Positions 1 through 64,000 of a stretch of DNA of 64,000 bases are shown here, in pieces. This DNA is from Rhodospirillaceae bacterium bin65 (GTDB lineage Bacteria; Pseudomonadota; Alphaproteobacteria; Bin65). Position 1 is the stretch's first letter. Every line of letters begins with the position of its first letter. The notes under the pieces are model-generated. The model worked only from the letters and a program-made list of their open reading frames with translations. It was not told the origin of the DNA and searched no databases. The translations under genes and the position numbers were made by a program. Location: assembly GCA_002238725.1 (NCBI GenBank), contig MPMX01000002.1:1-64000 (forward strand). Reading direction: 5' to 3'.

Positions 1-735
1 GCCGGCCAGTTGCGCGCGCGCTTCCTCCGGCGAGACCGGCCGGTCGCCCGGCGGCGGCTCGGGCGCACGTTCGGCCCATTCCGGCAGGTCGCGCCAGACC
101 TCCCGGCCGGGCCTCGCGGCCGGGCGCCCCGCGGCGGCCGCCGCCACCTTCCCCCAACGCACCGCCCGGCCCCGCCAGCCCTCCAGGCCGGCCATCGCGC
201 CGGGACGCCCGGCGTCGGCCGCGGCAACTTTCAGCGACGCCAGCACCGGGCCGGCCCAGTTCCAGCCGCCGGCCGCCATGGCGCGGGCGATCGGGCGCGC
301 CTGGGCAGTGGGATCGTCGGCCAGATCGGCGATTTCCGCCAGAAGCGTCGCGGCGGCTTCGGCGAGCAGGTCGGCTTCTTCGGCGGGCGTGTGCGGCTTG
401 GCGAGGCGCAGCGCGGCCGCGACGCCGGCCGGGGTCGGCAGGCAGAAGACGCCCGGCCGGGCGAAGGCGAAAAGATCGAGGATGTCCCGGCCCGGAAAGC
501 GCCGGATGCCGAGCCGCCGCGCGATCCCGGCGCCGTAGCAGTGCAGCGGCAGCGCGCGTTCCGCTTCCGCCGCCAGCCGGTCGGCGAGCTCGGCGAGGGA
601 CAGCGCTTCCTCCGCGCCGTCCGGCCGCCGCCACAGGGCCCTGCGCGTCCCGACGACCAGCACCGCACCGGCGGGTCCGGCTGCAGGGCCGTCTGGCGCG
701 GCGCGTTCGCCCGGCAATCCGTTGATCTCGGTCAT
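1..735 (-). CDS. DinG-like ATP-dependent DNA helicase, N-terminal part
   Basis: The frame is open from an ATG at 735 to the left edge, giving 245 visible residues. It resembles the N-terminal region of the DinG/COG1199 helicases of alphaproteobacteria: a short leader, then VVGTRRALW, a segment around GIRRFPGRDILDLFAF, and FCLPTPAGVA. The Walker A and helicase motifs would lie to the left of the window, so the catalytic part is not seen. Such proteins unwind DNA with 5'-3' polarity, often through an Fe-S domain, in replication and repair. It is divergent from lysK with 115 bp between the start codons. The assignment rests on recall of family N-termini. The gene is certain to be coding, the exact family less so. 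Confidence 0.68.
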   Translation of the reverse strand, partial: MTEINGLPGERAAPDGPAAGPAGAVLVVGTRRALWRRPDGAEEALSLAELADRLAAEAERALPLHCYGAGIARRLGIRRFPGRDILDLFAFARPGVFCLPTPAGVAAALRLAKPHTPAEEADLLAEAAATLLAEIADLADDPTAQARPIARAMAAGGWNWAGPVLASLKVAAADAGRPGAMAGLEGWRGRAVRWGKVAAAAAGRPAARPGREVWRDLPEWAERAPEPPPGDRPVSPEEARAQLAG

Positions 736-815
736 GCCCGATTGTGCCGCTTCCGCCCCGTCAATTGCCAGAGCGGTTCCGCTTCATTTCGCCCTCCCGC
801 GCTGCGGGACGCGCG

Positions 816-844
816 TTGACGGGTTGTGCGGTGCGGCATAGGTA
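816..844 (+). promoter_or_regulatory. Probable lysK promoter, leaderless
   Basis: TTGACG at 816-821, a 17-bp spacer and TAGGTA at 839-844 form a good sigma70-type promoter. Counting from the -10 box places +1 at 851, which is the A of the lysK ATG. No ribosome binding sequence precedes that ATG, so the two observations agree on a leaderless transcript. Confidence 0.5.
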
Positions 845-850
845 CGGCCC

Positions 851-2518
851 ATGCAGATCGCACCCGAGATTGCCGAGGCCGCGAAGGCCTGGCCGTTCCA
901 GGAAGCCCGCGCGCTCGCCAAGCGGCTGAACGGCCGGCTGCCGGACAAGGGCCATGTCCTGTTCGAGACCGGCTACGGCCCGTCCGGCCTGCCGCATATC
1001 GGCACGTTCGGCGAGGTGGTGCGGACCACCATGGTGCGCCGCGCCTTCGAGGCGCTGACCGGGATGCCGACCCGGCTGATCGCCTTCTCCGACGACATGG
1101 ACGGCCTGCGCAAGGTGCCGGACAACGTGCCGAACCGGGACCGGCTGGCGCCCTATGCCGAGGCGAAGGACGGCGACGGGCGGATCGTCCGCCACGGCTC
1201 GCCCCTGACCTCGACGCCGGACCCGTTCGGAGAAAGCGAAAGCTTTGCGGCGGCGAACAACGGCCGGCTGCGCGAATTCCTCGACAGGTTCGGCTTCGAC
1301 TACGAATTCCTTAGCGCGACGGATGCCTATGGCGCCGGCCGGTTCAACGAGACCATCCTGCGCGTGCTGGAAAGGTACGAGCCGGTGCGCAACATCGTGC
1401 TGCCCGAGCTGGGCGCGGCGCGGCGCAAGAGTTATTCGCCCGTATTTCCTGTGGTGACGGCTTACGACGACGGCATCGGCGCCGAGCGCCGGCAGGTGAT
1501 CCACAACGCCATCGTCGCCGAAGCCCGGCCGGGCGACGGGACGGCGGTGTTCCAGTGCGTCGACGATGCCGGCGAACGGATCGGCGATCCCTTCGAACAC
1601 TCCGTGCTGGACGGCGGCTGCAAGATGCAGTGGCGGGTCGACTGGGCGCTGCGCTGGACGGCGCTCGACGTCGACTACGAGATGTCCGGCAAGGACCTGA
1701 TCGATTCGGTGCGCCTGGGCGGCCGGATCTGCCGGACCATCGGCGGCGCGCCGCCGGCCGGATTCACCTATGAGCTGTTCCTCGACGACAAGGGCGAGAA
1801 GATCTCCAAGTCCAGGGGCAACGGCCTGGCGGTCGAGGAATGGCTGCGCTACGCGCCGCACGAGAGCCTGGCGCTGTTCATGTACCAGCAGCCGCGGCGC
1901 GCCAAGCGGCTGTTCTTCGATGCGATCCCGAAAGCGACCGACGAATATCTGACCTTCCTCGGCAAGGCCGGCGAACAGGATCCGGCGGAGCTGGCGGAAA
2001 ACCCGGTCTGGCATATCCACGAAGGCCGCCCGCCGGCGCAGGCGACGCCGCTGTCCTTTTCCCTGCTGCTCAATCTGGCGAGCGTCGTGAATGCCGAGGA
2101 CAAGGGCGTGCTGTGGGGCTTCATTTCGCGCTATGCGCCCGAGGCGACGCCGGCCTCCCATCCCTTGCTCGACCGGCTGGCGGACTATGCGGTCGCCTAC
2201 TACCAGGATTTCGTCAAACCGGCGAAATCCTACCGGGCGCCGGCAGGCGGGGAACGGGCGGCGCTGGAGGACCTGGCGTCGGTGCTCGCGGCCATGCCGG
2301 CCGGGGCCGGGGGCGAGGACATCCAGACGGAGATCTACGAAGTCGGCAAGCGCCACAGCTTCGAGAACCTGCGCGACTGGTTCCGGGCGCTTTACGAAAT
2401 CCTGCTCGGCCAGAGCCAGGGCCCGCGCATGGGCTCCTTCGCGGCGCTCTACGGCCTGCCGGAATTCGTTTCGCTGCTGCGCAAGGCGCTGGACGAAGGC
2501 GGGCTCAAAACCGGATAG
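851..2518 (+). CDS. lysK: Lysyl-tRNA synthetase, class I
   Basis: This 555-residue enzyme charges tRNA-Lys with lysine in the cytoplasm. It is the class I type, unrelated to the common class II LysS, and is typical of archaea, spirochaetes and many alphaproteobacteria. The class I signatures are present: HIGT at residues 49-52 in the Rossmann fold (HIGH equivalent) and KISKS at 317-321 (KMSKS loop). Length is normal for the family. The ATG at 851 has no Shine-Dalgarno sequence and coincides with the predicted transcription start. The next gene, a phasin, has its own promoter, so lysK is probably monocistronic. Confidence 0.97.
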   Translation: MQIAPEIAEAAKAWPFQEARALAKRLNGRLPDKGHVLFETGYGPSGLPHIGTFGEVVRTTMVRRAFEALTGMPTRLIAFSDDMDGLRKVPDNVPNRDRLAPYAEAKDGDGRIVRHGSPLTSTPDPFGESESFAAANNGRLREFLDRFGFDYEFLSATDAYGAGRFNETILRVLERYEPVRNIVLPELGAARRKSYSPVFPVVTAYDDGIGAERRQVIHNAIVAEARPGDGTAVFQCVDDAGERIGDPFEHSVLDGGCKMQWRVDWALRWTALDVDYEMSGKDLIDSVRLGGRICRTIGGAPPAGFTYELFLDDKGEKISKSRGNGLAVEEWLRYAPHESLALFMYQQPRRAKRLFFDAIPKATDEYLTFLGKAGEQDPAELAENPVWHIHEGRPPAQATPLSFSLLLNLASVVNAEDKGVLWGFISRYAPEATPASHPLLDRLADYAVAYYQDFVKPAKSYRAPAGGERAALEDLASVLAAMPAGAGGEDIQTEIYEVGKRHSFENLRDWFRALYEILLGQSQGPRMGSFAALYGLPEFVSLLRKALDEGGLKTG

Positions 2519-2593
2519 GGCAGATCGGACGGGCGCCTGTGTCGCGTTCGGCAGGTCGGCTCGGAACTCCATGAAATCCCTGCCGGGCAGAAA

Positions 2594-2610
2594 ATTGTGC
2601 AATGCACAAT
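2594..2610. promoter_or_regulatory. Perfect palindrome upstream of phasin, candidate PhaR operator
   Basis: ATTGTGCA, a central A, then TGCACAAT makes a perfect 8-bp inverted repeat just upstream of the phasin -35 box. A half-site, GCACAAT, recurs near 2661 in the untranslated leader. PhaR-type repressors bind TGC...GCA palindromes at phasin promoters and are released by polyhydroxyalkanoate. That link is inferred from position and base pattern only. Confidence 0.5.
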
Positions 2611-2617
2611 AATTGCC

Positions 2618-2645
2618 TTGACAAGGTTGCGTTGCAGCATATATA
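2618..2645 (+). promoter_or_regulatory. Phasin promoter
   Basis: A consensus -35 TTGACA at 2618-2623 is followed after 16 bp by TATATA at 2640-2645. This is the strongest-looking vegetative promoter in this part of the window and predicts a start near 2652 with a leader of about 59 nt. The surrounding 100 bp is unusually AT-rich for this DNA. Strong expression fits an abundant granule coat protein. Confidence 0.7.
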
Positions 2646-2710
2646 GCCCATCGTGACGCAGCGCACAATTTCTGCTGCGCTGCAACGAACCCGAACAGGA
2701 AGACGAGACC

Positions 2711-3289
2711 ATGACCGCCAGGACCGCCAAGAAACCCGAAGCCAAGGACTTCGCCAAAGCCGGCGTCGAGCAGTTCGAAGCCGCCGTCAAGTCCGGCCAG
2801 GAAAACGCCGAGAAGGCGTTCAAGGCCGGCAAGGAGAATGTCGACAAGGCCTACCAGGCCGGCGCCGATGCGCTGGGCGAGAATGTCGAAAAGTTCTACG
2901 CCGCCGCCAAGGAGCAGTATGCCAGGGCGTGGCCGACCATGGCGCCGAAGATCGACGAGGTCGCCGAGTGGAACAAGGGCAACCTGGACGCCCTGTTCGC
3001 CGCCAGCGAGATCGCCAAGAAGGGCGCCGAGACGATGGTCGAGGAAGTGGCCGCGTTCAACCAGGCCGCCATGGCGGACGCCGCCGCCGCGGCCAAGGAC
3101 ATGTTCTCCGTCAAGTCCTATCCGGAGCTCGTCCAGAAGCAGACCGAATCGGCGCGCAGCGCGTTCGACAAGATGGTCGCCGAGACGACCAGGATGTCGG
3201 AAATGTCCGCCAGCCTGGCGGCCGAGGTCTCCGAACCGCTGCAGGCCCGCTGGGCCAAGGTGAACGAGGCGTTCCGCCCCGCCGCCTGA
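2711..3289 (+). CDS. phaP: Phasin family protein
   Basis: This 192-residue Ala/Lys/Glu-rich, almost wholly helical protein lacks signal peptide and membrane segments. The composition and the pattern of repeated amphipathic helices (around residues 10-60 AEKAFKAGKENVDKAY, then 60-175) match the Phasin_2 family, which coats polyhydroxyalkanoate granules. The ATG at 2711 is preceded by AGGAAG at suitable spacing. It is monocistronic, between its own promoter and a strong terminator. No PHA synthase gene is in the window. Some phasin-family proteins have other roles, but the promoter-palindrome arrangement supports PHA-linked control. Confidence 0.9.
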   Translation: MTARTAKKPEAKDFAKAGVEQFEAAVKSGQENAEKAFKAGKENVDKAYQAGADALGENVEKFYAAAKEQYARAWPTMAPKIDEVAEWNKGNLDALFAASEIAKKGAETMVEEVAAFNQAAMADAAAAAKDMFSVKSYPELVQKQTESARSAFDKMVAETTRMSEMSASLAAEVSEPLQARWAKVNEAFRPAA

Positions 3290-3318
3290 CCCGCCGTCCC
3301 TCCCGGACACACGAAACG

Positions 3319-3349
3319 AGGCCCGGAGCGCCGCTCCGGGCCTTTTTTT
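3319..3349 (+). terminator. Rho-independent terminator after phasin
   Basis: GCCCGGAGC at 3321-3329 and GCTCCGGGC at 3333-3341 pair perfectly around a 3-nt loop. The stem extends by two pairs (3319-3320 with 3342-3343) and is followed by seven T residues. It closes the phasin unit 30 bp after its stop. No matching A-run stands on the other side, so it is probably not bidirectional. Confidence 0.92.
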
Positions 3350-3373
3350 GCGTACGCCGGCGAAGCGGGCGGT

Positions 3374-4264
3374 TCAGGCCGCCGGGCGCAGGGGCGAGGG
3401 CTGGCTGCGCGCCCAGCCGAAATAGAGTTCGCGCGCCTGGCGGTAAACCGGGCCGGGCTGCATGTCCCGGTCCTCCACCCGGTTGCAGGGCAGCACCTTG
3501 CCGTAGTTGCCGGTCGAGAAGACCTCGTCGGCGGCCTTGACCTCGTCGAACGTGACCCGCCGTTCCTCCACGGCGATGCCGGCCTCGCGCAGCAGCGCCA
3601 TCACCCGCAACCGGGTGATGCCGGCCAGGAAGGTGCCATTGGCCGCCGGCGTGACCGCCACGCCGTCGCGCACCAGGAACAGGTTGGCCGTGGCGAATTC
3701 CGCGACATTGCCGTTGCCGTCCAGGACGATGGCGTTGTCGAAACCCTTGTCCAGCGCCTCGGCGAGGCAGCGCGCGACATTCGGGTAGAGGGCGCCGGCC
3801 TTGGCCCCGGTCACCGCCGATTCCGGCGACGGCCGGCGGAACCGGGTGAGGCAGGCGGAAAACCCGGTCGGTTCGGGAATTTCCATGACCTCCAGGACCA
3901 GGGCGAATTCGGTGCCGTCCGGGTCCGGGATCAGGAAACCGCTGCCGGCAAAGAACATCGGCCGGATATAGAGCGAGCGGTCCCGGGCATACCGTTCGAT
4001 CCCTTCCCACGCCAGGGCGGCGATCTCGTCGGCCGACTTGATCGCCTTGAGGCCGAACTGCGCCGCGGACGCCACGACGCGCTGGCAGTGGAGGTCGAGA
4101 TCCGGCGCGACACCGTCAAAATACCGGGCGCCGTCGAAAACGCTGGAGGCCAGCCAGGAGCCGGGGCCGATGGCGTCCATGATCTTGACCGGCCCGACGT
4201 GCCACGCGCCGTCATACCAGGTCCAGGACGTGCCGGACGGATCCTTCTGAATGTTCTGGGGCAT
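3374..4264 (-). CDS. Branched-chain amino acid aminotransferase-like (class IV)
   Basis: This 296-residue fold-type IV PLP enzyme is expected to transfer amino groups between branched-chain amino acids and 2-oxoglutarate. The PLP lysine is K155 in TGAKAGALYPN, and the cofactor-binding Glu is E189 in NVAEFATANLF; both are conserved in IlvE and D-amino acid/ADC lyase relatives. The length fits an IlvE-like enzyme. Standing alone, away from other ilv genes, it may be a second paralogue or have another substrate, so I do not assign ilvE. It converges on the phasin gene and is separated from the upstream regulator gene by a dispersed repeat. Confidence 0.85.
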   Translation of the reverse strand: MPQNIQKDPSGTSWTWYDGAWHVGPVKIMDAIGPGSWLASSVFDGARYFDGVAPDLDLHCQRVVASAAQFGLKAIKSADEIAALAWEGIERYARDRSLYIRPMFFAGSGFLIPDPDGTEFALVLEVMEIPEPTGFSACLTRFRRPSPESAVTGAKAGALYPNVARCLAEALDKGFDNAIVLDGNGNVAEFATANLFLVRDGVAVTPAANGTFLAGITRLRVMALLREAGIAVEERRVTFDEVKAADEVFSTGNYGKVLPCNRVEDRDMQPGPVYRQARELYFGWARSQPSPLRPAA

Positions 4265-4290
4265 GCTGTGTCCGAAATGTGTGGCCGCCC

Positions 4291-4390
4291 CCTCGATACG
4301 CGCTTCGCGCTACTCGGGATGAGGGGGAGGGGAGTCAATGTCTCCCTCATCCTGAGTAGCCCTGGATGCAATCCGGGGCGTATCGAAGGA
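4291..4390. repeat. Dispersed palindromic intergenic repeat, copy 1
   Basis: Two nested inverted repeats fill the gap between the aminotransferase and the S24 regulator. The inner arms at 4309-4325 and 4344-4360 are 17 bp with one mismatch (GCTACTCGGGATGAGGG against the complement of CCCTCATCCTGAGTAGC). The outer arms, CTCGATACGC at 4292 and GCGTATCGAAG at 4378, also pair. The words CTCATCCTGAG and TATCGA(A/G)G match a short palindromic repeat seen between genes in many alphaproteobacterial genomes. A diverged second copy is at 32543-32685. Confidence 0.72.
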
Positions 4391-4491
4391 GGGGCCGAAT
4401 CGAGGGAGCGGCACCCTAGCACCCGGCATCGGCGCATTGCGAGTCCGATCGCCGCCGCGCGCGGCGCGGCGCGTCCGTCCCGAAGCGCGCC

Positions 4492-5124
4492 CTACTGGCT
4501 CGCCCAGACGATGCGGTGGATGAACTCGATCTCCTCGCGCGCCAGCTGCCGGTCGTCATGCTCGCGGTTGATCGACAGCAGCTCGACCCGGCTCGCGGTC
4601 ATGCGCTGGACTTCCTTGGCCATGACCTCGCCGCCGACCGTCCGCGCGACCACGCGGTCGCCGCGGCGCACGCTGGCGCCCGGCGCGACCACGATGCGGT
4701 CGCCGTCGCGATAGACCGGCACCATGCTGTCGCCGGAAATTTCCAGGGCATAAGCGTGCGGGTCGCCGAGATCGGGAAAATCAACCTCGTCCCAGCCGGA
4801 GCCGGTCGGGAAACCGGCATCGTCGAAATAGCCCTCGTCGCCGGCCTGGGCGTGGCCGATCAGCGGAATCCGCCGCACCGGCATCGCCCCGTCCGTGCCC
4901 TGGAGCAGCGCCATGAACTCTTCGAGCGGCGCGCCGGTCGCCTTGAGGACCTTCGACACGCTCTCCGTCGACGGCCAGCGTTGCCGGCCGTTCGGCATGA
5001 CCCGCTTGCTCTTGTTGAACGTCGTCGGATCGAGCCCGGCGCGGCGCGCCAGGCCGGACGCCGACATGCCGTATTTTTTCGCGAGCCGATCGATCGCATC
5101 CCAGACGTCGCTGTGGGTCAACAT
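4492..5124 (-). CDS. HTH / S24 peptidase-like transcriptional regulator
   Basis: This 210-residue protein has a helix-turn-helix of the XRE/CI type at about residues 6-70 (SASGLARRAGLDPTTF) and a LexA/UmuD-type S24 domain at about 85-205. The self-cleavage dyad is intact: S133 in SGDSMVP and K170 in VMAKEV. A possible scissile Ala94-Gly95 bond lies in HAQAGDEGY. Proteins of this design repress target genes until they cleave themselves, usually after DNA damage, although some chromosomal ones no longer cleave. Its start faces an AT-rich region carrying inverted repeats and a small divergent frame, an arrangement like a phage immunity switch. No other phage genes are nearby. Confidence 0.88.
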   Translation of the reverse strand: MLTHSDVWDAIDRLAKKYGMSASGLARRAGLDPTTFNKSKRVMPNGRQRWPSTESVSKVLKATGAPLEEFMALLQGTDGAMPVRRIPLIGHAQAGDEGYFDDAGFPTGSGWDEVDFPDLGDPHAYALEISGDSMVPVYRDGDRIVVAPGASVRRGDRVVARTVGGEVMAKEVQRMTASRVELLSINREHDDRQLAREEIEFIHRIVWASQ

Positions 5125-5338
5125 GCTTCTGCCTCCCGATGGCCCCGATGACTGTGTCCGGAGTCCGGCGATGCCCGGCCGGTCCGTTCAAGCGCACCGC
5201 TATGCCGGGCTGATAGATGCCGGACCGCCTCTGTAGGAAATATTATATATTTTCGGCGAGAAATCCAGAGAAACAAGGAAATTTAGACACGAACCCGGAC
5301 ATCTGGACGGAAATCGCCGCATTTTTATGAAAATTACC

Positions 5339-5360
5339 CTTGTTAATCGAACAAAACAAG
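5339..5360. promoter_or_regulatory. Overlapping inverted repeats, candidate operator
   Basis: TTGTT-AATCG-AACAA (5340-5354) is a perfect 5-bp inverted repeat. It overlaps a second pair, CTTGTT at 5339-5344 and AACAAG at 5355-5360. The site lies in an AT-rich stretch (about 5220-5370) between the S24 regulator and the small frame at 5395. It is a plausible operator for that regulator, but only position and symmetry support this. Confidence 0.35.
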
Positions 5361-5394
5361 AATATATGGGCGCGGTCGCTGGAGGAGACGCCCC

Positions 5395-5532
5395 ATGAAA
5401 AGGCCCAAATTCGCCCACAAATCGCTGAACCCGAGTGCAGCCGAGCCCTTCGACAATGCCGAGGAACCCCACCTGCACCCAGATCGGCTTGTTCGCCGCC
5501 GCCATGCGCCCCGTCCATTTGCGAACATATAA
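5395..5532 (+). CDS. 45-residue small protein or truncated gene
   Basis: An ATG at 5395 follows a strong GGAGGAGA ribosome site at suitable distance and opens 45 codons ending at TAA 5530-5532. The first half (MKRPKFAHKS...EPFDNAEE) reads like the start of a longer conserved alphaproteobacterial hypothetical protein as I recall it. The second half (RLVRRRHAPRPF) is basic and unconvincing, so a frameshift or deletion may have broken the gene after about residue 24. It is divergent from the S24 regulator with the candidate operator between them. I do not recognise a function. Confidence 0.45.
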   Translation: MKRPKFAHKSLNPSAAEPFDNAEEPHLHPDRLVRRRHAPRPFANI

Positions 5533-5627
5533 GGAACTAACACGGTGGCGCGCCGGTGGCAAGCCGGTTCGGCGGCCGAAGATGCCGTCGCTATCGCCCT
5601 CCCCCTCCGGGAAGGGTGTGCCACCGC

Positions 5628-6899
5628 CTACCCCGCCGCGGCGAGGACCAGGCTTACATTCTGGCCGCCGAAGCCGAAGCTGTTGGAAAGCGCGAACTCG
5701 ATCTTCTGCACCCGTGCCTCGTTGGGGACGACGTCGAGTTCAATGTTCGGGTCCGGCTCGCGGTAGTTGATGGTCGGCGGCAGCACGCCCTCTCGCAGGG
5801 CCTGCACCGTCGCGACGGCCTCGACCGCGCCGGCGGCGGTCAGAGTATGGCCGATCATCGACTTGTTGGAGCTGACCGCCAGCCTGTCCCTGCCGGTGCC
5901 GAAGACCTCGGAAATGCCGAGATATTCCATCTTGTCGTTTTCCGGCGTGCCGGTGCCGTGAGCGTTTATGTAATCGATATCGGCCGGTTCCAGCCCGGCG
6001 TCGGCGATCGCGCCGGCCATGGAGCGGATAATCGCCCCGCCGTCCGGGTTCGAGCGCGTGCGGTGGAAGGTGTCCGCCGCCTCGCCGCAGCCCAGGATGT
6101 AGCCGAGGATCGTTGCGCCCCGGGCCTTCGCACGGTCGGGGTCTTCGAGCACCAGGGCGGCGGCGCCTTCGGCCATCACGAAGCCGTCGCGGTTGCGGGA
6201 AAACGGCTTGGCAGCCTGCTCCGGGGGATCGTTCTTGGTCGAGAGCGCCGAGAGCAGGGCGAAGCGGATCAGGGATTCGCTGTTGATGCTGCCGTCGGTG
6301 CCGACGCACAGCGCGGCCGTCCGCTCGCCGCGCCGGATCGATTCGACGCCGAGCTGGATCGCCGACGCGCCGGAGGCACATGCCGTTGTCAGCGTGATCG
6401 GCGAGCCGGTGCAGCCGTGGCGTGCCGCCAGCCCGTCCGCCAGCGACCCGTTCGTGAACTCATTGTGCCAGGGCAGCGTTGCTTCGGTTCCGGAAACGCC
6501 GTCGCCGCGGGCATAGGGTCCGCTGCCCGGGTCCACGGCGTCGAGCAGGTCGAACCGGGAATCCCAGTCATGCTCGATCGGCGGCGCAGCGATGAACAGG
6601 TCGCCGTCGATCGCGCCGTCCGCGGCGATACCGCTCGCGGCCACCGCCTCGTCTGCCACGGCTTCCGCCATCGCCCGGCTGAGCGCCGGTATCGTGACCG
6701 GTTCGACATCCATGAAATCGACACAGCCGGCGATCCGCGTGCGCAGATCTTCGGTCGGGAAACGGCCGATGCGGCGGATGCCGGACTCGCCGGCGGTCAG
6801 GCGGCGCCAGTTCTCCGCCGCGCCGCGCCCGAGCGACGTGATCATGCCGACGCCGGTAATGGCGACCGCGCGGGCGTAGGGATTGCCCGAACCTGTCAT
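5628..6899 (-). CDS. fabF1XL: Beta-ketoacyl-ACP synthase (FabF1XL type)
   Basis: This 423-residue KAS II-type condensing enzyme elongates acyl chains on ACP with malonyl-ACP. The full catalytic set is present: C174 in TTACASGAS, H314 in NAHGTGTP, and K346 and H351 in NKSMIGHTL. It is the last gene of a leftward run (acpXL-fabZXL-fabF2XL-fabF1XL), the order known from rhizobia, where the products make the 27-hydroxyoctacosanoate-type chain of lipid A. It starts 18 bp after fabF2XL ends. By sequence alone it could be a general FabF; the neighbouring AcpXL carrier makes the VLCFA role likely. Confidence 0.88.
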   Translation of the reverse strand: MTGSGNPYARAVAITGVGMITSLGRGAAENWRRLTAGESGIRRIGRFPTEDLRTRIAGCVDFMDVEPVTIPALSRAMAEAVADEAVAASGIAADGAIDGDLFIAAPPIEHDWDSRFDLLDAVDPGSGPYARGDGVSGTEATLPWHNEFTNGSLADGLAARHGCTGSPITLTTACASGASAIQLGVESIRRGERTAALCVGTDGSINSESLIRFALLSALSTKNDPPEQAAKPFSRNRDGFVMAEGAAALVLEDPDRAKARGATILGYILGCGEAADTFHRTRSNPDGGAIIRSMAGAIADAGLEPADIDYINAHGTGTPENDKMEYLGISEVFGTGRDRLAVSSNKSMIGHTLTAAGAVEAVATVQALREGVLPPTINYREPDPNIELDVVPNEARVQKIEFALSNSFGFGGQNVSLVLAAAG

Positions 6900-6917
6900 C
6901 CGCGTGTCACCCGCGTG

Positions 6918-8126
6918 CTATCCCGTTGCTTCCACCAGGGCCATGGCTTCACCCCGGACATGCCCCCAGCCGGTGACCAGGGCGCGGCGAACCGGGCCGG
7001 CGCCGGCGGCTTCGACCGCCGCTTCCGGCGACAGGGGCGCAAAGACCTCGCCGCGCTCGATGCAGACTGTAGCGAGAATGACATTCTGCAGGAAGGCCGC
7101 TTCGACGGCGTGGCCGACCGCCTGGGCTATGCCCCGCACCGGCGCGCCGGCCGCCGCATCTTCGAGAAACGCCCGTTCGGCAGCGGTGATGCCGGTCGAC
7201 GCGCCGGCGCCGCTGGCACCGCTCAGCACGGCCGTTTCCGATCCGGCCGGTCCGGCGTTCATTTTTTCGAGTTGCCGCCGGGCGGTCTGCGCCGGATCGC
7301 CGGCGCCCCGGTCGGTGCGGTCGCTTTCCACGCTGCGCAGCACGGCCCGTACCGCCGCGCCGCGGGCCGCTGCACTCTCGCGCGATTCGAGCACCAGGAA
7401 GGCGCCGGCTGCGCCGAAACAGATGCCGGCGTCGGGCCGCGACCACAGATCGGCGAAGCCGTCGCGCAGCAACAAGCCGCCGGCATTGTAGGAAATCTGG
7501 ATTTCCGGGCGCTCGGACGCGAAGGCGGCGCCGACCAGAAATATATCGCCCTGGCCGGCCGCCAGCCGGCGATGGGCGATGCGCAGGGCGTCGGCGCCGG
7601 CGGCCTCCTCGCCCATAAAGGTCCGGCTCGAGCCGGAGACCTTGTAGACGATGGAAATGTTGCCGGCGAACAGGTTCGGCAGCTGCGCCAGGAACAGGGT
7701 CGGCCTCAGCCCGTCGGCCATCTGGGCCGTTATCCATGCGTCGCGCGCGTCGCGCCCGGGCGCGCCTTCGAGAATCTGGCGGTCCAGTTCCAGATCGCGC
7801 TCGCCGCCGCCCGACGCCACGATCATGTGGGTCCGCTGCAGCAGATCCGTTTCGCCCTTGAGCCCTGCCATGTCCAGCGCCAGCCCGGCAGCGTAGGCGC
7901 CGTATTGCATCATCGGCCCCATGGCACGCCGGTCGCCGGGCCGCGGCACCTGGGCGGCGAGATCGTAGTCGCCGATGGTGTGGATCGGGAACGGGGCGGT
8001 CGCGATTTCGTCGACGCGGGCGCGGCAGACGGCCGGATCGTTGAGCGCGGCCCACCAGGCTCCCGGCGTCTCGCCGAGCGGCGAAAGCAGGCCGTAGCCG
8101 GTTATGCAAACCTCGCGTTCCGTCAC
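6918..8126 (-). CDS. fabF2XL: Cys-less beta-ketoacyl synthase homologue (FabF2XL type)
   Basis: This 402-residue ketosynthase-fold protein starts with GTG at 8126, overlapping the end of fabZXL by 4 bp, so it is translationally coupled. The fold is recognisable from CITGYGLLSPLG at the N-terminus to VTGWGHVRGE near the end. At the position of the active Cys it reads GEEAAGADAL, so Glu (about 174) replaces Cys. The NAHGTGTP histidine motif is also absent. This resembles chain-length-factor partners, which decarboxylate malonyl-ACP or set chain length while paired with an active KS. It probably forms a heterodimer with the product of fabF1XL. Confidence 0.85.
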   Translation of the reverse strand: MTEREVCITGYGLLSPLGETPGAWWAALNDPAVCRARVDEIATAPFPIHTIGDYDLAAQVPRPGDRRAMGPMMQYGAYAAGLALDMAGLKGETDLLQRTHMIVASGGGERDLELDRQILEGAPGRDARDAWITAQMADGLRPTLFLAQLPNLFAGNISIVYKVSGSSRTFMGEEAAGADALRIAHRRLAAGQGDIFLVGAAFASERPEIQISYNAGGLLLRDGFADLWSRPDAGICFGAAGAFLVLESRESAAARGAAVRAVLRSVESDRTDRGAGDPAQTARRQLEKMNAGPAGSETAVLSGASGAGASTGITAAERAFLEDAAAGAPVRGIAQAVGHAVEAAFLQNVILATVCIERGEVFAPLSPEAAVEAAGAGPVRRALVTGWGHVRGEAMALVEATG

Positions 8127-8608
8127 CTCTGTGCCCCGCCTGGCCCGGCCGCAGTCACCAGCGCGCCGATCTCCCGGGCCCGGGCGATCACAAGCTCACG
8201 CAATTCGGGCGCCGGAAACGGCATGGTCCTATAGCGGATTTCGCAGTCGGCTGCACGCCGGTCCTCAAGCGAAATCCGGCCTTCGATGGCCGAAATGCCC
8301 GAGCTGACCTGCTGTACTTCGGCATCGATCCGCAGGATCGCGCCGGGTTCGACGGCTTCGCGGATGCGCGCCTTCACCACCTGGGTCAGAACCGGCATCC
8401 GGCTGTAGCCGTCGAGCGCCATCAGGAGGAAACCGCCGCATTGTGCGACGGTCTCGACCAGCAACGTGCCGGGCATGACCGGATAGCCGGGAAAGTGGCC
8501 CTCGAAAACGGTCGAGCGTTCGGGAACCTGCGCGCGGCACCGGATGGTCTGCCGCTCCAGGTCGATGGCCTCGACCCGGTCCACCATCTGGAAATATTCG
8601 AGATTCAC
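8123..8608 (-). CDS. fabZXL: 3-hydroxyacyl-ACP dehydratase (FabZXL type)
   Basis: This 161-residue hot-dog-fold dehydratase removes water from 3-hydroxyacyl-ACP. The FabZ active-site helix is clear: GHFPGYPVMPGTLLVE, at about residues 37-52, with the catalytic His in GHFPG. The conserved acidic residue expected on the following helix appears as E in LLVETVAQ. It lies 45 bp after acpXL and overlaps fabF2XL by 4 bp. The cluster indicates that it serves the lipid A very-long-chain pathway and not bulk fatty acid synthesis, where a separate fabZ usually sits with lpx genes. Confidence 0.9.
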   Translation of the reverse strand: MNLEYFQMVDRVEAIDLERQTIRCRAQVPERSTVFEGHFPGYPVMPGTLLVETVAQCGGFLLMALDGYSRMPVLTQVVKARIREAVEPGAILRIDAEVQQVSSGISAIEGRISLEDRRAADCEIRYRTMPFPAPELRELVIARAREIGALVTAAGPGGAQR

Positions 8609-8653
8609 GATCGTTCGCCGGAGCGGAGCGGTTTGCGCCGTCGGGCGGGCCGG

Positions 8654-8947
8654 TCAGGCGGCCTTGGCGGCGCGCAGTTCCTCGATCCGGACGACCAGGT
8701 TTTTCATGACGAAGAATTCGTCGGCGTCCGCGTCGCCCTGGTTGACCTCCTCCATCCATTGCTCGACCGGCATCTTGATGCCGAACTTCTTGTCGATGTC
8801 GAAGGTTACGTCCAGGAAATCCAGGCTGTCGATGCCGAGGTCGTTCACGGCATGGGAATCCGGGCCGATGTCCGCCCGGTCGATCGAGCAGATGTCAGCG
8901 ATGATATCGGCGACCGAATCGAAGGTTTCCTGGTTGAATGCGGTCAT
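8654..8947 (-). CDS. acpXL: Acyl carrier protein AcpXL
   Basis: This 97-residue ACP carries very-long-chain hydroxy fatty acids for lipid A. The phosphopantetheine serine is in [12 protein letters not shown], at about residue 40. The C-terminal half ([14 protein letters not shown], then EEFFV-like text and [10 protein letters not shown]) is the longer tail that separates AcpXL from housekeeping AcpP (about 78 residues). I chose ATG 8947 because GGAG precedes it at good distance; an in-frame ATG at 8965 is possible. It heads the fatty acid operon. The 194 bp upstream to lpxXL contain TTGACT on this strand near 9033 but no convincing -10 box. Confidence 0.93.
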
Positions 8948-9141
8948 CGAGGTCTCCGCTCGCAATGCGGTATTCCGGGTGGCGCCCGAAGGTCAGTGGA
9001 CGATTGATCGGTCGGAAAAGAAAATAAAGTCAACCGGTTAGCGCGCGGGCAGGTCAGGGGTTCGCAGACGGCCAGAACATAGTCGCGCTGCCTGCCCGGC
9101 GGCATCGTGTGTTTTGTCGCGCCGGTGCCCGGCCTGCCGGT

Positions 9142-10122
9142 TCAGGAACCCCAGCGCCGGTGGAGCCAGAGCCATTGCTCCGGCGACTGGCGCACCCAAT
9201 CGGCGATCCTGTCGTTGACCCGCTGCATGAAGCGGGCTTCGTCGGCCCGGCTGTCGCCGGTCCGTTCGATCTGCATCGGATCGGTGATTTCGATGGCAAA
9301 GCGCCGCCCGCCCAGCCGTCGGCAGCAGGCGCCGAACACCGGCGCGTCGAAGCGCAGGGCAAAGCGCGCGAGGGTAACCCCGGTCATGGCCGGCCGGCCC
9401 ATGAAATCCAGCGCCATGCCCCTGTTGTTCTTCTGGTCGACCAGTAATGCCAACCGGCCGCCCTGGGCCATGACACGGCCGGCAGCGAGGCCGCCCTGAT
9501 ACCCTTTGGGCAACAGGGCGAACTGGCCGGCGCGCATCCGGTCGAGCAGCGGGCCGACATAGGGATTGTTCGGACGACGGAAGACGACGGAGGTGAAAAC
9601 GCCGAATTTCGCCGCGCCGACGGCCAGGAATTCCCAATTGCCCATGTGCGGCACGAAGATCAGTGCCGGCCCGCGGTGGGTCAGCAGGCGAAGGAAATTC
9701 TGGGCGCCCCGGATCTCGAGGCGCCCGCCGCGCAGGGTGACGGATTCGCCGGTCCGCGCCGCCGCCATGAGGCGCTCGATGCCGGTCTCCGACAGCGCCT
9801 CCTGCAACGCGGGATCCCACAGTGCGTCGATGCGCGCCGATTCGGCGGCCACCCGGCCCAGATTGTCCCACATCCGGCGCACGATCTGCCGCCGCCGCGC
9901 CCGCGTCATGTCCGGGAAGATTCGTTTCAGATTTGCCTTGGCGCGGCGGGAAAAAGGCAGCAACGGGCCAATCGTTCGTCCGATAATCCCGCCGATAGCG
10001 GAAGCGGCTGCCGAGGGGACGAGGCGCATCGCCCCCCAGAAAAGATAGACCGGCACAGCCTCCAGCGCCCAAATGAGCGGCAGGAACCGCACCGCCCGCG
10101 CAGCAGCCCTCCGACGCCCCAT
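9142..10122 (-). CDS. lpxXL: Lipid A acyltransferase, LpxXL/HtrB family
   Basis: This 326-residue membrane-associated acyltransferase of the LpxL/LpxM (HtrB/MsbB) family has an N-terminal hydrophobic segment (about residues 13-35). Its HX4E catalytic motif is intact: H159-MGNW-E164. Such enzymes transfer an acyl chain from ACP onto the lipid A precursor at the inner face of the inner membrane. Its position just upstream of acpXL suggests that it moves the very long chain from AcpXL. In rhizobia lpxXL ends the operon; here it precedes it, and the adh2XL gene found between them elsewhere is absent. Confidence 0.87.
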   Translation of the reverse strand: MGRRRAAARAVRFLPLIWALEAVPVYLFWGAMRLVPSAAASAIGGIIGRTIGPLLPFSRRAKANLKRIFPDMTRARRRQIVRRMWDNLGRVAAESARIDALWDPALQEALSETGIERLMAAARTGESVTLRGGRLEIRGAQNFLRLLTHRGPALIFVPHMGNWEFLAVGAAKFGVFTSVVFRRPNNPYVGPLLDRMRAGQFALLPKGYQGGLAAGRVMAQGGRLALLVDQKNNRGMALDFMGRPAMTGVTLARFALRFDAPVFGACCRRLGGRRFAIEITDPMQIERTGDSRADEARFMQRVNDRIADWVRQSPEQWLWLHRRWGS

Positions 10123-10172
10123 ACCTCAGCGCCCCCGCCTGTCTGTCAGATGCAGCGAATGACCGGCGAAGA

Positions 10173-10248
10173 TGGTGCCCAGGGGCGGAATCGAACCACC
10201 GACACCGTGATTTTCAGTCACGTGCTCTACCAACTGAGCTACCTGGGC
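10173..10248 (-). tRNA. tRNA-Phe (GAA)
   Basis: The reverse strand from 10248 folds as a standard 76-nt tRNA. The acceptor GCCCAGG pairs with CCTGGGC, the D-arm reads AGCTCAGTTGGTAGAGC, the anticodon loop CTGAAAA contains GAA, and the T-loop is GGTTCGATTCC. CCA is encoded at 10175-10173. It lies downstream of the yacG-maf block and antisense-free. Confidence 0.98.
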
Positions 10249-10347
10249 TCCGCATCCGGGCGCCGATCGCCAAAGGACGGGCCCGCAACCGCTCGCGAAG
10301 AACGCGATGTATAGGTTTGTCGGCCCGGCAAGTCCACCCGCTGCGCC

Positions 10348-10605
10348 TCAATGCGCCAGCACGCCGCGTCGCCCCTTGCCGCCCCCCTCGCCCGATTCGT
10401 CACCCAACTCACCGGCGGGTTCGCGGGCGGGTTCGTCGGCGGGATCTTCGTCCTCGTTCCGCTCGGAGGGATCGGCCGGGATGCGGTAATCCTCGTTGAA
10501 CCACCGCCCGAGGTCGACGTCGGCGCAGCGGCGCGAGCAGAAGGGCCGGTACTCAGATACGGCCGGCTTGCCGCAGACCGGGCATCGCTCCGGCGGGCCC
10601 GTCAT
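10348..10605 (-). CDS. yacG: DNA gyrase inhibitor YacG
   Basis: This 85-residue zinc-binding protein has the YacG signature CPVCGKP (Cys pair at about residues 8-11), then [17 protein letters not shown] with the second Cys pair, and NEDYRIP. In E. coli YacG binds GyrB and inhibits gyrase. The C-terminal tail from about residue 48 is acidic and low-complexity (Glu, Asp, Gly), longer than in E. coli. It follows maf by 34 bp in the same leftward block, the common alphaproteobacterial order infA-maf-yacG. Confidence 0.93.
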
Positions 10606-10639
10606 CGCGCCGGCCCGTCCGGCATTTCACCAAACCGGA

Positions 10640-11230
10640 TCATCCCGTGCCCTCGAGAAGGGCCCAGGTTTCGAACAGCGGGAGGCCGACGATATTCGAA
10701 TAGGAGCCGGAAATCCGCCGCACGAAAATGGCAGCCCTGCCCTGAATGGCATAACCGCCGGCCTTGTCCTGCCATTCGCCGCTCTCGATATACCGGTCGA
10801 TTTCGTCGGCATGCAGCCGCTTAAACGTGACGGCGGACTGCACAACCCGTACCGCGATTCTCGCCGGGGGGCCGGCGTGGCCCGAGGGCGCCGAAGCGGG
10901 AATCGCCAGCGCAATCGCGCCGATTACGCGGTGCCGGCGGCCCGACAGGAGGCGCAGACAGCGGCGCGCCTCGGCCGCATCCCGTGGCTTGCCGAGAATG
11001 CGCCGGCCGGCGGCAACCGCGGTATCGGCGGCGAGCACCCGGTCTGCGCTGCAGCGACGGCTGACCTGGAGGCATTTTTCGTGCGCCATCCTTGCGGCAT
11101 AGGCCTTCGGCAATTCGGCGCGGCGCGGAGTCTCATCGATGTCGGCGGGAAGCACCCGGCCGGGCGCGAGGCCCACCTGGGCAAGAAGTTCGAGGCGGCG
11201 CGGCGAGGCGGAGGCAAGAACGAACGTCAC
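10640..11230 (-). CDS. maf: Maf family nucleotide pyrophosphatase
   Basis: This 196-residue Maf protein hydrolyses non-canonical or pyrimidine nucleoside triphosphates to monophosphates. The signature ASASPRR stands at residues 6-12, the catalytic Asp in AADTAVAAG at about 68, and the conserved KAGGYAIQG and GSYSNIVGLPL later on. The sequence fits the YhdE (dTTP/UTP) subgroup better than YceF. The start ATG at 11230 lies 54 bp after the infA stop, so the gene is probably co-transcribed with infA. Confidence 0.93.
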   Translation of the reverse strand: MTFVLASASPRRLELLAQVGLAPGRVLPADIDETPRRAELPKAYAARMAHEKCLQVSRRCSADRVLAADTAVAAGRRILGKPRDAAEARRCLRLLSGRRHRVIGAIALAIPASAPSGHAGPPARIAVRVVQSAVTFKRLHADEIDRYIESGEWQDKAGGYAIQGRAAIFVRRISGSYSNIVGLPLFETWALLEGTG

Positions 11231-11284
11231 GATCCACGAACGCTCAACAGATTGGTCCGGCCACGGGCGCCTGTTCGAGGCGCC

Positions 11285-11503
11285 CTACTTGAAGCGAAAC
11301 GTGATCCGCCCCTTGGTCAGGTCATAGGGCGTCATTTCCACGCTGACTTTGTCGCCCGTCAGAACCCGGATTCGGTTCTTGCGCATCTTGCCCGACGTGT
11401 GCGCCAGGATTTCATGGTCGTTCTCCAGCTTCACGCGAAACATTGCGTCCGGCAGGATTTCAGTGACCGTCCCCGAAAATTCCAGCAGATCCTCTTTCGC
11501 CAT
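11285..11503 (-). CDS. infA: Translation initiation factor IF-1
   Basis: This 72-residue S1/OB-fold protein occupies the ribosomal A site during initiation. It starts [13 protein letters not shown] and ends [14 protein letters not shown], with [14 protein letters not shown] in between, all strongly conserved. The ATG at 11503 gives the exact family length and is preceded by AAGGA. The frame stays open upstream to 11980 without conservation, so the longer reading is rejected. Confidence 0.98.
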
Positions 11504-11670
11504 CCGGCCGTTTTCCTTGGAATTGTCTACATGTTGCGGGCGAACATGGCCGGGCCGGAAGCCCGGGTCAAGCGGCTTGCCCGGACCTCTACCAAGGCAA
11601 ATACCCGAAAATTGGCAGGATTGGCGCCGGTTCGGCCGACCGGAAGCGCCGGCCCCGGCTGCGGACGGCG

Positions 11671-11913
11671 TTACTGGATGTGCGTCTGGACGCCGGCGAG
11701 CAGATAGCGGCGCGCCGGAACGCACGGCGCGCTCCGATCCACGACGATGGCGATGTTGAACGCCACGCCGCCATGTTCGGCGATCCACTTCTTGCCGGTG
11801 CGCTCGCGCGGATCGATGGCGTAGTCCATATGCGAAGTCGCTGCGACGACGGCGACGACGGCCAGGGCGGGGCACAGCCAGGCGAGGGGGCGGCGGATCG
11901 AATCCAGTTTCAT
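11671..11913 (-). CDS. Small single-pass membrane or exported protein, unknown
   Basis: I do not recognise this 80-residue frame. It has a basic N-terminus (MKLDSIRR), one hydrophobic segment at about residues 9-30 ([18 protein letters not shown]), and a soluble tail containing [19 protein letters not shown] and two Arg-rich stretches. The segment could be a signal anchor or a cleaved signal. ATG 11913 is chosen because the hydrophobic segment then sits properly; an in-frame start at 11958 would add 15 Pro/Arg-rich residues. It lies between the phosphatase and infA, downstream of an AT-rich patch with a strong palindrome. Confidence 0.5.
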
Positions 11914-11973
11914 GGCACCGTCCGGAAATCGGGGCGCAGGCCGGAATCCGACCCGCACGGCAGAGGAATTGTG

Positions 11974-11996
11974 TATTCAATTAGTCAAATTGAATA
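11974..11996. promoter_or_regulatory. Perfect 9-bp inverted repeat in AT-rich patch
   Basis: TATTCAATT and AATTGAATA are exact reverse complements separated by 5 bp. The element sits in an AT-rich island (about 11970-12070) about 60 bp upstream of the small membrane protein gene. Length and symmetry suit a dimeric repressor such as a MarR or TetR protein. No regulator gene adjoins it, and it is followed by no T-run to suggest a terminator. Confidence 0.45.
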
Positions 11997-12117
11997 AAGA
12001 TGTCGAGCACGTTTTGGGAATTTAGCAATATTTATGACAATCCGGTATAATCAATAGATATACTAAATGAAAATGCGGTGGACCGAAGCAGAGTACCGGC
12101 CCGGTGGGTCATCCGGG

Positions 12118-12555
12118 CTAGGGCTTCATCGCAGGCGCGAACCGGGAGCGGATGCGCTGGAAAATCCGGTCGCGAACCTGCCGGTAGGCGTCCAGCCGCT
12201 GTTCCCGGTTTCCTTCGACGATGCTCGGATCGAACGTGTTCCACAGTTCGACCTCGACCGAACTGGTCCGGGTCATTTCCAGAGCCCGGTGGTGCGCTTC
12301 CGGCGACAGGGTTATGACTATATCGAACAGGTCGTCCTCCAGGTCGTCGAACGTCTTGGCGGCATGGCGTGAAATATCGATGCCCATCTCCTCCATGACG
12401 GCAACCGCGAATCCGTCCACCTCCCGCGCCCGCATGCCAGCCGAATCGACATAAATCCGGGTGCCGTGCAGAAATTTCAGGAAGCCCTCGGCCATCGGCG
12501 AGCGAATGGCGTTCATCGTGCAGGCGAACAGGACGCTGCCGGGCAGCTCGCTCAT
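12118..12555 (-). CDS. Low molecular weight protein-tyrosine phosphatase family
   Basis: This 145-residue protein has the LMW-PTP/ArsC phosphate loop near its start: C12-TMNAI-R18-S (CX5R). The general-acid Asp is in NTFDPS. Members dephosphorylate tyrosine, or act on arsenate in the related ArsC branch. Its fixed place between UPF0262 and infA in alphaproteobacterial genomes suggests a housekeeping role and not arsenic resistance; no other ars genes are present. I chose ATG 12555 because family members start just before SELPGSVLFAC; ATG 12582 would add nine residues. Confidence 0.87.
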   Translation of the reverse strand: MSELPGSVLFACTMNAIRSPMAEGFLKFLHGTRIYVDSAGMRAREVDGFAVAVMEEMGIDISRHAAKTFDDLEDDLFDIVITLSPEAHHRALEMTRTSSVEVELWNTFDPSIVEGNREQRLDAYRQVRDRIFQRIRSRFAPAMKP

Positions 12556-12604
12556 CCGGATGCGCGCCTCGCGCACAAGCATTCGATGCGCACCTGCCCG
12601 CCCC

Positions 12605-13078
12605 TCACACTTTGATATGCAGGACGCACAACAGGGTGAACAGCCGCCGCGCGGTATCGAAATCGATCTCGATCCGGCCCTTGAGCTGGTTTTGCAGCAA
12701 TTCCGACCCTTCGTTGTGCAGGCCGCGCCGGCCCATATCGATGGCCTCGATCTTGCTGGGGCTGGCCGTCTTGATCGCCGCGAAATAGCTTTCGCAGACC
12801 GTGAAATAATCCTTCACCGTCCGCTTGAACGGCTGCAGGGACAGGGGAACGACCGTCAGTTCGGCATCGTCGCTGTCGCGGATATCGAACAGCAGGCGGT
12901 TTTCGCTGACTGAAAGAACGAGGTTGTACGGGCCCTGAGCCTCGACCGCCGGTGCGAAGGTGTTTTCCTCCAGCAGGTCGTAGATCGCGACGGCCCGTTC
13001 GTGTTCGATATCCGGATTGCGCCGGACGACCGTTCTCTCGTCCAGGCGGATATCGGCGAGGCGGGCCTTCTCAGCCAT
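12605..13078 (-). CDS. UPF0262 family protein
   Basis: This 157-residue protein matches UPF0262, a family known almost only from alphaproteobacteria and without a proved function. Recognisable blocks are the start [40 protein letters not shown], and [16 protein letters not shown]. No membrane segment or signal peptide is seen. It is 5 bp after hisD and 22 bp or more before the phosphatase, so the three are almost certainly one transcript. Confidence 0.93.
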
Positions 13079-13083
13079 CGCCC

Positions 13084-14400
13084 TCAGCCGTCACCGGGCA
13101 GCTCGCTTTCGGCAAGCCGGATACCGACCGAAAGGGCATGCGCATCCAGCCCCTCGGCCGTCGCGAGCGTCACCGCATCGGGCCCGACCGCCTTCAGCGC
13201 CGCAGCGTCTCCCCTGATGGTCGACGTCCGCTTCATGAAGTCGAGCACGCCGAGCCCCGAGGCGAACCGCGCGGTGCGGGAGGTCGGCAAGACATGATTC
13301 GGGCCGCCGATATAGTCGCCGATAGCCTCGGGAACGTGTCGGCCGATGAAGATGGCGCCGGCATGGCGGACCGAGGCGGCCAGCGTTTCAGCGCCGTCCA
13401 TCGCCAGTTCGAGATGCTCCGGCGCAATGCGGTCGATCAGAGGCACAGCCGCCGGCAGCGAATCGACCACGACGATCGCACCCAGCTTTTCCCAGCTCTC
13501 GCGTGCGATGGCCGCCCGGGGCAGCCCTTCCAGATGCCGTTCGACGGCCGCCGAGACCCGGTCGGCGAAGGCCGGGCTGTCCGTGATCAGGATCGCCTGG
13601 GCGGCGGTATCGTGCTCGGCTTGGGACAGCAGGTCCGCGGCAATCCATTCCGGGTCGCTGCGCCGGTCCGACATCACCAGGATCTCGGACGGTCCGGCAA
13701 TCATGTCGATCCCGACGATTCCGAACACCTGCCTTTTGGCCGAAGCGACCCAGGCGTTGCCGGGACCGACGATCTTGTCGACCGGCCGGATCGTCTCCGT
13801 GCCGAAGGCCAGCGCCGCGACGGCCTGAGCCCCGCCGACCCGGTAGATTTCGTCGACGCCGGCGATGTCCGCCGCGGCGAGCACAAGATCGTTAACCGCG
13901 CCGTCCGGTGTCGGCGCGGCCATGACCAGACGGTCGACGCCGGCAACCCTGGCCGGGATGGCGTTCATCAGCACCGAGCTGGGATAGGCCGCCGTCCCGC
14001 CCGGGACATAGAGGCCGGCCGATTCGACCGCCGTCCAGCGCGTGCCGAGCTCGTAGCCGGCTGCGTCGGTAAAGCGCCAGTCGTCGGGTTTTTGGCGCTC
14101 GTGGTAGGCCCGGATGCGCCGGGCGGCATGCTCCAGAGCCGAAAGCTGCTGCGCCGGGACGGCCGCGCGCGCTTCTGCGGCCCGTTCTTCCGGTAACCTC
14201 AGGCCCGCTGCGTCGGTTTCGAACCGGTCGAACCGCGCGGTATAGTCGAGCAGCGTGGCGTCCCCGCCATCGCGCACCGCGGAGAGGATTTCCGCGACCG
14301 CGCCATCGACATCGGCTTCCGCCGCCCGCTTCGCGCCGATAAGCGCGGCAAATTCCGCCTCGAATCCGGGCGCGGACCGGTCAAGCCGCCGGGCTGGCAT
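13084..14400 (-). CDS. hisD: Histidinol dehydrogenase
   Basis: This 438-residue enzyme oxidises L-histidinol to histidine in two NAD-dependent steps, the last of the pathway. Conserved blocks include [19 protein letters not shown], the nucleotide-binding [38 protein letters not shown], and the catalytic [10 protein letters not shown] 14400 is preferred because it gives MPARRLDR and a 20-bp overlap with hisG, implying coupling; a start at 14430 is possible. Here his genes sit inside a murA-UPF0262-infA housekeeping block. Confidence 0.96.
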
Positions 14401-15082
14401 CGCGCTTCTCCACCGCGCCGGTAAACGCATCGACCCAATGGCGGATTTCCGCCGGTCTCGTTTTCATCGCCGGACGGTTGACGATCAGCCGGGAGGTGAC
14501 GTCGGCGATCTTCTCGACCTCGACAAGCCCGTTTGCCTTCAGGGTCGCGCCGGTCGACACCAGGTCGACGATCCGGCGGCACAGGCCGAGCGCCGGGGCC
14601 AGTTCCATGGCGCCGTTCAGCTTGATGCATTCGGCCTGAACGCCCTGGGCGGCGAAGTGCCGGCGCGTCGTTACCGGATATTTGGTTGCAACGCGGACAT
14701 GGCTCCAGCGCGACGGGTCTTCGGCGTCGATCAGATCGCGTGTGGCGGCGACCGACAGCCGGCACCGGCCGATCTTCAGGTCCAGTGGCGCGTAAAGTTC
14801 GGCATAACGGAACTCGTCCACCACATCGTTGCCGGCGATGCCGAGCTGGGCGGCGCCGAAGGCGACGAAGGTCGCGACATCGAAGCTCCGGACCCGGATG
14901 ATCTCCAGATTCGGCAGATCGGTGGCGAAGCGCAGCTTGCGCGACGACGGATCGTCGAAATCCGGCTCGGGCCGGATTCCGGCGGCTTTCACCAGAGGCA
15001 TCGCCTCTGCCAGGATGCGCCCGTTCGGCACGGCGAGCACCAACGGTTCGTTGGCGGCATATGGCAGGTTTGGGGCGTCCAT
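14381..15082 (-). CDS. hisG: ATP phosphoribosyltransferase, short form
   Basis: This 233-residue enzyme starts histidine synthesis by joining ATP and PRPP. The phosphate-binding end of the family is visible in [25 protein letters not shown], quoted here only by its middle [10 protein letters not shown], with LAVPNGRI at the start. It lacks the C-terminal ACT-like regulatory domain of long HisG, so it belongs to the short type that works as a hetero-octamer with HisZ. No hisZ is in the window. It is 27 bp after DUF2948 and overlaps hisD by 20 bp. Confidence 0.95.
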
Positions 15083-15109
15083 GTCCGGAAGCGTCCTTCG
15101 CGAAACGGG

Positions 15110-15589
15110 TCAGTCCGCTTCGGCATCCTTGTGAGAGGGCCGCCACGCGGTCGGCCAGGGCTCGCCGATATCGTCCAGCCGGCAGTCGATCCCGGAAGCG
15201 CGGAGCCGGACGGAAGCAGCACCGGCACAAATTAATGTGATTTCCGTGGCATCAAGCCCGGGCTCGGCCCGGATTGCCAGCAGCGACAATATGTTTGACG
15301 CATCGTCACGGTCGAAGCCGCGGGTCTGCACGGCCTGCACCCCGCCGAACAGGACGCCTGCGTTGACCCGGTGATGCGCCGCCGCGCCACGCCGGTTGCC
15401 GGCCTGCCCGGAGGAGGCCTCGCCCTCGCCCGCTTCCCAGCAAAACCGGTTCGCGACTATCGCAAACCGGCTCTCGTCCGGCAGGTAGGCCATGTCGGCG
15501 ACCGGGATCAGCGCATCCTGCAAGACCGCGCCGATGATATCGAGATCGTCCGGGCTTTCCGCCCGCAGCCGTAATTTCCGGAAGTTCAT
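15110..15589 (-). CDS. DUF2948 family protein
   Basis: This 159-residue cytoplasmic protein matches DUF2948, an alphaproteobacterial family of unknown function found next to murA. Conserved text includes LRLRAESPDDLDIIGA, LQDALIPVADMAYL, FAIVANRFCWE and the C-terminal DIGEPWPTAWRPSH. It starts 19 bp after murA ends and precedes hisG by 27 bp, so it belongs to the same operon. I see no catalytic motif that would suggest an activity. Confidence 0.92.
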   Translation of the reverse strand: MNFRKLRLRAESPDDLDIIGAVLQDALIPVADMAYLPDESRFAIVANRFCWEAGEGEASSGQAGNRRGAAAHHRVNAGVLFGGVQAVQTRGFDRDDASNILSLLAIRAEPGLDATEITLICAGAASVRLRASGIDCRLDDIGEPWPTAWRPSHKDAEAD

Positions 15590-15608
15590 GGCCGGTTTGC
15601 GTGCCCCG

Positions 15609-16874
15609 CTATGAGTCGGCGACGCGCTCGACCCGGGCGCCGCAAGCTCTCAGCTTCTCGACCAGCCGCTCATAGCCGCGATCGAGGTGATACACCCGGT
15701 TGATCGTCGTTTCTCCCTCGGCGGCCAGCGCGGCGATAACCAGGCTGGAGGACGCCCGCAGGTCCGTCGCCATCACTTCCGCGCCGTGCAGCTTTTCCAC
15801 CCCGCGCACCATGGCCGACGCGCCGTGGAGATTCACGTTGGCGCCCATGCGTTTGAGTTCCGGTACATGCATGTAGCGGTTCTCGAAGATGGTCTCGGTG
15901 ATCATGGAGGCGCCGCTGGCCCTGGACATCAGCGCCATGAATTGGGCCTGCAGGTCGGTCGGGAAACCGGGGAAGGGATCGGTAATGACGTCGACGCCGG
16001 TCAGGTCTCCATTCTCGCACGAAACCCGGATGCCTGCCCCGTTCGGCTCCAGCGCAACCCCGGCCTCGCGCAACGCGGCAGCGGCGGCGCCGAACAGGTC
16101 TTCGCCGACATTCCGCAAGGTGACGGCGCCGCCGGTGATCGCCGCAGCCATGGCGTAGGTGCCGGCTTCGATGCGGTCGGCGACGACCCGATGTTGCGCG
16201 CCGTGCAGTTCCCCGACGCCCTCGATCGCGAGCCGCTCGCTGCCGATACCCGAGATTTTCGCGCCCATGGCATTCAGGCAATGGGCGAGATCGGCCACTT
16301 CCGGCTCCAGGGCGACGTTTTCGATCACGGTTGTCCCCTTGGCCAGAGTCGCCGCCATGATGGCATTCTCGCTGGCCCCGACCGAGACTTTCGGAAAGAT
16401 GATCCGGTTGCCGACAAGGCCGCCTGCCGGCGCCTCGGCGTGAATGTAGCCGCGCCCCAGGCTGATCTCCGCACCCATCTGCTCCAGCGCCATAAGATGC
16501 AGATCGATCGGGCGGGAGCCGATGGCGCAGCCGCCCGGCAGCGAAACCGCCGCGTTGCCGAACCGCGCGACGAGCGGCCCGAGCACCAGCACCGACGCCC
16601 GCATCTGCCGGACCAGATCGTACGGCGCCATGGTGTTGGGAATGTCGGCCGCTGTCAGCCTGAGGATACCGGGTGCGGTTTCGGCCTCGACGCCGTGCTG
16701 CTCCAGCACCTTGATGAGCGTGGCGATGTCGCGCAGCCGCGGCACGTTGGTCAACTCAAGCGTGTCCGCCGTCAGCAGGGACGCCGCCATCAGCGGCAAG
16801 GCCGCGTTCTTGGCGCCGCCGATCGGGATGTCGCCGTTCAGGGCTGTGCCGCCGGTAACCCGGATTCTGTCCAT
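15609..16874 (-). CDS. murA: UDP-N-acetylglucosamine 1-carboxyvinyltransferase
   Basis: This 421-residue enzyme adds enolpyruvate from PEP to UDP-GlcNAc, the first committed step of peptidoglycan synthesis. The start MDRIRVTGG and the [16 protein letters not shown] block carry the conserved Lys/Asn of the active site. The PEP-reactive Cys is C116 in [11 protein letters not shown], so the enzyme should be fosfomycin-sensitive at the target. Length is normal. It begins the leftward run murA-DUF2948-hisG-hisD-UPF0262-LMW-PTP. Confidence 0.98.
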
Positions 16875-17012
16875 CGGCGTTGACCGTTCCCGCTTTCGTC
16901 GCCGCTGCGGCGCCGGAGAGATTTCATTTGGGTACTTCTGCGCACTTCGCCAACGGTTCTAGCGAACCTGGCTCAGCGCCTCAACCGGACGGTCGAGCCG
17001 GCGCAGCGCCGG

Positions 17013-17174
17013 TCAATCCGCCTTTCCGCCCGGTTTGTCCTTCTTCCGGCGCCGCAGGTTCTCACGCAACGCCGCCGCCAGCCGGTCCTGCCGGCTTTTG
17101 GCCGGCGTCGACTTTCTTGCCGGCCGGACCGAACCGGCCTTGCCCGGCTTGGGCTCGTTTTCCCGATCGGCCAA
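17013..17174 (-). CDS. 53-residue basic protein with TTG start
   Basis: I read a TTG at 17174 preceded by AAAGGAAG, opening 53 codons to a TGA at 17015-17013. An in-frame stop lies a short way upstream and no ATG exists in between. The product is rich in Lys and Arg and ends with the helical stretch RLAAALRENLRRRKKDK, a pattern I associate with short conserved hypothetical proteins next to alphaproteobacterial murA. The N-terminal half is low-complexity (Lys, Pro, Ala). It lies 138 bp upstream of murA on the same strand. Function unknown; nucleic-acid binding is possible. Confidence 0.6.
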   Translation of the reverse strand: MADRENEPKPGKAGSVRPARKSTPAKSRQDRLAAALRENLRRRKKDKPGGKAD

Positions 17175-17349
17175 TGCGTCTTCCTTTCCGGCCGCGGCGT
17201 CTACGACCGGCCCGCTTCACTTCGCCCGGCAACCGCCGCCCCGCGCCGCATTGACGCCCGGCGAGCGCATCCGCATATTCCGCCCGCTTTCGCGCGGCCT
17301 GCCCGATCCGTTCCGGGAGACCGCCCGAACCACGCCCGACTCATGGCGC

Positions 17350-17424
17350 GCCGCGGTAGCTCAGGGGTAGAGCACACCCTTGGTAAGGGTGGGGCCGGGA
17401 GTTCAAATCTCCCCCGCGGCACCA
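17350..17424 (+). tRNA. tRNA-Thr (GGT)
   Basis: The 75-nt gene has acceptor GCCGCGG paired with CCGCGGC, D-arm AGCTCAGGGGTAGAGC, anticodon stem CACCC/GGGTG around TTGGTAA (anticodon GGT), and T-arm GGGAGTTCAAATCTCCC. CCA is encoded at 17422-17424. Confidence 0.98.
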
Positions 17425-17467
17425 GCCCCCAATTTGCTCAGTGTCGAACATCGTCCTGCCGACGGCA

Positions 17468-18133
17468 TCAGTCGCTGCGTTGCCCGGTGGAGGCACCGGA
17501 CGCGCCGGACCCGGCGACGCCGTCCCCGCCGGCCGCCTCGCCGCTGCTCTGCGCAAGCATTTTCTTGTAGCGCTTCTGGCCACTGCGGTGGACGAAGAAC
17601 AGGATGCAGCAGACGATCGCGAAGACGGCGAGCATGACGTAGCCGAAATTCTCGCTGATATCGCCCAGCACCTCCTCAAACGCCTTGGCGAGGATATAGC
17701 CGCCCCAGGCGAAGCTGTTGGCCCAGATGAAGGCGGCGATGAAGTTGAACAGGGCGAAGCGGCCCCAGGGATAGCCGTTCATGCCGAGCGCCGGCGAGGC
17801 CACGTTGCGCACCCCGTAGATAAAGCGGAAGCTGAGGATGAACAGCACGTCGTATTTCTGGACCATGTCCATGGCCACGGCGACGCCCGACTTCAGCTTG
17901 GGCATCCGGACCAGCAGCTTCGCGCCGAAGAAGCGGCCGAGCGCGAACCAGCACTGATCGCCGCAGAAGCTGCCCAGCCAGGCCGCGAGAATCAGGATGT
18001 AGATGTTGAGATCGCCCTTGAACGCGGCGGCGCCGGCGAAGATCACGAAGCTTTCGCCCTCGATGAAGGTCCAGCCGAACGTGATGGCGTAGAAGAGGTT
18101 CTGATATTCGCGGATCAGTTCGGCGACGTCCAA
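17468..18133 (-). CDS. DedA family membrane protein
   Basis: This 221-residue inner-membrane protein belongs to the DedA/VTT (SNARE-associated) family, which includes flippases of undecaprenyl phosphate and phospholipids. The family block FIEGESFVIFAGAAAF and the re-entrant segment GRFFGAKLL..FRFIYGVRN, with conserved Gly/Arg, are visible. About five hydrophobic segments follow. The C-terminal 25 residues are Gly/Ala/Ser-rich and probably disordered. I prefer the TTG at 18133, because AAAAGGGG stands just upstream; an ATG at 18226 would add 31 residues lacking family similarity. It is divergent from the crotonase gene. Confidence 0.88.
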   Translation of the reverse strand: MDVAELIREYQNLFYAITFGWTFIEGESFVIFAGAAAFKGDLNIYILILAAWLGSFCGDQCWFALGRFFGAKLLVRMPKLKSGVAVAMDMVQKYDVLFILSFRFIYGVRNVASPALGMNGYPWGRFALFNFIAAFIWANSFAWGGYILAKAFEEVLGDISENFGYVMLAVFAIVCCILFFVHRSGQKRYKKMLAQSSGEAAGGDGVAGSGASGASTGQRSD

Positions 18134-18270
18134 GGGAACCCCTTTTGCATCGTTGGACGCGGGCGCCGGATTCGGCTGCGCGTCAGACTGGCAATGTCGT
18201 AAACACCGGATGCGGGAGCACTGCAAGCCCCCGCGGCTGGAACTTAACGGAGCAGAAGGATATCGGCATC

Positions 18271-19140
18271 ATGGCCTATTCGACCCTTACCTATGAACGC
18301 GACGGCCGGGTTGCCAGAATAACCTTCGACCGGCCGGCGCGGCTGAACGCCATCGCCGCCGCCACGCCGGACGATATCACCGCCGCAGTCGCCGAGGCCA
18401 ATGGCGACGACCGGGTCCACGTTATCGTCCTTTCAGGGCGCGGCGCGGCCTTCTGTTCGGGGTACGACCTGAAGGATTTCGCCGAAGGCTCCAGCGCGGG
18501 GATCCAGGAGCGCATGCCCTGGGACCCGATGAAGGACTATGCCCTGATGAAGGGCTACACCGAGAAGTTCATGAGCCTGTGGCGCTCCTACAAGCCGGTC
18601 ATCTGCAAGGTGCAGGGCTATGCCGTTGCCGGTGGCTCGGACATCGCGCTGTGCTGCGACCTGGTCGTGATGGCGGAGGATGCGCGGATCGGCTATCCGC
18701 CGGCCCGGGTCTGGGGCTGCCCGACCACCGCCATGTGGGTCTACCGGCTGGGCGCGGAGGGCGCCAAGCGCATGCTGCTGACCGGCGATCTCGTGACCGG
18801 GGCCGAGGCGAAGGCGATGGGCCTGGTGACCGACGCCGTGCCCGCCGAACGGCTCGATGACCGGGTCGAGGAACTGGCGCAGCGGCTGGCCGGCGTGCCG
18901 AAGAACCAGCTGATGATGCAGAAGCTGACGATCAACCAGGCCATGACCAACATGGGCCTGGAAACCACCCAGACGATCGCCACGATCTTCGACGGCATCA
19001 CCCGCCATTCGCCCGAAGGCATGGCCTTCAAGCACCGGGCCGAGGAGGTCGGCTTCAAGCAGGCTGTCAAGGAACGCGACAGCGGCGACTATCTCGACGA
19101 ACTCTGGCCGATCCGCACCGGCCCGGTGCAGTACGAATAG
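18271..19140 (+). CDS. Crotonase-fold protein, atypical active site
   Basis: This 289-residue enoyl-CoA hydratase/isomerase-family protein has the oxyanion-hole segments RGAAFCSGYDLKDF and GYAVAGGSDIALCCD. However, the two glutamates used by true hydratases are missing: GGSDIAL has Asp where the family has Glu, and the second block reads GYPPARVWGCPTT with no Glu. It may therefore be an isomerase, lyase or thioesterase-like member. ATG 18271 follows AGAAGGA. The frame extends upstream to 18145 without similarity. It lies before the repeat array and MarR gene, and could share their regulation. Confidence 0.83.
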   Translation: MAYSTLTYERDGRVARITFDRPARLNAIAAATPDDITAAVAEANGDDRVHVIVLSGRGAAFCSGYDLKDFAEGSSAGIQERMPWDPMKDYALMKGYTEKFMSLWRSYKPVICKVQGYAVAGGSDIALCCDLVVMAEDARIGYPPARVWGCPTTAMWVYRLGAEGAKRMLLTGDLVTGAEAKAMGLVTDAVPAERLDDRVEELAQRLAGVPKNQLMMQKLTINQAMTNMGLETTQTIATIFDGITRHSPEGMAFKHRAEEVGFKQAVKERDSGDYLDELWPIRTGPVQYE

Positions 19141-19175
19141 ACCGGGGCCGGCAGCCGGCCGGATCGGTCGGATCG

Positions 19176-19241
19176 TTTCAATTGGTCGGACATAAACTTT
19201 CAATCGGTCGGGAATTGACTTTCAATCGGTCGGACGCAAAC
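19176..19241. repeat. Three tandem 22-bp direct repeats
   Basis: Three head-to-tail units of exactly 22 bp begin at 19176, 19198 and 19220. The first 14 bp, TTTCAATYGGTCGG, are nearly invariant and the last 8 vary but end AAC or GAC. A further ATCGGTCGGA stands at 19163, out of phase. A 22-bp period is two helical turns, so bound proteins would line up on one face. The array lies between the crotonase stop and the MarR promoter, 139 bp before the promoter -35 box. Confidence 0.85.
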
Positions 19242-19379
19242 CGGGCGGAACCGGGGCGGAAATGGAGCACCGGGCGGGCGCCCGGCACTCGCCGGTGGCC
19301 ACGGGGAGGCCGCGCTTTCAGACGCGAACCGCCACAACATCGAAACCGTAGAAATCCCTACTTCGGGAGATATCAATAA

Positions 19380-19407
19380 TTGACTAGTCATTAAACTTTC
19401 ATATGAT
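19380..19407 (+). promoter_or_regulatory. MarR gene promoter with overlapping palindrome
   Basis: TTGACT at 19380-19385, a 16-bp spacer and TATGAT at 19402-19407 form a strong sigma70-type promoter. The perfect palindrome TGACTAGTCA (19381-19390) covers the -35 box. A MarR dimer bound there would block its own promoter, the usual design for autoregulation. Confidence 0.62.
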
Positions 19408-19432
19408 GCCCGCCTGATCTGGAGGGCGTGAA

Positions 19433-19939
19433 TTGACCGAGGCAGCATCCCGATCCGGCACCCGGCCGTCACCTGGCGGGAATTTGCGCGTGGACATGGA
19501 CAGCCACATCCCGGCGCTGTTCGTAACGCTCGGCGGCAAGATCGGGCTGCACGCTTTGCGTCACCATGCGCGCGCACGCGGGCTCGACCTGCGCGAGTGG
19601 CGCATCATTCAGGTTCTTGGCGGCGATGGCCGCTCGACGATCTTCGCGGTCGCGGACCGGATTGCCATGGACCGCGGCGGCACGAGCCGTTCGGTCGCCC
19701 GGCTGGAGAATCGCGGACTGGTGACGCGGCAGGACGATCCGTCTGACCGGCGCCGGTCCTATGTCGAACTCACGGACGAGGGCTGGGCGGTTCACGACGA
19801 AATCGCCCGTTTCGCGCTCGCCCGCGAAGAACGTCTCCTGAGGAATTTCTCGCCGGGCGACAGCGCGCGATTGCGGCGATACCTCAACGCGCTGGCCGCC
19901 GAAGCCGACGCGATGATCGCCGAAGGGTGGTCGCCGTGA
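19433..19939 (+). CDS. MarR family transcriptional regulator
   Basis: This 168-residue winged-helix regulator has the MarR core at about residues 25-160. The recognition helix region is FAVADRIAMDRGGTSRSVARL and the wing is DPSDRRRSYVELTDEG, each cited by its conserved core (DPSDRRRS). The TTG at 19433 follows GGAGGG by six bases and no ATG fits as well. The protein probably senses a small aromatic or related ligand and controls the Rieske/TRAP/sulfatase genes downstream, and possibly its own promoter. The upstream 22-bp repeats may bind it or another factor. Confidence 0.9.
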   Translation: MTEAASRSGTRPSPGGNLRVDMDSHIPALFVTLGGKIGLHALRHHARARGLDLREWRIIQVLGGDGRSTIFAVADRIAMDRGGTSRSVARLENRGLVTRQDDPSDRRRSYVELTDEGWAVHDEIARFALAREERLLRNFSPGDSARLRRYLNALAAEADAMIAEGWSP

Positions 19940-19949
19940 CCCGACCCAG

Positions 19950-19994
19950 TGATTCCCAATTTCATGATTCCCGGCTCCATGATTCCGGGCCGGC
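19950..19994. repeat. Three 15-bp direct repeats
   Basis: TGATTCC recurs at 19950, 19965 and 19980, exactly 15 bp apart; the first two units share TGATTCCC and the last two share flanking GGC. The stretch lies between the MarR stop and the Rieske oxygenase start. It might be a short slippage product or a regulatory element; nothing decides between them. Confidence 0.5.
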
Positions 19995-20037
19995 GGACAC
20001 GCCGGACCCCGTGCGGGGCGGAACGAGGGAGATACCG

Positions 20038-21096
20038 ATGTCCGATTTCGCCATGGAGCCCCTGGTCCACGACGTCTGGTATGTCGGCGCCTGGTCCCAC
20101 GAACTGGACGGCGGGCCGATCGCGCGCAGGATCATGGGCGAGGATGTCGTGCTGTTCCGCAGCGGCGACGGCACGGCGGCCGCCCTGGAGGACCGCTGTT
20201 GCCATCGCGGCGTGAAGCTGTCGCTGGGCGCCCCGGTCGAGCAGGGCCTGCAATGCGGCTATCACGGCCTGGTCTTCGACGGCAGCGGCGCCTGCGTCGT
20301 CAATCCGGGCGAGAAACCCAGCCCGGCCTTCTGCGTCCGCGCGTTTCCGGTCGTCGAGCGCCAGCACTTCGTCTGGATCTGGATGGGCGATCTCACGCAG
20401 GCCGACCCCGGCCTGATCGTCGACTTCGCCTGGCACGACAGGACGGACGAGTGGAATTTCCAATACGCGCGCTACGACATCGCCGCCAACTTCATGTTCA
20501 TGATGGACAACCTGATGGATCTGACCCACCTGGGCTATGTCCACACGTCGACCATCGGCGGCAACCCCGGCGAACACGACGCCGCCGAGCTGACCACGAC
20601 GCGCACCGAGCGCGGCGCCCGCTATGTCCGGTGGATGATGGAATCGACCCCGCCGCCGTCCTTCGTCAAGGTCGCCGGCTTCAAGGGCAAGGTCGACCGC
20701 TGGCAGGACTTCGAGTATGTCGCACCGGCATCGGTCCTACAGTGGGGCGGCGGCCACGACGCCGGCACCGGCGGGCGCAAAAACCGCGAGAAACCCGGCG
20801 GCATGGCCGTCAGGCTGTTTCACCATGCGACCCCGGCCGACGAGGAAAACTTCCACTATTTCTTTTCCACCGCCGTCCGCGGCCAGGCGCTCGATGCGCC
20901 GGCCAACACCGCCTTCCACGAAGACATCTTGGAAGCGTTTCTCGAAGACAAGATATTCATCGAGGCGCAACAGGAAGCGGTCGGCAAGGACCCGGCTCGC
21001 AAACTCCTGTTGCGCGGCCACGACAAGGCCGTGGCCTACTGCCGCCGGGCGATCAGGAAAATGCGGGAAACCGGGTTTGCCGCCGCAGCGGAATGA
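20038..21096 (+). CDS. Rieske non-heme iron oxygenase, VanA-like
   Basis: This 352-residue oxygenase component has a Rieske [2Fe-2S] site at C54-x-H56 (CCHRG) and C73-x2-H76 (CGYHG). A mononuclear-iron site follows in the catalytic domain, MDNLMDLTHLGYVH, with H164 and H169. Length and layout fit the single-polypeptide VanA/aromatic O-demethylase group more than two-subunit dioxygenases. It would use NADH-derived electrons from a reductase, but none is encoded nearby. ATG 20038 follows GAGGGA. With the TAXI-TRAP transporter and sulfatase it suggests oxidation or demethylation of an imported, perhaps sulfated, aromatic acid. The substrate is inferred only. Confidence 0.9.
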   Translation: MSDFAMEPLVHDVWYVGAWSHELDGGPIARRIMGEDVVLFRSGDGTAAALEDRCCHRGVKLSLGAPVEQGLQCGYHGLVFDGSGACVVNPGEKPSPAFCVRAFPVVERQHFVWIWMGDLTQADPGLIVDFAWHDRTDEWNFQYARYDIAANFMFMMDNLMDLTHLGYVHTSTIGGNPGEHDAAELTTTRTERGARYVRWMMESTPPPSFVKVAGFKGKVDRWQDFEYVAPASVLQWGGGHDAGTGGRKNREKPGGMAVRLFHHATPADEENFHYFFSTAVRGQALDAPANTAFHEDILEAFLEDKIFIEAQQEAVGKDPARKLLLRGHDKAVAYCRRAIRKMRETGFAAAAE

Positions 21097-21207
21097 CCGC
21101 GCCCGCCTCCGGCGGATGCGGCGGAGATTGCCCGGTAGCGGCAGCCGCCCCGGTGCGATAAGAATGCGCCGGGTTCGCCGATTCGAACCGAAATCTGGGA
21201 GGAAACC

Positions 21208-22164
21208 ATGAAAGTCATTGCCCTGGCCGCCGCGGGCGCGGCAGCCCTCGCCTTCGCCGCCACTGCGCCGGCGTACGCACAGACCTACAGCATCGGCACC
21301 AATCCGCAGGGCTCGTCGGCCTATGCGACCGGCGCCGCCGTCGCCAAGGTCGCCAAGGACGTGGTCGGGCTGCGCGCCCGCGTCGTGCCCCAAGGCGGCC
21401 CGGTCGTCACCCTGCCGCTGGTCAACTCCGGCCGGCTGAAATTCTCGATCGCGGTCAGCGTCGTCACCGCCTTCGCCAACCAGGGCAAGGCGATGTTCAA
21501 GGGCAAGCCGCAAAAAGATGTCCGCGTGGTCGCCGTGGTGCGCACGCTGCGCCTGGGCATCTTCGCGGCGAAGGACTCAAAGATCGCTTCGGTCGCCGAT
21601 CTCAAGGGCAAGAAGATTTCCTCTGGATTCGCCAAGCAGCGCATCCAGGGCCTGTTCTGGCGCGCCCTGCTCAACATGGCGGACCTGACCTTCAAGGATG
21701 TCAAGGGCGTCCCGGCGCCGAACGGCGTGCGCGGTGTCGACGATTTCATGGGCGGCAAGGTCGATGCCGGCATGTTCTCCATCACCTCCGGCAAGATGCG
21801 CCAGGCCTACGCCTCGCGCGGTTATAAATATGTTTCGCTGCCGGACGATCCGGCGTCGGTGAAGAAGATGCAGGCGATCGCGCCGGGCTCGGTGGTCGAA
21901 AAAATAGGCCCGTCGCCGGCCTACGCCGGCGTGACCGGCCCGACCAACATCATGGCCGCGCCCTTCATCGTCACGGCGAACGTTACGGTGCCAGATGACC
22001 TCGTCTACAAGCTGGTCAAGGCCATGGCCGCCAACAAGAAGATGATGGTCGCCGCCTTCAAGGGCATGGCCGGCTTCAATCCGAAGAAGATGTATGTCGA
22101 TATCGGCGTGCCCTATCATCCCGGCGCGATGAAATACTACCGCGAGACCGGCCAGGCGAAGTAA
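21208..22164 (+). CDS. TAXI family TRAP transporter substrate-binding protein
   Basis: This 318-residue periplasmic receptor has a clear signal peptide: MKVIALAAAGAAALAF up to cleavage after PAYA at about residue 24. The mature start TYSIGTNPQGSSAY matches the TAXI group, distinct from DctP receptors. Other family text includes VPQGGPVVTLPLVNSGRL, ADLKGKKISSGF and MGGKVDAGMF. It would bind an organic anion and hand it to the fused permease encoded 24 bp downstream. A GGGAGG ribosome site precedes the ATG. Confidence 0.93.
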   Translation: MKVIALAAAGAAALAFAATAPAYAQTYSIGTNPQGSSAYATGAAVAKVAKDVVGLRARVVPQGGPVVTLPLVNSGRLKFSIAVSVVTAFANQGKAMFKGKPQKDVRVVAVVRTLRLGIFAAKDSKIASVADLKGKKISSGFAKQRIQGLFWRALLNMADLTFKDVKGVPAPNGVRGVDDFMGGKVDAGMFSITSGKMRQAYASRGYKYVSLPDDPASVKKMQAIAPGSVVEKIGPSPAYAGVTGPTNIMAAPFIVTANVTVPDDLVYKLVKAMAANKKMMVAAFKGMAGFNPKKMYVDIGVPYHPGAMKYYRETGQAK

Positions 22165-22188
22165 GCCCGGCCTCTTCGGAGCGCGGCT

Positions 22189-24171
22189 GTGACGGACGCC
22201 GTTCCCGAAGCGGAGTCCTACGCCACCGAGGTTGAAGCGGAGGCCGCCGCCCCCACGGGCGACATCCTGGTCAGGTGGGTGGGTGGCGGCCTGTGCGCCC
22301 TGCTGACCGCCGGCGCCCTGCTCTGGGCGGCGGACCTCTACCGCGCCGTCGATCTCGTTTTCATGAACGAGCAGTTCTACGCCGCCATGCTCGCGATCGG
22401 GCTGGCGGCGCTCTATCTCACCGTGCCGGCTCGCAAGGGGGAGCCGCGCACCCACGTACCCTGGTACGACCTGATTATCGCCGCGATTTCCGCCGCCGCG
22501 GCGCTCTATGTGACGGTCGAATACCCGACCATCCTGGACAATTTCGCCGACAACCCGCCGGACGCCGTGGCAGCGGCGGCGATCCTGCTGGCCGCCATCG
22601 TGGAAGGCCTGCGGCGGACCGCCGGCCCCATCCTGTTCGCCTTCCTGCTGTTTTTCCTGATTTTCGCCCTGGTCGGCCATCTGATTCCGGGCCGGCTGCA
22701 AGGCGAGAATGTGCCGGTCGATCGGCTGGCGATTTATGTCGTGCTCGACGCCAACGGCATGTTCGGCTTCCCGATGAAGGTGTCGACCACCATCGTGCTG
22801 GCCTTCATGTTCTTCGGCTTTCTGCTTGAGCCGGCGGGCGGCGCACGCTTCTTCACCGATATCTCCGCCGGACTGATGGGCCGGTTCCGCGGCGGCTCGT
22901 CCAAGATCGCCATCGTCGGATCCAGCTTGTTCGGCTCGATCTCCGGCAGCGCGGTCTCCAATGTCGTCTCGACCGGCGTCATCACGATACCGCTGATGAA
23001 GCGCGGCGGCTATCCGACCCACTCGGCCGCGGCGATCGAGGCGGTGGCCTCGACCGGCGGGCAGCTCATGCCGCCGATGATGGGCGTCGCCGCCTTCGTC
23101 ATGGCCGAGCTGTTGCAGATCGGCTACGCCGAGGTCGTGCTCGCAGCGCTGATCCCGGCAATCCTCTATTACGCCGCGCTGTTCATCCAGGTCGATCTGC
23201 AGGCGGCGCGAGACGGCATCCTGCGGATCGATAAATCGCTGATCCCGCGGCTGCTGCCGGTGGCGGGCCGCGGCGGCATCTTCCTGACGCCCTTCGTCGT
23301 CATCGTGCTATGCCTGTTCCGCTGGTCGCTCCAGCCGGAGACAGCGGCGCTCTACGCTGCGCTTACGCTGCTGCCCATCGGCTTCCTGCTCGGCTATGGC
23401 GGAGACCGGCTGACCATCCGCTCGCTGGTCGCCAGCTTCGTCAAGACCGGCAAGGCCGGGCTGGAACTGCTGATGATCGGCGGCGCAGCCGGCGCGATTA
23501 TCGGTGTGCTGAACATTTCGGCCCTCGGCTTCGCGCTGACCAGCGAACTGGTCGGCATCGCCGGCGGCAGCCTGTTTATCCTGCTCATCCTGGCAGCGAT
23601 CGTGTGCATCCTGCTCGGCATGGGCATGCCGACGCTCGGCGTCTACATCCTGCTCGCCACGCTGGTCGCGCCGGCGATCATCGAACTCGGTGTGCCGGAT
23701 CTCTCGGCCCACCTGTTCGTGATGTATTTCGGCATGATGTCAATGATCACGCCGCCGGTCGCCATCGCCGCCTTCGCCGCCGCGACGCTTGCCGGCGCGC
23801 CGATGATGAAGACCGGCTGGCAGGCCGTGAAATACGGCTGGTCGGCCTATCTGATCCCGTTCGTCTTCATCATGTCGCCGGCGCTCATCATGCAGGGCGG
23901 CGCGCTCGAGGTGGCGCTGAGCTTCACGACCGCCCTGTTCGGCGTGTTCCTGGTCTCGGTCGCAGTGACCGGATTCCTGTTCACGACGATCCTCCCGCCG
24001 CTCCGCGCCGTCTACGCCATAGCCGGCCTTGCGCTGATCGTGCCGATCGCCGCCTTCGCCGAGGCGCCGTGGCTCAACCTGGTCGGTGGCGCCGTCGGCG
24101 CGGCGCTGATCGCCGCCGATGTCGTCAGGCGCCGGGCGCGCGCGGCCCTTCCCGCCACTGCCGGAGAATAG
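22189..24171 (+). CDS. TRAP transporter permease, fused small and large subunits
   Basis: This 660-residue membrane protein joins the 4-helix DctQ-like and 12-helix DctM-like parts, as is usual for TAXI systems. Many hydrophobic segments run through the length. The DctM-type block GSSLFGSISGSAVSNV and the later GMGMPTLGVYILLATLVAPA are recognisable. It imports its substrate with sodium or protons. The start is GTG at 22189. The gene ends one base before the sulfatase ATG, so receptor, permease and sulfatase are one operon. Confidence 0.95.
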   Translation: MTDAVPEAESYATEVEAEAAAPTGDILVRWVGGGLCALLTAGALLWAADLYRAVDLVFMNEQFYAAMLAIGLAALYLTVPARKGEPRTHVPWYDLIIAAISAAAALYVTVEYPTILDNFADNPPDAVAAAAILLAAIVEGLRRTAGPILFAFLLFFLIFALVGHLIPGRLQGENVPVDRLAIYVVLDANGMFGFPMKVSTTIVLAFMFFGFLLEPAGGARFFTDISAGLMGRFRGGSSKIAIVGSSLFGSISGSAVSNVVSTGVITIPLMKRGGYPTHSAAAIEAVASTGGQLMPPMMGVAAFVMAELLQIGYAEVVLAALIPAILYYAALFIQVDLQAARDGILRIDKSLIPRLLPVAGRGGIFLTPFVVIVLCLFRWSLQPETAALYAALTLLPIGFLLGYGGDRLTIRSLVASFVKTGKAGLELLMIGGAAGAIIGVLNISALGFALTSELVGIAGGSLFILLILAAIVCILLGMGMPTLGVYILLATLVAPAIIELGVPDLSAHLFVMYFGMMSMITPPVAIAAFAAATLAGAPMMKTGWQAVKYGWSAYLIPFVFIMSPALIMQGGALEVALSFTTALFGVFLVSVAVTGFLFTTILPPLRAVYAIAGLALIVPIAAFAEAPWLNLVGGAVGAALIAADVVRRRARAALPATAGE

Positions 24172-24172
24172 A

Positions 24173-25786
24173 ATGGCCGCCTCCCGTTCCGCCTCGAAAC
24201 GCCCGAACTTCCTGATGATCGTCACCGACCAGCAGCGGGCGGACTATCTGGGCTGCGCCGGCCACCCGATTCTGAAAACGCCGCATATCGACGGCATCGC
24301 CGCGCGGGGCATCCGGTTCGACCGCTTCTATGTCGCCAACCCGGTGTGCATGCCCAACCGGGCGACCCTGGTGACCGGCCGGATGCCGTCGCTGCACGGC
24401 GTCCGGCACAACGGCATCCCGCTGTCGCTGTCGGAGAACACATTCGTCGATCTTATGCGGCACGAAGGCTACCGCACCGGCCTGATCGGCAAGAGCCATC
24501 TCCAGAACATGACGGACAACCTGCCCGAGATGGAGCGCCGGTCCGAGCCGCGTGACGACGCCTTCGCCGAGGCGCGCAAGCCGGAACCTGTCGCCGGCGA
24601 CGCCTATGAAGAGGAGCGGCCCTGGACGTGGAAGGAGGATCCGGACCACCAGATCGCCACGCCCTTCTACGGCTTCGAGGATGTGGCGCTCGCCACGATG
24701 CACAGCGACAAGGTGGGCGCCGCCTATATCGCCTGGATGAAGGCGCGGGGCGGCGATCCGGACACCATGGTCGGCCCGGAAAACAGCCTGCCCCACGACT
24801 ATGTCGCGCCCCAGGGCTGGCGCACGGCCGTGCCGGAAGACCTGTATCCCACCAGCTATGTCGCCGAGGAATCGATGGACTGGCTGGAGGCCTATGCCGG
24901 GGAAGGCGGCGACCGGCCGTTCTTCCTCACGGCCTCGTTCCCCGACCCGCACCATCCCTTCACGCCGCCGGGCAGATACTGGGACATGTACGACCCGGCG
25001 GATTTCGACCTACCGGAGAGCTTCCACCGGCTGGGCAACCAGGCGCCGCCGACCCTGCAATGGATGTGGGAAAACCGCCCGCCGGGCGATGGCAGCCGCA
25101 ATGTCGGCCAGGTCGCCTATACCGTGACCGAGCGGGAAGCGCGCGAATCGATGGCGCTGACCTGCGGCATGATTACGATGATCGACGATGCCGTCGGCCG
25201 GATCCTCGCCAGGCTCGAAGCGCTCGGCCTCGCCGACAACACCGTCGTCGTCTTCACCGCCGATCACGGCGATTTCCTGGGCGACCACCGGGTCATGCTG
25301 AAGGGCCCGATGCATTACGGGGGGTTGGTGAAGGTGCCGTTCCTCTGGGCCGAGCCGGACGGCGTCAATGGCGGCGCGACCTGCTCCGCCCTCGCCGGCA
25401 CCGTCGATATCGCGCGCACGATGCTGAGCCGCGCCGGCATCGCCCCGTATAACGGCATCCAGGGCCGCAGCCTGGCGCCGGAAATCGCTACCCTGGAGGA
25501 CCACGGCAGCGGCGCCGCGCTGATCGAGGACGACCAGCAGCGCACGATCATGGGTTTCGAAAGCGACTTCCGCGTACACTCGTTGATCACGCGGCGCTGG
25601 CGGCTGTCGGTTTACAGCGGCGCCGGCCATTGCGAGCTGTACGACCTGGAAAACGACCCCCACGAACTGACCGACCTGTACAACGACCCGGCCTATGCAA
25701 CGGTCAAGGCGGAAATGCTGGAGCGCCTGGCCAAGGCCGAGATCGAAACCGTTGACCGCAGCCCCTTCCCGACCGCGATTGCCTGA
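24173..25786 (+). CDS. Sulfatase-family hydrolase
   Basis: This 537-residue alkaline-phosphatase-superfamily enzyme has metal ligands in TDQQRADY (D19) and TADHGDFLGDHR. Its formylglycine motif is intact: C59-MPN-R63 (CxPxR), so Cys59 should be converted to formylglycine by a maturase encoded elsewhere. No signal peptide is seen, so it acts in the cytoplasm after uptake. It may hydrolyse sulfate esters, or phosphonate monoesters as some relatives do. Tight coupling to the TRAP permease implies that the imported compound, or a product of it, is the substrate. Confidence 0.92.
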   Translation: MAASRSASKRPNFLMIVTDQQRADYLGCAGHPILKTPHIDGIAARGIRFDRFYVANPVCMPNRATLVTGRMPSLHGVRHNGIPLSLSENTFVDLMRHEGYRTGLIGKSHLQNMTDNLPEMERRSEPRDDAFAEARKPEPVAGDAYEEERPWTWKEDPDHQIATPFYGFEDVALATMHSDKVGAAYIAWMKARGGDPDTMVGPENSLPHDYVAPQGWRTAVPEDLYPTSYVAEESMDWLEAYAGEGGDRPFFLTASFPDPHHPFTPPGRYWDMYDPADFDLPESFHRLGNQAPPTLQWMWENRPPGDGSRNVGQVAYTVTEREARESMALTCGMITMIDDAVGRILARLEALGLADNTVVVFTADHGDFLGDHRVMLKGPMHYGGLVKVPFLWAEPDGVNGGATCSALAGTVDIARTMLSRAGIAPYNGIQGRSLAPEIATLEDHGSGAALIEDDQQRTIMGFESDFRVHSLITRRWRLSVYSGAGHCELYDLENDPHELTDLYNDPAYATVKAEMLERLAKAEIETVDRSPFPTAIA

Positions 25787-25802
25787 GCGTGCACTGCGCG
25801 CG

Positions 25803-26783
25803 TCAGGCGTTGACGTCGATCACCGTGCGGCCGCGGACGCCGCCTTTCAGGATGGTCTCGCCGGCGGCGAAGGCTCCGTCGAGGGGGATGACCCCGGTCA
25901 TCGCCTCCAGCTTCCCGATCGGCAGATCGCTGGCGAGGCGCTGCCACGCCGTCTTGCGCGGGGCGGCCGGATACATCACCGAATCGATGCCGAGCAGGCT
26001 GACGCCGCGCAGGATGAAAGGCAGGACGGTGGTGGCGAGATCGTTGCCGCCGGCATTGCCGCAGACCGCGACAGCGCTGTGCACGCCCATCTGCGCGGCG
26101 GCGGTCGCCAAGGTCGGGCCGCCCACGGCATCGACACAGCCCGCCCATTGCGCCTTTTCGAGCGGCCGGCCGGTCGCTTCCAGCCGGCCGATCACGTTCG
26201 CTGCGCCGAGGCCGCGCAGATACTCCTCCTCGTCGCTCTTGCCGGTCGAAGCCGTGACCTCATGGCCCAGCGCCGCCAGAATCGCGACGGCGACGCTGCC
26301 GACCCCGCCGGATGCGCCGGTCACCAGCACCGGGCCGGCGCCGGGCCGCAGCCCGGCATGCTCCAGCGCCATCGCCGAGATCATGGCCGTGAAGCCCGCC
26401 GTGCCGATCGCCATGGCTTGGAAATTGGTCAGCCCGTCCGGCACCTTGACCAACCAGCCGGACTTGACCCGCGCCTTCTGGGCGAAGCCGCCCCAGTGCC
26501 GCTCCCCGAGGCCCCAACCGGTCAGGACGACCCGGTCTCCCGCCGCAAAATCCGGCGACGCGGACTCCTCGACCGTGCCGGAAAAGTCGATGCCCGGCAC
26601 ATGGGGATAGGTGCGCACCAGCCGCGCCAGCCCTTTCAGGATCAGGCCATCCTTGTAGTTCAGGTCGGAATAGTCGATGCGGACGGTGACGTCGCCGTCG
26701 GGCAGCCGGCCGTCATCAAGGTCAGTCACGGCGCCGGCGACATTGCCGTCGTTTTCTTCGAGCAGGATGGCGCGGAAGGTCAT
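25803..26783 (-). CDS. acuI: MDR-family oxidoreductase, AcuI/YhdH type
   Basis: This 326-residue zinc-independent medium-chain reductase resembles AcuI, which reduces acryloyl-CoA to propionyl-CoA with NADPH. Supporting text is YSDLNYKDGL at about 39, HVPGIDFSGTV, and the Rossmann motif VTGASGGVGSVAV. Length fits. It converges on the sulfatase gene with only 16 bp between stops, so it is not part of that operon. A general quinone or enone reductase is the alternative. Confidence 0.85.
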   Translation of the reverse strand: MTFRAILLEENDGNVAGAVTDLDDGRLPDGDVTVRIDYSDLNYKDGLILKGLARLVRTYPHVPGIDFSGTVEESASPDFAAGDRVVLTGWGLGERHWGGFAQKARVKSGWLVKVPDGLTNFQAMAIGTAGFTAMISAMALEHAGLRPGAGPVLVTGASGGVGSVAVAILAALGHEVTASTGKSDEEEYLRGLGAANVIGRLEATGRPLEKAQWAGCVDAVGGPTLATAAAQMGVHSAVAVCGNAGGNDLATTVLPFILRGVSLLGIDSVMYPAAPRKTAWQRLASDLPIGKLEAMTGVIPLDGAFAAGETILKGGVRGRTVIDVNA

Positions 26784-26912
26784 ATCGATCTCACGGGGTT
26801 ATGATATTTCAGGGCTTGGCACGGTGCGGGCACAGCGTGCATCCCTGTCGCGTGTCAAATCAGGTCTCGCCCGCCAATGCAAGGCGGGCGCGGCGAAATT
26901 GGCCGTGGAGCG

Positions 26913-28058
26913 ATGGCGAACGGATCCGACGAATCTTCGGCAACCCCGGTCTGGCCGCCGATCCACCGTCTGACGCATGACGGGCGCAGCGGCGAACTTT
27001 TCGTCATCTTTCTGGTCAACCTGGCGCTGTCGATCCTCACGCTGGGCATCTACCGCTTCTGGGGCCGGACGCGGATCCGCCGCTATGTCTGGAGCCAGAC
27101 CAGCCTGCTTGGCGAGCCGCTGGAATATACCGGGCGCGGCATCGAACTGTTCCTCGGCTTCCTGTTCGCCATAGCGCTCATTTATGGCCCGATCATCGGC
27201 CTGTTTTTCCAGCGGGGCGGCGAAATTCCGGACCTCGGCTTGGATCCGTTGCCGGAAGCGGTTGCCGTACTCGGCGAGTTTTTCCTGATCCTCCTGGCTG
27301 CAACCCCGATTCTTGTGCTGTTCTACTATGTCGCCCTGTTCGCGGCGTATCGCTATCGCATTTCGCGAACATCCTGGCTCGGCATCCGCGGCGGCATGGA
27401 AGGGTCGGCCTGGAGTTACGGCGTATTGGGCCTCTTCTATGGCTTTATGAATGCGATCACGTTGGGCTGGACCAAGCCCTGGGCCGATTCGGTGGTGTTC
27501 AAATACCGCTTGTCCAGGATCTGGTTCGGCAATGAAATATTCGAATCGCAACTCGATGCCACAGGCCTCTACAGCCGCTTCACGCTGGCCTGGATCGGCA
27601 CGGCGGTAGCGACGGTCGCCTCTATCGCTGCGTTCGGATTTTTGCTGGAGAGCAACCCGGACCTGTTCCGCAATCCCACACCGGCAACGTCATGGCGATT
27701 GAACACGATCGCCACCGCAATATACCTGTTTCCCTTAATCGTCTATCAGTTGCTGATCTGCGCCTACAAGGCGGCCCTGGTGCGCAACATTGCAAAGCGT
27801 CTAACCTTCGGTCCTGTCAGCTTCCGAGCGGATGTCACTTTCAAGGATGTCTTCAGGCTGCGCATCCCCAACATCCTGTTGATGGTGTTCAGCCTGGGCT
27901 TCGCCTATCCCTATGTCGTCATGCGCACCACGCGCTTCATTACGCAGCATGTCCAATTTCACGGCGATATCCGGACCGCTGCGATCGGCCAGTCCGAAAT
28001 CGAGGCGCCGCGTTACGGCGAGGGCCTGATGGAGTTCTTCGGCATCGGAATGATCTGA
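26913..28058 (+). CDS. DUF898 (YjgN family) membrane protein
   Basis: This 381-residue inner-membrane protein has several hydrophobic helices and the repeated DUF898 motif: LSILTLGIYRFWGRTRIRRY near residue 35, GLFYGFMNAITLGWTKPWAD mid-protein, and FSLGFAYPYVVMRTTRF near the end, where each follows a helix with a TLG/SLG turn and an aromatic-Arg patch. The function is unknown. ATG 26913 follows TGGAG closely and begins MANGSDES. It precedes an M48 peptidase gene by 3 bp, a pairing that recurs in alphaproteobacteria as I recall. Confidence 0.9.
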   Translation: MANGSDESSATPVWPPIHRLTHDGRSGELFVIFLVNLALSILTLGIYRFWGRTRIRRYVWSQTSLLGEPLEYTGRGIELFLGFLFAIALIYGPIIGLFFQRGGEIPDLGLDPLPEAVAVLGEFFLILLAATPILVLFYYVALFAAYRYRISRTSWLGIRGGMEGSAWSYGVLGLFYGFMNAITLGWTKPWADSVVFKYRLSRIWFGNEIFESQLDATGLYSRFTLAWIGTAVATVASIAAFGFLLESNPDLFRNPTPATSWRLNTIATAIYLFPLIVYQLLICAYKAALVRNIAKRLTFGPVSFRADVTFKDVFRLRIPNILLMVFSLGFAYPYVVMRTTRFITQHVQFHGDIRTAAIGQSEIEAPRYGEGLMEFFGIGMI

Positions 28059-28061
28059 GCG

Positions 28062-29159
28062 ATGCCTGCCTGGGGCGCCGCCGCCGACGGTACCTACACG
28101 GACGGACGGACGGCCCGGCGGCACCGCGTCCGGGCGACGGTCGATACCGGTGGTTTGCGCATCGAATCCGGTGACGGCGCGGTCGCGGAAGTGTGGCCGT
28201 TTTCCGATCTGCGGCTGGTCGACGAAGTCTATGCCGGCCGGCCTTTCCGCCTGAAACGGAAGGCCAGCGACGAACGCCTGACCGTCGCCGAAAGCGAATT
28301 TCTTGACAGGCTGCGCCCCCATGCCGGCCATCTGCGCCGGAAAGACCTGCGCCGCGCGAACGTGAAGGTACGGGCGGCTGGCTGGATCGCCGCGACCGTC
28401 GCCGTTCTGGCCGGCTTCTGGTTTCTTCTCCCGCTCGCCGCCGGCCCGATCGCCTCCCTCGTGCCCCTGTCCTGGGAAGAGGGCCTGGGCCGCACCGTGC
28501 AGCGCCAGGCGCTCGCCCTGATGGCCCCCCGATCCCGCGTTTGTACGGACAAGGCGGGCCGACAGGCCATCGAACGCCTGGTGCAGCGCCTGTCGGCCGC
28601 AAAGCCCTCCCGCTACCGCTTTGGCGTCACCGTGGTCGACAACAAGATGGTCAACGCCTTCGCCGCGCCGGGCGGCTATATCGTCGTGTTTCGCGGCCTG
28701 ATCGACAATTCGGCCGGGGCCGACGGGCTGGCCGGCGTCATGGCCCATGAGATGGGACATGTCATCGAGCGCCACGGTATGGAAATCCTCGTGAAGGCGC
28801 TCGGCCTCAGCTTCGTCATGAGCGCCCTGATCGGCGACACTTCCGGCTTCGCCGGCATCGGCACCGACATGGCGCAGAGCCTGGCAACCTCGAAATTCAC
28901 CCGAGACGCCGAACGCGAAGCCGACCGGGTCGCCGTCGAGATGCTGAACCGGACGGGAATTTCCGGCCGCGGCCTCCAGGCATTCTTCCAGACGATGGCG
29001 CGGAAGGAGGGATCGGGGGATTCGACCGTCAGCCGCTATTTCGCATCGCACCCTGCAACCGGCGGGCGGGCGCGATTCGTCAAAGACCATACGACTGCGG
29101 CAGGTGCGGCCATGTCGGATGCCGAATGGCAGGCCGTCCGCCGGATGTGCGACCGATAG
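28062..29159 (+). CDS. M48 family metallopeptidase
   Basis: This 365-residue membrane-bound zinc peptidase has the HExxH site at H229-EMG-H233 and the third ligand Glu in AEREADRVAVEML. A transmembrane segment spans about residues 107-132, before the catalytic domain. The N-terminal 90 residues look like a small DUF-type domain with no motif that I recognise. Relatives such as HtpX, LoiP and BepA handle membrane or outer-membrane proteins. It starts 3 bp after the DUF898 stop, so the membrane protein may be its partner or scaffold. Confidence 0.9.
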   Translation: MPAWGAAADGTYTDGRTARRHRVRATVDTGGLRIESGDGAVAEVWPFSDLRLVDEVYAGRPFRLKRKASDERLTVAESEFLDRLRPHAGHLRRKDLRRANVKVRAAGWIAATVAVLAGFWFLLPLAAGPIASLVPLSWEEGLGRTVQRQALALMAPRSRVCTDKAGRQAIERLVQRLSAAKPSRYRFGVTVVDNKMVNAFAAPGGYIVVFRGLIDNSAGADGLAGVMAHEMGHVIERHGMEILVKALGLSFVMSALIGDTSGFAGIGTDMAQSLATSKFTRDAEREADRVAVEMLNRTGISGRGLQAFFQTMARKEGSGDSTVSRYFASHPATGGRARFVKDHTTAAGAAMSDAEWQAVRRMCDR

Positions 29160-29274
29160 CCGGGGCCTCGTATGAGATACAGGGGGCGGCGGCGCCCGAC
29201 CCGGTTCTTGCCGCTCCTGCCTCGTGCCGCTCTGCGTTTGCGCCAGCGTGAACGTCGTTGCGCCGACTGCGCCG

Positions 29275-30087
29275 CTATCGCCGAAGCAGCTTGTTGATCG
29301 CGGTAACGATGTAAGGGACGAAGAGCTGCCCGCCGTGGCCGCCGCCCGGAACGATCACAAATTCCGCCTCGAGGCCTCTGGCTTGCGCCGATTTGATATA
29401 GGCGTCGACGAAATGCGGCACCGTATTGGTATCCGCGCTGCCCGATATCGCGATGATCCTGGCCTTTGCGGACGCCTTGGGCAGCCAGTTGTGCGGCGAC
29501 TCGGCTTGGGGCAGGGACCACGGCCCCTTTTCGTGAATCAGGCTCTGAAGATCGCAGGGGCAGGAAATAAGCAAGGCGGCATCGACGACATCCGCTTTCA
29601 GACCCAGCAGCACACCGGCAATCAGCGCGCCGCCGGACGTTCCTATCAGAATCAACCGCTTCGCCTTGTGGTGGGCTTTCAGCCGCGCGATGGCCGCACC
29701 CATGCTTTCCATCACATAGAGCCGGTGCCGCTCGAATGAATAAAGAGAATGGGTCGGCATGCCCGACGAACTGCGCCCTGCGCCCCGGAAGCCGGGCCGA
29801 ATCAGGATGACGGCGTTCGCGCCGCGTCTGGCGATAAATCTTCCGATCCCGAAGACGAAGTCGACCGGACGCCCGGACGGCACATCGCCGTGGATATAAA
29901 TTGCGAGCGTATCGGGATTGCCGGCCGCCCAGTAAGTCTGGATGGCCAGGCAATGATCGCTTCCCTGGACATAGGTGATGTTGTCGGGATTCTCGCATTC
30001 CGATGCCTGCGCTGGGTCGAGGCCGATGGAAGCGGTCAACAGCGCCAACGCGGCGACGGCAGGAACCATTTTCGTAAGCTGTTTCAT
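29275..30087 (-). CDS. Exported alpha/beta hydrolase-like protein
   Basis: This 270-residue protein has a signal peptide (MKQLTKMVPAVAALALLTAS, cleavage near AQAS) and an alpha/beta hydrolase fold. The nucleophile elbow is GTSGG at about residue 156, an oxyanion strand is IYIHGDVPSG, and a late histidine lies in PGGGHGG. It should be a periplasmic or secreted esterase or peptidase of unknown substrate. ATG 30087 gives a proper signal; 30117 would add ten residues before it. The 115 bp after the M48 gene hold nothing recognisable. Confidence 0.78.
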   Translation of the reverse strand: MKQLTKMVPAVAALALLTASIGLDPAQASECENPDNITYVQGSDHCLAIQTYWAAGNPDTLAIYIHGDVPSGRPVDFVFGIGRFIARRGANAVILIRPGFRGAGRSSSGMPTHSLYSFERHRLYVMESMGAAIARLKAHHKAKRLILIGTSGGALIAGVLLGLKADVVDAALLISCPCDLQSLIHEKGPWSLPQAESPHNWLPKASAKARIIAISGSADTNTVPHFVDAYIKSAQARGLEAEFVIVPGGGHGGQLFVPYIVTAINKLLRR

Positions 30088-30162
30088 CGAGACTACCGTG
30101 CTCATGTCTACGGACAACGATAGCGTCGCCGTCGAATTACTGGAAATGGCCCCTTCGCGCTA

Positions 30163-31503
30163 TCATTCAGGCAGACATTCCTGGAAGACAACCGGCCGGC
30201 CAGCGGGTTGGCCGAGCAATTCATCCTCGCGCATGACGATGTTGCCCCGGATTGCCGTCGCGGCGGGCCAACCGGTTACCGTCTTGCCGTCGAACGGCGT
30301 CCAGCCGCAGCGGGCCTCCATCCAGTCGTTCTCGATGGTCCGCCGCGCCTTGAGATCGACGACGGTGAAATCGGCGTCGTAGCCCAGCGCGATCCGGCCC
30401 TTGTTTGCGATGCCGTAGATCCGGTTCGGCCCGGCGCTGGTCAGGTCGACGAAGCGTTCGAGGCTGAGCCGCCCGGCGTTGACATGATCGAGCATGAGCG
30501 GAACCAGCGTCTGCACGCCGGGCATGCCCGACGGGCTCGCAGGATAGGGCCGCTCCTTTTCCTCCCGCGTGTGTGGCGCATGGTCGGAGCCGATCACGTC
30601 GATGACGCCGTCGGCGACGGCGCGCCACAACGCCTCCCGGTGCCGGGCCTCCCGGACCGGCGGGTTCATCTGGGCGTAGCTGCCCCAGCGCTCGTAGCAG
30701 TCCGGCGCCGACAGCGTGAGGTGCTGGGGCGTCGTCTCGACCGTCGCGACGTCCTTTGCCGCTGCCAGCAGCGGCAATTCCTCGGCCGTCGAGATGTGCA
30801 GCACATGGATCCGGCGGCGGGTCTCACGGGCGAGCGCCAGGATGCGCCGGGTCGCGAGAACCGCCGTCTCGACGTCGCGCAGATGGGGATGCTGGGCCAC
30901 CCCGGCGGCCGGATCGAGCAGCGCCTTGCGCGCGTTCAACCGGTCTTCGTCCTCGGCATGGATGGCGGCCCGGCGGCGGCCGCTTGCGAGCACCCGGCGC
31001 AGCGTCGAGTCGTCGGCGACCAGCAGCGAGCCGGTGGAACTGCCCATGAAGATTTTGACGCCGGCGCAGCCCGGCAGTTGTTCGAGCGTACCGAGTACTT
31101 CCGCGTTCGCATCCGTCGCGCCGAGGAAGAAGGCATGGTCGCACCACGTCCGCCCCTCGGCCCGGCGCAGCTTTTCGGCAAGCGCCGCGGCCGAATCGGT
31201 GTTCGGCGACGTGTTCGGCATTTCGAACACGGCAGTAACGCCGCCTTTGGCCGCGCCCCGCGTGCCGGTCTCCAGATCTTCCTTGTGCTCCAGTCCGGGC
31301 TCCCGGAAATGGACCTGGGTGTCGACGACACCGGGTAGCACATGCAGGTTGTCAGCATCGAAACGCTCCGCGACAGCAGCCCGGCCCAGATCGCCCAGAG
31401 CCGCGATCCGCCCGTCCCGGACGCCGAGATCGGTCGCAGCCCGCCCCCTCGGCGTCATGACCGTGCCGCCGGATATCACCAGGTCGAAGGATTTTTCGTT
31501 CAT
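30163..31503 (-). CDS. Dihydroorotase-family amidohydrolase
   Basis: This 446-residue amidohydrolase is annotated in relatives as dihydroorotase, which cyclises carbamoyl aspartate in pyrimidine synthesis. Metal and catalytic features are VHFREPG, the probable carbamylated Lys in GVKIFMGSSTG, HxxH-type text HVLHIST, and the catalytic Asp in GSDHAPHTREEK. In the first metal motif the usual HxH reads Q63-V-H65. That change may reduce metal binding or mark a separate subfamily. No pyrB adjoins it. ATG 31503 gives MNEKSFDLVI; 31527 is possible. Allantoinase-like activity is the alternative. Confidence 0.82.
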   Translation of the reverse strand: MNEKSFDLVISGGTVMTPRGRAATDLGVRDGRIAALGDLGRAAVAERFDADNLHVLPGVVDTQVHFREPGLEHKEDLETGTRGAAKGGVTAVFEMPNTSPNTDSAAALAEKLRRAEGRTWCDHAFFLGATDANAEVLGTLEQLPGCAGVKIFMGSSTGSLLVADDSTLRRVLASGRRRAAIHAEDEDRLNARKALLDPAAGVAQHPHLRDVETAVLATRRILALARETRRRIHVLHISTAEELPLLAAAKDVATVETTPQHLTLSAPDCYERWGSYAQMNPPVREARHREALWRAVADGVIDVIGSDHAPHTREEKERPYPASPSGMPGVQTLVPLMLDHVNAGRLSLERFVDLTSAGPNRIYGIANKGRIALGYDADFTVVDLKARRTIENDWMEARCGWTPFDGKTVTGWPAATAIRGNIVMREDELLGQPAGRPVVFQECLPE

Positions 31504-31621
31504 GCCGTCGCCCCTTGCCGGAGTCACCCCATCCGTTTCTTATACCGCGTGGCTGTAGCGTTGAAGGATTTCCCGGCGCATCTAGATAACCGTTGCCTAA
31601 ACCGGAATGAACCTATCGCGA

Positions 31622-32500
31622 ATGACTGGATATAATATCGCCGAAGACCGTGCGGTCCTGCGCATTTCCGGCGCCGACCGGATCGATTTTCTTCAAGGCA
31701 TCGTTTCGAACGACGTTGCCAAAGCGGGGAATAGTCGCGGCGTCTGGGCGGCGTTCCTCACGCCCCAGGGCAAATATCTGCACGATTTCTTCCTGGCCGC
31801 CGACGGCGAGTCGATCCTGCTGGATTGCGAGAAGGCGCGGTCGGCCGACCTTCACAAACGGCTGCGGCGATACACGCTGCGTTCCGACGCCCGGGTCGAA
31901 GCGGCGGGAGATCTGGTCGTCGCGCTGGCACTGGTGGACGTGGCCCCGGCATCCGACCTCGCTGCCTGTTTCCCCGATCCCCGGCACCGGGAAGCAGGCT
32001 ACCGAACGATCGGCAGCCGAATTTCGGTCGAAAGGACCATGGCTGACGCCGGTATTGCGCCTTCCGATCTGCTTGAATGGGACAGGCGCCGGCTCGCCTC
32101 CGGACTGCCGGACGGCTCCCGGGACCTGGAGATCGAGCGCTCGACTCTGGCGGAAGGCAACCTGGACCTGCTGGGCGGAATCGACTGGGACAAGGGTTGC
32201 TGGATGGGCCAGGAGGTAACCGCCCGGATGCATTATCGGGGGCTGGCGAAGCGCCGCCTGACCCCGATGCGCGTCTCCGGCCCGATGCCGGAGCCCGGCG
32301 CCAGGGTCGAGCGGAACGGCGTTTCCGTCGGCGAATGCCGCTCATCGGCCGGCGATCTGGTCATGGTGCTCGCCCGGACGGACGCCATCGACGAGACGGA
32401 AAACGGTTTGCGATCCGGTGAAACTCGCCTGAACCCGGCGCCGCCGGAATGGCTGAAGGTTGCGCTGAACGAGGATAGTGCGGCGTCTGGCGCGGCCTAG
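31622..32500 (+). CDS. ygfZ: Folate-binding Fe-S cluster protein YgfZ
   Basis: This 292-residue protein of the GcvT-like YgfZ/IBA57 family helps maintain certain Fe-S enzymes in a tetrahydrofolate-dependent way. The diagnostic motif KGCWMGQEVTAR is at about 190-201, with the conserved Cys. The N-terminal RISGADRIDFLQGIVSND also matches. I chose ATG 31622, which begins MTGYNIAED; ATG 31607 is in frame and close. It is divergent from the dihydroorotase-like gene and followed by a dispersed repeat. Confidence 0.93.
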   Translation: MTGYNIAEDRAVLRISGADRIDFLQGIVSNDVAKAGNSRGVWAAFLTPQGKYLHDFFLAADGESILLDCEKARSADLHKRLRRYTLRSDARVEAAGDLVVALALVDVAPASDLAACFPDPRHREAGYRTIGSRISVERTMADAGIAPSDLLEWDRRRLASGLPDGSRDLEIERSTLAEGNLDLLGGIDWDKGCWMGQEVTARMHYRGLAKRRLTPMRVSGPMPEPGARVERNGVSVGECRSSAGDLVMVLARTDAIDETENGLRSGETRLNPAPPEWLKVALNEDSAASGAA

Positions 32501-32542
32501 GCGAACCTGGGGATATGCCGGAATGATCTTCCGGTTGTCCGC

Positions 32543-32685
32543 CCTTCGATAGGCCCCGGACAAGATCCTGAGCTACTCGGGGTGAGGTTGAGAGAGTCGC
32601 ATTTTGCCGATTCGCGACAAAAACTCCCTCATCCAGAGCAGGCGCCCCCGGCTTCGCTCGGGACAGGCTCCACGCCGTATCGAGG
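32543..32685. repeat. Dispersed palindromic intergenic repeat, copy 2
   Basis: This diverged relative of the repeat at 4291-4390 lies between the convergent ygfZ and ppdK genes. GCTACTCGGGGTGAGG at 32572-32587 pairs with CCCTCATCC at 32626-32634. The outer words CCTTCGATAG near 32543 and CCGTATCGAGG near 32675 match those of copy 1. The centre differs in sequence and is longer. Confidence 0.62.
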
Positions 32686-32708
32686 CGCGCCGCACCAAAG
32701 AAGCCGGC

Positions 32709-35375
32709 TCAGGATTCCCGCTGAAGCCGCGCCTGGGCCGCCGCCAGTCGGGCGATCGGCACGCGGTAGGGCGAGCAGGACACATAATCCAGGCCGAGTT
32801 CCTCGCAGAAAGCGACCGACGCCGGATCGCCGCCATGCTCGCCGCAGATGCCGAGCTTGAGATCCGGCCGGGCCGCTCGGCCGCGTTCGCAGGCGATCCG
32901 CACCAGCTCCCCCACGCCCTCGACATCGAGCGAAACGAACGGATCTTTCGGAACGATGCCCTGCTCGACATAAGCCTCGAGGAAATTGCCGGCGTCGTCG
33001 CGCGACAGGCCGAAGGTCGTCTGGGTCAGGTCGTTGGTGCCGAAGCTGAAAAAGGCGGCTTCGCCCGCAATCTCGCCGGCCAGCAGTGCCGCGCGCGGCA
33101 ATTCGATCATCGTGCCGACCAGATAGTCCGTGCGGCAGCCGGTCCGTTCGGCGACCTCGGCCGCCACCCGGTCGATAACGGCCTTGAGCAGCGCGACCTC
33201 TTCTTTCGAGAAGGCGAGCGGGATCATGATCTCCGGCACGACCGGCTGCTCGGCCTTGCCCTGCACCTCGGCAGCCGCCTCGAAGATGGCGCGCGCCTGC
33301 ATCTCACAGATTTCCGGAAAGGTGACGGCGAGCCGGCAGCCGCGATGGCCCAACATGGGATTGGCTTCGTTGAGGCGCTGGATGCGGCGCCGGACCTCCC
33401 GCGCGCTCACCCCGGCGGCCTCGGCGACGCCGGCCAACTCCTCCTCCCCATGGGGCAGGAATTCGTGCAACGGCGGATCGAGCAGCCGGATCGTCACCGG
33501 CAACCCTGCCATGATCCCGAATAGCCCGGCGAAATCCTCGCGCTGCATGGGCAGCAGCTTGTCCAATGCGGCACGCCGCCCCGCCGCGTCGTCCGCCAGG
33601 ATCATCTCGCGCATCGCGACAATCCTGTCCTCGTCGAAGAACATGTGCTCGGTACGGCACAAGCCGATACCTTCTGCGCCGAATTCGCGCGCCGTGCGCA
33701 CATCGGTCGGCGTCTCGGCGTTCGTACGCACTTCCATGCGGCGCAGATCGTCGGCCCAGGCCATGATGCGCGCGAAATCGCCGGACAGTTCCGGCTCGAT
33801 CAACGGCACCTGGCCCAGCATGACCCGGCCGGAGGCGCCGTCGATGGTGATCCGCTCGCCAGCCTTCACCTTCCTGCCCGCGCACGACATTTCCGCGGCT
33901 TCGTAGTCGACCCTGATGTCGCCCGCGCCGCACACGCAGGGCCGGCCCATGCCGCGGGCCACAACGGCGGCATGGCTGGTCGCCCCGCCGCGCGTCGTCA
34001 GGATTCCGGCTGCCGCGTGCATGCCGTGAATATCTTCGGGGCTGGTCTCGACCCGGACCAGGATGACGTCCTCGCCGGCCTGGGACCGGGCCACCGCCTC
34101 GTCGGCCGAATAGACGACCGCACCGGTCGCTGCGCCGGGCGATGCCGCCAGGCCACGCCCGAATATTACGACATCGGCCGCCGGATCGAGGGTCGGATGG
34201 AGCAGCTGGTCGAGCTGCGCCGGGTCGAGAGCTTGGATCGCGCCGGCAGGATCGAGGATGCCGTCGTCGACCATGTCAACGGCAATCTTCAATGCCGCCT
34301 GGACGGAGCGCTTGCCGTTGCGGGTCTGCAGCATCCAGAGCCTGCCGCGCTGGACCGTGAACTCGATATCCTGCATGTCCCGGTAGTGGCGTTCGAGGAT
34401 GCCACGCACCCGGTCCAGTTCTGCGAACACCTCGGGCAGCGCCTCTTCCATCGAAGGCAGGTCCGGCCCGTGCAAGGCACGGCCGGCGACCGTCAGATTC
34501 TGCGGCGTGCGGAGGCCGGCGACGACATCCTCGCCCTGGGCGTTGACCAGAAACTCGCCGAAGAACCGGTTGTCGCCGGTCGACGGATCCCGGGTGAAGG
34601 CGACGCCGGTGGCGCAGTCCGTGCCCATATTGCCGAACACCATGGCCTGCACGTTGACGGCCGTGCCCCAGGCCGCGGGAATATCGTGAAGCCGGCGGTA
34701 GGTGACGGCGCGGGCGTTCGTCCAGCTGCCGAAGACGGCGCCGATGGCGCCCCAGAGCTGACCGTCCGGATCCTGCGGGAAGGAGACGCCGGTCTGCTCC
34801 TGCACGATCTCCTTGTAGCGGCCGACCAGCGCCTCGAGGTCGTCCGCGCCCAGTTCCGTATCGAGGTAGAAGCCGCGCCGCTCCTTGACGTATTCCAGTT
34901 CGCGCTCGAATTCGTCGTGATCGATGTCCAGCACCACGGCGCCATACATCTGGACAAAGCGGCGGTAACTGTCCCAGGCGAAGCGGGCGTCGCCGCCGGC
35001 CCGCGCCAGCCCGTGCACGGTCCTGTCGTTCAGACCGAGATTGAGCACGGTGTCCATCATGCCCGGCATCGAGGCGCGCGCGCCGGAGCGGACGGAGACG
35101 AGCAGCGGATCGTCCGAATCGCCGAAGCGGCGGCCGACGATCCCTTCGATCCCGGCAATGCCGGCCTCGACCTGCGCGGCGAGATCGTCCGGATAGGTTC
35201 TGCCGTGATCGTAATACCAGGTGCAGACTTCGGTTGTGATCGTGAAGCCGGGCGGGACCGGCAGACCGATGCTGCTCATCTCTGCGAGATTCGCGCCCTT
35301 GCCGCCCAGCAGATCCCTCATGTCCGCGGAACCGTCGGCGGCGCCGTCGCCGAAACCGTAGACCCACTGCGTCAT
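32709..35375 (-). CDS. ppdK: Pyruvate, phosphate dikinase
   Basis: This 888-residue enzyme interconverts pyruvate, ATP and phosphate with PEP, AMP and pyrophosphate, linking pyruvate and PEP pools. In order it has the ATP-grasp domain (GGKGANLAEM, then RSGARASMPGMMDTVLNLG), the central swivelling domain with the phospho-His H468 in GGATSHAAVVARGMG, and the C-terminal PEP/pyruvate barrel with GTNDLTQTTFG. Length is standard. It is the last gene of the sppA-glyQ-glyS-ppdK run, a common alphaproteobacterial order, and starts 37 bp after glyS. Confidence 0.97.
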   Translation of the reverse strand: MTQWVYGFGDGAADGSADMRDLLGGKGANLAEMSSIGLPVPPGFTITTEVCTWYYDHGRTYPDDLAAQVEAGIAGIEGIVGRRFGDSDDPLLVSVRSGARASMPGMMDTVLNLGLNDRTVHGLARAGGDARFAWDSYRRFVQMYGAVVLDIDHDEFERELEYVKERRGFYLDTELGADDLEALVGRYKEIVQEQTGVSFPQDPDGQLWGAIGAVFGSWTNARAVTYRRLHDIPAAWGTAVNVQAMVFGNMGTDCATGVAFTRDPSTGDNRFFGEFLVNAQGEDVVAGLRTPQNLTVAGRALHGPDLPSMEEALPEVFAELDRVRGILERHYRDMQDIEFTVQRGRLWMLQTRNGKRSVQAALKIAVDMVDDGILDPAGAIQALDPAQLDQLLHPTLDPAADVVIFGRGLAASPGAATGAVVYSADEAVARSQAGEDVILVRVETSPEDIHGMHAAAGILTTRGGATSHAAVVARGMGRPCVCGAGDIRVDYEAAEMSCAGRKVKAGERITIDGASGRVMLGQVPLIEPELSGDFARIMAWADDLRRMEVRTNAETPTDVRTAREFGAEGIGLCRTEHMFFDEDRIVAMREMILADDAAGRRAALDKLLPMQREDFAGLFGIMAGLPVTIRLLDPPLHEFLPHGEEELAGVAEAAGVSAREVRRRIQRLNEANPMLGHRGCRLAVTFPEICEMQARAIFEAAAEVQGKAEQPVVPEIMIPLAFSKEEVALLKAVIDRVAAEVAERTGCRTDYLVGTMIELPRAALLAGEIAGEAAFFSFGTNDLTQTTFGLSRDDAGNFLEAYVEQGIVPKDPFVSLDVEGVGELVRIACERGRAARPDLKLGICGEHGGDPASVAFCEELGLDYVSCSPYRVPIARLAAAQARLQRES

Positions 35376-35412
35376 CGGCGTGCCGCCGGCCGAATTCGAT
35401 CCGGGCCTGTCA

Positions 35413-37521
35413 TCAGCCTTCGATCTGCGAAAAGTCGGCGACGCTGTCCATCACTGCGCGGATGTTCGAAAGCAGCAGCAGGCGGTTTTCGCGCAGGGCC
35501 AGGTCCGCGTCGTTCACCGTGACAGCGTCGAAAAAGCTGTCCATCGGTTCGCGCAGGGCAGCCAGCGCCGTCATGGCTTCGCTGAACGCCTCTTTCTCCA
35601 GTCCGCGCTGCGCCCCGGCGGCAGCGGTATCCAGCGCATCGGCAAGTCCGGCCTCTTCCGGCATTTTCAGCAGACAGGCTGCCGGCGCACCATCGTAGCT
35701 GCGGCCGTCCTTCTTTTCCTCGATGCGCAGGATGTTGGCGGCGCGGCGATAGGCAGTCAGGAGGTTCTCGCCGTCGTCCGAGCCCAGCAGCGCCGCCAGC
35801 GCGTCGACCCGCGCCAAAAGGCGGACCAGATCGTCTTCGCCGCTTTCGGCGAAAACGGCGGCGACGTGATCGTGGCGCACACCGCGATCCCGCAGATGGA
35901 CTTTCAGCCGGTCGACGATGAAGTCGAAGGCCCTGCCCGCCGCTTCCTCCGCGACAGAATCGCCGGTACCTGCCCCTTGTTCGAACGTCGATTGGGACGC
36001 CTGAACAGCGGCTTGCTCAAGCAGCCAGGTCAATGACAATCGAAGTTCGTTCTCGACGATCAGGCGGACGACGCCGAGCGCGGCGCGGCGCAGTCCGTAG
36101 GGATCGCGCGATCCGGTCGGCGTCTCGCCGATCAGCCAGAAAGCGGCCAGAATGTCGATTTTGTCGGCCAGCGCGACCGCAATGGTGATCGGATCGGTCG
36201 GGCACGCGTCCGCCGGGCCCTGGGGCGCGTAGTGCCCGGCAATGGCGTCGGCCACAGCCGCATCCTCACCATCGTTCAGGGCGTAGTAATGGCCCATCAC
36301 ACCCTGCAATTCGGGAAATTCGCCGACCATACCGGCGGTCAGGTCGGCTTTCGCCAATTGCGCTGCAATTTGCGCCTGATCCGTGTCCGCGCCGACGTTC
36401 GGCGCGAATTTTCCGACCAGTTCCTGGATTCGGCGAACCCTATCGCGCACGCTGCCCAGCTTCGCATGAAAGGTGATGCCTTCGAGCGCCTCGACCCGGT
36501 TGGCGAGCGGCGTCGCGCGGTCCTGGTCCCAGAAGAATTGCGCGTCGGCGAGGCGCGCGCGCAGCACCCGCTCGTTGCCGGCGGCGACCGATTTGCCGCC
36601 GTCGCCGGTTTCCATGTCGGCGACGGCGATGAAATGCGGCGCCATAGTCCCGTCCGCGCTTTCGAGCGCGAAGTATTTCTGGTGGTTGCGCATCGAGGTG
36701 ATCAGGACCTCGGGCGGCAGGTCCATGAACCCGGCGTCGATCCGCCCGGCGACCGCGACCGGCCATTCGACCAGTCCCGTCACTTCATTCAGGAGCGCAC
36801 GATCTTCACGAAGCGAACAGCCGAGCCCGGCGGCAACGGATTTTGCTTGCGTTTCGATCCGATCCTGCCGTTGCGCCGGGTCGACCAGCACACAGGCCTT
36901 TTCCAGCGCTTCCCGATAACCCTTCGCCGATCGGACCTCGATCTCGCCCGGCGCCAGGAAGCGGTGGCCGACGGTCGATCCATTGAAGGCCAGCGGCTCC
37001 CCGCTGCCGATATCAAGGCTGCCCGGCACCGGCCGGCCATCGAAGATGCACAGGATATTGTGCAGCGGCCGCACCCAGTGGAAAGCGGTATCGCCCCAGC
37101 GCATGCTCTTGGGCCAGCCCATCGACCGGATCGCGCCGGTGACGATGCCGCCGAGCGCCTCGGCCGTCGCCGCGCCCTTGCGCTCGATCACGGCGAACCA
37201 GAAGTCCGCGCCCTTGACCTCGCGCACTTCGCACCGGTCGAGGCTGTCGAAGCCGACCGAGCGCAGGAATCCGTCGGTCGCCTTGTCCGGCGAGCCGACA
37301 CGCGGACCCTTGCGCTCCTGGCGGACATCGGGCTGCCGCTCTGGCAGTCCCTCGACGCTCAGGCCAATACGGCGCGGGGTCGAAAAGGTCCAAACTCCGG
37401 ACCAGTCGAGCCCGGCGGCCTTCAGCCCATCGGTCACCAGCCGTTCCAGATCGGCGCGCGCGCGGTCCTGCATCCGGGCCGGGATTTCCTCGGACAGCAA
37501 TTCCAGCAGCAGATCAGGCAT
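35413..37521 (-). CDS. glyS: Glycyl-tRNA synthetase beta subunit
   Basis: This 702-residue subunit of the bacterial alpha2-beta2 enzyme handles tRNA recognition through HD-like and anticodon-binding domains. The start [33 protein letters not shown], and [16 protein letters not shown] are typical. It overlaps glyQ by 8 bp, so subunit amounts are coupled in translation. Confidence 0.97.
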
Positions 37522-38434
37522 CGGCGGCTTCCGCGGTGGCGGCGGCGGGTTCGCCGCGGCTGTCGAGCCACGCCCGGCAGCAGGCCCGCGTCAGGGTGCG
37601 CACCCGCAGGATGTAGGATTGGCGCTCGGTCACGCTGATGACACCGCGGGCGTCCAGCAGGTTGAACAGGTGGCTCGCCTTCATGCACTGGTCGTAGGCC
37701 GGCAGCGGCAAGCCCGCCTCGACCAGCGCCATGCACTCCTGCTCCGCATCGGAGAAATGTCGGAACAGGCGTTCGGTATCGGCGAATTCGAAATTGAAGG
37801 CTGAGAATTCCCGCTCGGCCTGAAGGAACACATCGCCGTAGGTCACCCCGCCCCGATCCTTCGGAATGCCGTCCCAGTCCAGGTCGTACACATTGTCAAC
37901 GCCCTGGATATACATGGCGAGCCGTTCCAGCCCGTAGGTCAACTCCACCGAGACCGGGTTGCAGTCGATGCCGCCGACCTGCTGGAAATAGGTGAACTGG
38001 GTGACTTCCATGCCGTCGCACCAGACCTCCCAGCCGAGGCCCCAGGCGCCGAGCGTCGGGCTTTCCCAATCGTCCTCGACGAAGCGGATATCGTGGGCCA
38101 TCGGATCGATGCCGATGGCGCGCAGGCTGTCGAGATAGAGCTCCTGGCTGTCCGGCGGCGACGGTTTGAGCAGCACCTGGAACTGGTAATAGTGCTGGAG
38201 CCGATTCGGATTCTCGCCATAGCGCCCGTCGGTCGGCCGGCGCGACGGCTGGACATAGGCGGCGTTCCAGGGCTCCGGCCCGAGCGAGCGCAGCGTCGTC
38301 GCCGGATGGAAGGTGCCGGCGCCGACCTCCATGTCATAAGGCTGGAGGATGACGCAGCCCCGCTCGGCCCAGAAATCCTGCAACTTCAGGATGAGCCGCT
38401 GGAAGCAGGTCTCGCGCGAAACGGCAGACGCCAT
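37514..38434 (-). CDS. glyQ: Glycyl-tRNA synthetase alpha subunit
   Basis: This 306-residue catalytic subunit activates glycine and carries the class II synthetase core. Conserved blocks are [18 protein letters not shown], then [15 protein letters not shown]-type text ([18 protein letters not shown]) and [19 protein letters not shown], cited by their middles. Length is normal. It follows the 85-residue protein gene in a leftward run; 119 bp upstream leave room for its own promoter, though I see no clear one. Confidence 0.97.
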
Positions 38435-38553
38435 CGGGTGATTTTCTGGTTTGGGAGGGCGGCGGGATTGTGCGCTGCACTATGGCAAAACCGCCGGGGT
38501 GCCGCACGGGTCACGCCGCCGCACGGCGCACCCGAAATTTCGCGGAGGGAACT

Positions 38554-38811
38554 TTACGCGAGCGGACAGCCGGACTTGCCGCAATTCCGCGCGGCGAACG
38601 CGCCGCAGGCCTTGCACTGTATCAGGTCCGCCGCCGATCCGGCGCCGGCCGGATCCCCTGAATCCATCGGGCCGCCGCGGGATTGTTCGGCGTCCGGCGA
38701 GCGAAAGCCACCGATGTTGCGGTTGATCTGGCGGACGATCCGCGACCCCAGGAGGAGCACGACGACCGCCACGAGAATCAGCAGGATCTTGCCGATGGAA
38801 AGACCGAACAT
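38554..38811 (-). CDS. 85-residue membrane-anchored protein with Cys-rich tail
   Basis: This small protein has one transmembrane segment at about residues 8-24 (KILLILVAVVVLLLGSR), a polar linker and a C-terminal Cys cluster, CKACGAFAARNCGKSGC. The four cysteines could bind zinc, although spacing differs from a classic ribbon. Proteins of this layout occur between sppA and glyQ in related genomes as I recall; the function is unknown. ATG 38811 begins MFGLSIGK. The frame continues upstream to 38952 inside sppA and that extension is rejected. Confidence 0.78.
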   Translation of the reverse strand: MFGLSIGKILLILVAVVVLLLGSRIVRQINRNIGGFRSPDAEQSRGGPMDSGDPAGAGSAADLIQCKACGAFAARNCGKSGCPLA

Positions 38812-38825
38812 CCGCCGCCTCCCGC

Positions 38826-39656
38826 CTACAACCCGAACCGGGACCAGAGGGCCCGTTCCTCGACCGCCGCGAGCAGCCCGGCGCCGAGCGCAATGCCCCA
38901 GGACTCCTGCGGTGCGCGCTCGCCCGTCAGGCCGAAACGCCGCTTGAGCCATCCCCGGCGTTCGCCGATCACGACGAGGCGCACTTTCTCGCCGAAGCGG
39001 TCGCGGCAGACCGACCGCACGTCGCCGAGCGCATCGACCAGCCCGAGTTCCAGGGCCTTGCGGCCGGTCCAGAATTCGCCGGTGAACAGACGCTCGCTTT
39101 TCAGCTTCTTGCCGCGCCGGCGCTTGACCAGTTCGATGAAGCTGTCGTGCATATCCTTCTGGATGGTCCGCAGATGGGCAACGTCTTCCTCGTTTTCCGG
39201 GCGGAACGGGTCGAGCATTGCCTTGCGTTCCCCGGCCGTATAGACGCGCCGCTCGATGCCGAGCTTACCGATCGCGTCGACGAATCCGAAGCCGCCGCTC
39301 ACCACGCCGATCGATCCGATAATGGAGTTGGCGTCGGCATAGATTTCATCGCCGGCGCAGGCCAGCCAGTAGCCGCCCGAGGCCGCCACGTCCTCGACGA
39401 AAACCAGCACCGGAACGTTCTTTTCGTTCGCAAGGTCGCGAATTCGCCGGTAGATCAGCGCCGACTGGACCGGCGATCCGCCGGGCGAATTGACCGAAAG
39501 GGCGACGGCCTTCAGCCCCTTCACCGAAAAAGCGCGCTGTATTGCAGGGGCAAGGCGCTGGACGCTCATGCCGCGGCGCAGCGGACCGACGGCGCCGATC
39601 ACACCGTTCAGCCGCAGGACCGACACTGTCGGTTTACGTCTCCCGAGCCTGAGCAA
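38826..39656 (-). CDS. sppA: S49 family signal peptide peptidase, SppA-like
   Basis: This 276-residue serine protease degrades residual signal peptides or other membrane peptides. The predicted Ser-Lys dyad is S93 in AASGGYWLA and K145 in GERKAMLDPF, 52 residues apart as in the short Bacillus-type SppA. SVNSPGGSPVQS forms the oxyanion region. No obvious N-terminal membrane segment is present, so it may be peripheral. It starts a leftward run with the 85-residue protein and glyQS. Confidence 0.9.
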   Translation of the reverse strand: MLRLGRRKPTVSVLRLNGVIGAVGPLRRGMSVQRLAPAIQRAFSVKGLKAVALSVNSPGGSPVQSALIYRRIRDLANEKNVPVLVFVEDVAASGGYWLACAGDEIYADANSIIGSIGVVSGGFGFVDAIGKLGIERRVYTAGERKAMLDPFRPENEEDVAHLRTIQKDMHDSFIELVKRRRGKKLKSERLFTGEFWTGRKALELGLVDALGDVRSVCRDRFGEKVRLVVIGERRGWLKRRFGLTGERAPQESWGIALGAGLLAAVEERALWSRFGL

Positions 39657-39766
39657 TTCCGTCCCCCGACCCCGCTTGCGGTGCGCCTGCGCCTCCCGAT
39701 CCGGCGCGTATCGATGTGGCCCCCTTTATTTGTGGAAGGGCCTGCGGAAGGCAATGTGGCGGACTT

Positions 39767-40501
39767 TCACGCAAAATCGATGCTGCCGGCCGCCCGCAAC
39801 ACGGCCTCGGCCGCCGCGGTGAACCGACCGTCCTTCTCATGCAGCACAAGGCCGGGCAACAGGCGCGCCGGGCCCTTGCCGCCGATCCGCGCCCGGACCA
39901 GAACCCGCTTGGCCTCGCGCCCGGCCTTCGGCCACAACGGCAGGATCTCCGGCCCGCCGGCCTGCGCCGCCAGCGCGGCAAGCAATTCGTCGAGCCGGGC
40001 TGCGGTATAAATCGTCGTTACCGTGGCTTTCGGCCGGCCCAGCAGGCAGATCCGGTCGGCCCATTGTGCGATCGGCAGATCGCCCTCGTGGTTGGCGCGG
40101 GCCTTGCCTGGGTCGGGCGACCGGTTGCCCGAGCCATCGGCCCAGAAGGGCGGGTTGGTCATCAGATGATCGAACGGCCCCTCGGCGCCGCCGGGTTTCT
40201 CCATTTTCGCGACGGCGGTCAGCCGGTCTTCCAGACCGTTCGCCCGCGCATTCTCCAGCGCCAGGCCGCGCAGCGCCGGATCCGGTTCGGCGCCGACCAC
40301 GGTGCAACCGGGCACGCGCGCCAGCAGGCAGAGGGCCGCCGCGCCCGCGCCCAGACCCATTTCGAACACGCGCTGGCCCGGCTTCGCCGGCACCGCGGCC
40401 GCCAGAAAGACCGGGTCGATCGCGCTGCGATAGCCGGTTGCCGGCTGGCGGAACCGGATGCGACCGCCGAGCAGCGCGCCTTCGGTGGTGTCAATCGTCA
40501 T
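39767..40501 (-). CDS. TrmN6-like SAM-dependent methyltransferase
   Basis: This 244-residue class I methyltransferase has the SAM-binding motif VFEMGLGAGAAALCL at about 45-59 and the NPPF catalytic motif in LMTNPPFWAD, typical of N6-adenine methyltransferases. It fits COG4123, which includes tRNA1(Val) A37 N6-methyltransferase. The short N-terminal GGRIRFRQPATGYRSAIDPV is characteristic of that group. It overlaps the DUF2007 gene by 11 bp. The true RNA target is not shown by sequence. Confidence 0.87.
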   Translation of the reverse strand: MTIDTTEGALLGGRIRFRQPATGYRSAIDPVFLAAAVPAKPGQRVFEMGLGAGAAALCLLARVPGCTVVGAEPDPALRGLALENARANGLEDRLTAVAKMEKPGGAEGPFDHLMTNPPFWADGSGNRSPDPGKARANHEGDLPIAQWADRICLLGRPKATVTTIYTAARLDELLAALAAQAGGPEILPLWPKAGREAKRVLVRARIGGKGPARLLPGLVLHEKDGRFTAAAEAVLRAAGSIDFA

Positions 40502-40709
40502 CGGGAACGTCCTGCGCCTGCCGCAGGATCAGGCTGGCCGCGGCGAAATCGTCTTCGGCGACCATGACGCGCCGCGGCAGGAGGCCGATGCTCCCCTCCA
40601 GAACGCTCATATGCAGGTCGAGAACGAACGACTCGATCCCCTCGGCCCTCAAGGTTGCCTCGAGCCAGGAAACGAGCACCGGGTCTGTGGTCCTGACCAG
40701 TTCGCGCAT
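40491..40709 (-). CDS. DUF2007 domain protein
   Basis: This 72-residue protein consists of one DUF2007 (putative signal-transducing) domain, a PII-like small fold: MRELVRTTDPVLVSWLEATL, then GIESFVLDLHMSVLEGSIG and RRVMVAEDDFAAA. ATG 40709 gives the family length; the open frame to 40817 adds Arg-rich unconserved residues. It is coupled to the methyltransferase by overlap and divergent from the polyprenyl synthase, the usual alphaproteobacterial arrangement. Confidence 0.87.
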   Translation of the reverse strand: MRELVRTTDPVLVSWLEATLRAEGIESFVLDLHMSVLEGSIGLLPRRVMVAEDDFAAASLILRQAQDVPDDD

Positions 40710-40821
40710 CGCTCTCTCCCGACTGTCCCGACCGCGCTCGCGAAGGGTCGCTGCGCTTGTTTGCCGCTTGACCGGCCTTTCGGCTACGGTATCTGATGGC
40801 CTTGCAAGCGGGTTCAATTTT

Positions 40822-40836
40822 TTGTCAATACGACAA
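40822..40836. promoter_or_regulatory. Short inverted repeat before polyprenyl synthase
   Basis: TTGTC-AATAC-GACAA is a perfect 5-bp inverted repeat in the divergent intergenic region. TATACT at 40851-40856 may be a -10 box for the rightward gene, but no -35 stands at the right distance. Function is uncertain. Confidence 0.25.
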
Positions 40837-40928
40837 GAATATCAAGGGCTTATACTGGATGCTGGGTGGGCGTGCGCCCAGTCGCCGCGGTGCCTTCAAT
40901 GGCCAACGCCGGCAGGTGAGGAGACGCC

Positions 40929-41966
40929 GTGACGCCAGTCGCGACCCTGCAGGATAACGCGGCGCCAACCGGCGCCGGACTGGCCTCCGCCCCCGGGCTC
41001 GACCGCATCCTCAGAATTGTCGGCGCCGATCTCGAACGGGTGAACCGGGTGGTCGTCGAACGCATGCAAAGCCCGGTTGCGCTGATCCCCGAACTGGCCG
41101 GCCATATCATCGCCGCCGGCGGGAAACGGCTGCGCCCCGTTCTGACGCTCTCCAGCGCCCGTCTCTGCGGCTATGAGGGCGAGCGCCACGTCGAACTGGC
41201 CGCCTGCGTGGAATTCATCCATACGGCGACGCTGCTGCACGACGATGTGGTCGACGAAAGCGGCCTGCGCCGCGGCGTGCCGACGGCGAACTCGGTGTGG
41301 GATAACAAGGCCAGCATCCTTGTTGGAGATTTCCTGTTTTCGCGCGCTTTCGAGATCATGGTCGCCGACGGCTCGCTGAATGTGCTCCAGACCCTGTCCG
41401 CCGCCTCGGCCACCATCGCCGAAGGTGAAGTCCACCAGCTCGCCACGACAAACGACCTGTCGACGACCGAAGAGCAGTATCTCGAAGTCATTTCCGCGAA
41501 GACGGCAAAATTGTTCGAAGCGGCCGCCCAGGTCGGCGCCATCGTGGCCGATCAGCCGGAATCGGCCGAACGAAGCCTCGCCGCCTTCGGCGCCCATATC
41601 GGCATGGCCTTCCAGCTGATCGACGACGTGCTGGACTATTCGGCCCACCAGGCGACCCTGGGCAAGGCGGTCGGCGATGATTTCCGCGAAGGCAAGATCA
41701 CGCTGCCCGTCATCCTCGCGTACCGCCGCGGTACGCCGGCCGAACGGGATTTCTGGCGCCGCACTCTGGAAGAGCAGCGGTTGGAGGATGGCGACCTGGA
41801 GCGCGCCATCGACCTGATGCACCGGCACGGCGTGTTGACGGAAACGATCGAACGGGCCCGGCACTATGCCAAATCGGCAATGCGGTCCCTCGACGGCTTT
41901 CCGCGCACCCCGATCCGTGAGGCGCTGGGCGACCTCGTCGCCTTCGCCGTGGAGCGCCCCTACTGA
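40929..41966 (+). CDS. ispB: Polyprenyl diphosphate synthase (octaprenyl/decaprenyl type)
   Basis: This 345-residue trans-prenyltransferase makes the ubiquinone side chain. Both aspartate-rich motifs are present: HDDVVDE (first, near residue 105) and LIDDVLDYS (second, near 232), with GGKRLRPVL upstream. The start is GTG at 40929 after GGTGAGGAG. Chain length cannot be read from sequence. It is monocistronic, ending before tRNA-Pro. Confidence 0.95.
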   Translation: MTPVATLQDNAAPTGAGLASAPGLDRILRIVGADLERVNRVVVERMQSPVALIPELAGHIIAAGGKRLRPVLTLSSARLCGYEGERHVELAACVEFIHTATLLHDDVVDESGLRRGVPTANSVWDNKASILVGDFLFSRAFEIMVADGSLNVLQTLSAASATIAEGEVHQLATTNDLSTTEEQYLEVISAKTAKLFEAAAQVGAIVADQPESAERSLAAFGAHIGMAFQLIDDVLDYSAHQATLGKAVGDDFREGKITLPVILAYRRGTPAERDFWRRTLEEQRLEDGDLERAIDLMHRHGVLTETIERARHYAKSAMRSLDGFPRTPIREALGDLVAFAVERPY

Positions 41967-42035
41967 AAGCCCCGTCGGCGGGCCGGCAGCGCCGCTTGCG
42001 TTGGCAGGAGCCGGCCCTTATATAGCGCGCTCGGT

Positions 42036-42112
42036 CGGAGTGTAGCTCAGCCTGGTAGAGCACTGTCTTCGGGAGGCAGGGGCCGGTGGTTCGAATCCAC
42101 TCACTCCGACCA
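42036..42112 (+). tRNA. tRNA-Pro (CGG)
   Basis: The 77-nt gene has acceptor CGGAGTG paired with CACTCCG, D-arm TAGCTCAGCCTGGTAGAGCA, anticodon stem CTGTC/GGCAG around TTCGGGA (anticodon CGG), and T-arm GGTGGTTCGAATCCACT. CCA is encoded at 42110-42112. Confidence 0.98.
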
Positions 42113-42489
42113 ATCTATTCAACGGGTTAGCGATACATCGCGATTTTTGAACGCATGCTGAACCTGCGATGTGCCACGGGTTCTGCACAAATCGGCGCAA
42201 ACCTGCCTCCGGTGCCCGCCTGAAACATTGCCGATCGAACCGCATTCGAACTCGTAATTCGGCCACTGCAATCCGTCTGCTGGACAGCAGACCCGCCTCG
42301 CCGACGCCAAGACCGCGCCGGCGCCTTGCTCGCGGGCGAACCTCGACCCACGGACCTCGTCGCCCGACAGTGGATCGACCACGACGCTCCGGGCCGGCCG
42401 TGTCCGTTGAATTGCCGGACGTTCGGGCCGGGCTTTCGAAGCCAAGTGCGAGGGCCGGCTTCATCCGCGCCGGACAGCTGCTGGCCGGC
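42113..42489. other. 377-bp stretch without a recognisable gene
   Basis: The interval after tRNA-Pro holds no frame that I can support. A leftward open frame runs across it and the tRNA, but it only reads the tRNA complement at one end and Arg-rich noise at the other. Base composition is lower in GC for the first 150 bp. The 3' end of a tRNA is a usual integration site, but I find no repeated tRNA end inside the window. Confidence 0.5.
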
Positions 42490-43302
42490 CTACCGACCGC
42501 GATAGGACGGATTGCGCCTCTCGGCGAAGGCGGCGATGCCCTCCAGGTAATCCTCGGTGGTGCGGATCTTCTCGTAGGAGTGGCCCTCGACGTCGAGCGC
42601 GACCCTGAGGCTGGTGTCGTAGGCGCTGTTCAATACGCGCTTGAGCGACTGCATCGAGATCGGCGCGAGCGCATTGAGCCGCGCCGCGTAGTCATGTACC
42701 AGCGCCGTCAGCCCGTCGGCGCCTTCGGCGGTCGCGGTGAGAAGACCCCAGTCGACCGCCTGCTCCGCCGGAATCCGCTTGCCGAGCATCACCATGTCCA
42801 TGGCGCGGGTGAGGCCCGCGATGCGCGCCACCCGCACGCTGCCCCCGGACCCCGGCATCTGGCCGATGGCGCTCTCGGGCAGACCGACCATGCAGTCCGT
42901 CGTGGCGAGCCGGAAATCGCAGGCAAGTGCCAGTTCGAACCCGACTCCGAAGCAATACTTCTCCAGCGCGGCGATCACCGGCTTCCGGCAGCGCTCCGGC
43001 GTGCCGATGTCGTCCGCCAGATCGGACATGCGGTTCTTCGGGATCGAGGGGAAGGACTTGACGTCGCCGCCCGACGTGAAGACGCCGTTGGCGCCGCGGA
43101 CGCAGATCACACCAATGTCGTCGTCCTCGTCCATCTCCTCCAGCAGGGCGCGGATCTGCCCTCGCGCGCGGTAGGAAACGATGTTGAGCGGCGGCCGGTC
43201 GAGGATGACGTGACCGATCCGGTTCTCGACGTCGATCTCGGCGCGCAAGCCATCGAGGTCTCGCAGCCGTTCCGCGCGCCGTTCGGCGTAGTCCCTCTCC
43301 AT
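42490..43302 (-). CDS. Enoyl-CoA hydratase/isomerase family protein
   Basis: This 270-residue crotonase-fold enzyme has an oxyanion hole in ANGVFTSGGDVKSF and GVGFELALACDF. Both canonical glutamates are placed as in hydratases: E in GFELAL and E in LPESAIGQMPGSGG. It therefore looks like an active hydratase, unlike the crotonase at 18271. It ends a leftward operon of Mo-hydroxylase and acyl-CoA ligase, 21 bp after the ligase, which suggests beta-oxidation-like processing or ring degradation of a CoA thioester. Confidence 0.9.
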   Translation of the reverse strand: MERDYAERRAERLRDLDGLRAEIDVENRIGHVILDRPPLNIVSYRARGQIRALLEEMDEDDDIGVICVRGANGVFTSGGDVKSFPSIPKNRMSDLADDIGTPERCRKPVIAALEKYCFGVGFELALACDFRLATTDCMVGLPESAIGQMPGSGGSVRVARIAGLTRAMDMVMLGKRIPAEQAVDWGLLTATAEGADGLTALVHDYAARLNALAPISMQSLKRVLNSAYDTSLRVALDVEGHSYEKIRTTEDYLEGIAAFAERRNPSYRGR

Positions 43303-43323
43303 CGTCTTTCCTTCCGGCCCTGA

Positions 43324-44892
43324 CTAAAGGGTGCTGTCGAAATCCGGCAGAACCGTGTACGCCCCGTCGCGCAGCAGGCGGCGCAGCAGCTTGCCCGAGG
43401 CCGAGCGCGGGATGCTCTCGACAAAAACATAGGCGCGCGGCCGCTTGAACCGCGCAAGAGTGCCGGCGAGGCAGGCGGCGTCGAGGCTCCCGGCGCTCGC
43501 CCCGGACGAGGCCGGCTCGACGAAGGCGACGATCTTCTGGCCCATGCGTTCGTCGGGCATCCCGATCACCGCCGCCTGGCGCACCAGGGGAAGCGCGTCG
43601 AGCACGTCCTCGATCTCTTCCGGATGGATGTTCTCGCCGCCCGAGATGATCATGTCGTCGACCCGGCCGACGAGAAACAATTCGCCGTCTTCGTCGAAAT
43701 AGCCGAGGTCGCCGGTGAAATACCAGCCGCCGCGGATCGCCCTGGCGTCGGCATCGGGCCGTTTCCAGTAGCCCGCGAAGGCGTCCAGGCACGCCATCGG
43801 CGCGACGACTTCGCCGATCTCGCCCCGGGGCAGGATTTCATCGGGTCCGCTCATGCAGTCCGGATCGGCGAAGACGACGCGCAGCTCCTGGCCGGTCGCC
43901 GCGCGCCCGGCGCAGCCCGGTTTGTCGACCACATGGTCGCAGACCGCGAAGGAGTAGATTTCCGACGACCCGTAGAAATTGACGAAAACCTCGGGCTGGA
44001 AGATTTCGGCGCACGTCCTGGTGAGCGCCGAGGTCATCGATGTCCCGGCGAATCCGATGTGACGCACTGAAGAGAGGTCGGCGGCGGCGATGCCGGGGTG
44101 ATGGACCATGTCGTGGAACATGGTCGGCACCAGGAAAAGCGCCTCAATGCGTTCCGTTTCGATCAGCCCGATCGCATCGCCCGCGTCGAAGGCGGGCATG
44201 CAGACGAAGGCGCCGTTAAGCGCCGCCGCCATCTCCAGCGCGCGCACGCCCATGGTGTGGAACAGCGGCATCACGCCGAGCTGCACTTCCCCGTAGCGAT
44301 AGTGGAGCTGCGCGACGCAGTTGAAGGTGGCGTTGCGTTCGGCGTTGTGCGGCCGGGGCACGCCCTTGGGGCGGCCGGTGGTCCCGGAGGTGTAGAGCAT
44401 CAGGCAGGTCGATGCCGGATCGACCGCGCGGCGACCGCCGCCGTCCGGCCCGGCCGGCAAATCCTCGAAGGACGGGCCCGCGCCCCCGGCGCCTCCGACG
44501 CGCACGCAGCGGCCGACGGGGAAATCCGCCGCCTGCAGCGCCGCGGCCGCAGCGGCTTCGGAACGCGGCTCGTAGAAGAACGCCTTGGCGTCGGCATTTT
44601 CGATCGCGAAGGCAAAATCGTCTCCGCTGCCCCGCCAGTTGAACGGGACGAAGACTGCACCAATCCGCTGGCAGGCCCAGAAAAGCGTCGCCATCTCGAC
44701 CCGGTTGGACAGCACCGCGGCGACCGCATCCCCGGTATCGATCCCCAGCCGCGTCAGCCCGTGGGCAACGCGGGCAATCTCGTCGTTCCACTCTGCGTAG
44801 GTCATCCGGACCAGACCGTCGACCACGGCGAGCGCTTTGGGGTCCCGCGCAACGGCACGCGCAAAGACCGTACCGAGCGGTATGGCGGTCAC
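43324..44892 (-). CDS. AMP-dependent acyl-CoA ligase
   Basis: This 522-residue ANL-superfamily enzyme activates a carboxylic acid with ATP and CoA. The P-loop-like motif YTSGTTGRPKG is at about 167-177, followed by NFYGSSEIYSF, GGWYFTGDLGYFDEDGE, and the adenylation Lys in SASGKLLRR near the C-terminus. The sequence is closest in feel to benzoate, chlorobenzoate or medium-chain ligases. It overlaps the [2Fe-2S] subunit gene by 4 bp, so ligase and hydroxylase act on one pathway. Confidence 0.9.
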   Translation of the reverse strand: MTAIPLGTVFARAVARDPKALAVVDGLVRMTYAEWNDEIARVAHGLTRLGIDTGDAVAAVLSNRVEMATLFWACQRIGAVFVPFNWRGSGDDFAFAIENADAKAFFYEPRSEAAAAAALQAADFPVGRCVRVGGAGGAGPSFEDLPAGPDGGGRRAVDPASTCLMLYTSGTTGRPKGVPRPHNAERNATFNCVAQLHYRYGEVQLGVMPLFHTMGVRALEMAAALNGAFVCMPAFDAGDAIGLIETERIEALFLVPTMFHDMVHHPGIAAADLSSVRHIGFAGTSMTSALTRTCAEIFQPEVFVNFYGSSEIYSFAVCDHVVDKPGCAGRAATGQELRVVFADPDCMSGPDEILPRGEIGEVVAPMACLDAFAGYWKRPDADARAIRGGWYFTGDLGYFDEDGELFLVGRVDDMIISGGENIHPEEIEDVLDALPLVRQAAVIGMPDERMGQKIVAFVEPASSGASAGSLDAACLAGTLARFKRPRAYVFVESIPRSASGKLLRRLLRDGAYTVLPDFDSTL

Positions 44893-45377
44893 GACGCGTC
44901 TCCCGCGACGTCGAGAATTGCGCGAACGATACCCTCATAGCCGGTGCAGCGGCAGATATGGCCGGACAGCATTTCGCGCACCTCGTCTTCGGTCGGGTCC
45001 GGGTTGGTTTCCAGAAACTGTGTCGCCGAGATCAGGATGCCCGGCGTGCAGAACCCGCATTGCAGCGCGTGACGGCGGCGGAACGCCTCCTGCAGCGGGC
45101 TTAGTACCCCGTCCGTGGCGAGCCCTTCAACGGTGCCGATCTCGGCGCCGTCCGCCTGCACCGCGAAGAGCAGGCAGGAGCGCACCGCGCGGCCGTCGAT
45201 GTTGACGGTGCACGCGCCGCAGACCCCGTGCTCGCAACCGACATGGGTTCCGAAGAGCTTCAGCTCGTGGCGCAGGAAGTCGCTCAACAGGGTCCGCGCT
45301 TCGGCGAAACCGCTGTAAAGCCGGCCATTGACCGTGACGGTGACGCGATGCCTGGCGCCCGGTTCGATCCTCAGCAT
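44889..45377 (-). CDS. Mo-hydroxylase [2Fe-2S] subunit (CoxS-like)
   Basis: This 162-residue small subunit carries two [2Fe-2S] clusters. The plant-ferredoxin site is C48, C53, C56 and C68 (CEHGVCGAC...C); the second is C107, C110, C142 and C144 (CGFC...CRC). It passes electrons from the Mo subunit to the FAD subunit. It overlaps the FAD subunit gene by 7 bp and the ligase gene by 4 bp. Confidence 0.95.
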   Translation of the reverse strand: MLRIEPGARHRVTVTVNGRLYSGFAEARTLLSDFLRHELKLFGTHVGCEHGVCGACTVNIDGRAVRSCLLFAVQADGAEIGTVEGLATDGVLSPLQEAFRRRHALQCGFCTPGILISATQFLETNPDPTEDEVREMLSGHICRCTGYEGIVRAILDVAGDAS

Positions 45378-46243
45378 TGCCGTGCGCCCGCTCTTTCGAA
45401 GGCCCGTTCGAGGACGCGGGCGCCCAGGACCCGAACCAGCTGGCGCCGATAAGCCGCGCTTGCCCTGGGGTCTACCATCGGATCGACCCGGCCGGCAGCC
45501 AGGGCGGCCGCCTCGGAGGCCGTTCGGGCCGTCGCGGGCGCGCCGACGAAACCAGAAAGGTCGGCCAGCACCGGGCGATCCTCTATCCCGCCGAGGCCGA
45601 GCGACACCGCGGCAAGGCTGCCGTCCGGAGCAACGGTCGCGACGGCCGCCGCCGCCCCTATCGCGAAGTCTCCGTGCCGCTGGGCGATCTCGTCGAAGGC
45701 ATGGCCGGTCTTCGGCTCGCTCCGCGGCCAGCGAAGCGCGGTCACGATCTCGTCCGGCTCACGGACGGAGGTGAAAATCCCCTTGAAAAAATCGTGCGCG
45801 GCGACGGCGCGCATCCCGCCCTTTCTCCGGAGGACCACGTCGCCGCCGAGCGTTGCCAGGGCCAACGGGATCTCGGCGCTCGGGTCCGCGTGGCAGACCG
45901 AGCCGCCCAGGGTTCCCCGGTTCCGGGTCTGGAAATGCCCGACGAAAGGCAGCGCCCGGGCAAGAAGCGGTACGTCATCGCCGACGAGCGCGGAATCGAG
46001 AGCGTCGGCCTGCCGGCACAGCGCGCCGGTCTCCACCGCATCGCCAACGAGTCGGATACCGGACAGGTCCGCGACGGAGTTGACGTCGACGATGGCGGCC
46101 GGCCGCGCCAGCCGCATGTTGAGCATCGGGCCGAGCGACATCCCGCCGGCCAGCACCGCGGCGTCGGAACCGAACTCGGCCACCAGGTCCAGCGCCTCGT
46201 CGAGCGTGTCCGCCCGGCAGTATTCGAACGGCGCGGGCTTCAC
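45371..46243 (-). CDS. Mo-hydroxylase FAD subunit (CoxM-like)
   Basis: This 290-residue subunit binds FAD through LAGGMSLGPMLNMRL near residue 31 and TLGGSVCHADPSAE near 111, as in CoxM of the xanthine oxidase family. It has no 4Fe-4S insertion as found in 4-hydroxybenzoyl-CoA reductase HcrB. It is translationally coupled to both neighbours by overlaps of 4 and 7 bp. Confidence 0.94.
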   Translation of the reverse strand: MKPAPFEYCRADTLDEALDLVAEFGSDAAVLAGGMSLGPMLNMRLARPAAIVDVNSVADLSGIRLVGDAVETGALCRQADALDSALVGDDVPLLARALPFVGHFQTRNRGTLGGSVCHADPSAEIPLALATLGGDVVLRRKGGMRAVAAHDFFKGIFTSVREPDEIVTALRWPRSEPKTGHAFDEIAQRHGDFAIGAAAAVATVAPDGSLAAVSLGLGGIEDRPVLADLSGFVGAPATARTASEAAALAAGRVDPMVDPRASAAYRRQLVRVLGARVLERAFERAGARQC

Positions 46244-48651
46244 CCGGCGCCTCCGCCTTCCGCGGCGAGATCCCAGACCCTGTTGAGGGTGAAGGGCGGA
46301 TCGATGTCCTCGCGTCCGAGCGCGTCGGCAACGGCGTTTGCGATCGCCACGGGCGCCAGCATCGAACAGCCGTCGCCCATCCCCTTGGAACCGAGCGCCG
46401 TGTGGGGGGATGGCGTATCGACATGGCCGATGGTGAGCCTCGGCATCTCCGAAGCGGTGACGCAGAGATAGTCGGTAAGGGTGCCCGAAATCGGGTTCCC
46501 GTCGGCGTCGTAGACCATCTCCTCCAGCAGCGCGCCCCCGACACCGTGGGCGAACCCGCCGACGATCTGGCCTTCCACGATCAGGGGGTTGAGGACGTTT
46601 CCGACGTCGTGGACCGAGACGTATTTCCTCACCTCGACCTTTCCGGTCCCGGGGTCGATCTCGACCGCCGCCAGATCGCAGATGAAACCGAAGGTAACCG
46701 CCGACGCCACCCGGTCCCGGTCATCCGGCGGGCCGAGCTCGGGCGGCGACACGATCGCGGTCTCGAAGACGCCGGGCGCCATCCCATCGGGCAGGCCGGC
46801 GGGGTGCCAGTGGGTCCTGGCGGCGACGCGGCGGAACGGAAGCGACCTTTCCGGCACGCCGACGATGCGCGCCGTGCCGTCGGCGAGCTCGATATCCTGC
46901 ACGGCAACTTCCAGGTCTTCCGCGGCGACGGCCCGGACCTTGTCGGCAACCCGCCGGGCGGCCTCGCCGATGGCGCCGATCACCACCGAGGAAAACCGGT
47001 TCGCGTAGTTGCCGGAGGCGAGCGACCATGCGCTGGTCAGGGTGTCGACCTCGGTCATCACGTCGATGTCGTCCGGCGTGAGCCCGAGCGCGTCGGCCAC
47101 GATCTGGGCGGCGACCGTGGCATGCCCCTGCCCGGCCGGCGTCGAGACCGTCTTCACGGTCACCGCGCCGGACGGATCGATCGAAATCGTGCAGGTCGCC
47201 AGACCGCCGGACCGGCCGCCGGCGCGCGCCCGTTCCTCCGGCGTCTGGGCAAGCGTCACATAGGCCATGTTGGAACCGGACGGTTCGACCGCCGTCGCCA
47301 TGCCGATGCCGAACAGCCGGCCCTCCTTCCGCGCCCGGTCGCGCCCGGCGCACAACGCCGCGTAGTCCGCGAGATCGAGCGCCTTGTCGAGGCCCGCCTC
47401 GTAATCGCCGGCGTCGTAGAGCGACCCGGCCGGCGCACGATAGGGAAAAGCGTCTTTCGGGATGAAATTGTGCCGCCTGATCTCGGCGACGTCGAGTCCG
47501 AGCGCCCGCGCGCCGGCCTCCATCGCCCGCTCCAGCGCGAAGAAGAACTGCGGGCCGCCGTAGCCGCGGTTGAGACCGATCGGCAGGCGGTTCGTCGTCA
47601 CCAGCCGGTTATCGACAGAGATGTTGCCGACTCCGTATGCGCCGTTGGACGCGCTGTGCATGCGGTAGACGGAGGCCGGCTCCGGCGCGCGGATGTAGGC
47701 GCCGACATCCACCGTGTTGAAGAACCGGAGCCCGATCAGCGTGCCGTCGTCCTTGAACGCCGCTTCGACCGCATCTTCGCGGTTCGACGCGGAGGAAGAG
47801 GCCACCAGGTGCTCCAGCCGGTCCTCGATCCACTTGAGCGGCATACCGAGAAGGCGGCTCGCCGTCGCCAGCAGCACCAGATAAGGGAATATCCCCTGCT
47901 TGATGCCGAAGCTGCCGCCGCTCTGCGGCGCGGTGATCAGGCGAAGCCGGTTGCCCGGCACCTCGAGCGCGCCGCACATCAGCGCGTGCAGGATGAACGG
48001 CCCCTGGAAATTCGACCAGATCGTGTAGCGGTCGGGCGCGGGCTCGAACTGCGCGACCGCGCCGTAGGTCTCCATCGGGGTCGAGGAATAGCGCGGGAAG
48101 GTCCAGTCCAGCCGGACGACGCGGTCGGCTTCCTCGAACGCCTTGTCCGGGTCGCCGTAGCGGAAGGTGCGATGGTGCACGACGTTCGAACCGACCGCCT
48201 CGTGCAGCAACGGAGAGTCGTCTCTCGTGGCCGCCTTCACATCGATCACCGGGGGGAGCGGCCGGTATTCAACCTCGATCAGGTCGAGCGCATCCTCGGC
48301 GACGTACCGGTCACCGGCGGCGACCAGCGCGACCGGTTCGCCGGCGTAGCGCACCTTGCCGACCGCCATCGGGTAATAATCGATCGGCACCCGGACCGCG
48401 CTCGGGATCGGCCTGGTCGCGGCCGCGATGTCGGCGCCGGTGAGAACGCCGTAGACGCCCAGGTGCGACGCCGCCTTCGAAACGTCGATCGACAGGATTT
48501 CGGCATGGGCGTGTGGCGAGCGCAGCAGCGCCGCATGACGGATCCCCGGCACCGGCTCCATGTCGTCGATAAAGCGCGCGCGGCCGGTGAGAAGAGCCTC
48601 GTCCTCCTTGCGCGGAACCGGGGCCCCGATCCAGCGGCCGCCTTCGGTCAT
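46240..48651 (-). CDS. Mo-hydroxylase large subunit (xanthine oxidase family)
   Basis: This 803-residue molybdopterin subunit has the family start GAPVPRKEDEALLTGRARFIDD, cofactor-binding QSGGSFGIKQG and GLNRGYGGPQ, and a C-terminal HVDTPSPHTALGSKGMGDG carrying the conserved Gly/Glu region. The active-site loop lacks the AYxCSFR or AYRGAGR motifs of carbon monoxide dehydrogenases, so a CODH label is not supported. It should hydroxylate an organic substrate, perhaps an aromatic or N-heterocyclic acid or its CoA ester. ATG 48651 overlaps the stop of the small gene upstream as ATGA. Confidence 0.9.
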   Translation of the reverse strand: MTEGGRWIGAPVPRKEDEALLTGRARFIDDMEPVPGIRHAALLRSPHAHAEILSIDVSKAASHLGVYGVLTGADIAAATRPIPSAVRVPIDYYPMAVGKVRYAGEPVALVAAGDRYVAEDALDLIEVEYRPLPPVIDVKAATRDDSPLLHEAVGSNVVHHRTFRYGDPDKAFEEADRVVRLDWTFPRYSSTPMETYGAVAQFEPAPDRYTIWSNFQGPFILHALMCGALEVPGNRLRLITAPQSGGSFGIKQGIFPYLVLLATASRLLGMPLKWIEDRLEHLVASSSASNREDAVEAAFKDDGTLIGLRFFNTVDVGAYIRAPEPASVYRMHSASNGAYGVGNISVDNRLVTTNRLPIGLNRGYGGPQFFFALERAMEAGARALGLDVAEIRRHNFIPKDAFPYRAPAGSLYDAGDYEAGLDKALDLADYAALCAGRDRARKEGRLFGIGMATAVEPSGSNMAYVTLAQTPEERARAGGRSGGLATCTISIDPSGAVTVKTVSTPAGQGHATVAAQIVADALGLTPDDIDVMTEVDTLTSAWSLASGNYANRFSSVVIGAIGEAARRVADKVRAVAAEDLEVAVQDIELADGTARIVGVPERSLPFRRVAARTHWHPAGLPDGMAPGVFETAIVSPPELGPPDDRDRVASAVTFGFICDLAAVEIDPGTGKVEVRKYVSVHDVGNVLNPLIVEGQIVGGFAHGVGGALLEEMVYDADGNPISGTLTDYLCVTASEMPRLTIGHVDTPSPHTALGSKGMGDGCSMLAPVAIANAVADALGREDIDPPFTLNRVWDLAAEGGGAG

Positions 48652-48890
48652 CGCGCGTCTAGGAATTCCGCCGCCGACAGGCAAACCCCGTTCACGGTCC
48701 GGAGCATGTCGGCAGGAATGCAGAAATGATTTGGAATATCGCCGTCATGGAAAGGCGGCATGTCGAAGGCGCGGCTTTCCGCGTGGCCGAACTCGCACCC
48801 GCACGCGCGGGCGATGTCCTCAGAGCGCAGAAGGAAACGCCGCTTCATCACTATTTTCCCGAGCGAAGCGGCGGACGCGAGTTCTTTCAT
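48648..48890 (-). CDS. 80-residue protein coupled to the Mo-hydroxylase, unknown
   Basis: I do not recognise this frame. From ATG 48890 it encodes MKELASAASLGKIVMKRRF, then LRSEDIARACGCEFGHAESR, a His/Asp-rich middle (MPPFHDGDIPNHFCIP) and MLRTVNGVCLSAAEFLDAR. Cys and His residues (ACGCEFGH, NHFC) could bind a metal. Its stop overlaps the large-subunit ATG as ATGA, which strongly suggests translation and joint regulation. It opens the leftward operon. It could be an accessory factor for Mo-cofactor insertion or a small substrate-handling protein, both guesses. Confidence 0.65.
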   Translation of the reverse strand: MKELASAASLGKIVMKRRFLLRSEDIARACGCEFGHAESRAFDMPPFHDGDIPNHFCIPADMLRTVNGVCLSAAEFLDAR

Positions 48891-49010
48891 GTGCCGATTT
48901 TCCGTTTCGCAAGCATGCTTCGATGCCGACGGCGCAAGATAGCGGCTTCGCCAGGGACGGTCCACGCTCGACCGTCCGGCGCACTACTCCGGCAATCTCT
49001 TCAGCGATCG

Positions 49011-49739
49011 TCAGGACGTGCTGTCGCCGGCCAACGGCGGTTCCCCGCAGAGCCGATCGATCAGCGGGTCGGGTATGCATTCGGCGCGCATCAGTTCGGG
49101 GTTTCGCAGTTTCACGGTGCGCCCGGACACCGAAACGCCATACTCCTGCAGCGACGCGAACGCCCGGGACACGCTCTCCGGGGTCAAGCCGAGTTCAATC
49201 GCCACCTGATTTTTGGGCACCGGCAGTGCGAACGTCATGCTGCCGGTCCTGTCGCCGAGGGCGATCAGATAGCAGCCCAGCCGTTGCTTCGCGTTCCGCA
49301 GGTTGAGGTTCTTGATCCGGCGCACCATCGTTCGGGCCTGGCGCGCCTGTTCGCCCATCATGTTCAGGGCCAGGCGATGATCCGATGCCACGCCCCTGCG
49401 AACGTCTTGCGAGGGGATCGACAACAGCTTCACCGGCTCAACCGCCAGCGCACCGACCAGACAGGGCGCGTCGGTGAGCACTGCAGCGAGAAAGATGCAA
49501 TCGACAGGCTGGCAGAGTTGTACGACCGTCTCGCGGCCGTCCGGTCCCCTGCCGATCAGTCGCACGCTTCCTTCGAGCAGCACGTCGAGAAAATCGGGCG
49601 CTACGCCCTGCTCCGCGATGAGCGTGCCGGCAGCAAATTGTCGGCTTTGTGTGCCGCGGAAAACTCTCTCCAACGTTTCGCAAGAGACGCCGCAAAACGG
49701 ACCGATCGAGGCAAGTCGACTGAAATTCTCGCTCTTCAA
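49011..49739 (-). CDS. Crp/Fnr family transcriptional regulator
   Basis: This 242-residue regulator has an N-terminal cyclic-nucleotide-fold sensor domain (about 25-140) and a C-terminal winged helix. The recognition helix NQVAIELGLTPESVSRAF carries E..SR, the FNR residues that read TTGAT. It lacks the Cx2Cx5C N-terminal iron-sulfur pattern of oxygen-sensing FNR, having only C16 and C20 there. It may instead sense NO or nitrite through heme, like DNR/NnrR. I chose TTG 49739, with GGTGGA upstream; a GTG at 49793 is in frame. It is divergent from narK1 and the likely activator of the nar operon. Confidence 0.88.
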   Translation of the reverse strand: MKSENFSRLASIGPFCGVSCETLERVFRGTQSRQFAAGTLIAEQGVAPDFLDVLLEGSVRLIGRGPDGRETVVQLCQPVDCIFLAAVLTDAPCLVGALAVEPVKLLSIPSQDVRRGVASDHRLALNMMGEQARQARTMVRRIKNLNLRNAKQRLGCYLIALGDRTGSMTFALPVPKNQVAIELGLTPESVSRAFASLQEYGVSVSGRTVKLRNPELMRAECIPDPLIDRLCGEPPLAGDSTS

Positions 49740-49811
49740 AGCCGATCCACCGTTTGGATTGGGCCGGCCGGCCGGATATTGCGGCTTTAGCACCTCCCGA
49801 GAATGTTACTC

Positions 49812-49853
49812 TTGATCTAAGTCATTTTTCGCGGCCGTCCGGCCCAATATGCT
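49812..49853 (+). promoter_or_regulatory. FNR-type box and nar operon promoter
   Basis: TTGAT-CTAA-GTCAT at 49812-49825 matches the FNR/DNR consensus TTGAT-N4-ATCAA in eight of ten positions. TATGCT at 49848-49853 serves as -10. With +1 at about 49860 the box centre is at -41.5, the exact class II activator position. It would drive narK1 and the genes after it under low oxygen or nitrogen oxides. Confidence 0.7.
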
Positions 49854-49900
49854 TCGCTTCGATTGCGAATACGCCGCCGCGAATTCGGGGAACGAGCTCC

Positions 49901-51229
49901 ATGCACGACTTGACGGGTGTAACGAGGGGCGACCAGTACCGGGCACTCGGCCTGAGCACCTTTTCGTTCACGGTTTGCTTTGCCGTCTGGACGATCTTTT
50001 CGATCATCGGCGTCAAGATCAAACAGGATCTCGGGCTGTCGGAGACCGAATTCGGCATTCTGGTGGCGACGCCGGTTCTCACCGGGTCGGTCAGCCGGAT
50101 TTTCCTGGGCGTCTGGACCGAGCAGTATGGCGGGCGCCTCGTATTCACCGTCCAGATGCTGGCGACCGCGGTTGCCTGCTGGCTGCTGTCCGAGGTGCAG
50201 ACCTACGAGGTGTTCCTGATCGCCGCCCTCGGCGTCGGTCTGGCCGGCGGATCGTTCATCGTCGGCATCGCCTACACGTCGCAATGGTTCGAAAAGCAGC
50301 ACCAGGGCACGGCGCTGGGCATCTTCGGAGTCGGCAATGTCGGTGCGGCGGTCACCAACTTCGGCGCGCCTTTCCTGGTCCTGGCATTCGGCTGGGAACA
50401 GACCGCGCAGATTTACGCGGTCCTGCTGGCGCTCACCGCCGTCGGATTTTACCTGACGGCCAAGCCCGATCCGGCGCAGGTGGCGCGCCAGCGCGAGGGC
50501 CGCAAGCCGGTCTCGGCAAAAGAGCAGCTCGAGCCGCTGAAGAACATGCAGGTCTGGCGCTTCGCCACTTACTATTTCTTCGTGTTCGGCGGCTTCGTGG
50601 CGCTCGCTTCCTATCTGCCGCGCTTCTATGTCGGCGCCTACGACCTGTCGCTGACGACCGCCGGAATGCTGGCGGCGGCCTATTCGATGCCCGGTTCGGT
50701 GTTTCGCGCGCTCGGCGGCTGGATGTCGGACAAATGGGGCGCGCGCTTCGTCATGTATCTTACGTTTATCGTGTCGTTGGCGTGCCTGTTCGTGATGAGT
50801 TATCCGAGCACCCAGTACACAGTTCAGGGCATCGCCGGGCCGATCGAGTTCACCTTCGGCGTCAGTCTGACGGTCTTCGTCATCCTCAGCGTGCTGCTCG
50901 GCTTCGTGATGTCGCTCGGCAAGGCGGCCGTCTACAAGCACATCCCGGTCTACTACCCGCATCACGTCGGCTCGGTCGGCGGCCTGGTCGGCATGATCGG
51001 CGGCCTCGGCGGCTTCGTTCTGCCGGTCGCGTTCGGCATCCTGAACGACTGGATCGGTGTCTGGACCAGTTCCTTCATGCTGATGTTCGCGATCGTGCTG
51101 GTGAGCACCGTGTGGATGCATGTTGCGATCCGCCTGATGGAGCGCCGCCGTCATCCGGGGCTGGCCGACGAACGCTATCTCAGCGACGTTCCGAACATGC
51201 CGGCGCCGGCGCCTGCCGCTGCGCAGTAG
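49901..51229 (+). CDS. narK1: Nitrate/nitrite MFS transporter NarK1
   Basis: This 442-residue major-facilitator protein of the nitrate/nitrite porter family has twelve expected helices. The family segments GVGLAGGSFIVGIAYTSQWF and GVGNVGAAVTNFGAP, and the late GKAAVYKHIPVYYP block, are visible by their cores. Type 1 NarK proteins are thought to import nitrate with protons. ATG 49901 begins MHDLTGVTRGDQYRAL after GGGGAACGAG. The frame runs upstream over the promoter to 49754 and that part is rejected. Confidence 0.93.
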   Translation: MHDLTGVTRGDQYRALGLSTFSFTVCFAVWTIFSIIGVKIKQDLGLSETEFGILVATPVLTGSVSRIFLGVWTEQYGGRLVFTVQMLATAVACWLLSEVQTYEVFLIAALGVGLAGGSFIVGIAYTSQWFEKQHQGTALGIFGVGNVGAAVTNFGAPFLVLAFGWEQTAQIYAVLLALTAVGFYLTAKPDPAQVARQREGRKPVSAKEQLEPLKNMQVWRFATYYFFVFGGFVALASYLPRFYVGAYDLSLTTAGMLAAAYSMPGSVFRALGGWMSDKWGARFVMYLTFIVSLACLFVMSYPSTQYTVQGIAGPIEFTFGVSLTVFVILSVLLGFVMSLGKAAVYKHIPVYYPHHVGSVGGLVGMIGGLGGFVLPVAFGILNDWIGVWTSSFMLMFAIVLVSTVWMHVAIRLMERRRHPGLADERYLSDVPNMPAPAPAAAQ

Positions 51230-51277
51230 GTCGCCCCGGCGGCCGCTGCCCGATCGGCTCGAGTAAAGGGAAATTCG

Positions 51278-52885
51278 ATGGCCAAAAACCTGGCAACCTG
51301 GGATCCGGAAGACGAGGCGTTCTGGCGCACCGAAGGCAAGCGCGTCGCAACCCGGAACCTCTGGATTTCGATTCCCTGCCTGCTGTGCGGCTTCGCCGTG
51401 TGGCTGTACTGGGGGATCATCACGGTTCAGATGATCAACCTAAAGTTCCCCTTCTCCCAGGCGGAACTGTTCACGCTCGCCGCAATCGCCGGCTTGAGCG
51501 GCGCGACCCTGCGCATTCCCTCGTCTTTCTTCATCCGTATCGCCGGCGGCCGCAATACGATCTTTCTGTCAACGGCGCTGCTGATCGTCCCGGCGGCCGG
51601 AACCGGGTTGCTGTTGCAGGATCCGAATACGCCGCTGTGGCAGTTCCAGATCATGGCGCTGCTGTCCGGCTTCGGCGGCGGCAACTTCGCCTCCTCGATG
51701 TCGAACATTTCCTTCTTCTATCCAAAGAAGGTGCAGGGCTATTCGCTCGGCATGAATGCCGGCCTCGGCAATTTCGGCGTCACCACGATGCAGATTCTGG
51801 TGCCGCTGGTCATGACGGTGGGCGTCTTCGGCGGCTCAGCCCTGATTCTCGAAAACAGTTCGGGCACGCTGGTCGGGAAAATTCCGGCCGGAACCGAGAC
51901 CTTTATCCATAACGCCGGCTACATCTGGGTCGCCATCCTGATCCCGCTGGTGATCGCCGCCTGGTTCGGCATGAACAACATCACGGCAGAGCATGTCTCG
52001 CCGGGCCTCGGTTCGACGGCCGGCGCCTTCGGCAAGATTCTCGGCATGCTGGCGATCGGCCTGATCACCGCGGCGATCGGGCTGTGGCTGCTGCTGCCGG
52101 AGAAAGCCGGCGGCTCCGGCCTTGAGCTGAGCAAGTGGATCGTGCTGCCCCTTGTGATCGCTGCAACGGTCTTTGCGCTGCGGCTGATTCCCGGCACGAT
52201 CCGCCAGAGCCTCGACCAGCAATATTCGATCTTCAGGAACAAGCACACCTGGGCGATGACGGTCATCTACACGATGACCTTCGGCTCGTTCATCGGTTAC
52301 GCCGCCGCCTTCGGCCTGGCGATCAAGGTGGTGTTCGGCTTCCAGCATATCGAAGTCGACGGCGTGATGACCCACACGACGGTCAATCCGAACGGGCCGA
52401 GCGCGTTGATGTATGCCTGGACGGGCCCGTTCATCGGCGCGCTGATCCGCCCGATCGGCGGCATGATCTCCGACCGGCTGGGCGGCGCGCTGGTCACGCA
52501 GATCATCTCGGTCATCATGGTCGCCTGCGCCCTGGGCGTCGCATATTTCCTGTCGTTGGCCTACGCCTCGCCGACACCCGAAGAATATTTCACGCCGTTC
52601 CTGATCCTGTTCCTGATCCTGTTCGCCGCGACCGGGATCGGCAACGGCTCAACCTTCCGCACTATTGCCATCGTCTTCGACAAGGTGCAGGCCGGGCCGG
52701 TCCTGGGCTGGACCTCTGCGGTCGCGGCCTACGGCGCCTTCATCATCCCCAAGGTGTTCGGCGAGCAGATCAAGGCGACGACGCCGGAATACGCGCTCTA
52801 TGGCTTCGCAGCCTTCTATTTGGTTTGCATCGGCATCAACTGGTGGTTCTATCTGCGGAAGAATGCCTACGTGAAGAACCCGTGA
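51278..52885 (+). CDS. narK2: Nitrate/nitrite transporter NarK2
   Basis: This 535-residue major-facilitator protein is a second, longer NarK with the signature GFGGGNFASSMSNISFFYPK and GMNAGLGNFGVTTMQ. Type 2 NarK proteins exchange nitrate for nitrite. The narK1-narK2 pair before narGHJI occurs in Pseudomonas and some alphaproteobacteria, where in others the two are fused. AAAGGGAAA precedes the ATG, 48 bp after narK1, and narG follows by 13 bp. Confidence 0.93.
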   Translation: MAKNLATWDPEDEAFWRTEGKRVATRNLWISIPCLLCGFAVWLYWGIITVQMINLKFPFSQAELFTLAAIAGLSGATLRIPSSFFIRIAGGRNTIFLSTALLIVPAAGTGLLLQDPNTPLWQFQIMALLSGFGGGNFASSMSNISFFYPKKVQGYSLGMNAGLGNFGVTTMQILVPLVMTVGVFGGSALILENSSGTLVGKIPAGTETFIHNAGYIWVAILIPLVIAAWFGMNNITAEHVSPGLGSTAGAFGKILGMLAIGLITAAIGLWLLLPEKAGGSGLELSKWIVLPLVIAATVFALRLIPGTIRQSLDQQYSIFRNKHTWAMTVIYTMTFGSFIGYAAAFGLAIKVVFGFQHIEVDGVMTHTTVNPNGPSALMYAWTGPFIGALIRPIGGMISDRLGGALVTQIISVIMVACALGVAYFLSLAYASPTPEEYFTPFLILFLILFAATGIGNGSTFRTIAIVFDKVQAGPVLGWTSAVAAYGAFIIPKVFGEQIKATTPEYALYGFAAFYLVCIGINWWFYLRKNAYVKNP

Positions 52886-52898
52886 GGAGGCGAATCCG

Positions 52899-55800
52899 AT
52901 GAGTCATTTCCTGGATCGGTTAACCTTCTTCAGGAAGACCGTAGACACCTTTTCCGACGGGCACGGCATCGTCACCAACGAAGACCGCGACTGGGAGGAT
53001 TCCTACCGGGCGCGCTGGCAGCACGACAAGATCGTGCGCTCGACCCACGGCGTGAACTGCACCGGCTCCTGCAGCTGGAAGATCTACGTCAAGGGCGGGA
53101 TCATCACCTGGGAGACCCAGCAGACCGACTATCCGCGGACCCGGCCGGACCTGCCGAATCACGAGCCCCGCGGCTGTTCGAGGGGCGCCAGCTACTCCTG
53201 GTATATCTACAGCGCCAACCGGCTCAAATATCCGCTGGTGCGCAGCCGGCTGGTCCGGCACTGGCGCGAGGCGCGCAAGACCATGGCGCCGGTCGATGCC
53301 TGGGCGTCGATCGTCGAGGACGAAGCCATGCGCAGGGACTACCAGCGGGTGCGCGGGCTCGGCGGATTCGTGCGCTCGGACTGGGACGAGGTCAACGAGA
53401 TCGTCGCGGCGGCCAATATCTACACGATCAAGACCCACGGGCCGGACCGCGTGATCGGCTTCTCGCCGATCCCGGCGATGTCGATGGTCTCCTATGCCGC
53501 GGGCTCGCGCTACCTGTCGCTGATCGGCGGCGTGTGCATGAGCTTCTACGACTGGTATTGCGATCTGCCGCCGTCGAGCCCGCAGACCTGGGGCGAGCAG
53601 ACCGACGTGCCGGAAAGCGCGGACTGGTACAACTCAACCTTCCTGATGATGTGGGGCTCGAACGTTCCGCAGACGCGCACGCCCGACGCTCATTTCATGA
53701 CCGAGGTCCGCTACAAGGGCGCGACCACGGTAACTGTGACTCCGGACTACAGCGAAGCGTCGAAATTCGCCGACATCTGGCTCAACCCGAAGCAGGGCAC
53801 CGACGCCGCGATGGCGATGTCGATGGGCCACGTGATTCTCAGGGAATGGCATCTGGCGGGCAGGAGCGCATATTTCGAAGACTATTGCCGCCGCTTCACC
53901 GACATGCCGTTCCTGGTGACGTTGCGAAAGGCCGAAGGCGGTTATGTGCCCGACCGCATGCTGCGCGCCGCCGACCTGCCGGACGACCTGGGGCAAACGA
54001 ACAATCCCGATTGGAAAACCGTCGCGGTGGACGAATCGCGGGGCGACGCGCTGGTCTGCCCGGTCGGCTCGATCGGCTTCCGCTGGGGCGAGGCCGGGAA
54101 GTGGAATATCGAGGAAAAGGACGGCGGAGAAGGCCACGCGACGAAACTGCGGCTGAGCCTGATCGATATCGGCGACGACGTCGCCTCGGTCGGTTTCCCG
54201 TATTTCGGCAAGACCAGCCACGACTATTTCGCCGGCACGGACCATGACGAGGTGCTATGGCGGAACGTGCCGGTACGGAAGGTCGAGACGCAGGACGGCG
54301 AAGCGCTGGTCGCCACGGTCTACGACTTGTTCATTGCGAACTATGGGCTGGACCGCGGGCTGGGCGGCGGGAACGTGGCCGCGAGCTTCGATGACGATGT
54401 GCCCTACACTCCCGCATGGCAGGAGCGCATCACCGGGGTCGCGCGCGACAAGGTGATCGCGGTCGCGCGGCAGTTCGCCGAGAACGCGCACAAGACGGAA
54501 GGCCGCTCGATGGTCATCGTCGGCGCCGCGCTCAACCACTGGTACCACATGGACATGATCTACCGCGGCATCATCAACATGCTGGTGATGTGCGGATGCG
54601 TCGGCAAGCCCGGCGGAGGCTGGTCGCACTATGTCGGGCAGGAAAAGCTGCGGCCGCAGACCGGGTGGCTGCCGCTCGCCTTCGCCCTCGACTGGAACCG
54701 CCCGCCGCGGCACATGAACAGCACGTCCTTCTGGTACAGCCACACCGACCAGTGGCGTTACGAAAAGATTGCTGTCGACGAGATCATCTCCCCGCTGGCG
54801 CCCGAGGGCGACTGGGAGTCGCTGAGCCTGATCGACTTCAACGTCCGTTCGGAGCGCATGGGCTGGCTGCCGTCGGCCCCGCAACTGGAGACCAACCCGC
54901 TGGACGTTACCCGGGCTGCCGGCGACGGCGATCCGGTCGGGGCGGCGGTCGCCGGGATCCAGGCCGGCACCCTGCGTCTGTCCTGCGACGATCCCGACGA
55001 GCCGAAGAACTGGCCGCGCAATCTGTTCGTCTGGCGCTCGAATCTCCTGGGCTCGAGCGGGAAGGGTCACGAGTATTTCCTGAAACATCTGCTGGGCACC
55101 CAGCACGGGGTGCAAGGCAAGGAGCTCGGCGAATCCGGCGGCCGGAAGCCGGTCGAAGTCGCGTGGCACGACGCCGCGCCGGAAGGCAAGCTCGACCTGC
55201 TGGTCACGCTCGATTTCCGCATGTCGACGACCTGCCTCTATTCCGACATCGTGTTGCCGACAGCGACCTGGTACGAGAAGAACGATCTCAACACCTCGGA
55301 CATGCACCCCTTCATCCATCCGCTGTCGGCCGCGGTCGACCCGGTGTGGGAAACCCGCAGCGACTGGGAGATATTCAAGGGAATCGCGAAAAAATTCTCC
55401 GAGGTTGCCGAAGGCGTGCTCGGCGTCGAGCGCGACCTCGTGCTGGTGCCGACCCTGCACGACACGCCGATGGAACTGGCGCAGGCGACCGACGTAAAGG
55501 ACTGGAAGAAGGGCGAGTGCGATCCCGTCCCGGGCAAAACCATGCCGAACATGGTGGTGGTCGAACGCGACTATCCCAGCACCTACAAGAAATTCACCGC
55601 GCTGGGCCCGCTGATGACCAAGGCCGGCAACGGCGGCAAGGGCATCAGCTGGAACACCGAGGACGAGGTCGAGTTCCTCAAGCGGCTGAACGGCGAGGTG
55701 CGCGAGGACGGCGTCTCGAAGGGCCTGGCGAAAATCGACACCGACATCGACGCGACCGAGGTCGTGCTGGCGCTGGCGCCGGAGACAAACGGCCATGTCG

Positions 55801-56654
55801 CCGTCAAGGCGTGGGCGGCGCTGGGCAAGGCGACCGGGCGCGAGCACGAGCACCTGGCGGCGGCGCGCGAGGAGGACAAGCTGCGCTTCCGCGATCTGCA
55901 GGCGCAGCCGCGCAAGATTATCTCGTCGCCGACGTGGTCGGGCGTCGAGTCGGAAAACGTCACCTATACGGCGGGCTACACGAACGTGCACGAGCTGATC
56001 CCGTGGCGCACGCTGAGCGGGCGGCAGCAGCTCTACCAGGATCATCTGTGGATGCGCGCCTTCGGCGAGCAGTTGTGCGTCTACAAGCCGCCGGTCGACA
56101 CCAAGACGATAAGGCCGCTGATCGACGAAAAGGACAATGGCAACCCGCAGGTTGTGCTGAATTTCATCACCCCGCACCAGAAGTGGGGCATCCACAGCAC
56201 CTATACCGACAACCTGCTGATGCTGACCCTGTCGCGCGGCGGGCCGATCGTCTGGCTCAGCGAGACCGACGCCCGCAAGGCGGACATCGAGGACAATGAC
56301 TGGATCGAGGCCTACAACGCCAACGGCGCCCTGGTTGCGCGCGCCGTCGTGAGCCAGCGCGTGCCCGAGGGCATGACGCTGATGTATCATGCCCAGGAAA
56401 AGATCGTGAACGTGCCGGGCAGCGAAGTGACGGGATCGCGCGGCGGCATCCACAACTCGGTCACCCGCGCGACGGTCAAGCCGACCCACATGATCGGCGG
56501 CTATGCGCAACTGTCCTACGGGTTCAACTACTACGGCACCGTCGGCTCGAACCGCGACGAGTTCGTGATCGTGCGCAAGATGCAGACGGTGGATTGGATG
56601 GAGGGTCCGTACCGGGCCCCGGAAATGAGTGCGGCAATGGAGGCGGCGGAATGA
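52899..56654 (+). CDS. narG: Respiratory nitrate reductase alpha subunit
   Basis: This 1251-residue molybdenum enzyme of the membrane-bound, cytoplasm-facing complex reduces nitrate to nitrite. The FS0 [4Fe-4S] ligands H50, C54, C58 and C93 appear in STHGVNCTGSCSW and PRGCSRGASYSW. The Mo-ligand region is SFYDWYCDLPPSSPQTW. The late HxN/GSNRDEFVIVRKMQTVDW end is typical. No twin-arginine signal is needed since NarG stays inside. It overlaps narH by 4 bp (ATGA). Confidence 0.98.
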   Translation: MSHFLDRLTFFRKTVDTFSDGHGIVTNEDRDWEDSYRARWQHDKIVRSTHGVNCTGSCSWKIYVKGGIITWETQQTDYPRTRPDLPNHEPRGCSRGASYSWYIYSANRLKYPLVRSRLVRHWREARKTMAPVDAWASIVEDEAMRRDYQRVRGLGGFVRSDWDEVNEIVAAANIYTIKTHGPDRVIGFSPIPAMSMVSYAAGSRYLSLIGGVCMSFYDWYCDLPPSSPQTWGEQTDVPESADWYNSTFLMMWGSNVPQTRTPDAHFMTEVRYKGATTVTVTPDYSEASKFADIWLNPKQGTDAAMAMSMGHVILREWHLAGRSAYFEDYCRRFTDMPFLVTLRKAEGGYVPDRMLRAADLPDDLGQTNNPDWKTVAVDESRGDALVCPVGSIGFRWGEAGKWNIEEKDGGEGHATKLRLSLIDIGDDVASVGFPYFGKTSHDYFAGTDHDEVLWRNVPVRKVETQDGEALVATVYDLFIANYGLDRGLGGGNVAASFDDDVPYTPAWQERITGVARDKVIAVARQFAENAHKTEGRSMVIVGAALNHWYHMDMIYRGIINMLVMCGCVGKPGGGWSHYVGQEKLRPQTGWLPLAFALDWNRPPRHMNSTSFWYSHTDQWRYEKIAVDEIISPLAPEGDWESLSLIDFNVRSERMGWLPSAPQLETNPLDVTRAAGDGDPVGAAVAGIQAGTLRLSCDDPDEPKNWPRNLFVWRSNLLGSSGKGHEYFLKHLLGTQHGVQGKELGESGGRKPVEVAWHDAAPEGKLDLLVTLDFRMSTTCLYSDIVLPTATWYEKNDLNTSDMHPFIHPLSAAVDPVWETRSDWEIFKGIAKKFSEVAEGVLGVERDLVLVPTLHDTPMELAQATDVKDWKKGECDPVPGKTMPNMVVVERDYPSTYKKFTALGPLMTKAGNGGKGISWNTEDEVEFLKRLNGEVREDGVSKGLAKIDTDIDATEVVLALAPETNGHVAVKAWAALGKATGREHEHLAAAREEDKLRFRDLQAQPRKIISSPTWSGVESENVTYTAGYTNVHELIPWRTLSGRQQLYQDHLWMRAFGEQLCVYKPPVDTKTIRPLIDEKDNGNPQVVLNFITPHQKWGIHSTYTDNLLMLTLSRGGPIVWLSETDARKADIEDNDWIEAYNANGALVARAVVSQRVPEGMTLMYHAQEKIVNVPGSEVTGSRGGIHNSVTRATVKPTHMIGGYAQLSYGFNYYGTVGSNRDEFVIVRKMQTVDWMEGPYRAPEMSAAMEAAE

Positions 56655-58195
56655 AGATTCGCGCACAGATCGGCAAGGTGCTGAATCTCGACAAGTGCAT
56701 CGGCTGCCACACCTGCTCGGTGACCTGCAAGAATGTCTGGACCAGCCGCGAGGGCATGGAATACGCCTGGTTCAACAATGTCGAGACCAAGCCCGGCGTC
56801 GGCTATCCCAAGGAATGGGAGAACCAGGAAGTCTGGAACGGCGGCTGGGTGCGCAAGAAGAACGGCCGCATCGTGCCGAAAATGGGCGGCAAGCTGCGCA
56901 TCCTGGCGAAGATTTTCGCCAACCCGGACATGCCGCAGATCGACGATTATTACGAGCCCTTCACCTTCGACTACGAGCATCTGCACAACGCGCCCGAATC
57001 GCAGGCCCCGCCGACGGCGCGCCCGCGCTCGCTGATCAGCGGCGAGCGCATGGACAAGATCAAATGGGGCCCGAACTGGGAGGAGATTCTCGGCGGCGAA
57101 TTCTCCAAGCGCAGCAAGGACGTCAATTTCGAAGCGCTCGAAAAGGACATCTACGGCCAGTTCGAAAACACCTTCATGATGTATCTGCCGCGCCTGTGCG
57201 AGCACTGCCTCAACCCGAGCTGCGTTGCGGCCTGCCCGTCGGGCGCGATCTACAAGCGCGAGGAGGACGGCATCGTCCTGATCGACCAGGACAAGTGCCG
57301 CGGCTGGCGCATGTGCGTCTCCGCCTGCCCCTACAAGAAGATTTACTACAACTGGCGGTCCGGAAAATCGGAGAAGTGCATCTTCTGCTACCCGCGCATC
57401 GAGGCGGGGCAGCCGACGGTCTGTTCCGAAACCTGCGTCGGGCGTATCCGCTATCTCGGCGTGCTGATGTACGACGCCGACCGAATCGAGGAAGCGGCGG
57501 CGGCGGAAGACCCGCAGGACCTGTACCAGGCGCAGCTCGACATTTTCCTCGACCCCCACGACCCGGCGATCATCCGGCAAGCGCTGCAAGACGGTGTGCC
57601 CCAGGCCTGGATCGACGCGGCACAGCGCTCGCCGGTCTGGCGCATGGCGATGGACTGGAAGGTCGCCTTTCCGCTGCATCCCGAATACCGCACCTTGCCG
57701 ATGGTCTGGTACGTGCCGCCGCTGTCGCCGATCCAGGCGGCGGCCGAGGCCGGCGCGCTGGGCACCGAAGGGCTGATTCCGGATGTCTCCCAGCTGCGAA
57801 TTCCGCTCAGATATCTCGCCAATCTGCTGACGGCAGGCGACGAAGCCCCGGTCAAACTGGCCCTGGAGCGGATGCTGGCGATGCGGGTCTATATGCGCGC
57901 CAAACATGTCGACGGCCGACGCGAAGTGCGCGCCCTCGAACAGGTCGGTCTCACGGAAACCGATATCGAGGACATGTACCAGACGATGGCGATCGCCAAC
58001 TACGAGGACCGCTTCGTGATCCCGACCACCCACCGCGAATATGCCGAAGAGGCCTTTGACCTGCGCGGCGAGTGCGGTTTCAGCTTCGGCGACGGCTGTA
58101 GCGGCGGCGGCGACAAGATCGACCTGTTCAGCCACGAGGTCCGGGTCGGCCCCAGCGCCGGCGGCCGGTCGGACAAGGTGGGCGCGCCCCGATGA
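56651..58195 (+). CDS. narH: Respiratory nitrate reductase beta subunit
   Basis: This 514-residue electron-transfer subunit has four Cys clusters. The first is C16-x2-C19-x2-C22-x3-C26 (CIGCHTCSVTC). The [3Fe-4S] signature, where Trp replaces one Cys, is CRGWRMCVSAC. Further clusters are in CEHCLNPSCVAACPSG and CIFCYPR. It links heme in NarI to NarG. ATG 56651 overlaps the narG stop, showing coupling. Confidence 0.98.
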   Translation: MKIRAQIGKVLNLDKCIGCHTCSVTCKNVWTSREGMEYAWFNNVETKPGVGYPKEWENQEVWNGGWVRKKNGRIVPKMGGKLRILAKIFANPDMPQIDDYYEPFTFDYEHLHNAPESQAPPTARPRSLISGERMDKIKWGPNWEEILGGEFSKRSKDVNFEALEKDIYGQFENTFMMYLPRLCEHCLNPSCVAACPSGAIYKREEDGIVLIDQDKCRGWRMCVSACPYKKIYYNWRSGKSEKCIFCYPRIEAGQPTVCSETCVGRIRYLGVLMYDADRIEEAAAAEDPQDLYQAQLDIFLDPHDPAIIRQALQDGVPQAWIDAAQRSPVWRMAMDWKVAFPLHPEYRTLPMVWYVPPLSPIQAAAEAGALGTEGLIPDVSQLRIPLRYLANLLTAGDEAPVKLALERMLAMRVYMRAKHVDGRREVRALEQVGLTETDIEDMYQTMAIANYEDRFVIPTTHREYAEEAFDLRGECGFSFGDGCSGGGDKIDLFSHEVRVGPSAGGRSDKVGAPR

Positions 58196-58205
58196 AGGCC
58201 GACCG

Positions 58206-58919
58206 ATGAAATCCTACCGGGCGCTCGCGGCACTGCTGCACTATCCCACGGCCGACCTGGCCGAGGCGGCGGGCGAGGTCGCCGCACTGGTCAAGGAAGA
58301 GGGGCGGCTGTCCCGGAACGCGACGGCGGCGATTGACCGGCTGGCGGCGCAGCTGACGCTCGGCGACCTGTTGACCGCGCAGGAGACCTATGTCGGCCTG
58401 TTCGACCGGTCGCGCAGCCTGTCGCTGCACCTGTTCGAGCATATCCACGGCGAATCCCGCGACCGCGGCCAGGCGATGGTCAACCTGGCGGCGCATTACG
58501 AAACGCACGGGTACAGCATCGACTCCAACGAATTGCCGGATTACCTGCCGCTGTTCCTGGAGTTCCTGTCGCTGATCGAGCCCAATGAGGCGGCGGACCT
58601 GCTGTCGGAAGTGGTGCACATCGTTGCTGCCGTCCGCATCCGGCTGGAGCGGCGCGGCAGCGACTATGCCGGCGTATTCCAGGCGATCGAGGAAACCGCC
58701 GCCAGGCGGCCGGACAGCGCCGCGGTCGAAAGCCTGCTCGAGCAGGACAAGCCGCCGGAAGCTGAAGCGGCGGAACTCGACAAGGAGTGGGAGGAGGCGC
58801 CGGCCTTTTCCGGCGCCCCGGACGGCGGCTGCGCCGCGGCCCGCGACACCCTCAACCGCGTGGCGGAACTTGCGGCCGCCCCCGCCCGCACGGACAGGAC
58901 GGAGCATGACCATGGGTGA
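58206..58919 (+). CDS. narJ: Nitrate reductase chaperone NarJ
   Basis: This 237-residue cytoplasmic TorD/NarJ-family chaperone helps insert the Mo cofactor into NarG and holds NarGH until membrane attachment. YRALAALLHYPTADL, QETYVGLFDRSRSLSLHLFEHIHGESRDRG and ELPDYLPLFLEFL, each abbreviated here by its core, are diagnostic. The tail from about residue 180 is Glu/Ala-rich and variable. It starts 10 bp after narH. Confidence 0.95.
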   Translation: MKSYRALAALLHYPTADLAEAAGEVAALVKEEGRLSRNATAAIDRLAAQLTLGDLLTAQETYVGLFDRSRSLSLHLFEHIHGESRDRGQAMVNLAAHYETHGYSIDSNELPDYLPLFLEFLSLIEPNEAADLLSEVVHIVAAVRIRLERRGSDYAGVFQAIEETAARRPDSAAVESLLEQDKPPEAEAAELDKEWEEAPAFSGAPDGGCAAARDTLNRVAELAAAPARTDRTEHDHG

Positions 58920-59616
58920 CTGGTTGCACATCCTCGTCTTCGGCTATTACCCCTATTTCGCGGCGACGGTGTTTCTGGCCGGCAGCCTGATCCGCTTCGA
59001 CCGCGAGCAATACACCTGGCGCAGCGGATCGAGTCAGCTGCTGCGGCGCCGGCAGCTCATCATGGGCAGCGTGCTGTTCCACATCGGCATCCTGTTCCTG
59101 TTCCTGGGGCACCTTGTCGGCTTGCTGACGCCAAAGGAGATCTACCACGCCTTCGGCCTCAGCTCCGGCGCCAAGCAGATGCTGGCGATCGTCGCCGGCG
59201 GCGTCTTCGGCATCGTCTGCTTCATCGGCCTCACCATGCTTCTGCACCGGAGGCTGTTCGATCCCCGGATCCGCAAGACATCGAGCGCGATGGACATCGC
59301 GATCCTGGCCATCCTCTGGCTGCAGCTTGTGCTCGGCCTGGCGACCGTACCGTTCTCGTGGGCGCACCGGGAAGGCGGCGAGATCATGGTCGCTTTGTCG
59401 CTTTGGGCGCAGAAGATCGTCACCTTCCAGGACGGGGCGGCCGACTATGTCGCCGACGTGCACTGGGTCTACCAGCTGCACATCTTCCTCGGCCTCACGA
59501 TCTTCCTGATTTTCCCGTTCAGCCGTCTCGTCCATATCTGGAGCGCGCCTGTCGGCTACCTGGGACGGCGCGGTTATCAGGTGGTGCGCACCCGGGAAGG
59601 ACGCCGGGCGGCCTGA
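58912..59616 (+). CDS. narI: Nitrate reductase gamma subunit (cytochrome b)
   Basis: This 234-residue five-helix membrane subunit takes electrons from quinol. Heme-ligand candidates are H57 and H67 in LFHIGILFLFLGHLVG, and H184/H190 and H208 in VHWVYQLHIF and RLVHIW, which match the E. coli pattern H56, H66, H187 and H205. ATG 58912 lies seven bases after GGAG and overlaps narJ by 8 bp; ATG 58906 is in frame. Confidence 0.96.
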   Translation: MGDWLHILVFGYYPYFAATVFLAGSLIRFDREQYTWRSGSSQLLRRRQLIMGSVLFHIGILFLFLGHLVGLLTPKEIYHAFGLSSGAKQMLAIVAGGVFGIVCFIGLTMLLHRRLFDPRIRKTSSAMDIAILAILWLQLVLGLATVPFSWAHREGGEIMVALSLWAQKIVTFQDGAADYVADVHWVYQLHIFLGLTIFLIFPFSRLVHIWSAPVGYLGRRGYQVVRTREGRRAA

Positions 59617-59623
59617 CCCGATC

Positions 59624-60385
59624 ATGACCGGAATCCAGGTTAACGGCCGCTGCATCGACGAAGATGCAATCCTGCGGGAGATGCAGTATCACCCGGCCGA
59701 GAATGTCGCCGCGGCACGGCGCGCCGCGGCCGAATGGCTGGTGATCCGCGCGCTGTTGCTCGATCGAGCTCACGCGCTCGGGATCGACGAGGCCGACGAA
59801 TCGGCGGCGGTTCAGGCCGTGATCGATCGCGAGGTGGATATTCCGGAGCCCGCCGAGGCCGAATGCCGCCGCTATTACGACAACAACCCGGCGCGCTTCA
59901 GCAGTCCAGATCTGGTCGAAGCCGCGCATATCCTGCTCGCGGCAGCGCCCGACGACGAGGCGCAGCGCGACCGGGCCGAGGCGCAGGCCGGGGAGCTGAT
60001 CGATACGTTGAGCGGGACGCCGGAGCGTTTCGGCGAACTGGCGCGAGCCCATTCCGCCTGCGATTCGAAGCACAATGACGGCCGGCTGGGTCAGCTTTCG
60101 CGCGGCGACACGGTGCCGGAAATGGAGACCTTCCTGTTCAATCTGGAAGAGGGGCAGCTTTCGCCGATCCCGGTAAAGACGCGCTACGGCCTCCATGTCG
60201 TGCGCGTCGACAAGCGTGTATCCGGGCGGTTGCTGCCCTACGAAACCGTGGCCGACAAGGTCGCCGACTATCTGAAGGAGGCGTCCTGGCGACGGGCCTT
60301 CAGGCAGTATGTCCAGCTACTCGCCGGGGATGCCCGTATTTCGGGCTTCGATATTGCCGCCGCCGATTCTCCGCTGGTGCAATGA
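59624..60385 (+). CDS. Parvulin-type peptidyl-prolyl isomerase in nar operon
   Basis: This 253-residue protein has a helical SurA-like N-terminal part (about 1-95) and a parvulin domain at about 105-205 with VEAAHILLAA, then SACDSKHNDGRLGQLSRGD and YGLHVVRVDKR. No signal peptide is visible, so it is cytoplasmic. A PpiC-like gene also follows narI in Pseudomonas. It probably assists folding or cofactor maturation of NarGH. It starts 7 bp after narI and ends the operon, converging on a MarR gene. Confidence 0.9.
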   Translation: MTGIQVNGRCIDEDAILREMQYHPAENVAAARRAAAEWLVIRALLLDRAHALGIDEADESAAVQAVIDREVDIPEPAEAECRRYYDNNPARFSSPDLVEAAHILLAAAPDDEAQRDRAEAQAGELIDTLSGTPERFGELARAHSACDSKHNDGRLGQLSRGDTVPEMETFLFNLEEGQLSPIPVKTRYGLHVVRVDKRVSGRLLPYETVADKVADYLKEASWRRAFRQYVQLLAGDARISGFDIAAADSPLVQ

Positions 60386-60457
60386 CGGGCAGGAATTCCG
60401 AGCGCCGGGACTTTTCTCGGTCTGCTTCTCGCCGGCGCAGCGACTAAAGTTTGCGGG

Positions 60458-60907
60458 TCAGTTGAGAGGAACCGGCGCGCTGCCTGTTTCCCGCCCCTCG
60501 CCCGCCGGGTTCGGCCCGATGCTGTCAAGGCCTTCGACGTCGATTCCGGCCAGACGCTCCGCCAGGCGCGCTTCGTAGGAGCGGATCGCCGGGATACTCC
60601 TACGGTAGGCCTCGAGTCCGAAATCGGACGCCATGACAATGATAACCCGCTGGTCGCGTTCGCTCTGCTTGCGCAGCACCAGCGAGCGGACGACCATCCG
60701 GTCGACCAGCTTCGACAGGGCGGACATCTGGATGGAGGAGCGTGCGGACAGGCCGCTCATGGTCCGGCCCTTGCCGTCGCTCAGGCTGTCCAGCACCCGC
60801 CACTGGACGAGCGACAGATCGAGCGGCCGGAGCAGGCCGTCCAGATCCAGGGCCACGGACTGTCCGGCCCGGATCAGGATGTCGGCCAGGCTGCCGGTGA
60901 AAGTCAT
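60458..60907 (-). CDS. MarR family transcriptional regulator
   Basis: This 149-residue winged-helix regulator has LDLSLVQWRVLDSLSDG before the HTH, SIQMSALSKLVDRMV as recognition region, and a wing at QSERDQRVIIV. ATG 60907 follows GGGAGGTG at ideal distance; the frame extends to 61066 without similarity. It is divergent from the AmiC-like gene with a perfect 12-bp palindrome between, so it probably controls that gene and itself. Confidence 0.9.
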   Translation of the reverse strand: MTFTGSLADILIRAGQSVALDLDGLLRPLDLSLVQWRVLDSLSDGKGRTMSGLSARSSIQMSALSKLVDRMVVRSLVLRKQSERDQRVIIVMASDFGLEAYRRSIPAIRSYEARLAERLAGIDVEGLDSIGPNPAGEGRETGSAPVPLN

Positions 60908-60955
60908 GCACACCTCCCGTGCGCGTCGGTCCGGCCAGCCGCGGGATCCTCGAAA

Positions 60956-60967
60956 CTTTCGCGAAAG
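60956..60967. promoter_or_regulatory. Perfect palindrome between divergent MarR and AmiC-like genes
   Basis: CTTTCGCGAAAG is its own reverse complement. Flanking AAAC and GTTT extend the symmetry with a small offset. The centre lies 54 bp from the MarR start codon and about 98 bp from the AmiC-like start, a proper place for a shared operator. Confidence 0.45.
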
Positions 60968-61059
60968 CGTTTGGCACAAGACCGCCGGATTGGGGTAGGA
61001 TTCGCGCCGTTGGAAGAAACGGCCTCCGAACGGCCGTGGGGAGCGGCCCCGGACAAGGT

Positions 61060-62073
61060 ATGGCAACCAAGCACCGGATCGGCGTCTTCGTGCCCACCAG
61101 CGGCCCGGCAGGCATCTGGGGTCCGTCCTGCCGCGCCAGCGCCGAACTGGCCTGCGCCGAAATCAACGCTGCCGCGACCGATGACACGGTCTTCCGGCTC
61201 CGCTTCGTCGATGCCGGCACGAAACCCGAGACGGTCGCCCGGCGCGCAGCGGAGCTGATCGCAGCCCGCCGGATCGAATCGGTCGTCGGCATGCATACCA
61301 GCGACGTGCGCGACGCCCTGGCGGCCGCGGTCGGCCGGCGCGTACCCTATATCTACACACCGCTCCACGAAGGCAGCGCGCCGGACAACGTCTGCTGCCT
61401 CGGCGTGACGCCGGAGCGCCAGCTCCTGCCGGCGCTCACCTGGCTGAGCGCGCGCTACCGGCTGCGCCGCTGGTATTTCGTCGGCAACGACTATGTTTGG
61501 CCGCGGGTGTCCCATGCCCTGGCGGCGCGGGCAATGGCGCGGCAGGGCCGAGAGGTCGTTGGCAGCGATTATGTCGATTTCGACGAGACCGCCACAGACA
61601 TCCGCCGTTTCGACGCCATCCTCGACCGGATTGCAAGCCGCCGGTCCGATGCCGTGCTGCTGTCCCTGATCGGGCAGGATTCGGTGCTGTTCAACCGGGC
61701 CTTCCATGCCGCCGGGATGGCGCGCTCGATCCTGCGGTTTTCCTGCGCCATCGAAGAGAACATGCTGCTTGCCATGGGCGCCGCGGCGACCGACGGCGTC
61801 TTCGTCAGCGCCGGTTACTTCGCCGCGCTCGATACGCCGCGCAACGGCGCCTTCCGGGAGCGCTACCACACCAGGTTCGCCGAGCGCGCACCGGTGCTGA
61901 ACGACCTCGGCCAGTCGATCTACGAGGGCATGGCCCGGCTGGCGGTCCAGGTGACGGGGAACCGGCGCGCCGCCGCCGGCATCCGGAGCGATGCCGGGTT
62001 CCGGGAACTTCCCGTTTATCTGGCCGAAGCGCATGGGTTCGATTTCAGGGTCGTCAGCCAACTGGCCCGTTAA
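61060..62073 (+). CDS. AmiC-like type 1 periplasmic-binding-fold protein, no signal peptide
   Basis: This 337-residue protein has the leucine/amide-binding fold of AmiC, FmdD and UrtA: MATKHRIGVFVPTSGPAGIW, IESVVGMHTSDVRDAL, YFVGNDYVWPR and FDAILDRIASRRSDAVLLS, cited by cores. It begins directly with the first beta strand and has no signal peptide, so it should stay in the cytoplasm. AmiC itself is a cytoplasmic amide sensor controlling AmiR. No amiR is visible. ATG 61060 follows GGACAAGG. A sensor for an amide or urea-like compound, serving the transporter that begins at 63874, is the simplest reading. Confidence 0.82.
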   Translation: MATKHRIGVFVPTSGPAGIWGPSCRASAELACAEINAAATDDTVFRLRFVDAGTKPETVARRAAELIAARRIESVVGMHTSDVRDALAAAVGRRVPYIYTPLHEGSAPDNVCCLGVTPERQLLPALTWLSARYRLRRWYFVGNDYVWPRVSHALAARAMARQGREVVGSDYVDFDETATDIRRFDAILDRIASRRSDAVLLSLIGQDSVLFNRAFHAAGMARSILRFSCAIEENMLLAMGAAATDGVFVSAGYFAALDTPRNGAFRERYHTRFAERAPVLNDLGQSIYEGMARLAVQVTGNRRAAAGIRSDAGFRELPVYLAEAHGFDFRVVSQLAR

Positions 62074-62112
62074 GCGGCGCATTGAGCGGTATTTCGTCAA
62101 TCGACAATTTAT

Positions 62113-62140
62113 TTGACATGGAAAATAAAGCAAGGATAAC
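62113..62140 (+). promoter_or_regulatory. Promoter before flotillin-like gene
   Basis: A consensus -35 TTGACA at 62113-62118 is followed after 16 bp by GATAAC at 62135-62140, within an AT-rich stretch. The predicted start leaves a leader of about 60 nt before the ATG at 62209. Confidence 0.5.
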
Positions 62141-62208
62141 CTGAATAGCTTGATCGGCGCCGCAGGACTGTCAAAATCGCGGCAGTCGAACGAACCGAGG
62201 CGGTCCCG

Positions 62209-63840
62209 ATGGCGACCTTCATCACCATTGTCATCGTTGTTGTCGCGCTGGCGATTCTCATCGCCTTCCTGCAACGCTTCTACCGCAAGGCGACCCGGGA
62301 AACCGCGCTGATCCGGACCGGTTTCGGCGGACAGAAAGTGGTCATGGACGGCGGCTGCATCGTCATGCCCTTCCTGCACCGGGTGGAAGAAATCAACATG
62401 CGCGCCATGCCGCTGGAAGTGGCCCGCAGCGGCAATACCTCCCTGATGACGGAGGACAGGCTGCGGCTGGATGTGGAGATGGAATTCAACCTGCGCGTCC
62501 TGCCGACTCCGCAGGGTGTGGCGACCGCGGCCCAGGCCGTCGGCTCCCGCTCGCTGCGCACGGAGGGCCTGCATGAATTGCTGGACGGCCGGCTGGTCGG
62601 CGCCATGCATGCGGTCGTCGCGACCAAGACCATGGACCAGCTGCACGAGAACCGCGGCGAGTTCGTTCATGAGGTTGAAAGCCTGCTGGCGGACAACCTT
62701 GAGCAAAACGGCCTGCGGCTGGAATCGGCCTCGCTCACCCGGTTCGACCAGGCGTCCCTGGCGTCGCTCGACGAAAACAACGCCTTCAACGCCGTCGGCA
62801 TGCGCAGGCTGGCCGAGATCATCTCCGCCAACCGGAAACAGCGGGCGAGTATCGAGGCCGACGCCGATGTCTCCGTGCGCCAGACCCAGCTCGATTCGCT
62901 GAAGCGCAAACTGGAGATCGAGCGCGAGCAGCAGGAAGCGGAAATCGCCCAGCGCCAGACAGTGGAGGAAACCCGCGCGGCAAGCGACGCCGCCCAGGAA
63001 GCGGCGCGCCAGCACGCCCGGCAGGAGGCCGAACGGGCCAGGATCGACGCCGAGCGCCAAACCCGTCTCGCCGAAATCCAGCGCGACCTGAGACTGAGGC
63101 AGGAAGAGTCCGAAGCCCTGCTTGCCGCCGAAACGACGAAGATCGACAGCCAGATCGCGCTCAGCCTGAAACGCGCCGAGGAATTCGAGGCCGAGGCCGA
63201 AACCGAGCTACGCCGAATCGGCATTGTCTCTGCACAAGAAAAAGTGCAACGCGAGAAGGAAAAGCTGGCGGCCGAGCGCGACGCGGCGACGGCGCTCTTG
63301 CGCGCCAAACGCGATTCCGACATTTCGGACGAGGTCACTAAGTCGGAGGTCAAGACCCTGCTCGACAAGGTGCAGGCCGAGGCCAAGGCGACTTCCGTGA
63401 AAGCCGAGGCCCGGCGCAACGAGTTGAAGGCCGAAGCCGAGGGCAAGGCGGCACTGGCCGAGGCCGAGAACGCCGTGAGCGAACAGGTGCTGCACACGCG
63501 GCTGGAGCAGCATCGGATCGACAGGATGCCTGCGATCATCGAACAGATGGTCAAGCCGGCGGAAAAGATCGATTCAATCCGGATCAACCAGGTGACCGGG
63601 CTGGGCGCAGGCGGCAAGAGCGGCGGCGACGACCACGGTGGCGGGGGCGGGGGCGGCGCATCCTCGCCGTTCAACCAGGCCGTCGAGGGTGTATTGAACA
63701 TGGCGGTGCAATTGCCGGCCATGCAGAAGCTGGGCAAACAACTGGGCGTCAATCTCGATGTCGGCGGCGACAAAAGCGCTGCGGACGGCGGCCCGGCCGA
63801 CGATAGCCCGGGCGAGAACAAGGCCGGCGACGATCGCTAG
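62209..63840 (+). CDS. Flotillin-like SPFH/band 7 protein
   Basis: This 543-residue protein has one N-terminal membrane helix (about residues 3-20), an SPFH/band 7 domain (about 25-190, with GGCIVMPFLHRVEEINMRAM), a long Ala/Glu/Arg coiled coil (about 200-430, with repeated EAERA-type text) and a C-terminal tail containing a Gly-rich spacer near 470-485. Flotillins form large oligomers on membrane microdomains. It resembles YqiK/FloT of other bacteria, which often pair with an NfeD protein; none is seen here. Its place between an amide sensor and an ABC binding protein is unusual. Confidence 0.9.
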   Translation: MATFITIVIVVVALAILIAFLQRFYRKATRETALIRTGFGGQKVVMDGGCIVMPFLHRVEEINMRAMPLEVARSGNTSLMTEDRLRLDVEMEFNLRVLPTPQGVATAAQAVGSRSLRTEGLHELLDGRLVGAMHAVVATKTMDQLHENRGEFVHEVESLLADNLEQNGLRLESASLTRFDQASLASLDENNAFNAVGMRRLAEIISANRKQRASIEADADVSVRQTQLDSLKRKLEIEREQQEAEIAQRQTVEETRAASDAAQEAARQHARQEAERARIDAERQTRLAEIQRDLRLRQEESEALLAAETTKIDSQIALSLKRAEEFEAEAETELRRIGIVSAQEKVQREKEKLAAERDAATALLRAKRDSDISDEVTKSEVKTLLDKVQAEAKATSVKAEARRNELKAEAEGKAALAEAENAVSEQVLHTRLEQHRIDRMPAIIEQMVKPAEKIDSIRINQVTGLGAGGKSGGDDHGGGGGGGASSPFNQAVEGVLNMAVQLPAMQKLGKQLGVNLDVGGDKSAADGGPADDSPGENKAGDDR

Positions 63841-63873
63841 CCGGCAGAGATTCAATCAAGAGGGAGTAGCATC

Positions 63874-64000
63874 ATGACGATCAATCGCAGACAATTCATG
63901 CAGGGCGCGACGGCAGCGAGTGCGCTGGCGACGGTGCCATCGGTCGCGATGGGCGCCGACACCATAAAATTCGGCAGCATCCTGGACACGTCGGGCATCT
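63874..64000 (+). CDS. ABC transporter substrate-binding protein, start only
   Basis: The frame begins at ATG 63874, after AGAGGGAGT, and runs off the right edge with 42 residues visible. The N-terminus NRRQFMQGATAASALATVPS is a twin-arginine (Tat) signal, with likely cleavage after AMGA. The mature start DTIKFGSILDTSGI matches type 1 binding proteins for amides, urea or branched-chain amino acids. It probably heads an ABC transporter operon that continues beyond the window. Confidence 0.78.
   Translation, partial: MTINRRQFMQGATAASALATVPSVAMGADTIKFGSILDTSGI

Follow-up and report, generated by a model that had tools for sequence, protein, structure and literature searches.

A TAXI-TRAP transporter and sulfatase cassette with a MarR-family regulator as a probable import and desulfation route for sulfated organic anions in an alphaproteobacterial genus

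A cassette of five genes in the genome of Rhodospirillaceae bacterium bin65 probably imports a sulfated organic anion and cleaves its sulfate in the cytoplasm, under the control of a MarR-family regulator. Its core consists of a TAXI-family receptor, a fused TRAP permease, and a sulfatase, while a VanA-like Rieske oxygenase lies outside this core. The parts are known and their combination is new. It appears that the periplasmic receptor would bind an organic anion, probably a sulfated one, and pass it to the fused permease for import, after which the coupled sulfatase would hydrolyse the sulfate ester to sulfate and a hydroxylated organic product. The released products may serve growth or sulfur supply. 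The oxygenase may modify either the imported compound or a different one that falls under MarR control, and would be fed by a reductase encoded elsewhere.

The bacterium is known solely from metagenomes, and its genome is a 4.29 Mb draft of 94 contigs that is 96.3% complete. The cassette occupies positions 19433-25786 of the window (the whole stretch of 64,000 nucleotides that was analysed), with all genes on the forward strand, and a candidate operator precedes it:

19379..19392, no strand assigned, operator-like inverted repeat ATTGA-N4-TCAnT upstream of marR
19433..19939, + strand, MarR-family regulator (Pfam MarR_2, 50.9 bits)
20038..21096, + strand, from ATG, VanA-like Rieske non-heme iron oxygenase (Rieske 65.6 bits, VanA_C 126.6 bits)
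21208..22164, + strand, TAXI-family periplasmic receptor with signal peptide (TIGR02122, 155.2 bits against a cut-off of 84.35)
22189..24171, + strand, TRAP fused permease of the DctQM type (TIGR02123, 555.9 bits against 320.65)
24173..25786, + strand, S1-type sulfatase whose CxPxR motif reads CMPNR (PF00884, 148 bits against 25)

Each of the five proteins exceeds the curated cut-off of at least one Pfam or NCBIfam model, and the open reading frames agree with the gene content, order, and coordinates given in a preliminary description of this DNA. The spacing is 98 bases between marR and the ATG of the oxygenase gene, 111 bases between the oxygenase and TAXI genes, 24 bases between TAXI and the permease, and 1 base between the permease and the sulfatase. 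The last of these, to which the same description had drawn attention, is borne out by the permease stop codon at 24169-24171 and the sulfatase ATG at 24173. The adjacent receptor and fused permease, both above cut-off, constitute a TAXI-TRAP transporter, and eight further TAXI receptors are encoded in the host genome. Three tandem 22-base repeats starting TTTCAATnGGTCGG were also seen at 19176-19241 of the window, between the enoyl-CoA hydratase gene and marR.

The bacterial family is represented by 11 genomes in the collection, seven of which form the genus (G000-G006). The preliminary description had proposed looking for the gene set in other genomes, and the five genes, from marR to the sulfatase gene, stand in the same order in six of the seven genus members. 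The DNA around, and sometimes between, the cassette genes varies among these six genomes; in relatives, an AAA/DUF4143 ATPase or an Eco57I-type methylase is encoded upstream of marR, a nucleotidyltransferase-HEPN pair separates the oxygenase and TAXI genes, and a Fic protein is encoded 3′ of the sulfatase. Coding dN/dS ratios (Nei-Gojobori, against G003, G005, and G006) fall between 0.05 and 0.23 for all five genes, with 0.05-0.14 for the permease and 0.13-0.16 for the oxygenase. Because the order of the five genes is kept amid variable DNA and at such ratios, the gene set is real rather than a product of chance, and is maintained by selection.

What constitutes the core of the cassette is seen from two further genomes. 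G004, a congener, and G007, from another genus (Biocath_Alpha_02, locus L124), carry TAXI, TRAP, and sulfatase genes at the same chromosomal site without a Rieske gene, and the encoded proteins are 65-86% identical to those of the cassette. In both, a gene for a metallo-beta-lactamase-fold hydrolase precedes TAXI in place of the oxygenase gene; in the G007 version, a diverged MarR gene is reversed and a GntR-UbiD pair lies between TAXI and TRAP. On the simplest account, marR and the oxygenase gene came to join, or to replace, the hydrolase gene ahead of an older TAXI-TRAP-sulfatase unit. A 62% homologue of the G004 hydrolase was observed elsewhere (L117, contig C21 of G000, 9938-12535), where a separate MarR and an NMT1-type receptor are encoded next to it.

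The site itself, bounded by the genes for enoyl-CoA hydratase and AcuI (window 18274-26783; L039-L043, L083, L084), holds changing cargo around the constant core, including Fic-DUF4172, AAA-DUF4143, Eco57I-type methylase, NTase-HEPN, and metallo-beta-lactamase-fold genes, and looks like an insertion hot spot. The two flanking genes were considered as possible parts of the cassette. Their position is constant in all versions, yet variable cargo intervenes between them and the cassette in relatives, and they are thus taken as neighbours rather than parts.

The marR gene, present at the site in six of the seven genus genomes, starts with TTG; relatives have TTG, ATG, or CTG there, after a conserved GGAGG-like site. 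Its product has the winged helix of the MarR family, with a putative palindromic site near the promoter, and matches no NCBIfam equivalog above cut-off. All six aligned upstream regions contain the ATTGA-N4-TCAnT repeat with minor changes, and the DNA farther upstream is unrelated. This repeat is the best candidate for an operator, and MarR is probably a local repressor that would act there. A promoter-like match at 19380-19407 overlapping the repeat is no evidence by itself (1 found, 1.1 expected), and the scans for sigma-70 promoters and terminators gave nothing above chance. A perfect palindrome, TGACTAGTCA, upstream of marR was set aside as a feature of the window only, the conserved form being ATTGA-N4-TCAnT.

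With regard to the ligand, the glutamate TAXI-TRAP system VcGluP/VcGluQM (VC0430/VC0429) shares both the receptor and the permease families with the cassette. The key glutamate determinants of VcGluP are Y45 and Q93, and the contacts that have been mutated are Y45, S75, Q93, and E125 (PMC11574862). When the cassette receptor is aligned with VcGluP (8s4j), however, all four of the tested glutamate-contacting positions prove to be altered (Y45 to Ala, S75 to Pro, Q93 to Val, and E125 to Leu), and His123 is replaced by Arg. Since the glutamate contacts, including both key determinants, have been replaced, glutamate is unlikely to be the ligand of this receptor. An RTLR stretch is retained in the window clade, followed by a single RTLRV/RTLRL variation, and an anionic ligand would fit well with a basic residue close to the pocket. 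The TAXI ligands that we found described in the open-licence literature are glutamate and its close relatives.

The sulfatase has the features of the AS/PMH subgroup of S1 sulfatases, namely the Pfam domain, the C/S-x-P-x-R motif, and the active-site residues of SmCS and SpAS1, a set of Asp, Gln, Asn, Lys, His, His, Asp, His, and Lys (PMC5870055). C59, N62, and R63 of the CMPNR motif are invariant in the aligned relatives, as are D19, Q20, C59, N80, K107, H109, H260, D364, H365, and K377 in alignments of 16 and of 30 sequences. Inspection of the N-terminus revealed no evident signal peptide, and a cytoplasmic location is therefore probable. Its best PDB sequence matches are the dimeric arylsulfatases SpAS1 and SpAS2 of Silicibacter pomeroyi (4UPI and 4UPL; E 1.5e-52 and 1.6e-53), which have the identical active-site set, although identity is only 25-30% and C-G-S-S-R of SpAS2 is aligned with C-M-P-N-R of the cassette enzyme. 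The choline-sulfatase SmCS of Sinorhizobium meliloti is likewise an S1 enzyme that acts on a small organic sulfate ester with the same catalytic residues (PMC5870055). However, the cassette protein scores 190.3 bits with the choline-sulfatase model TIGR03417, below the cut-off of 433.45, and choline-use genes were not seen near the cassette. The AS/PMH group as a whole is promiscuous.

The cysteine of the motif is the predicted formylglycine site, and the question of its maturation extends to the whole genus. Neither a canonical formylglycine-generating enzyme (FGE) nor an anSME match was found in the genus drafts (G000-G006). The sole PF03781 protein in those genus members that have one is without the FGE cysteine pair (loci L118 and L206-L210), PF03781 had no match in G004, and the canonical FGE motif appears only in G013 and G014, both from other families. 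All seven related drafts, which are 95-97% complete, agree on the absence of a canonical FGE, although drafts can miss a gene. FGE is described in PMC12123546 as using a bis-thiolate copper site, and the PF03781 proteins without the cysteine pair are thus unlikely to be ordinary FGEs.

Related sulfatases are associated with transporters in other bacteria. Species genomes were scanned with a profile of sulfatase relatives, which yielded 79 loci, picked by sulfatase similarity and partly redundant. Receptor genes of the TAXI, Tct/Bug, DctP, NMT1/SsuA, and SBP_bac_5 types were then sought by phmmer with seeds from the loci. A solute-receptor gene lies within 2.5 kb of the sulfatase in 40 of the 55 loci with sufficient flank, compared with 7 of 43 at 5-7.5 kb. 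Expressed per 100 kb near and far from the sulfatase, receptor genes number 11.2 vs 3.5 and LysR genes 6.0 vs 0.9, while ABC ATPases are not enriched (2.6 vs 2.4). Oxidation of an alcohol by short-chain dehydrogenases was considered and rejected; 17 such genes lie near and 1 far, but they are mostly non-adjacent or on the opposite strand.

As the locus counts include relatives, a sulfatase tree was built, on which four changes are required to account for TAXI-TRAP coupling, and supported branches force at least three of them. Judged from this tree, coupling of TAXI-TRAP transporters to the sulfatase family arose at least three times. A separate sulfatase clade has a LysR-TAXI-TRAP-sulfatase arrangement in roseobacters, Granulosicoccaceae, Kiloniellaceae, and others, in which the TAXI proteins are about 20% and the TRAP proteins 31-33% identical to their window counterparts, and several roseobacter-type loci show a 4-base overlap between the TRAP gene and the sulfatase gene. 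Other sulfatase relatives adjoin Tct/Bug receptors. The open-licence papers searched did not describe any TAXI-TRAP-sulfatase or Tct-sulfatase set. That different transporters were recruited independently, and that one kind of sulfatase closely adjoins each of them, is the strongest evidence that the transported compound would be the substrate of the sulfatase. The import of an organic anion through TAXI-TRAP and its desulfation inside the cell, as put forward in the preliminary description, thus gains support from the repeated independent coupling, the sulfatase-type residues, and the lack of an evident signal peptide.

The place of the oxygenase is less secure. It contains Rieske and VanA_C domains above the Pfam cut-offs, its best solved relative is the dicamba O-demethylase DdmC (3gb4, E 1.2e-42), and its CxH/CxxH and NxxDxxHxxxxH motifs align with those of DdmC, which identifies it as a VanA-type Rieske oxygenase. 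Like DdmC and other enzymes of this type, it combines Rieske with VanA_C and would be a terminal oxygenase requiring a separate electron-transfer partner. However, it is distant from DdmC (phmmer, 149.7 bits), and close orthologues were found in this genus alone: no match was found outside the genus at E <= 1e-108 among 385 genomes of the class, and the relatives found in a plasmid search were all below 60% identity. No equivalog model for vanillate/aryl O-demethylase was matched above cut-off. No VanB reductase gene adjoins the oxygenase gene in the cassette, such adjacency being usual but not universal. This agrees with the earlier remark that the set encodes no ferredoxin reductase; for the shared reductase postulated at the same time, candidates are present, as four reductase matches with NAD-binding domains lie on other contigs of the host genome, the candidates being on C17, C40, C66, and C70, and a Fer2 domain is found in both of the two that were scanned. 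Two near-identical reductase fragments with NAD-binding and C-terminal Fer2 domains were observed on contigs C66 and C70 of G000 (L120 and L121), and C70 also carries a UbiD gene.

In G001 (L043, contig C116, ~9000-11850), an insertion of ~2.8 kb splits the oxygenase gene; it encodes an IS1595-type transposase together with a cytosine methyltransferase and a GIY-YIG protein, and the TAXI gene beside it is tandemly duplicated. In G002 (L042, contig C25, near 10367), the oxygenase gene has a frameshift near codon 292, possibly introduced by the assembly. In G003 and G005, other genes separate it from TAXI. The oxygenase is best explained as a later, lineage-specific, and sometimes broken addition to the cassette. 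A sulfatase paralogue in the same genome as the window was also observed directly after a ring-hydroxylating dioxygenase alpha and beta pair (L052, contig C32 of G000, 8708-12276).

Three other accounts of the cassette were weighed against import and desulfation as such. The most elaborate, which the preliminary description had suggested, holds that a sulfated methoxy-aromatic enters the cell intact and loses its sulfate there, and that the Rieske enzyme then O-demethylates or hydroxylates it within the same regulated pathway. This account appears unlikely, even though the five-gene order is constant in six genomes, purifying selection acts on the oxygenase in G003, G005, and G006, the enzyme resembles the O-demethylase DdmC, the paralogue at L052 follows a dioxygenase pair, and a UbiD-type decarboxylase gene is found within the G007 version. 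The oxygenase is missing from the G004 and G007 cassettes, is broken in G001 and G002 while the other genes stay open, and is parted from TAXI by unrelated genes in G003 and G005, all of which speaks against oxidation of the desulfated product by this enzyme. Moreover, aromatic-catabolism genes (UbiD, LigB, and Rieske) are equally frequent near and far from the sulfatase across the loci (1.5 vs 1.3 per 100 kb), which leaves a methoxy-aromatic substrate and its subsequent oxidation unsupported apart from gene linkage within this one genus.

Sulfur scavenging rather than carbon use, in which sulfate would be the benefit and the organic part would be wasted or exported, is quite unlikely. Sulfate is presumably plentiful in the sea, where many of the hosts appear to live, and MarR regulators often sense organic compounds, but the genes 3′ of the sulfatase differ from locus to locus in the LysR-controlled versions, and no dedicated downstream catabolic gene is common to all TAXI-TRAP-sulfatase loci, both of which are in keeping with scavenging. 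It is improbable, too, that the enzyme hydrolyses phosphonate monoesters, as phosphonate monoester hydrolases (PMHs) do, or phosphodiesters, and that the cassette imports a phosphonate or phosphate ester. The AlphaFold model of the protein (mean pLDDT 86) has AS/PMH enzymes as its nearest folds, with Z scores of 39.9 for BcPMH, 38.7 for ArPMH, and 36.8 for the SpAS enzymes, values so alike that the fold comparison does not separate AS from PMH. The enzyme shares the metal ligands D19, D364, and H365 and the Q20-K377 pair with PMHs, and the TAXI protein has a weak, below-cut-off match to a phosphonate-binding Pfam model. On the other hand, BcPMH has Tyr105/Thr107 at the position of the sulfatase Lys/His pair (PMC4014121), where the cassette enzyme has Lys107/His109; SpAS1 and SpAS2 are the best matches both by sequence and in Foldseek; and the PehA model, whose cut-off is 900, gives 189.4 bits. 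We prefer the account in which a sulfated organic anion is imported and then desulfated in the cytoplasm.

The repeated pairing of importers with sulfatases in unrelated bacteria suggests a real, uncharacterised nutrient route. It may also be, although we put this forward tentatively, that receptor-dependent secondary transporters, TAXI-TRAP and related ones, became dedicated sulfate-ester importers on several independent occasions for a widespread, uncharacterised clade of cytoplasmic sulfatases, and that the sulfatases of this genus are matured without FGE or anSME. If this is true, sulfated organic anions would be a new ligand class for TAXI receptors; a receptor that is devoid of the glutamate contacts and belongs to a gene set repeatedly linked with a sulfatase, in both alpha- and gammaproteobacteria, provides a testable guess at such a different class. 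The LysR-TAXI-TRAP-sulfatase arrangement also occurs in the isolates Loktanella sp. 5RATIMAR09 and Pacificoceanicola onchidii, and it can thus be tested by ordinary genetics. A sulfatase-rich genus in which no canonical maturation enzyme was found points to a gap in the knowledge of formylglycine formation, and the cassette may bear on how bacteria use dissolved organic sulfate esters.
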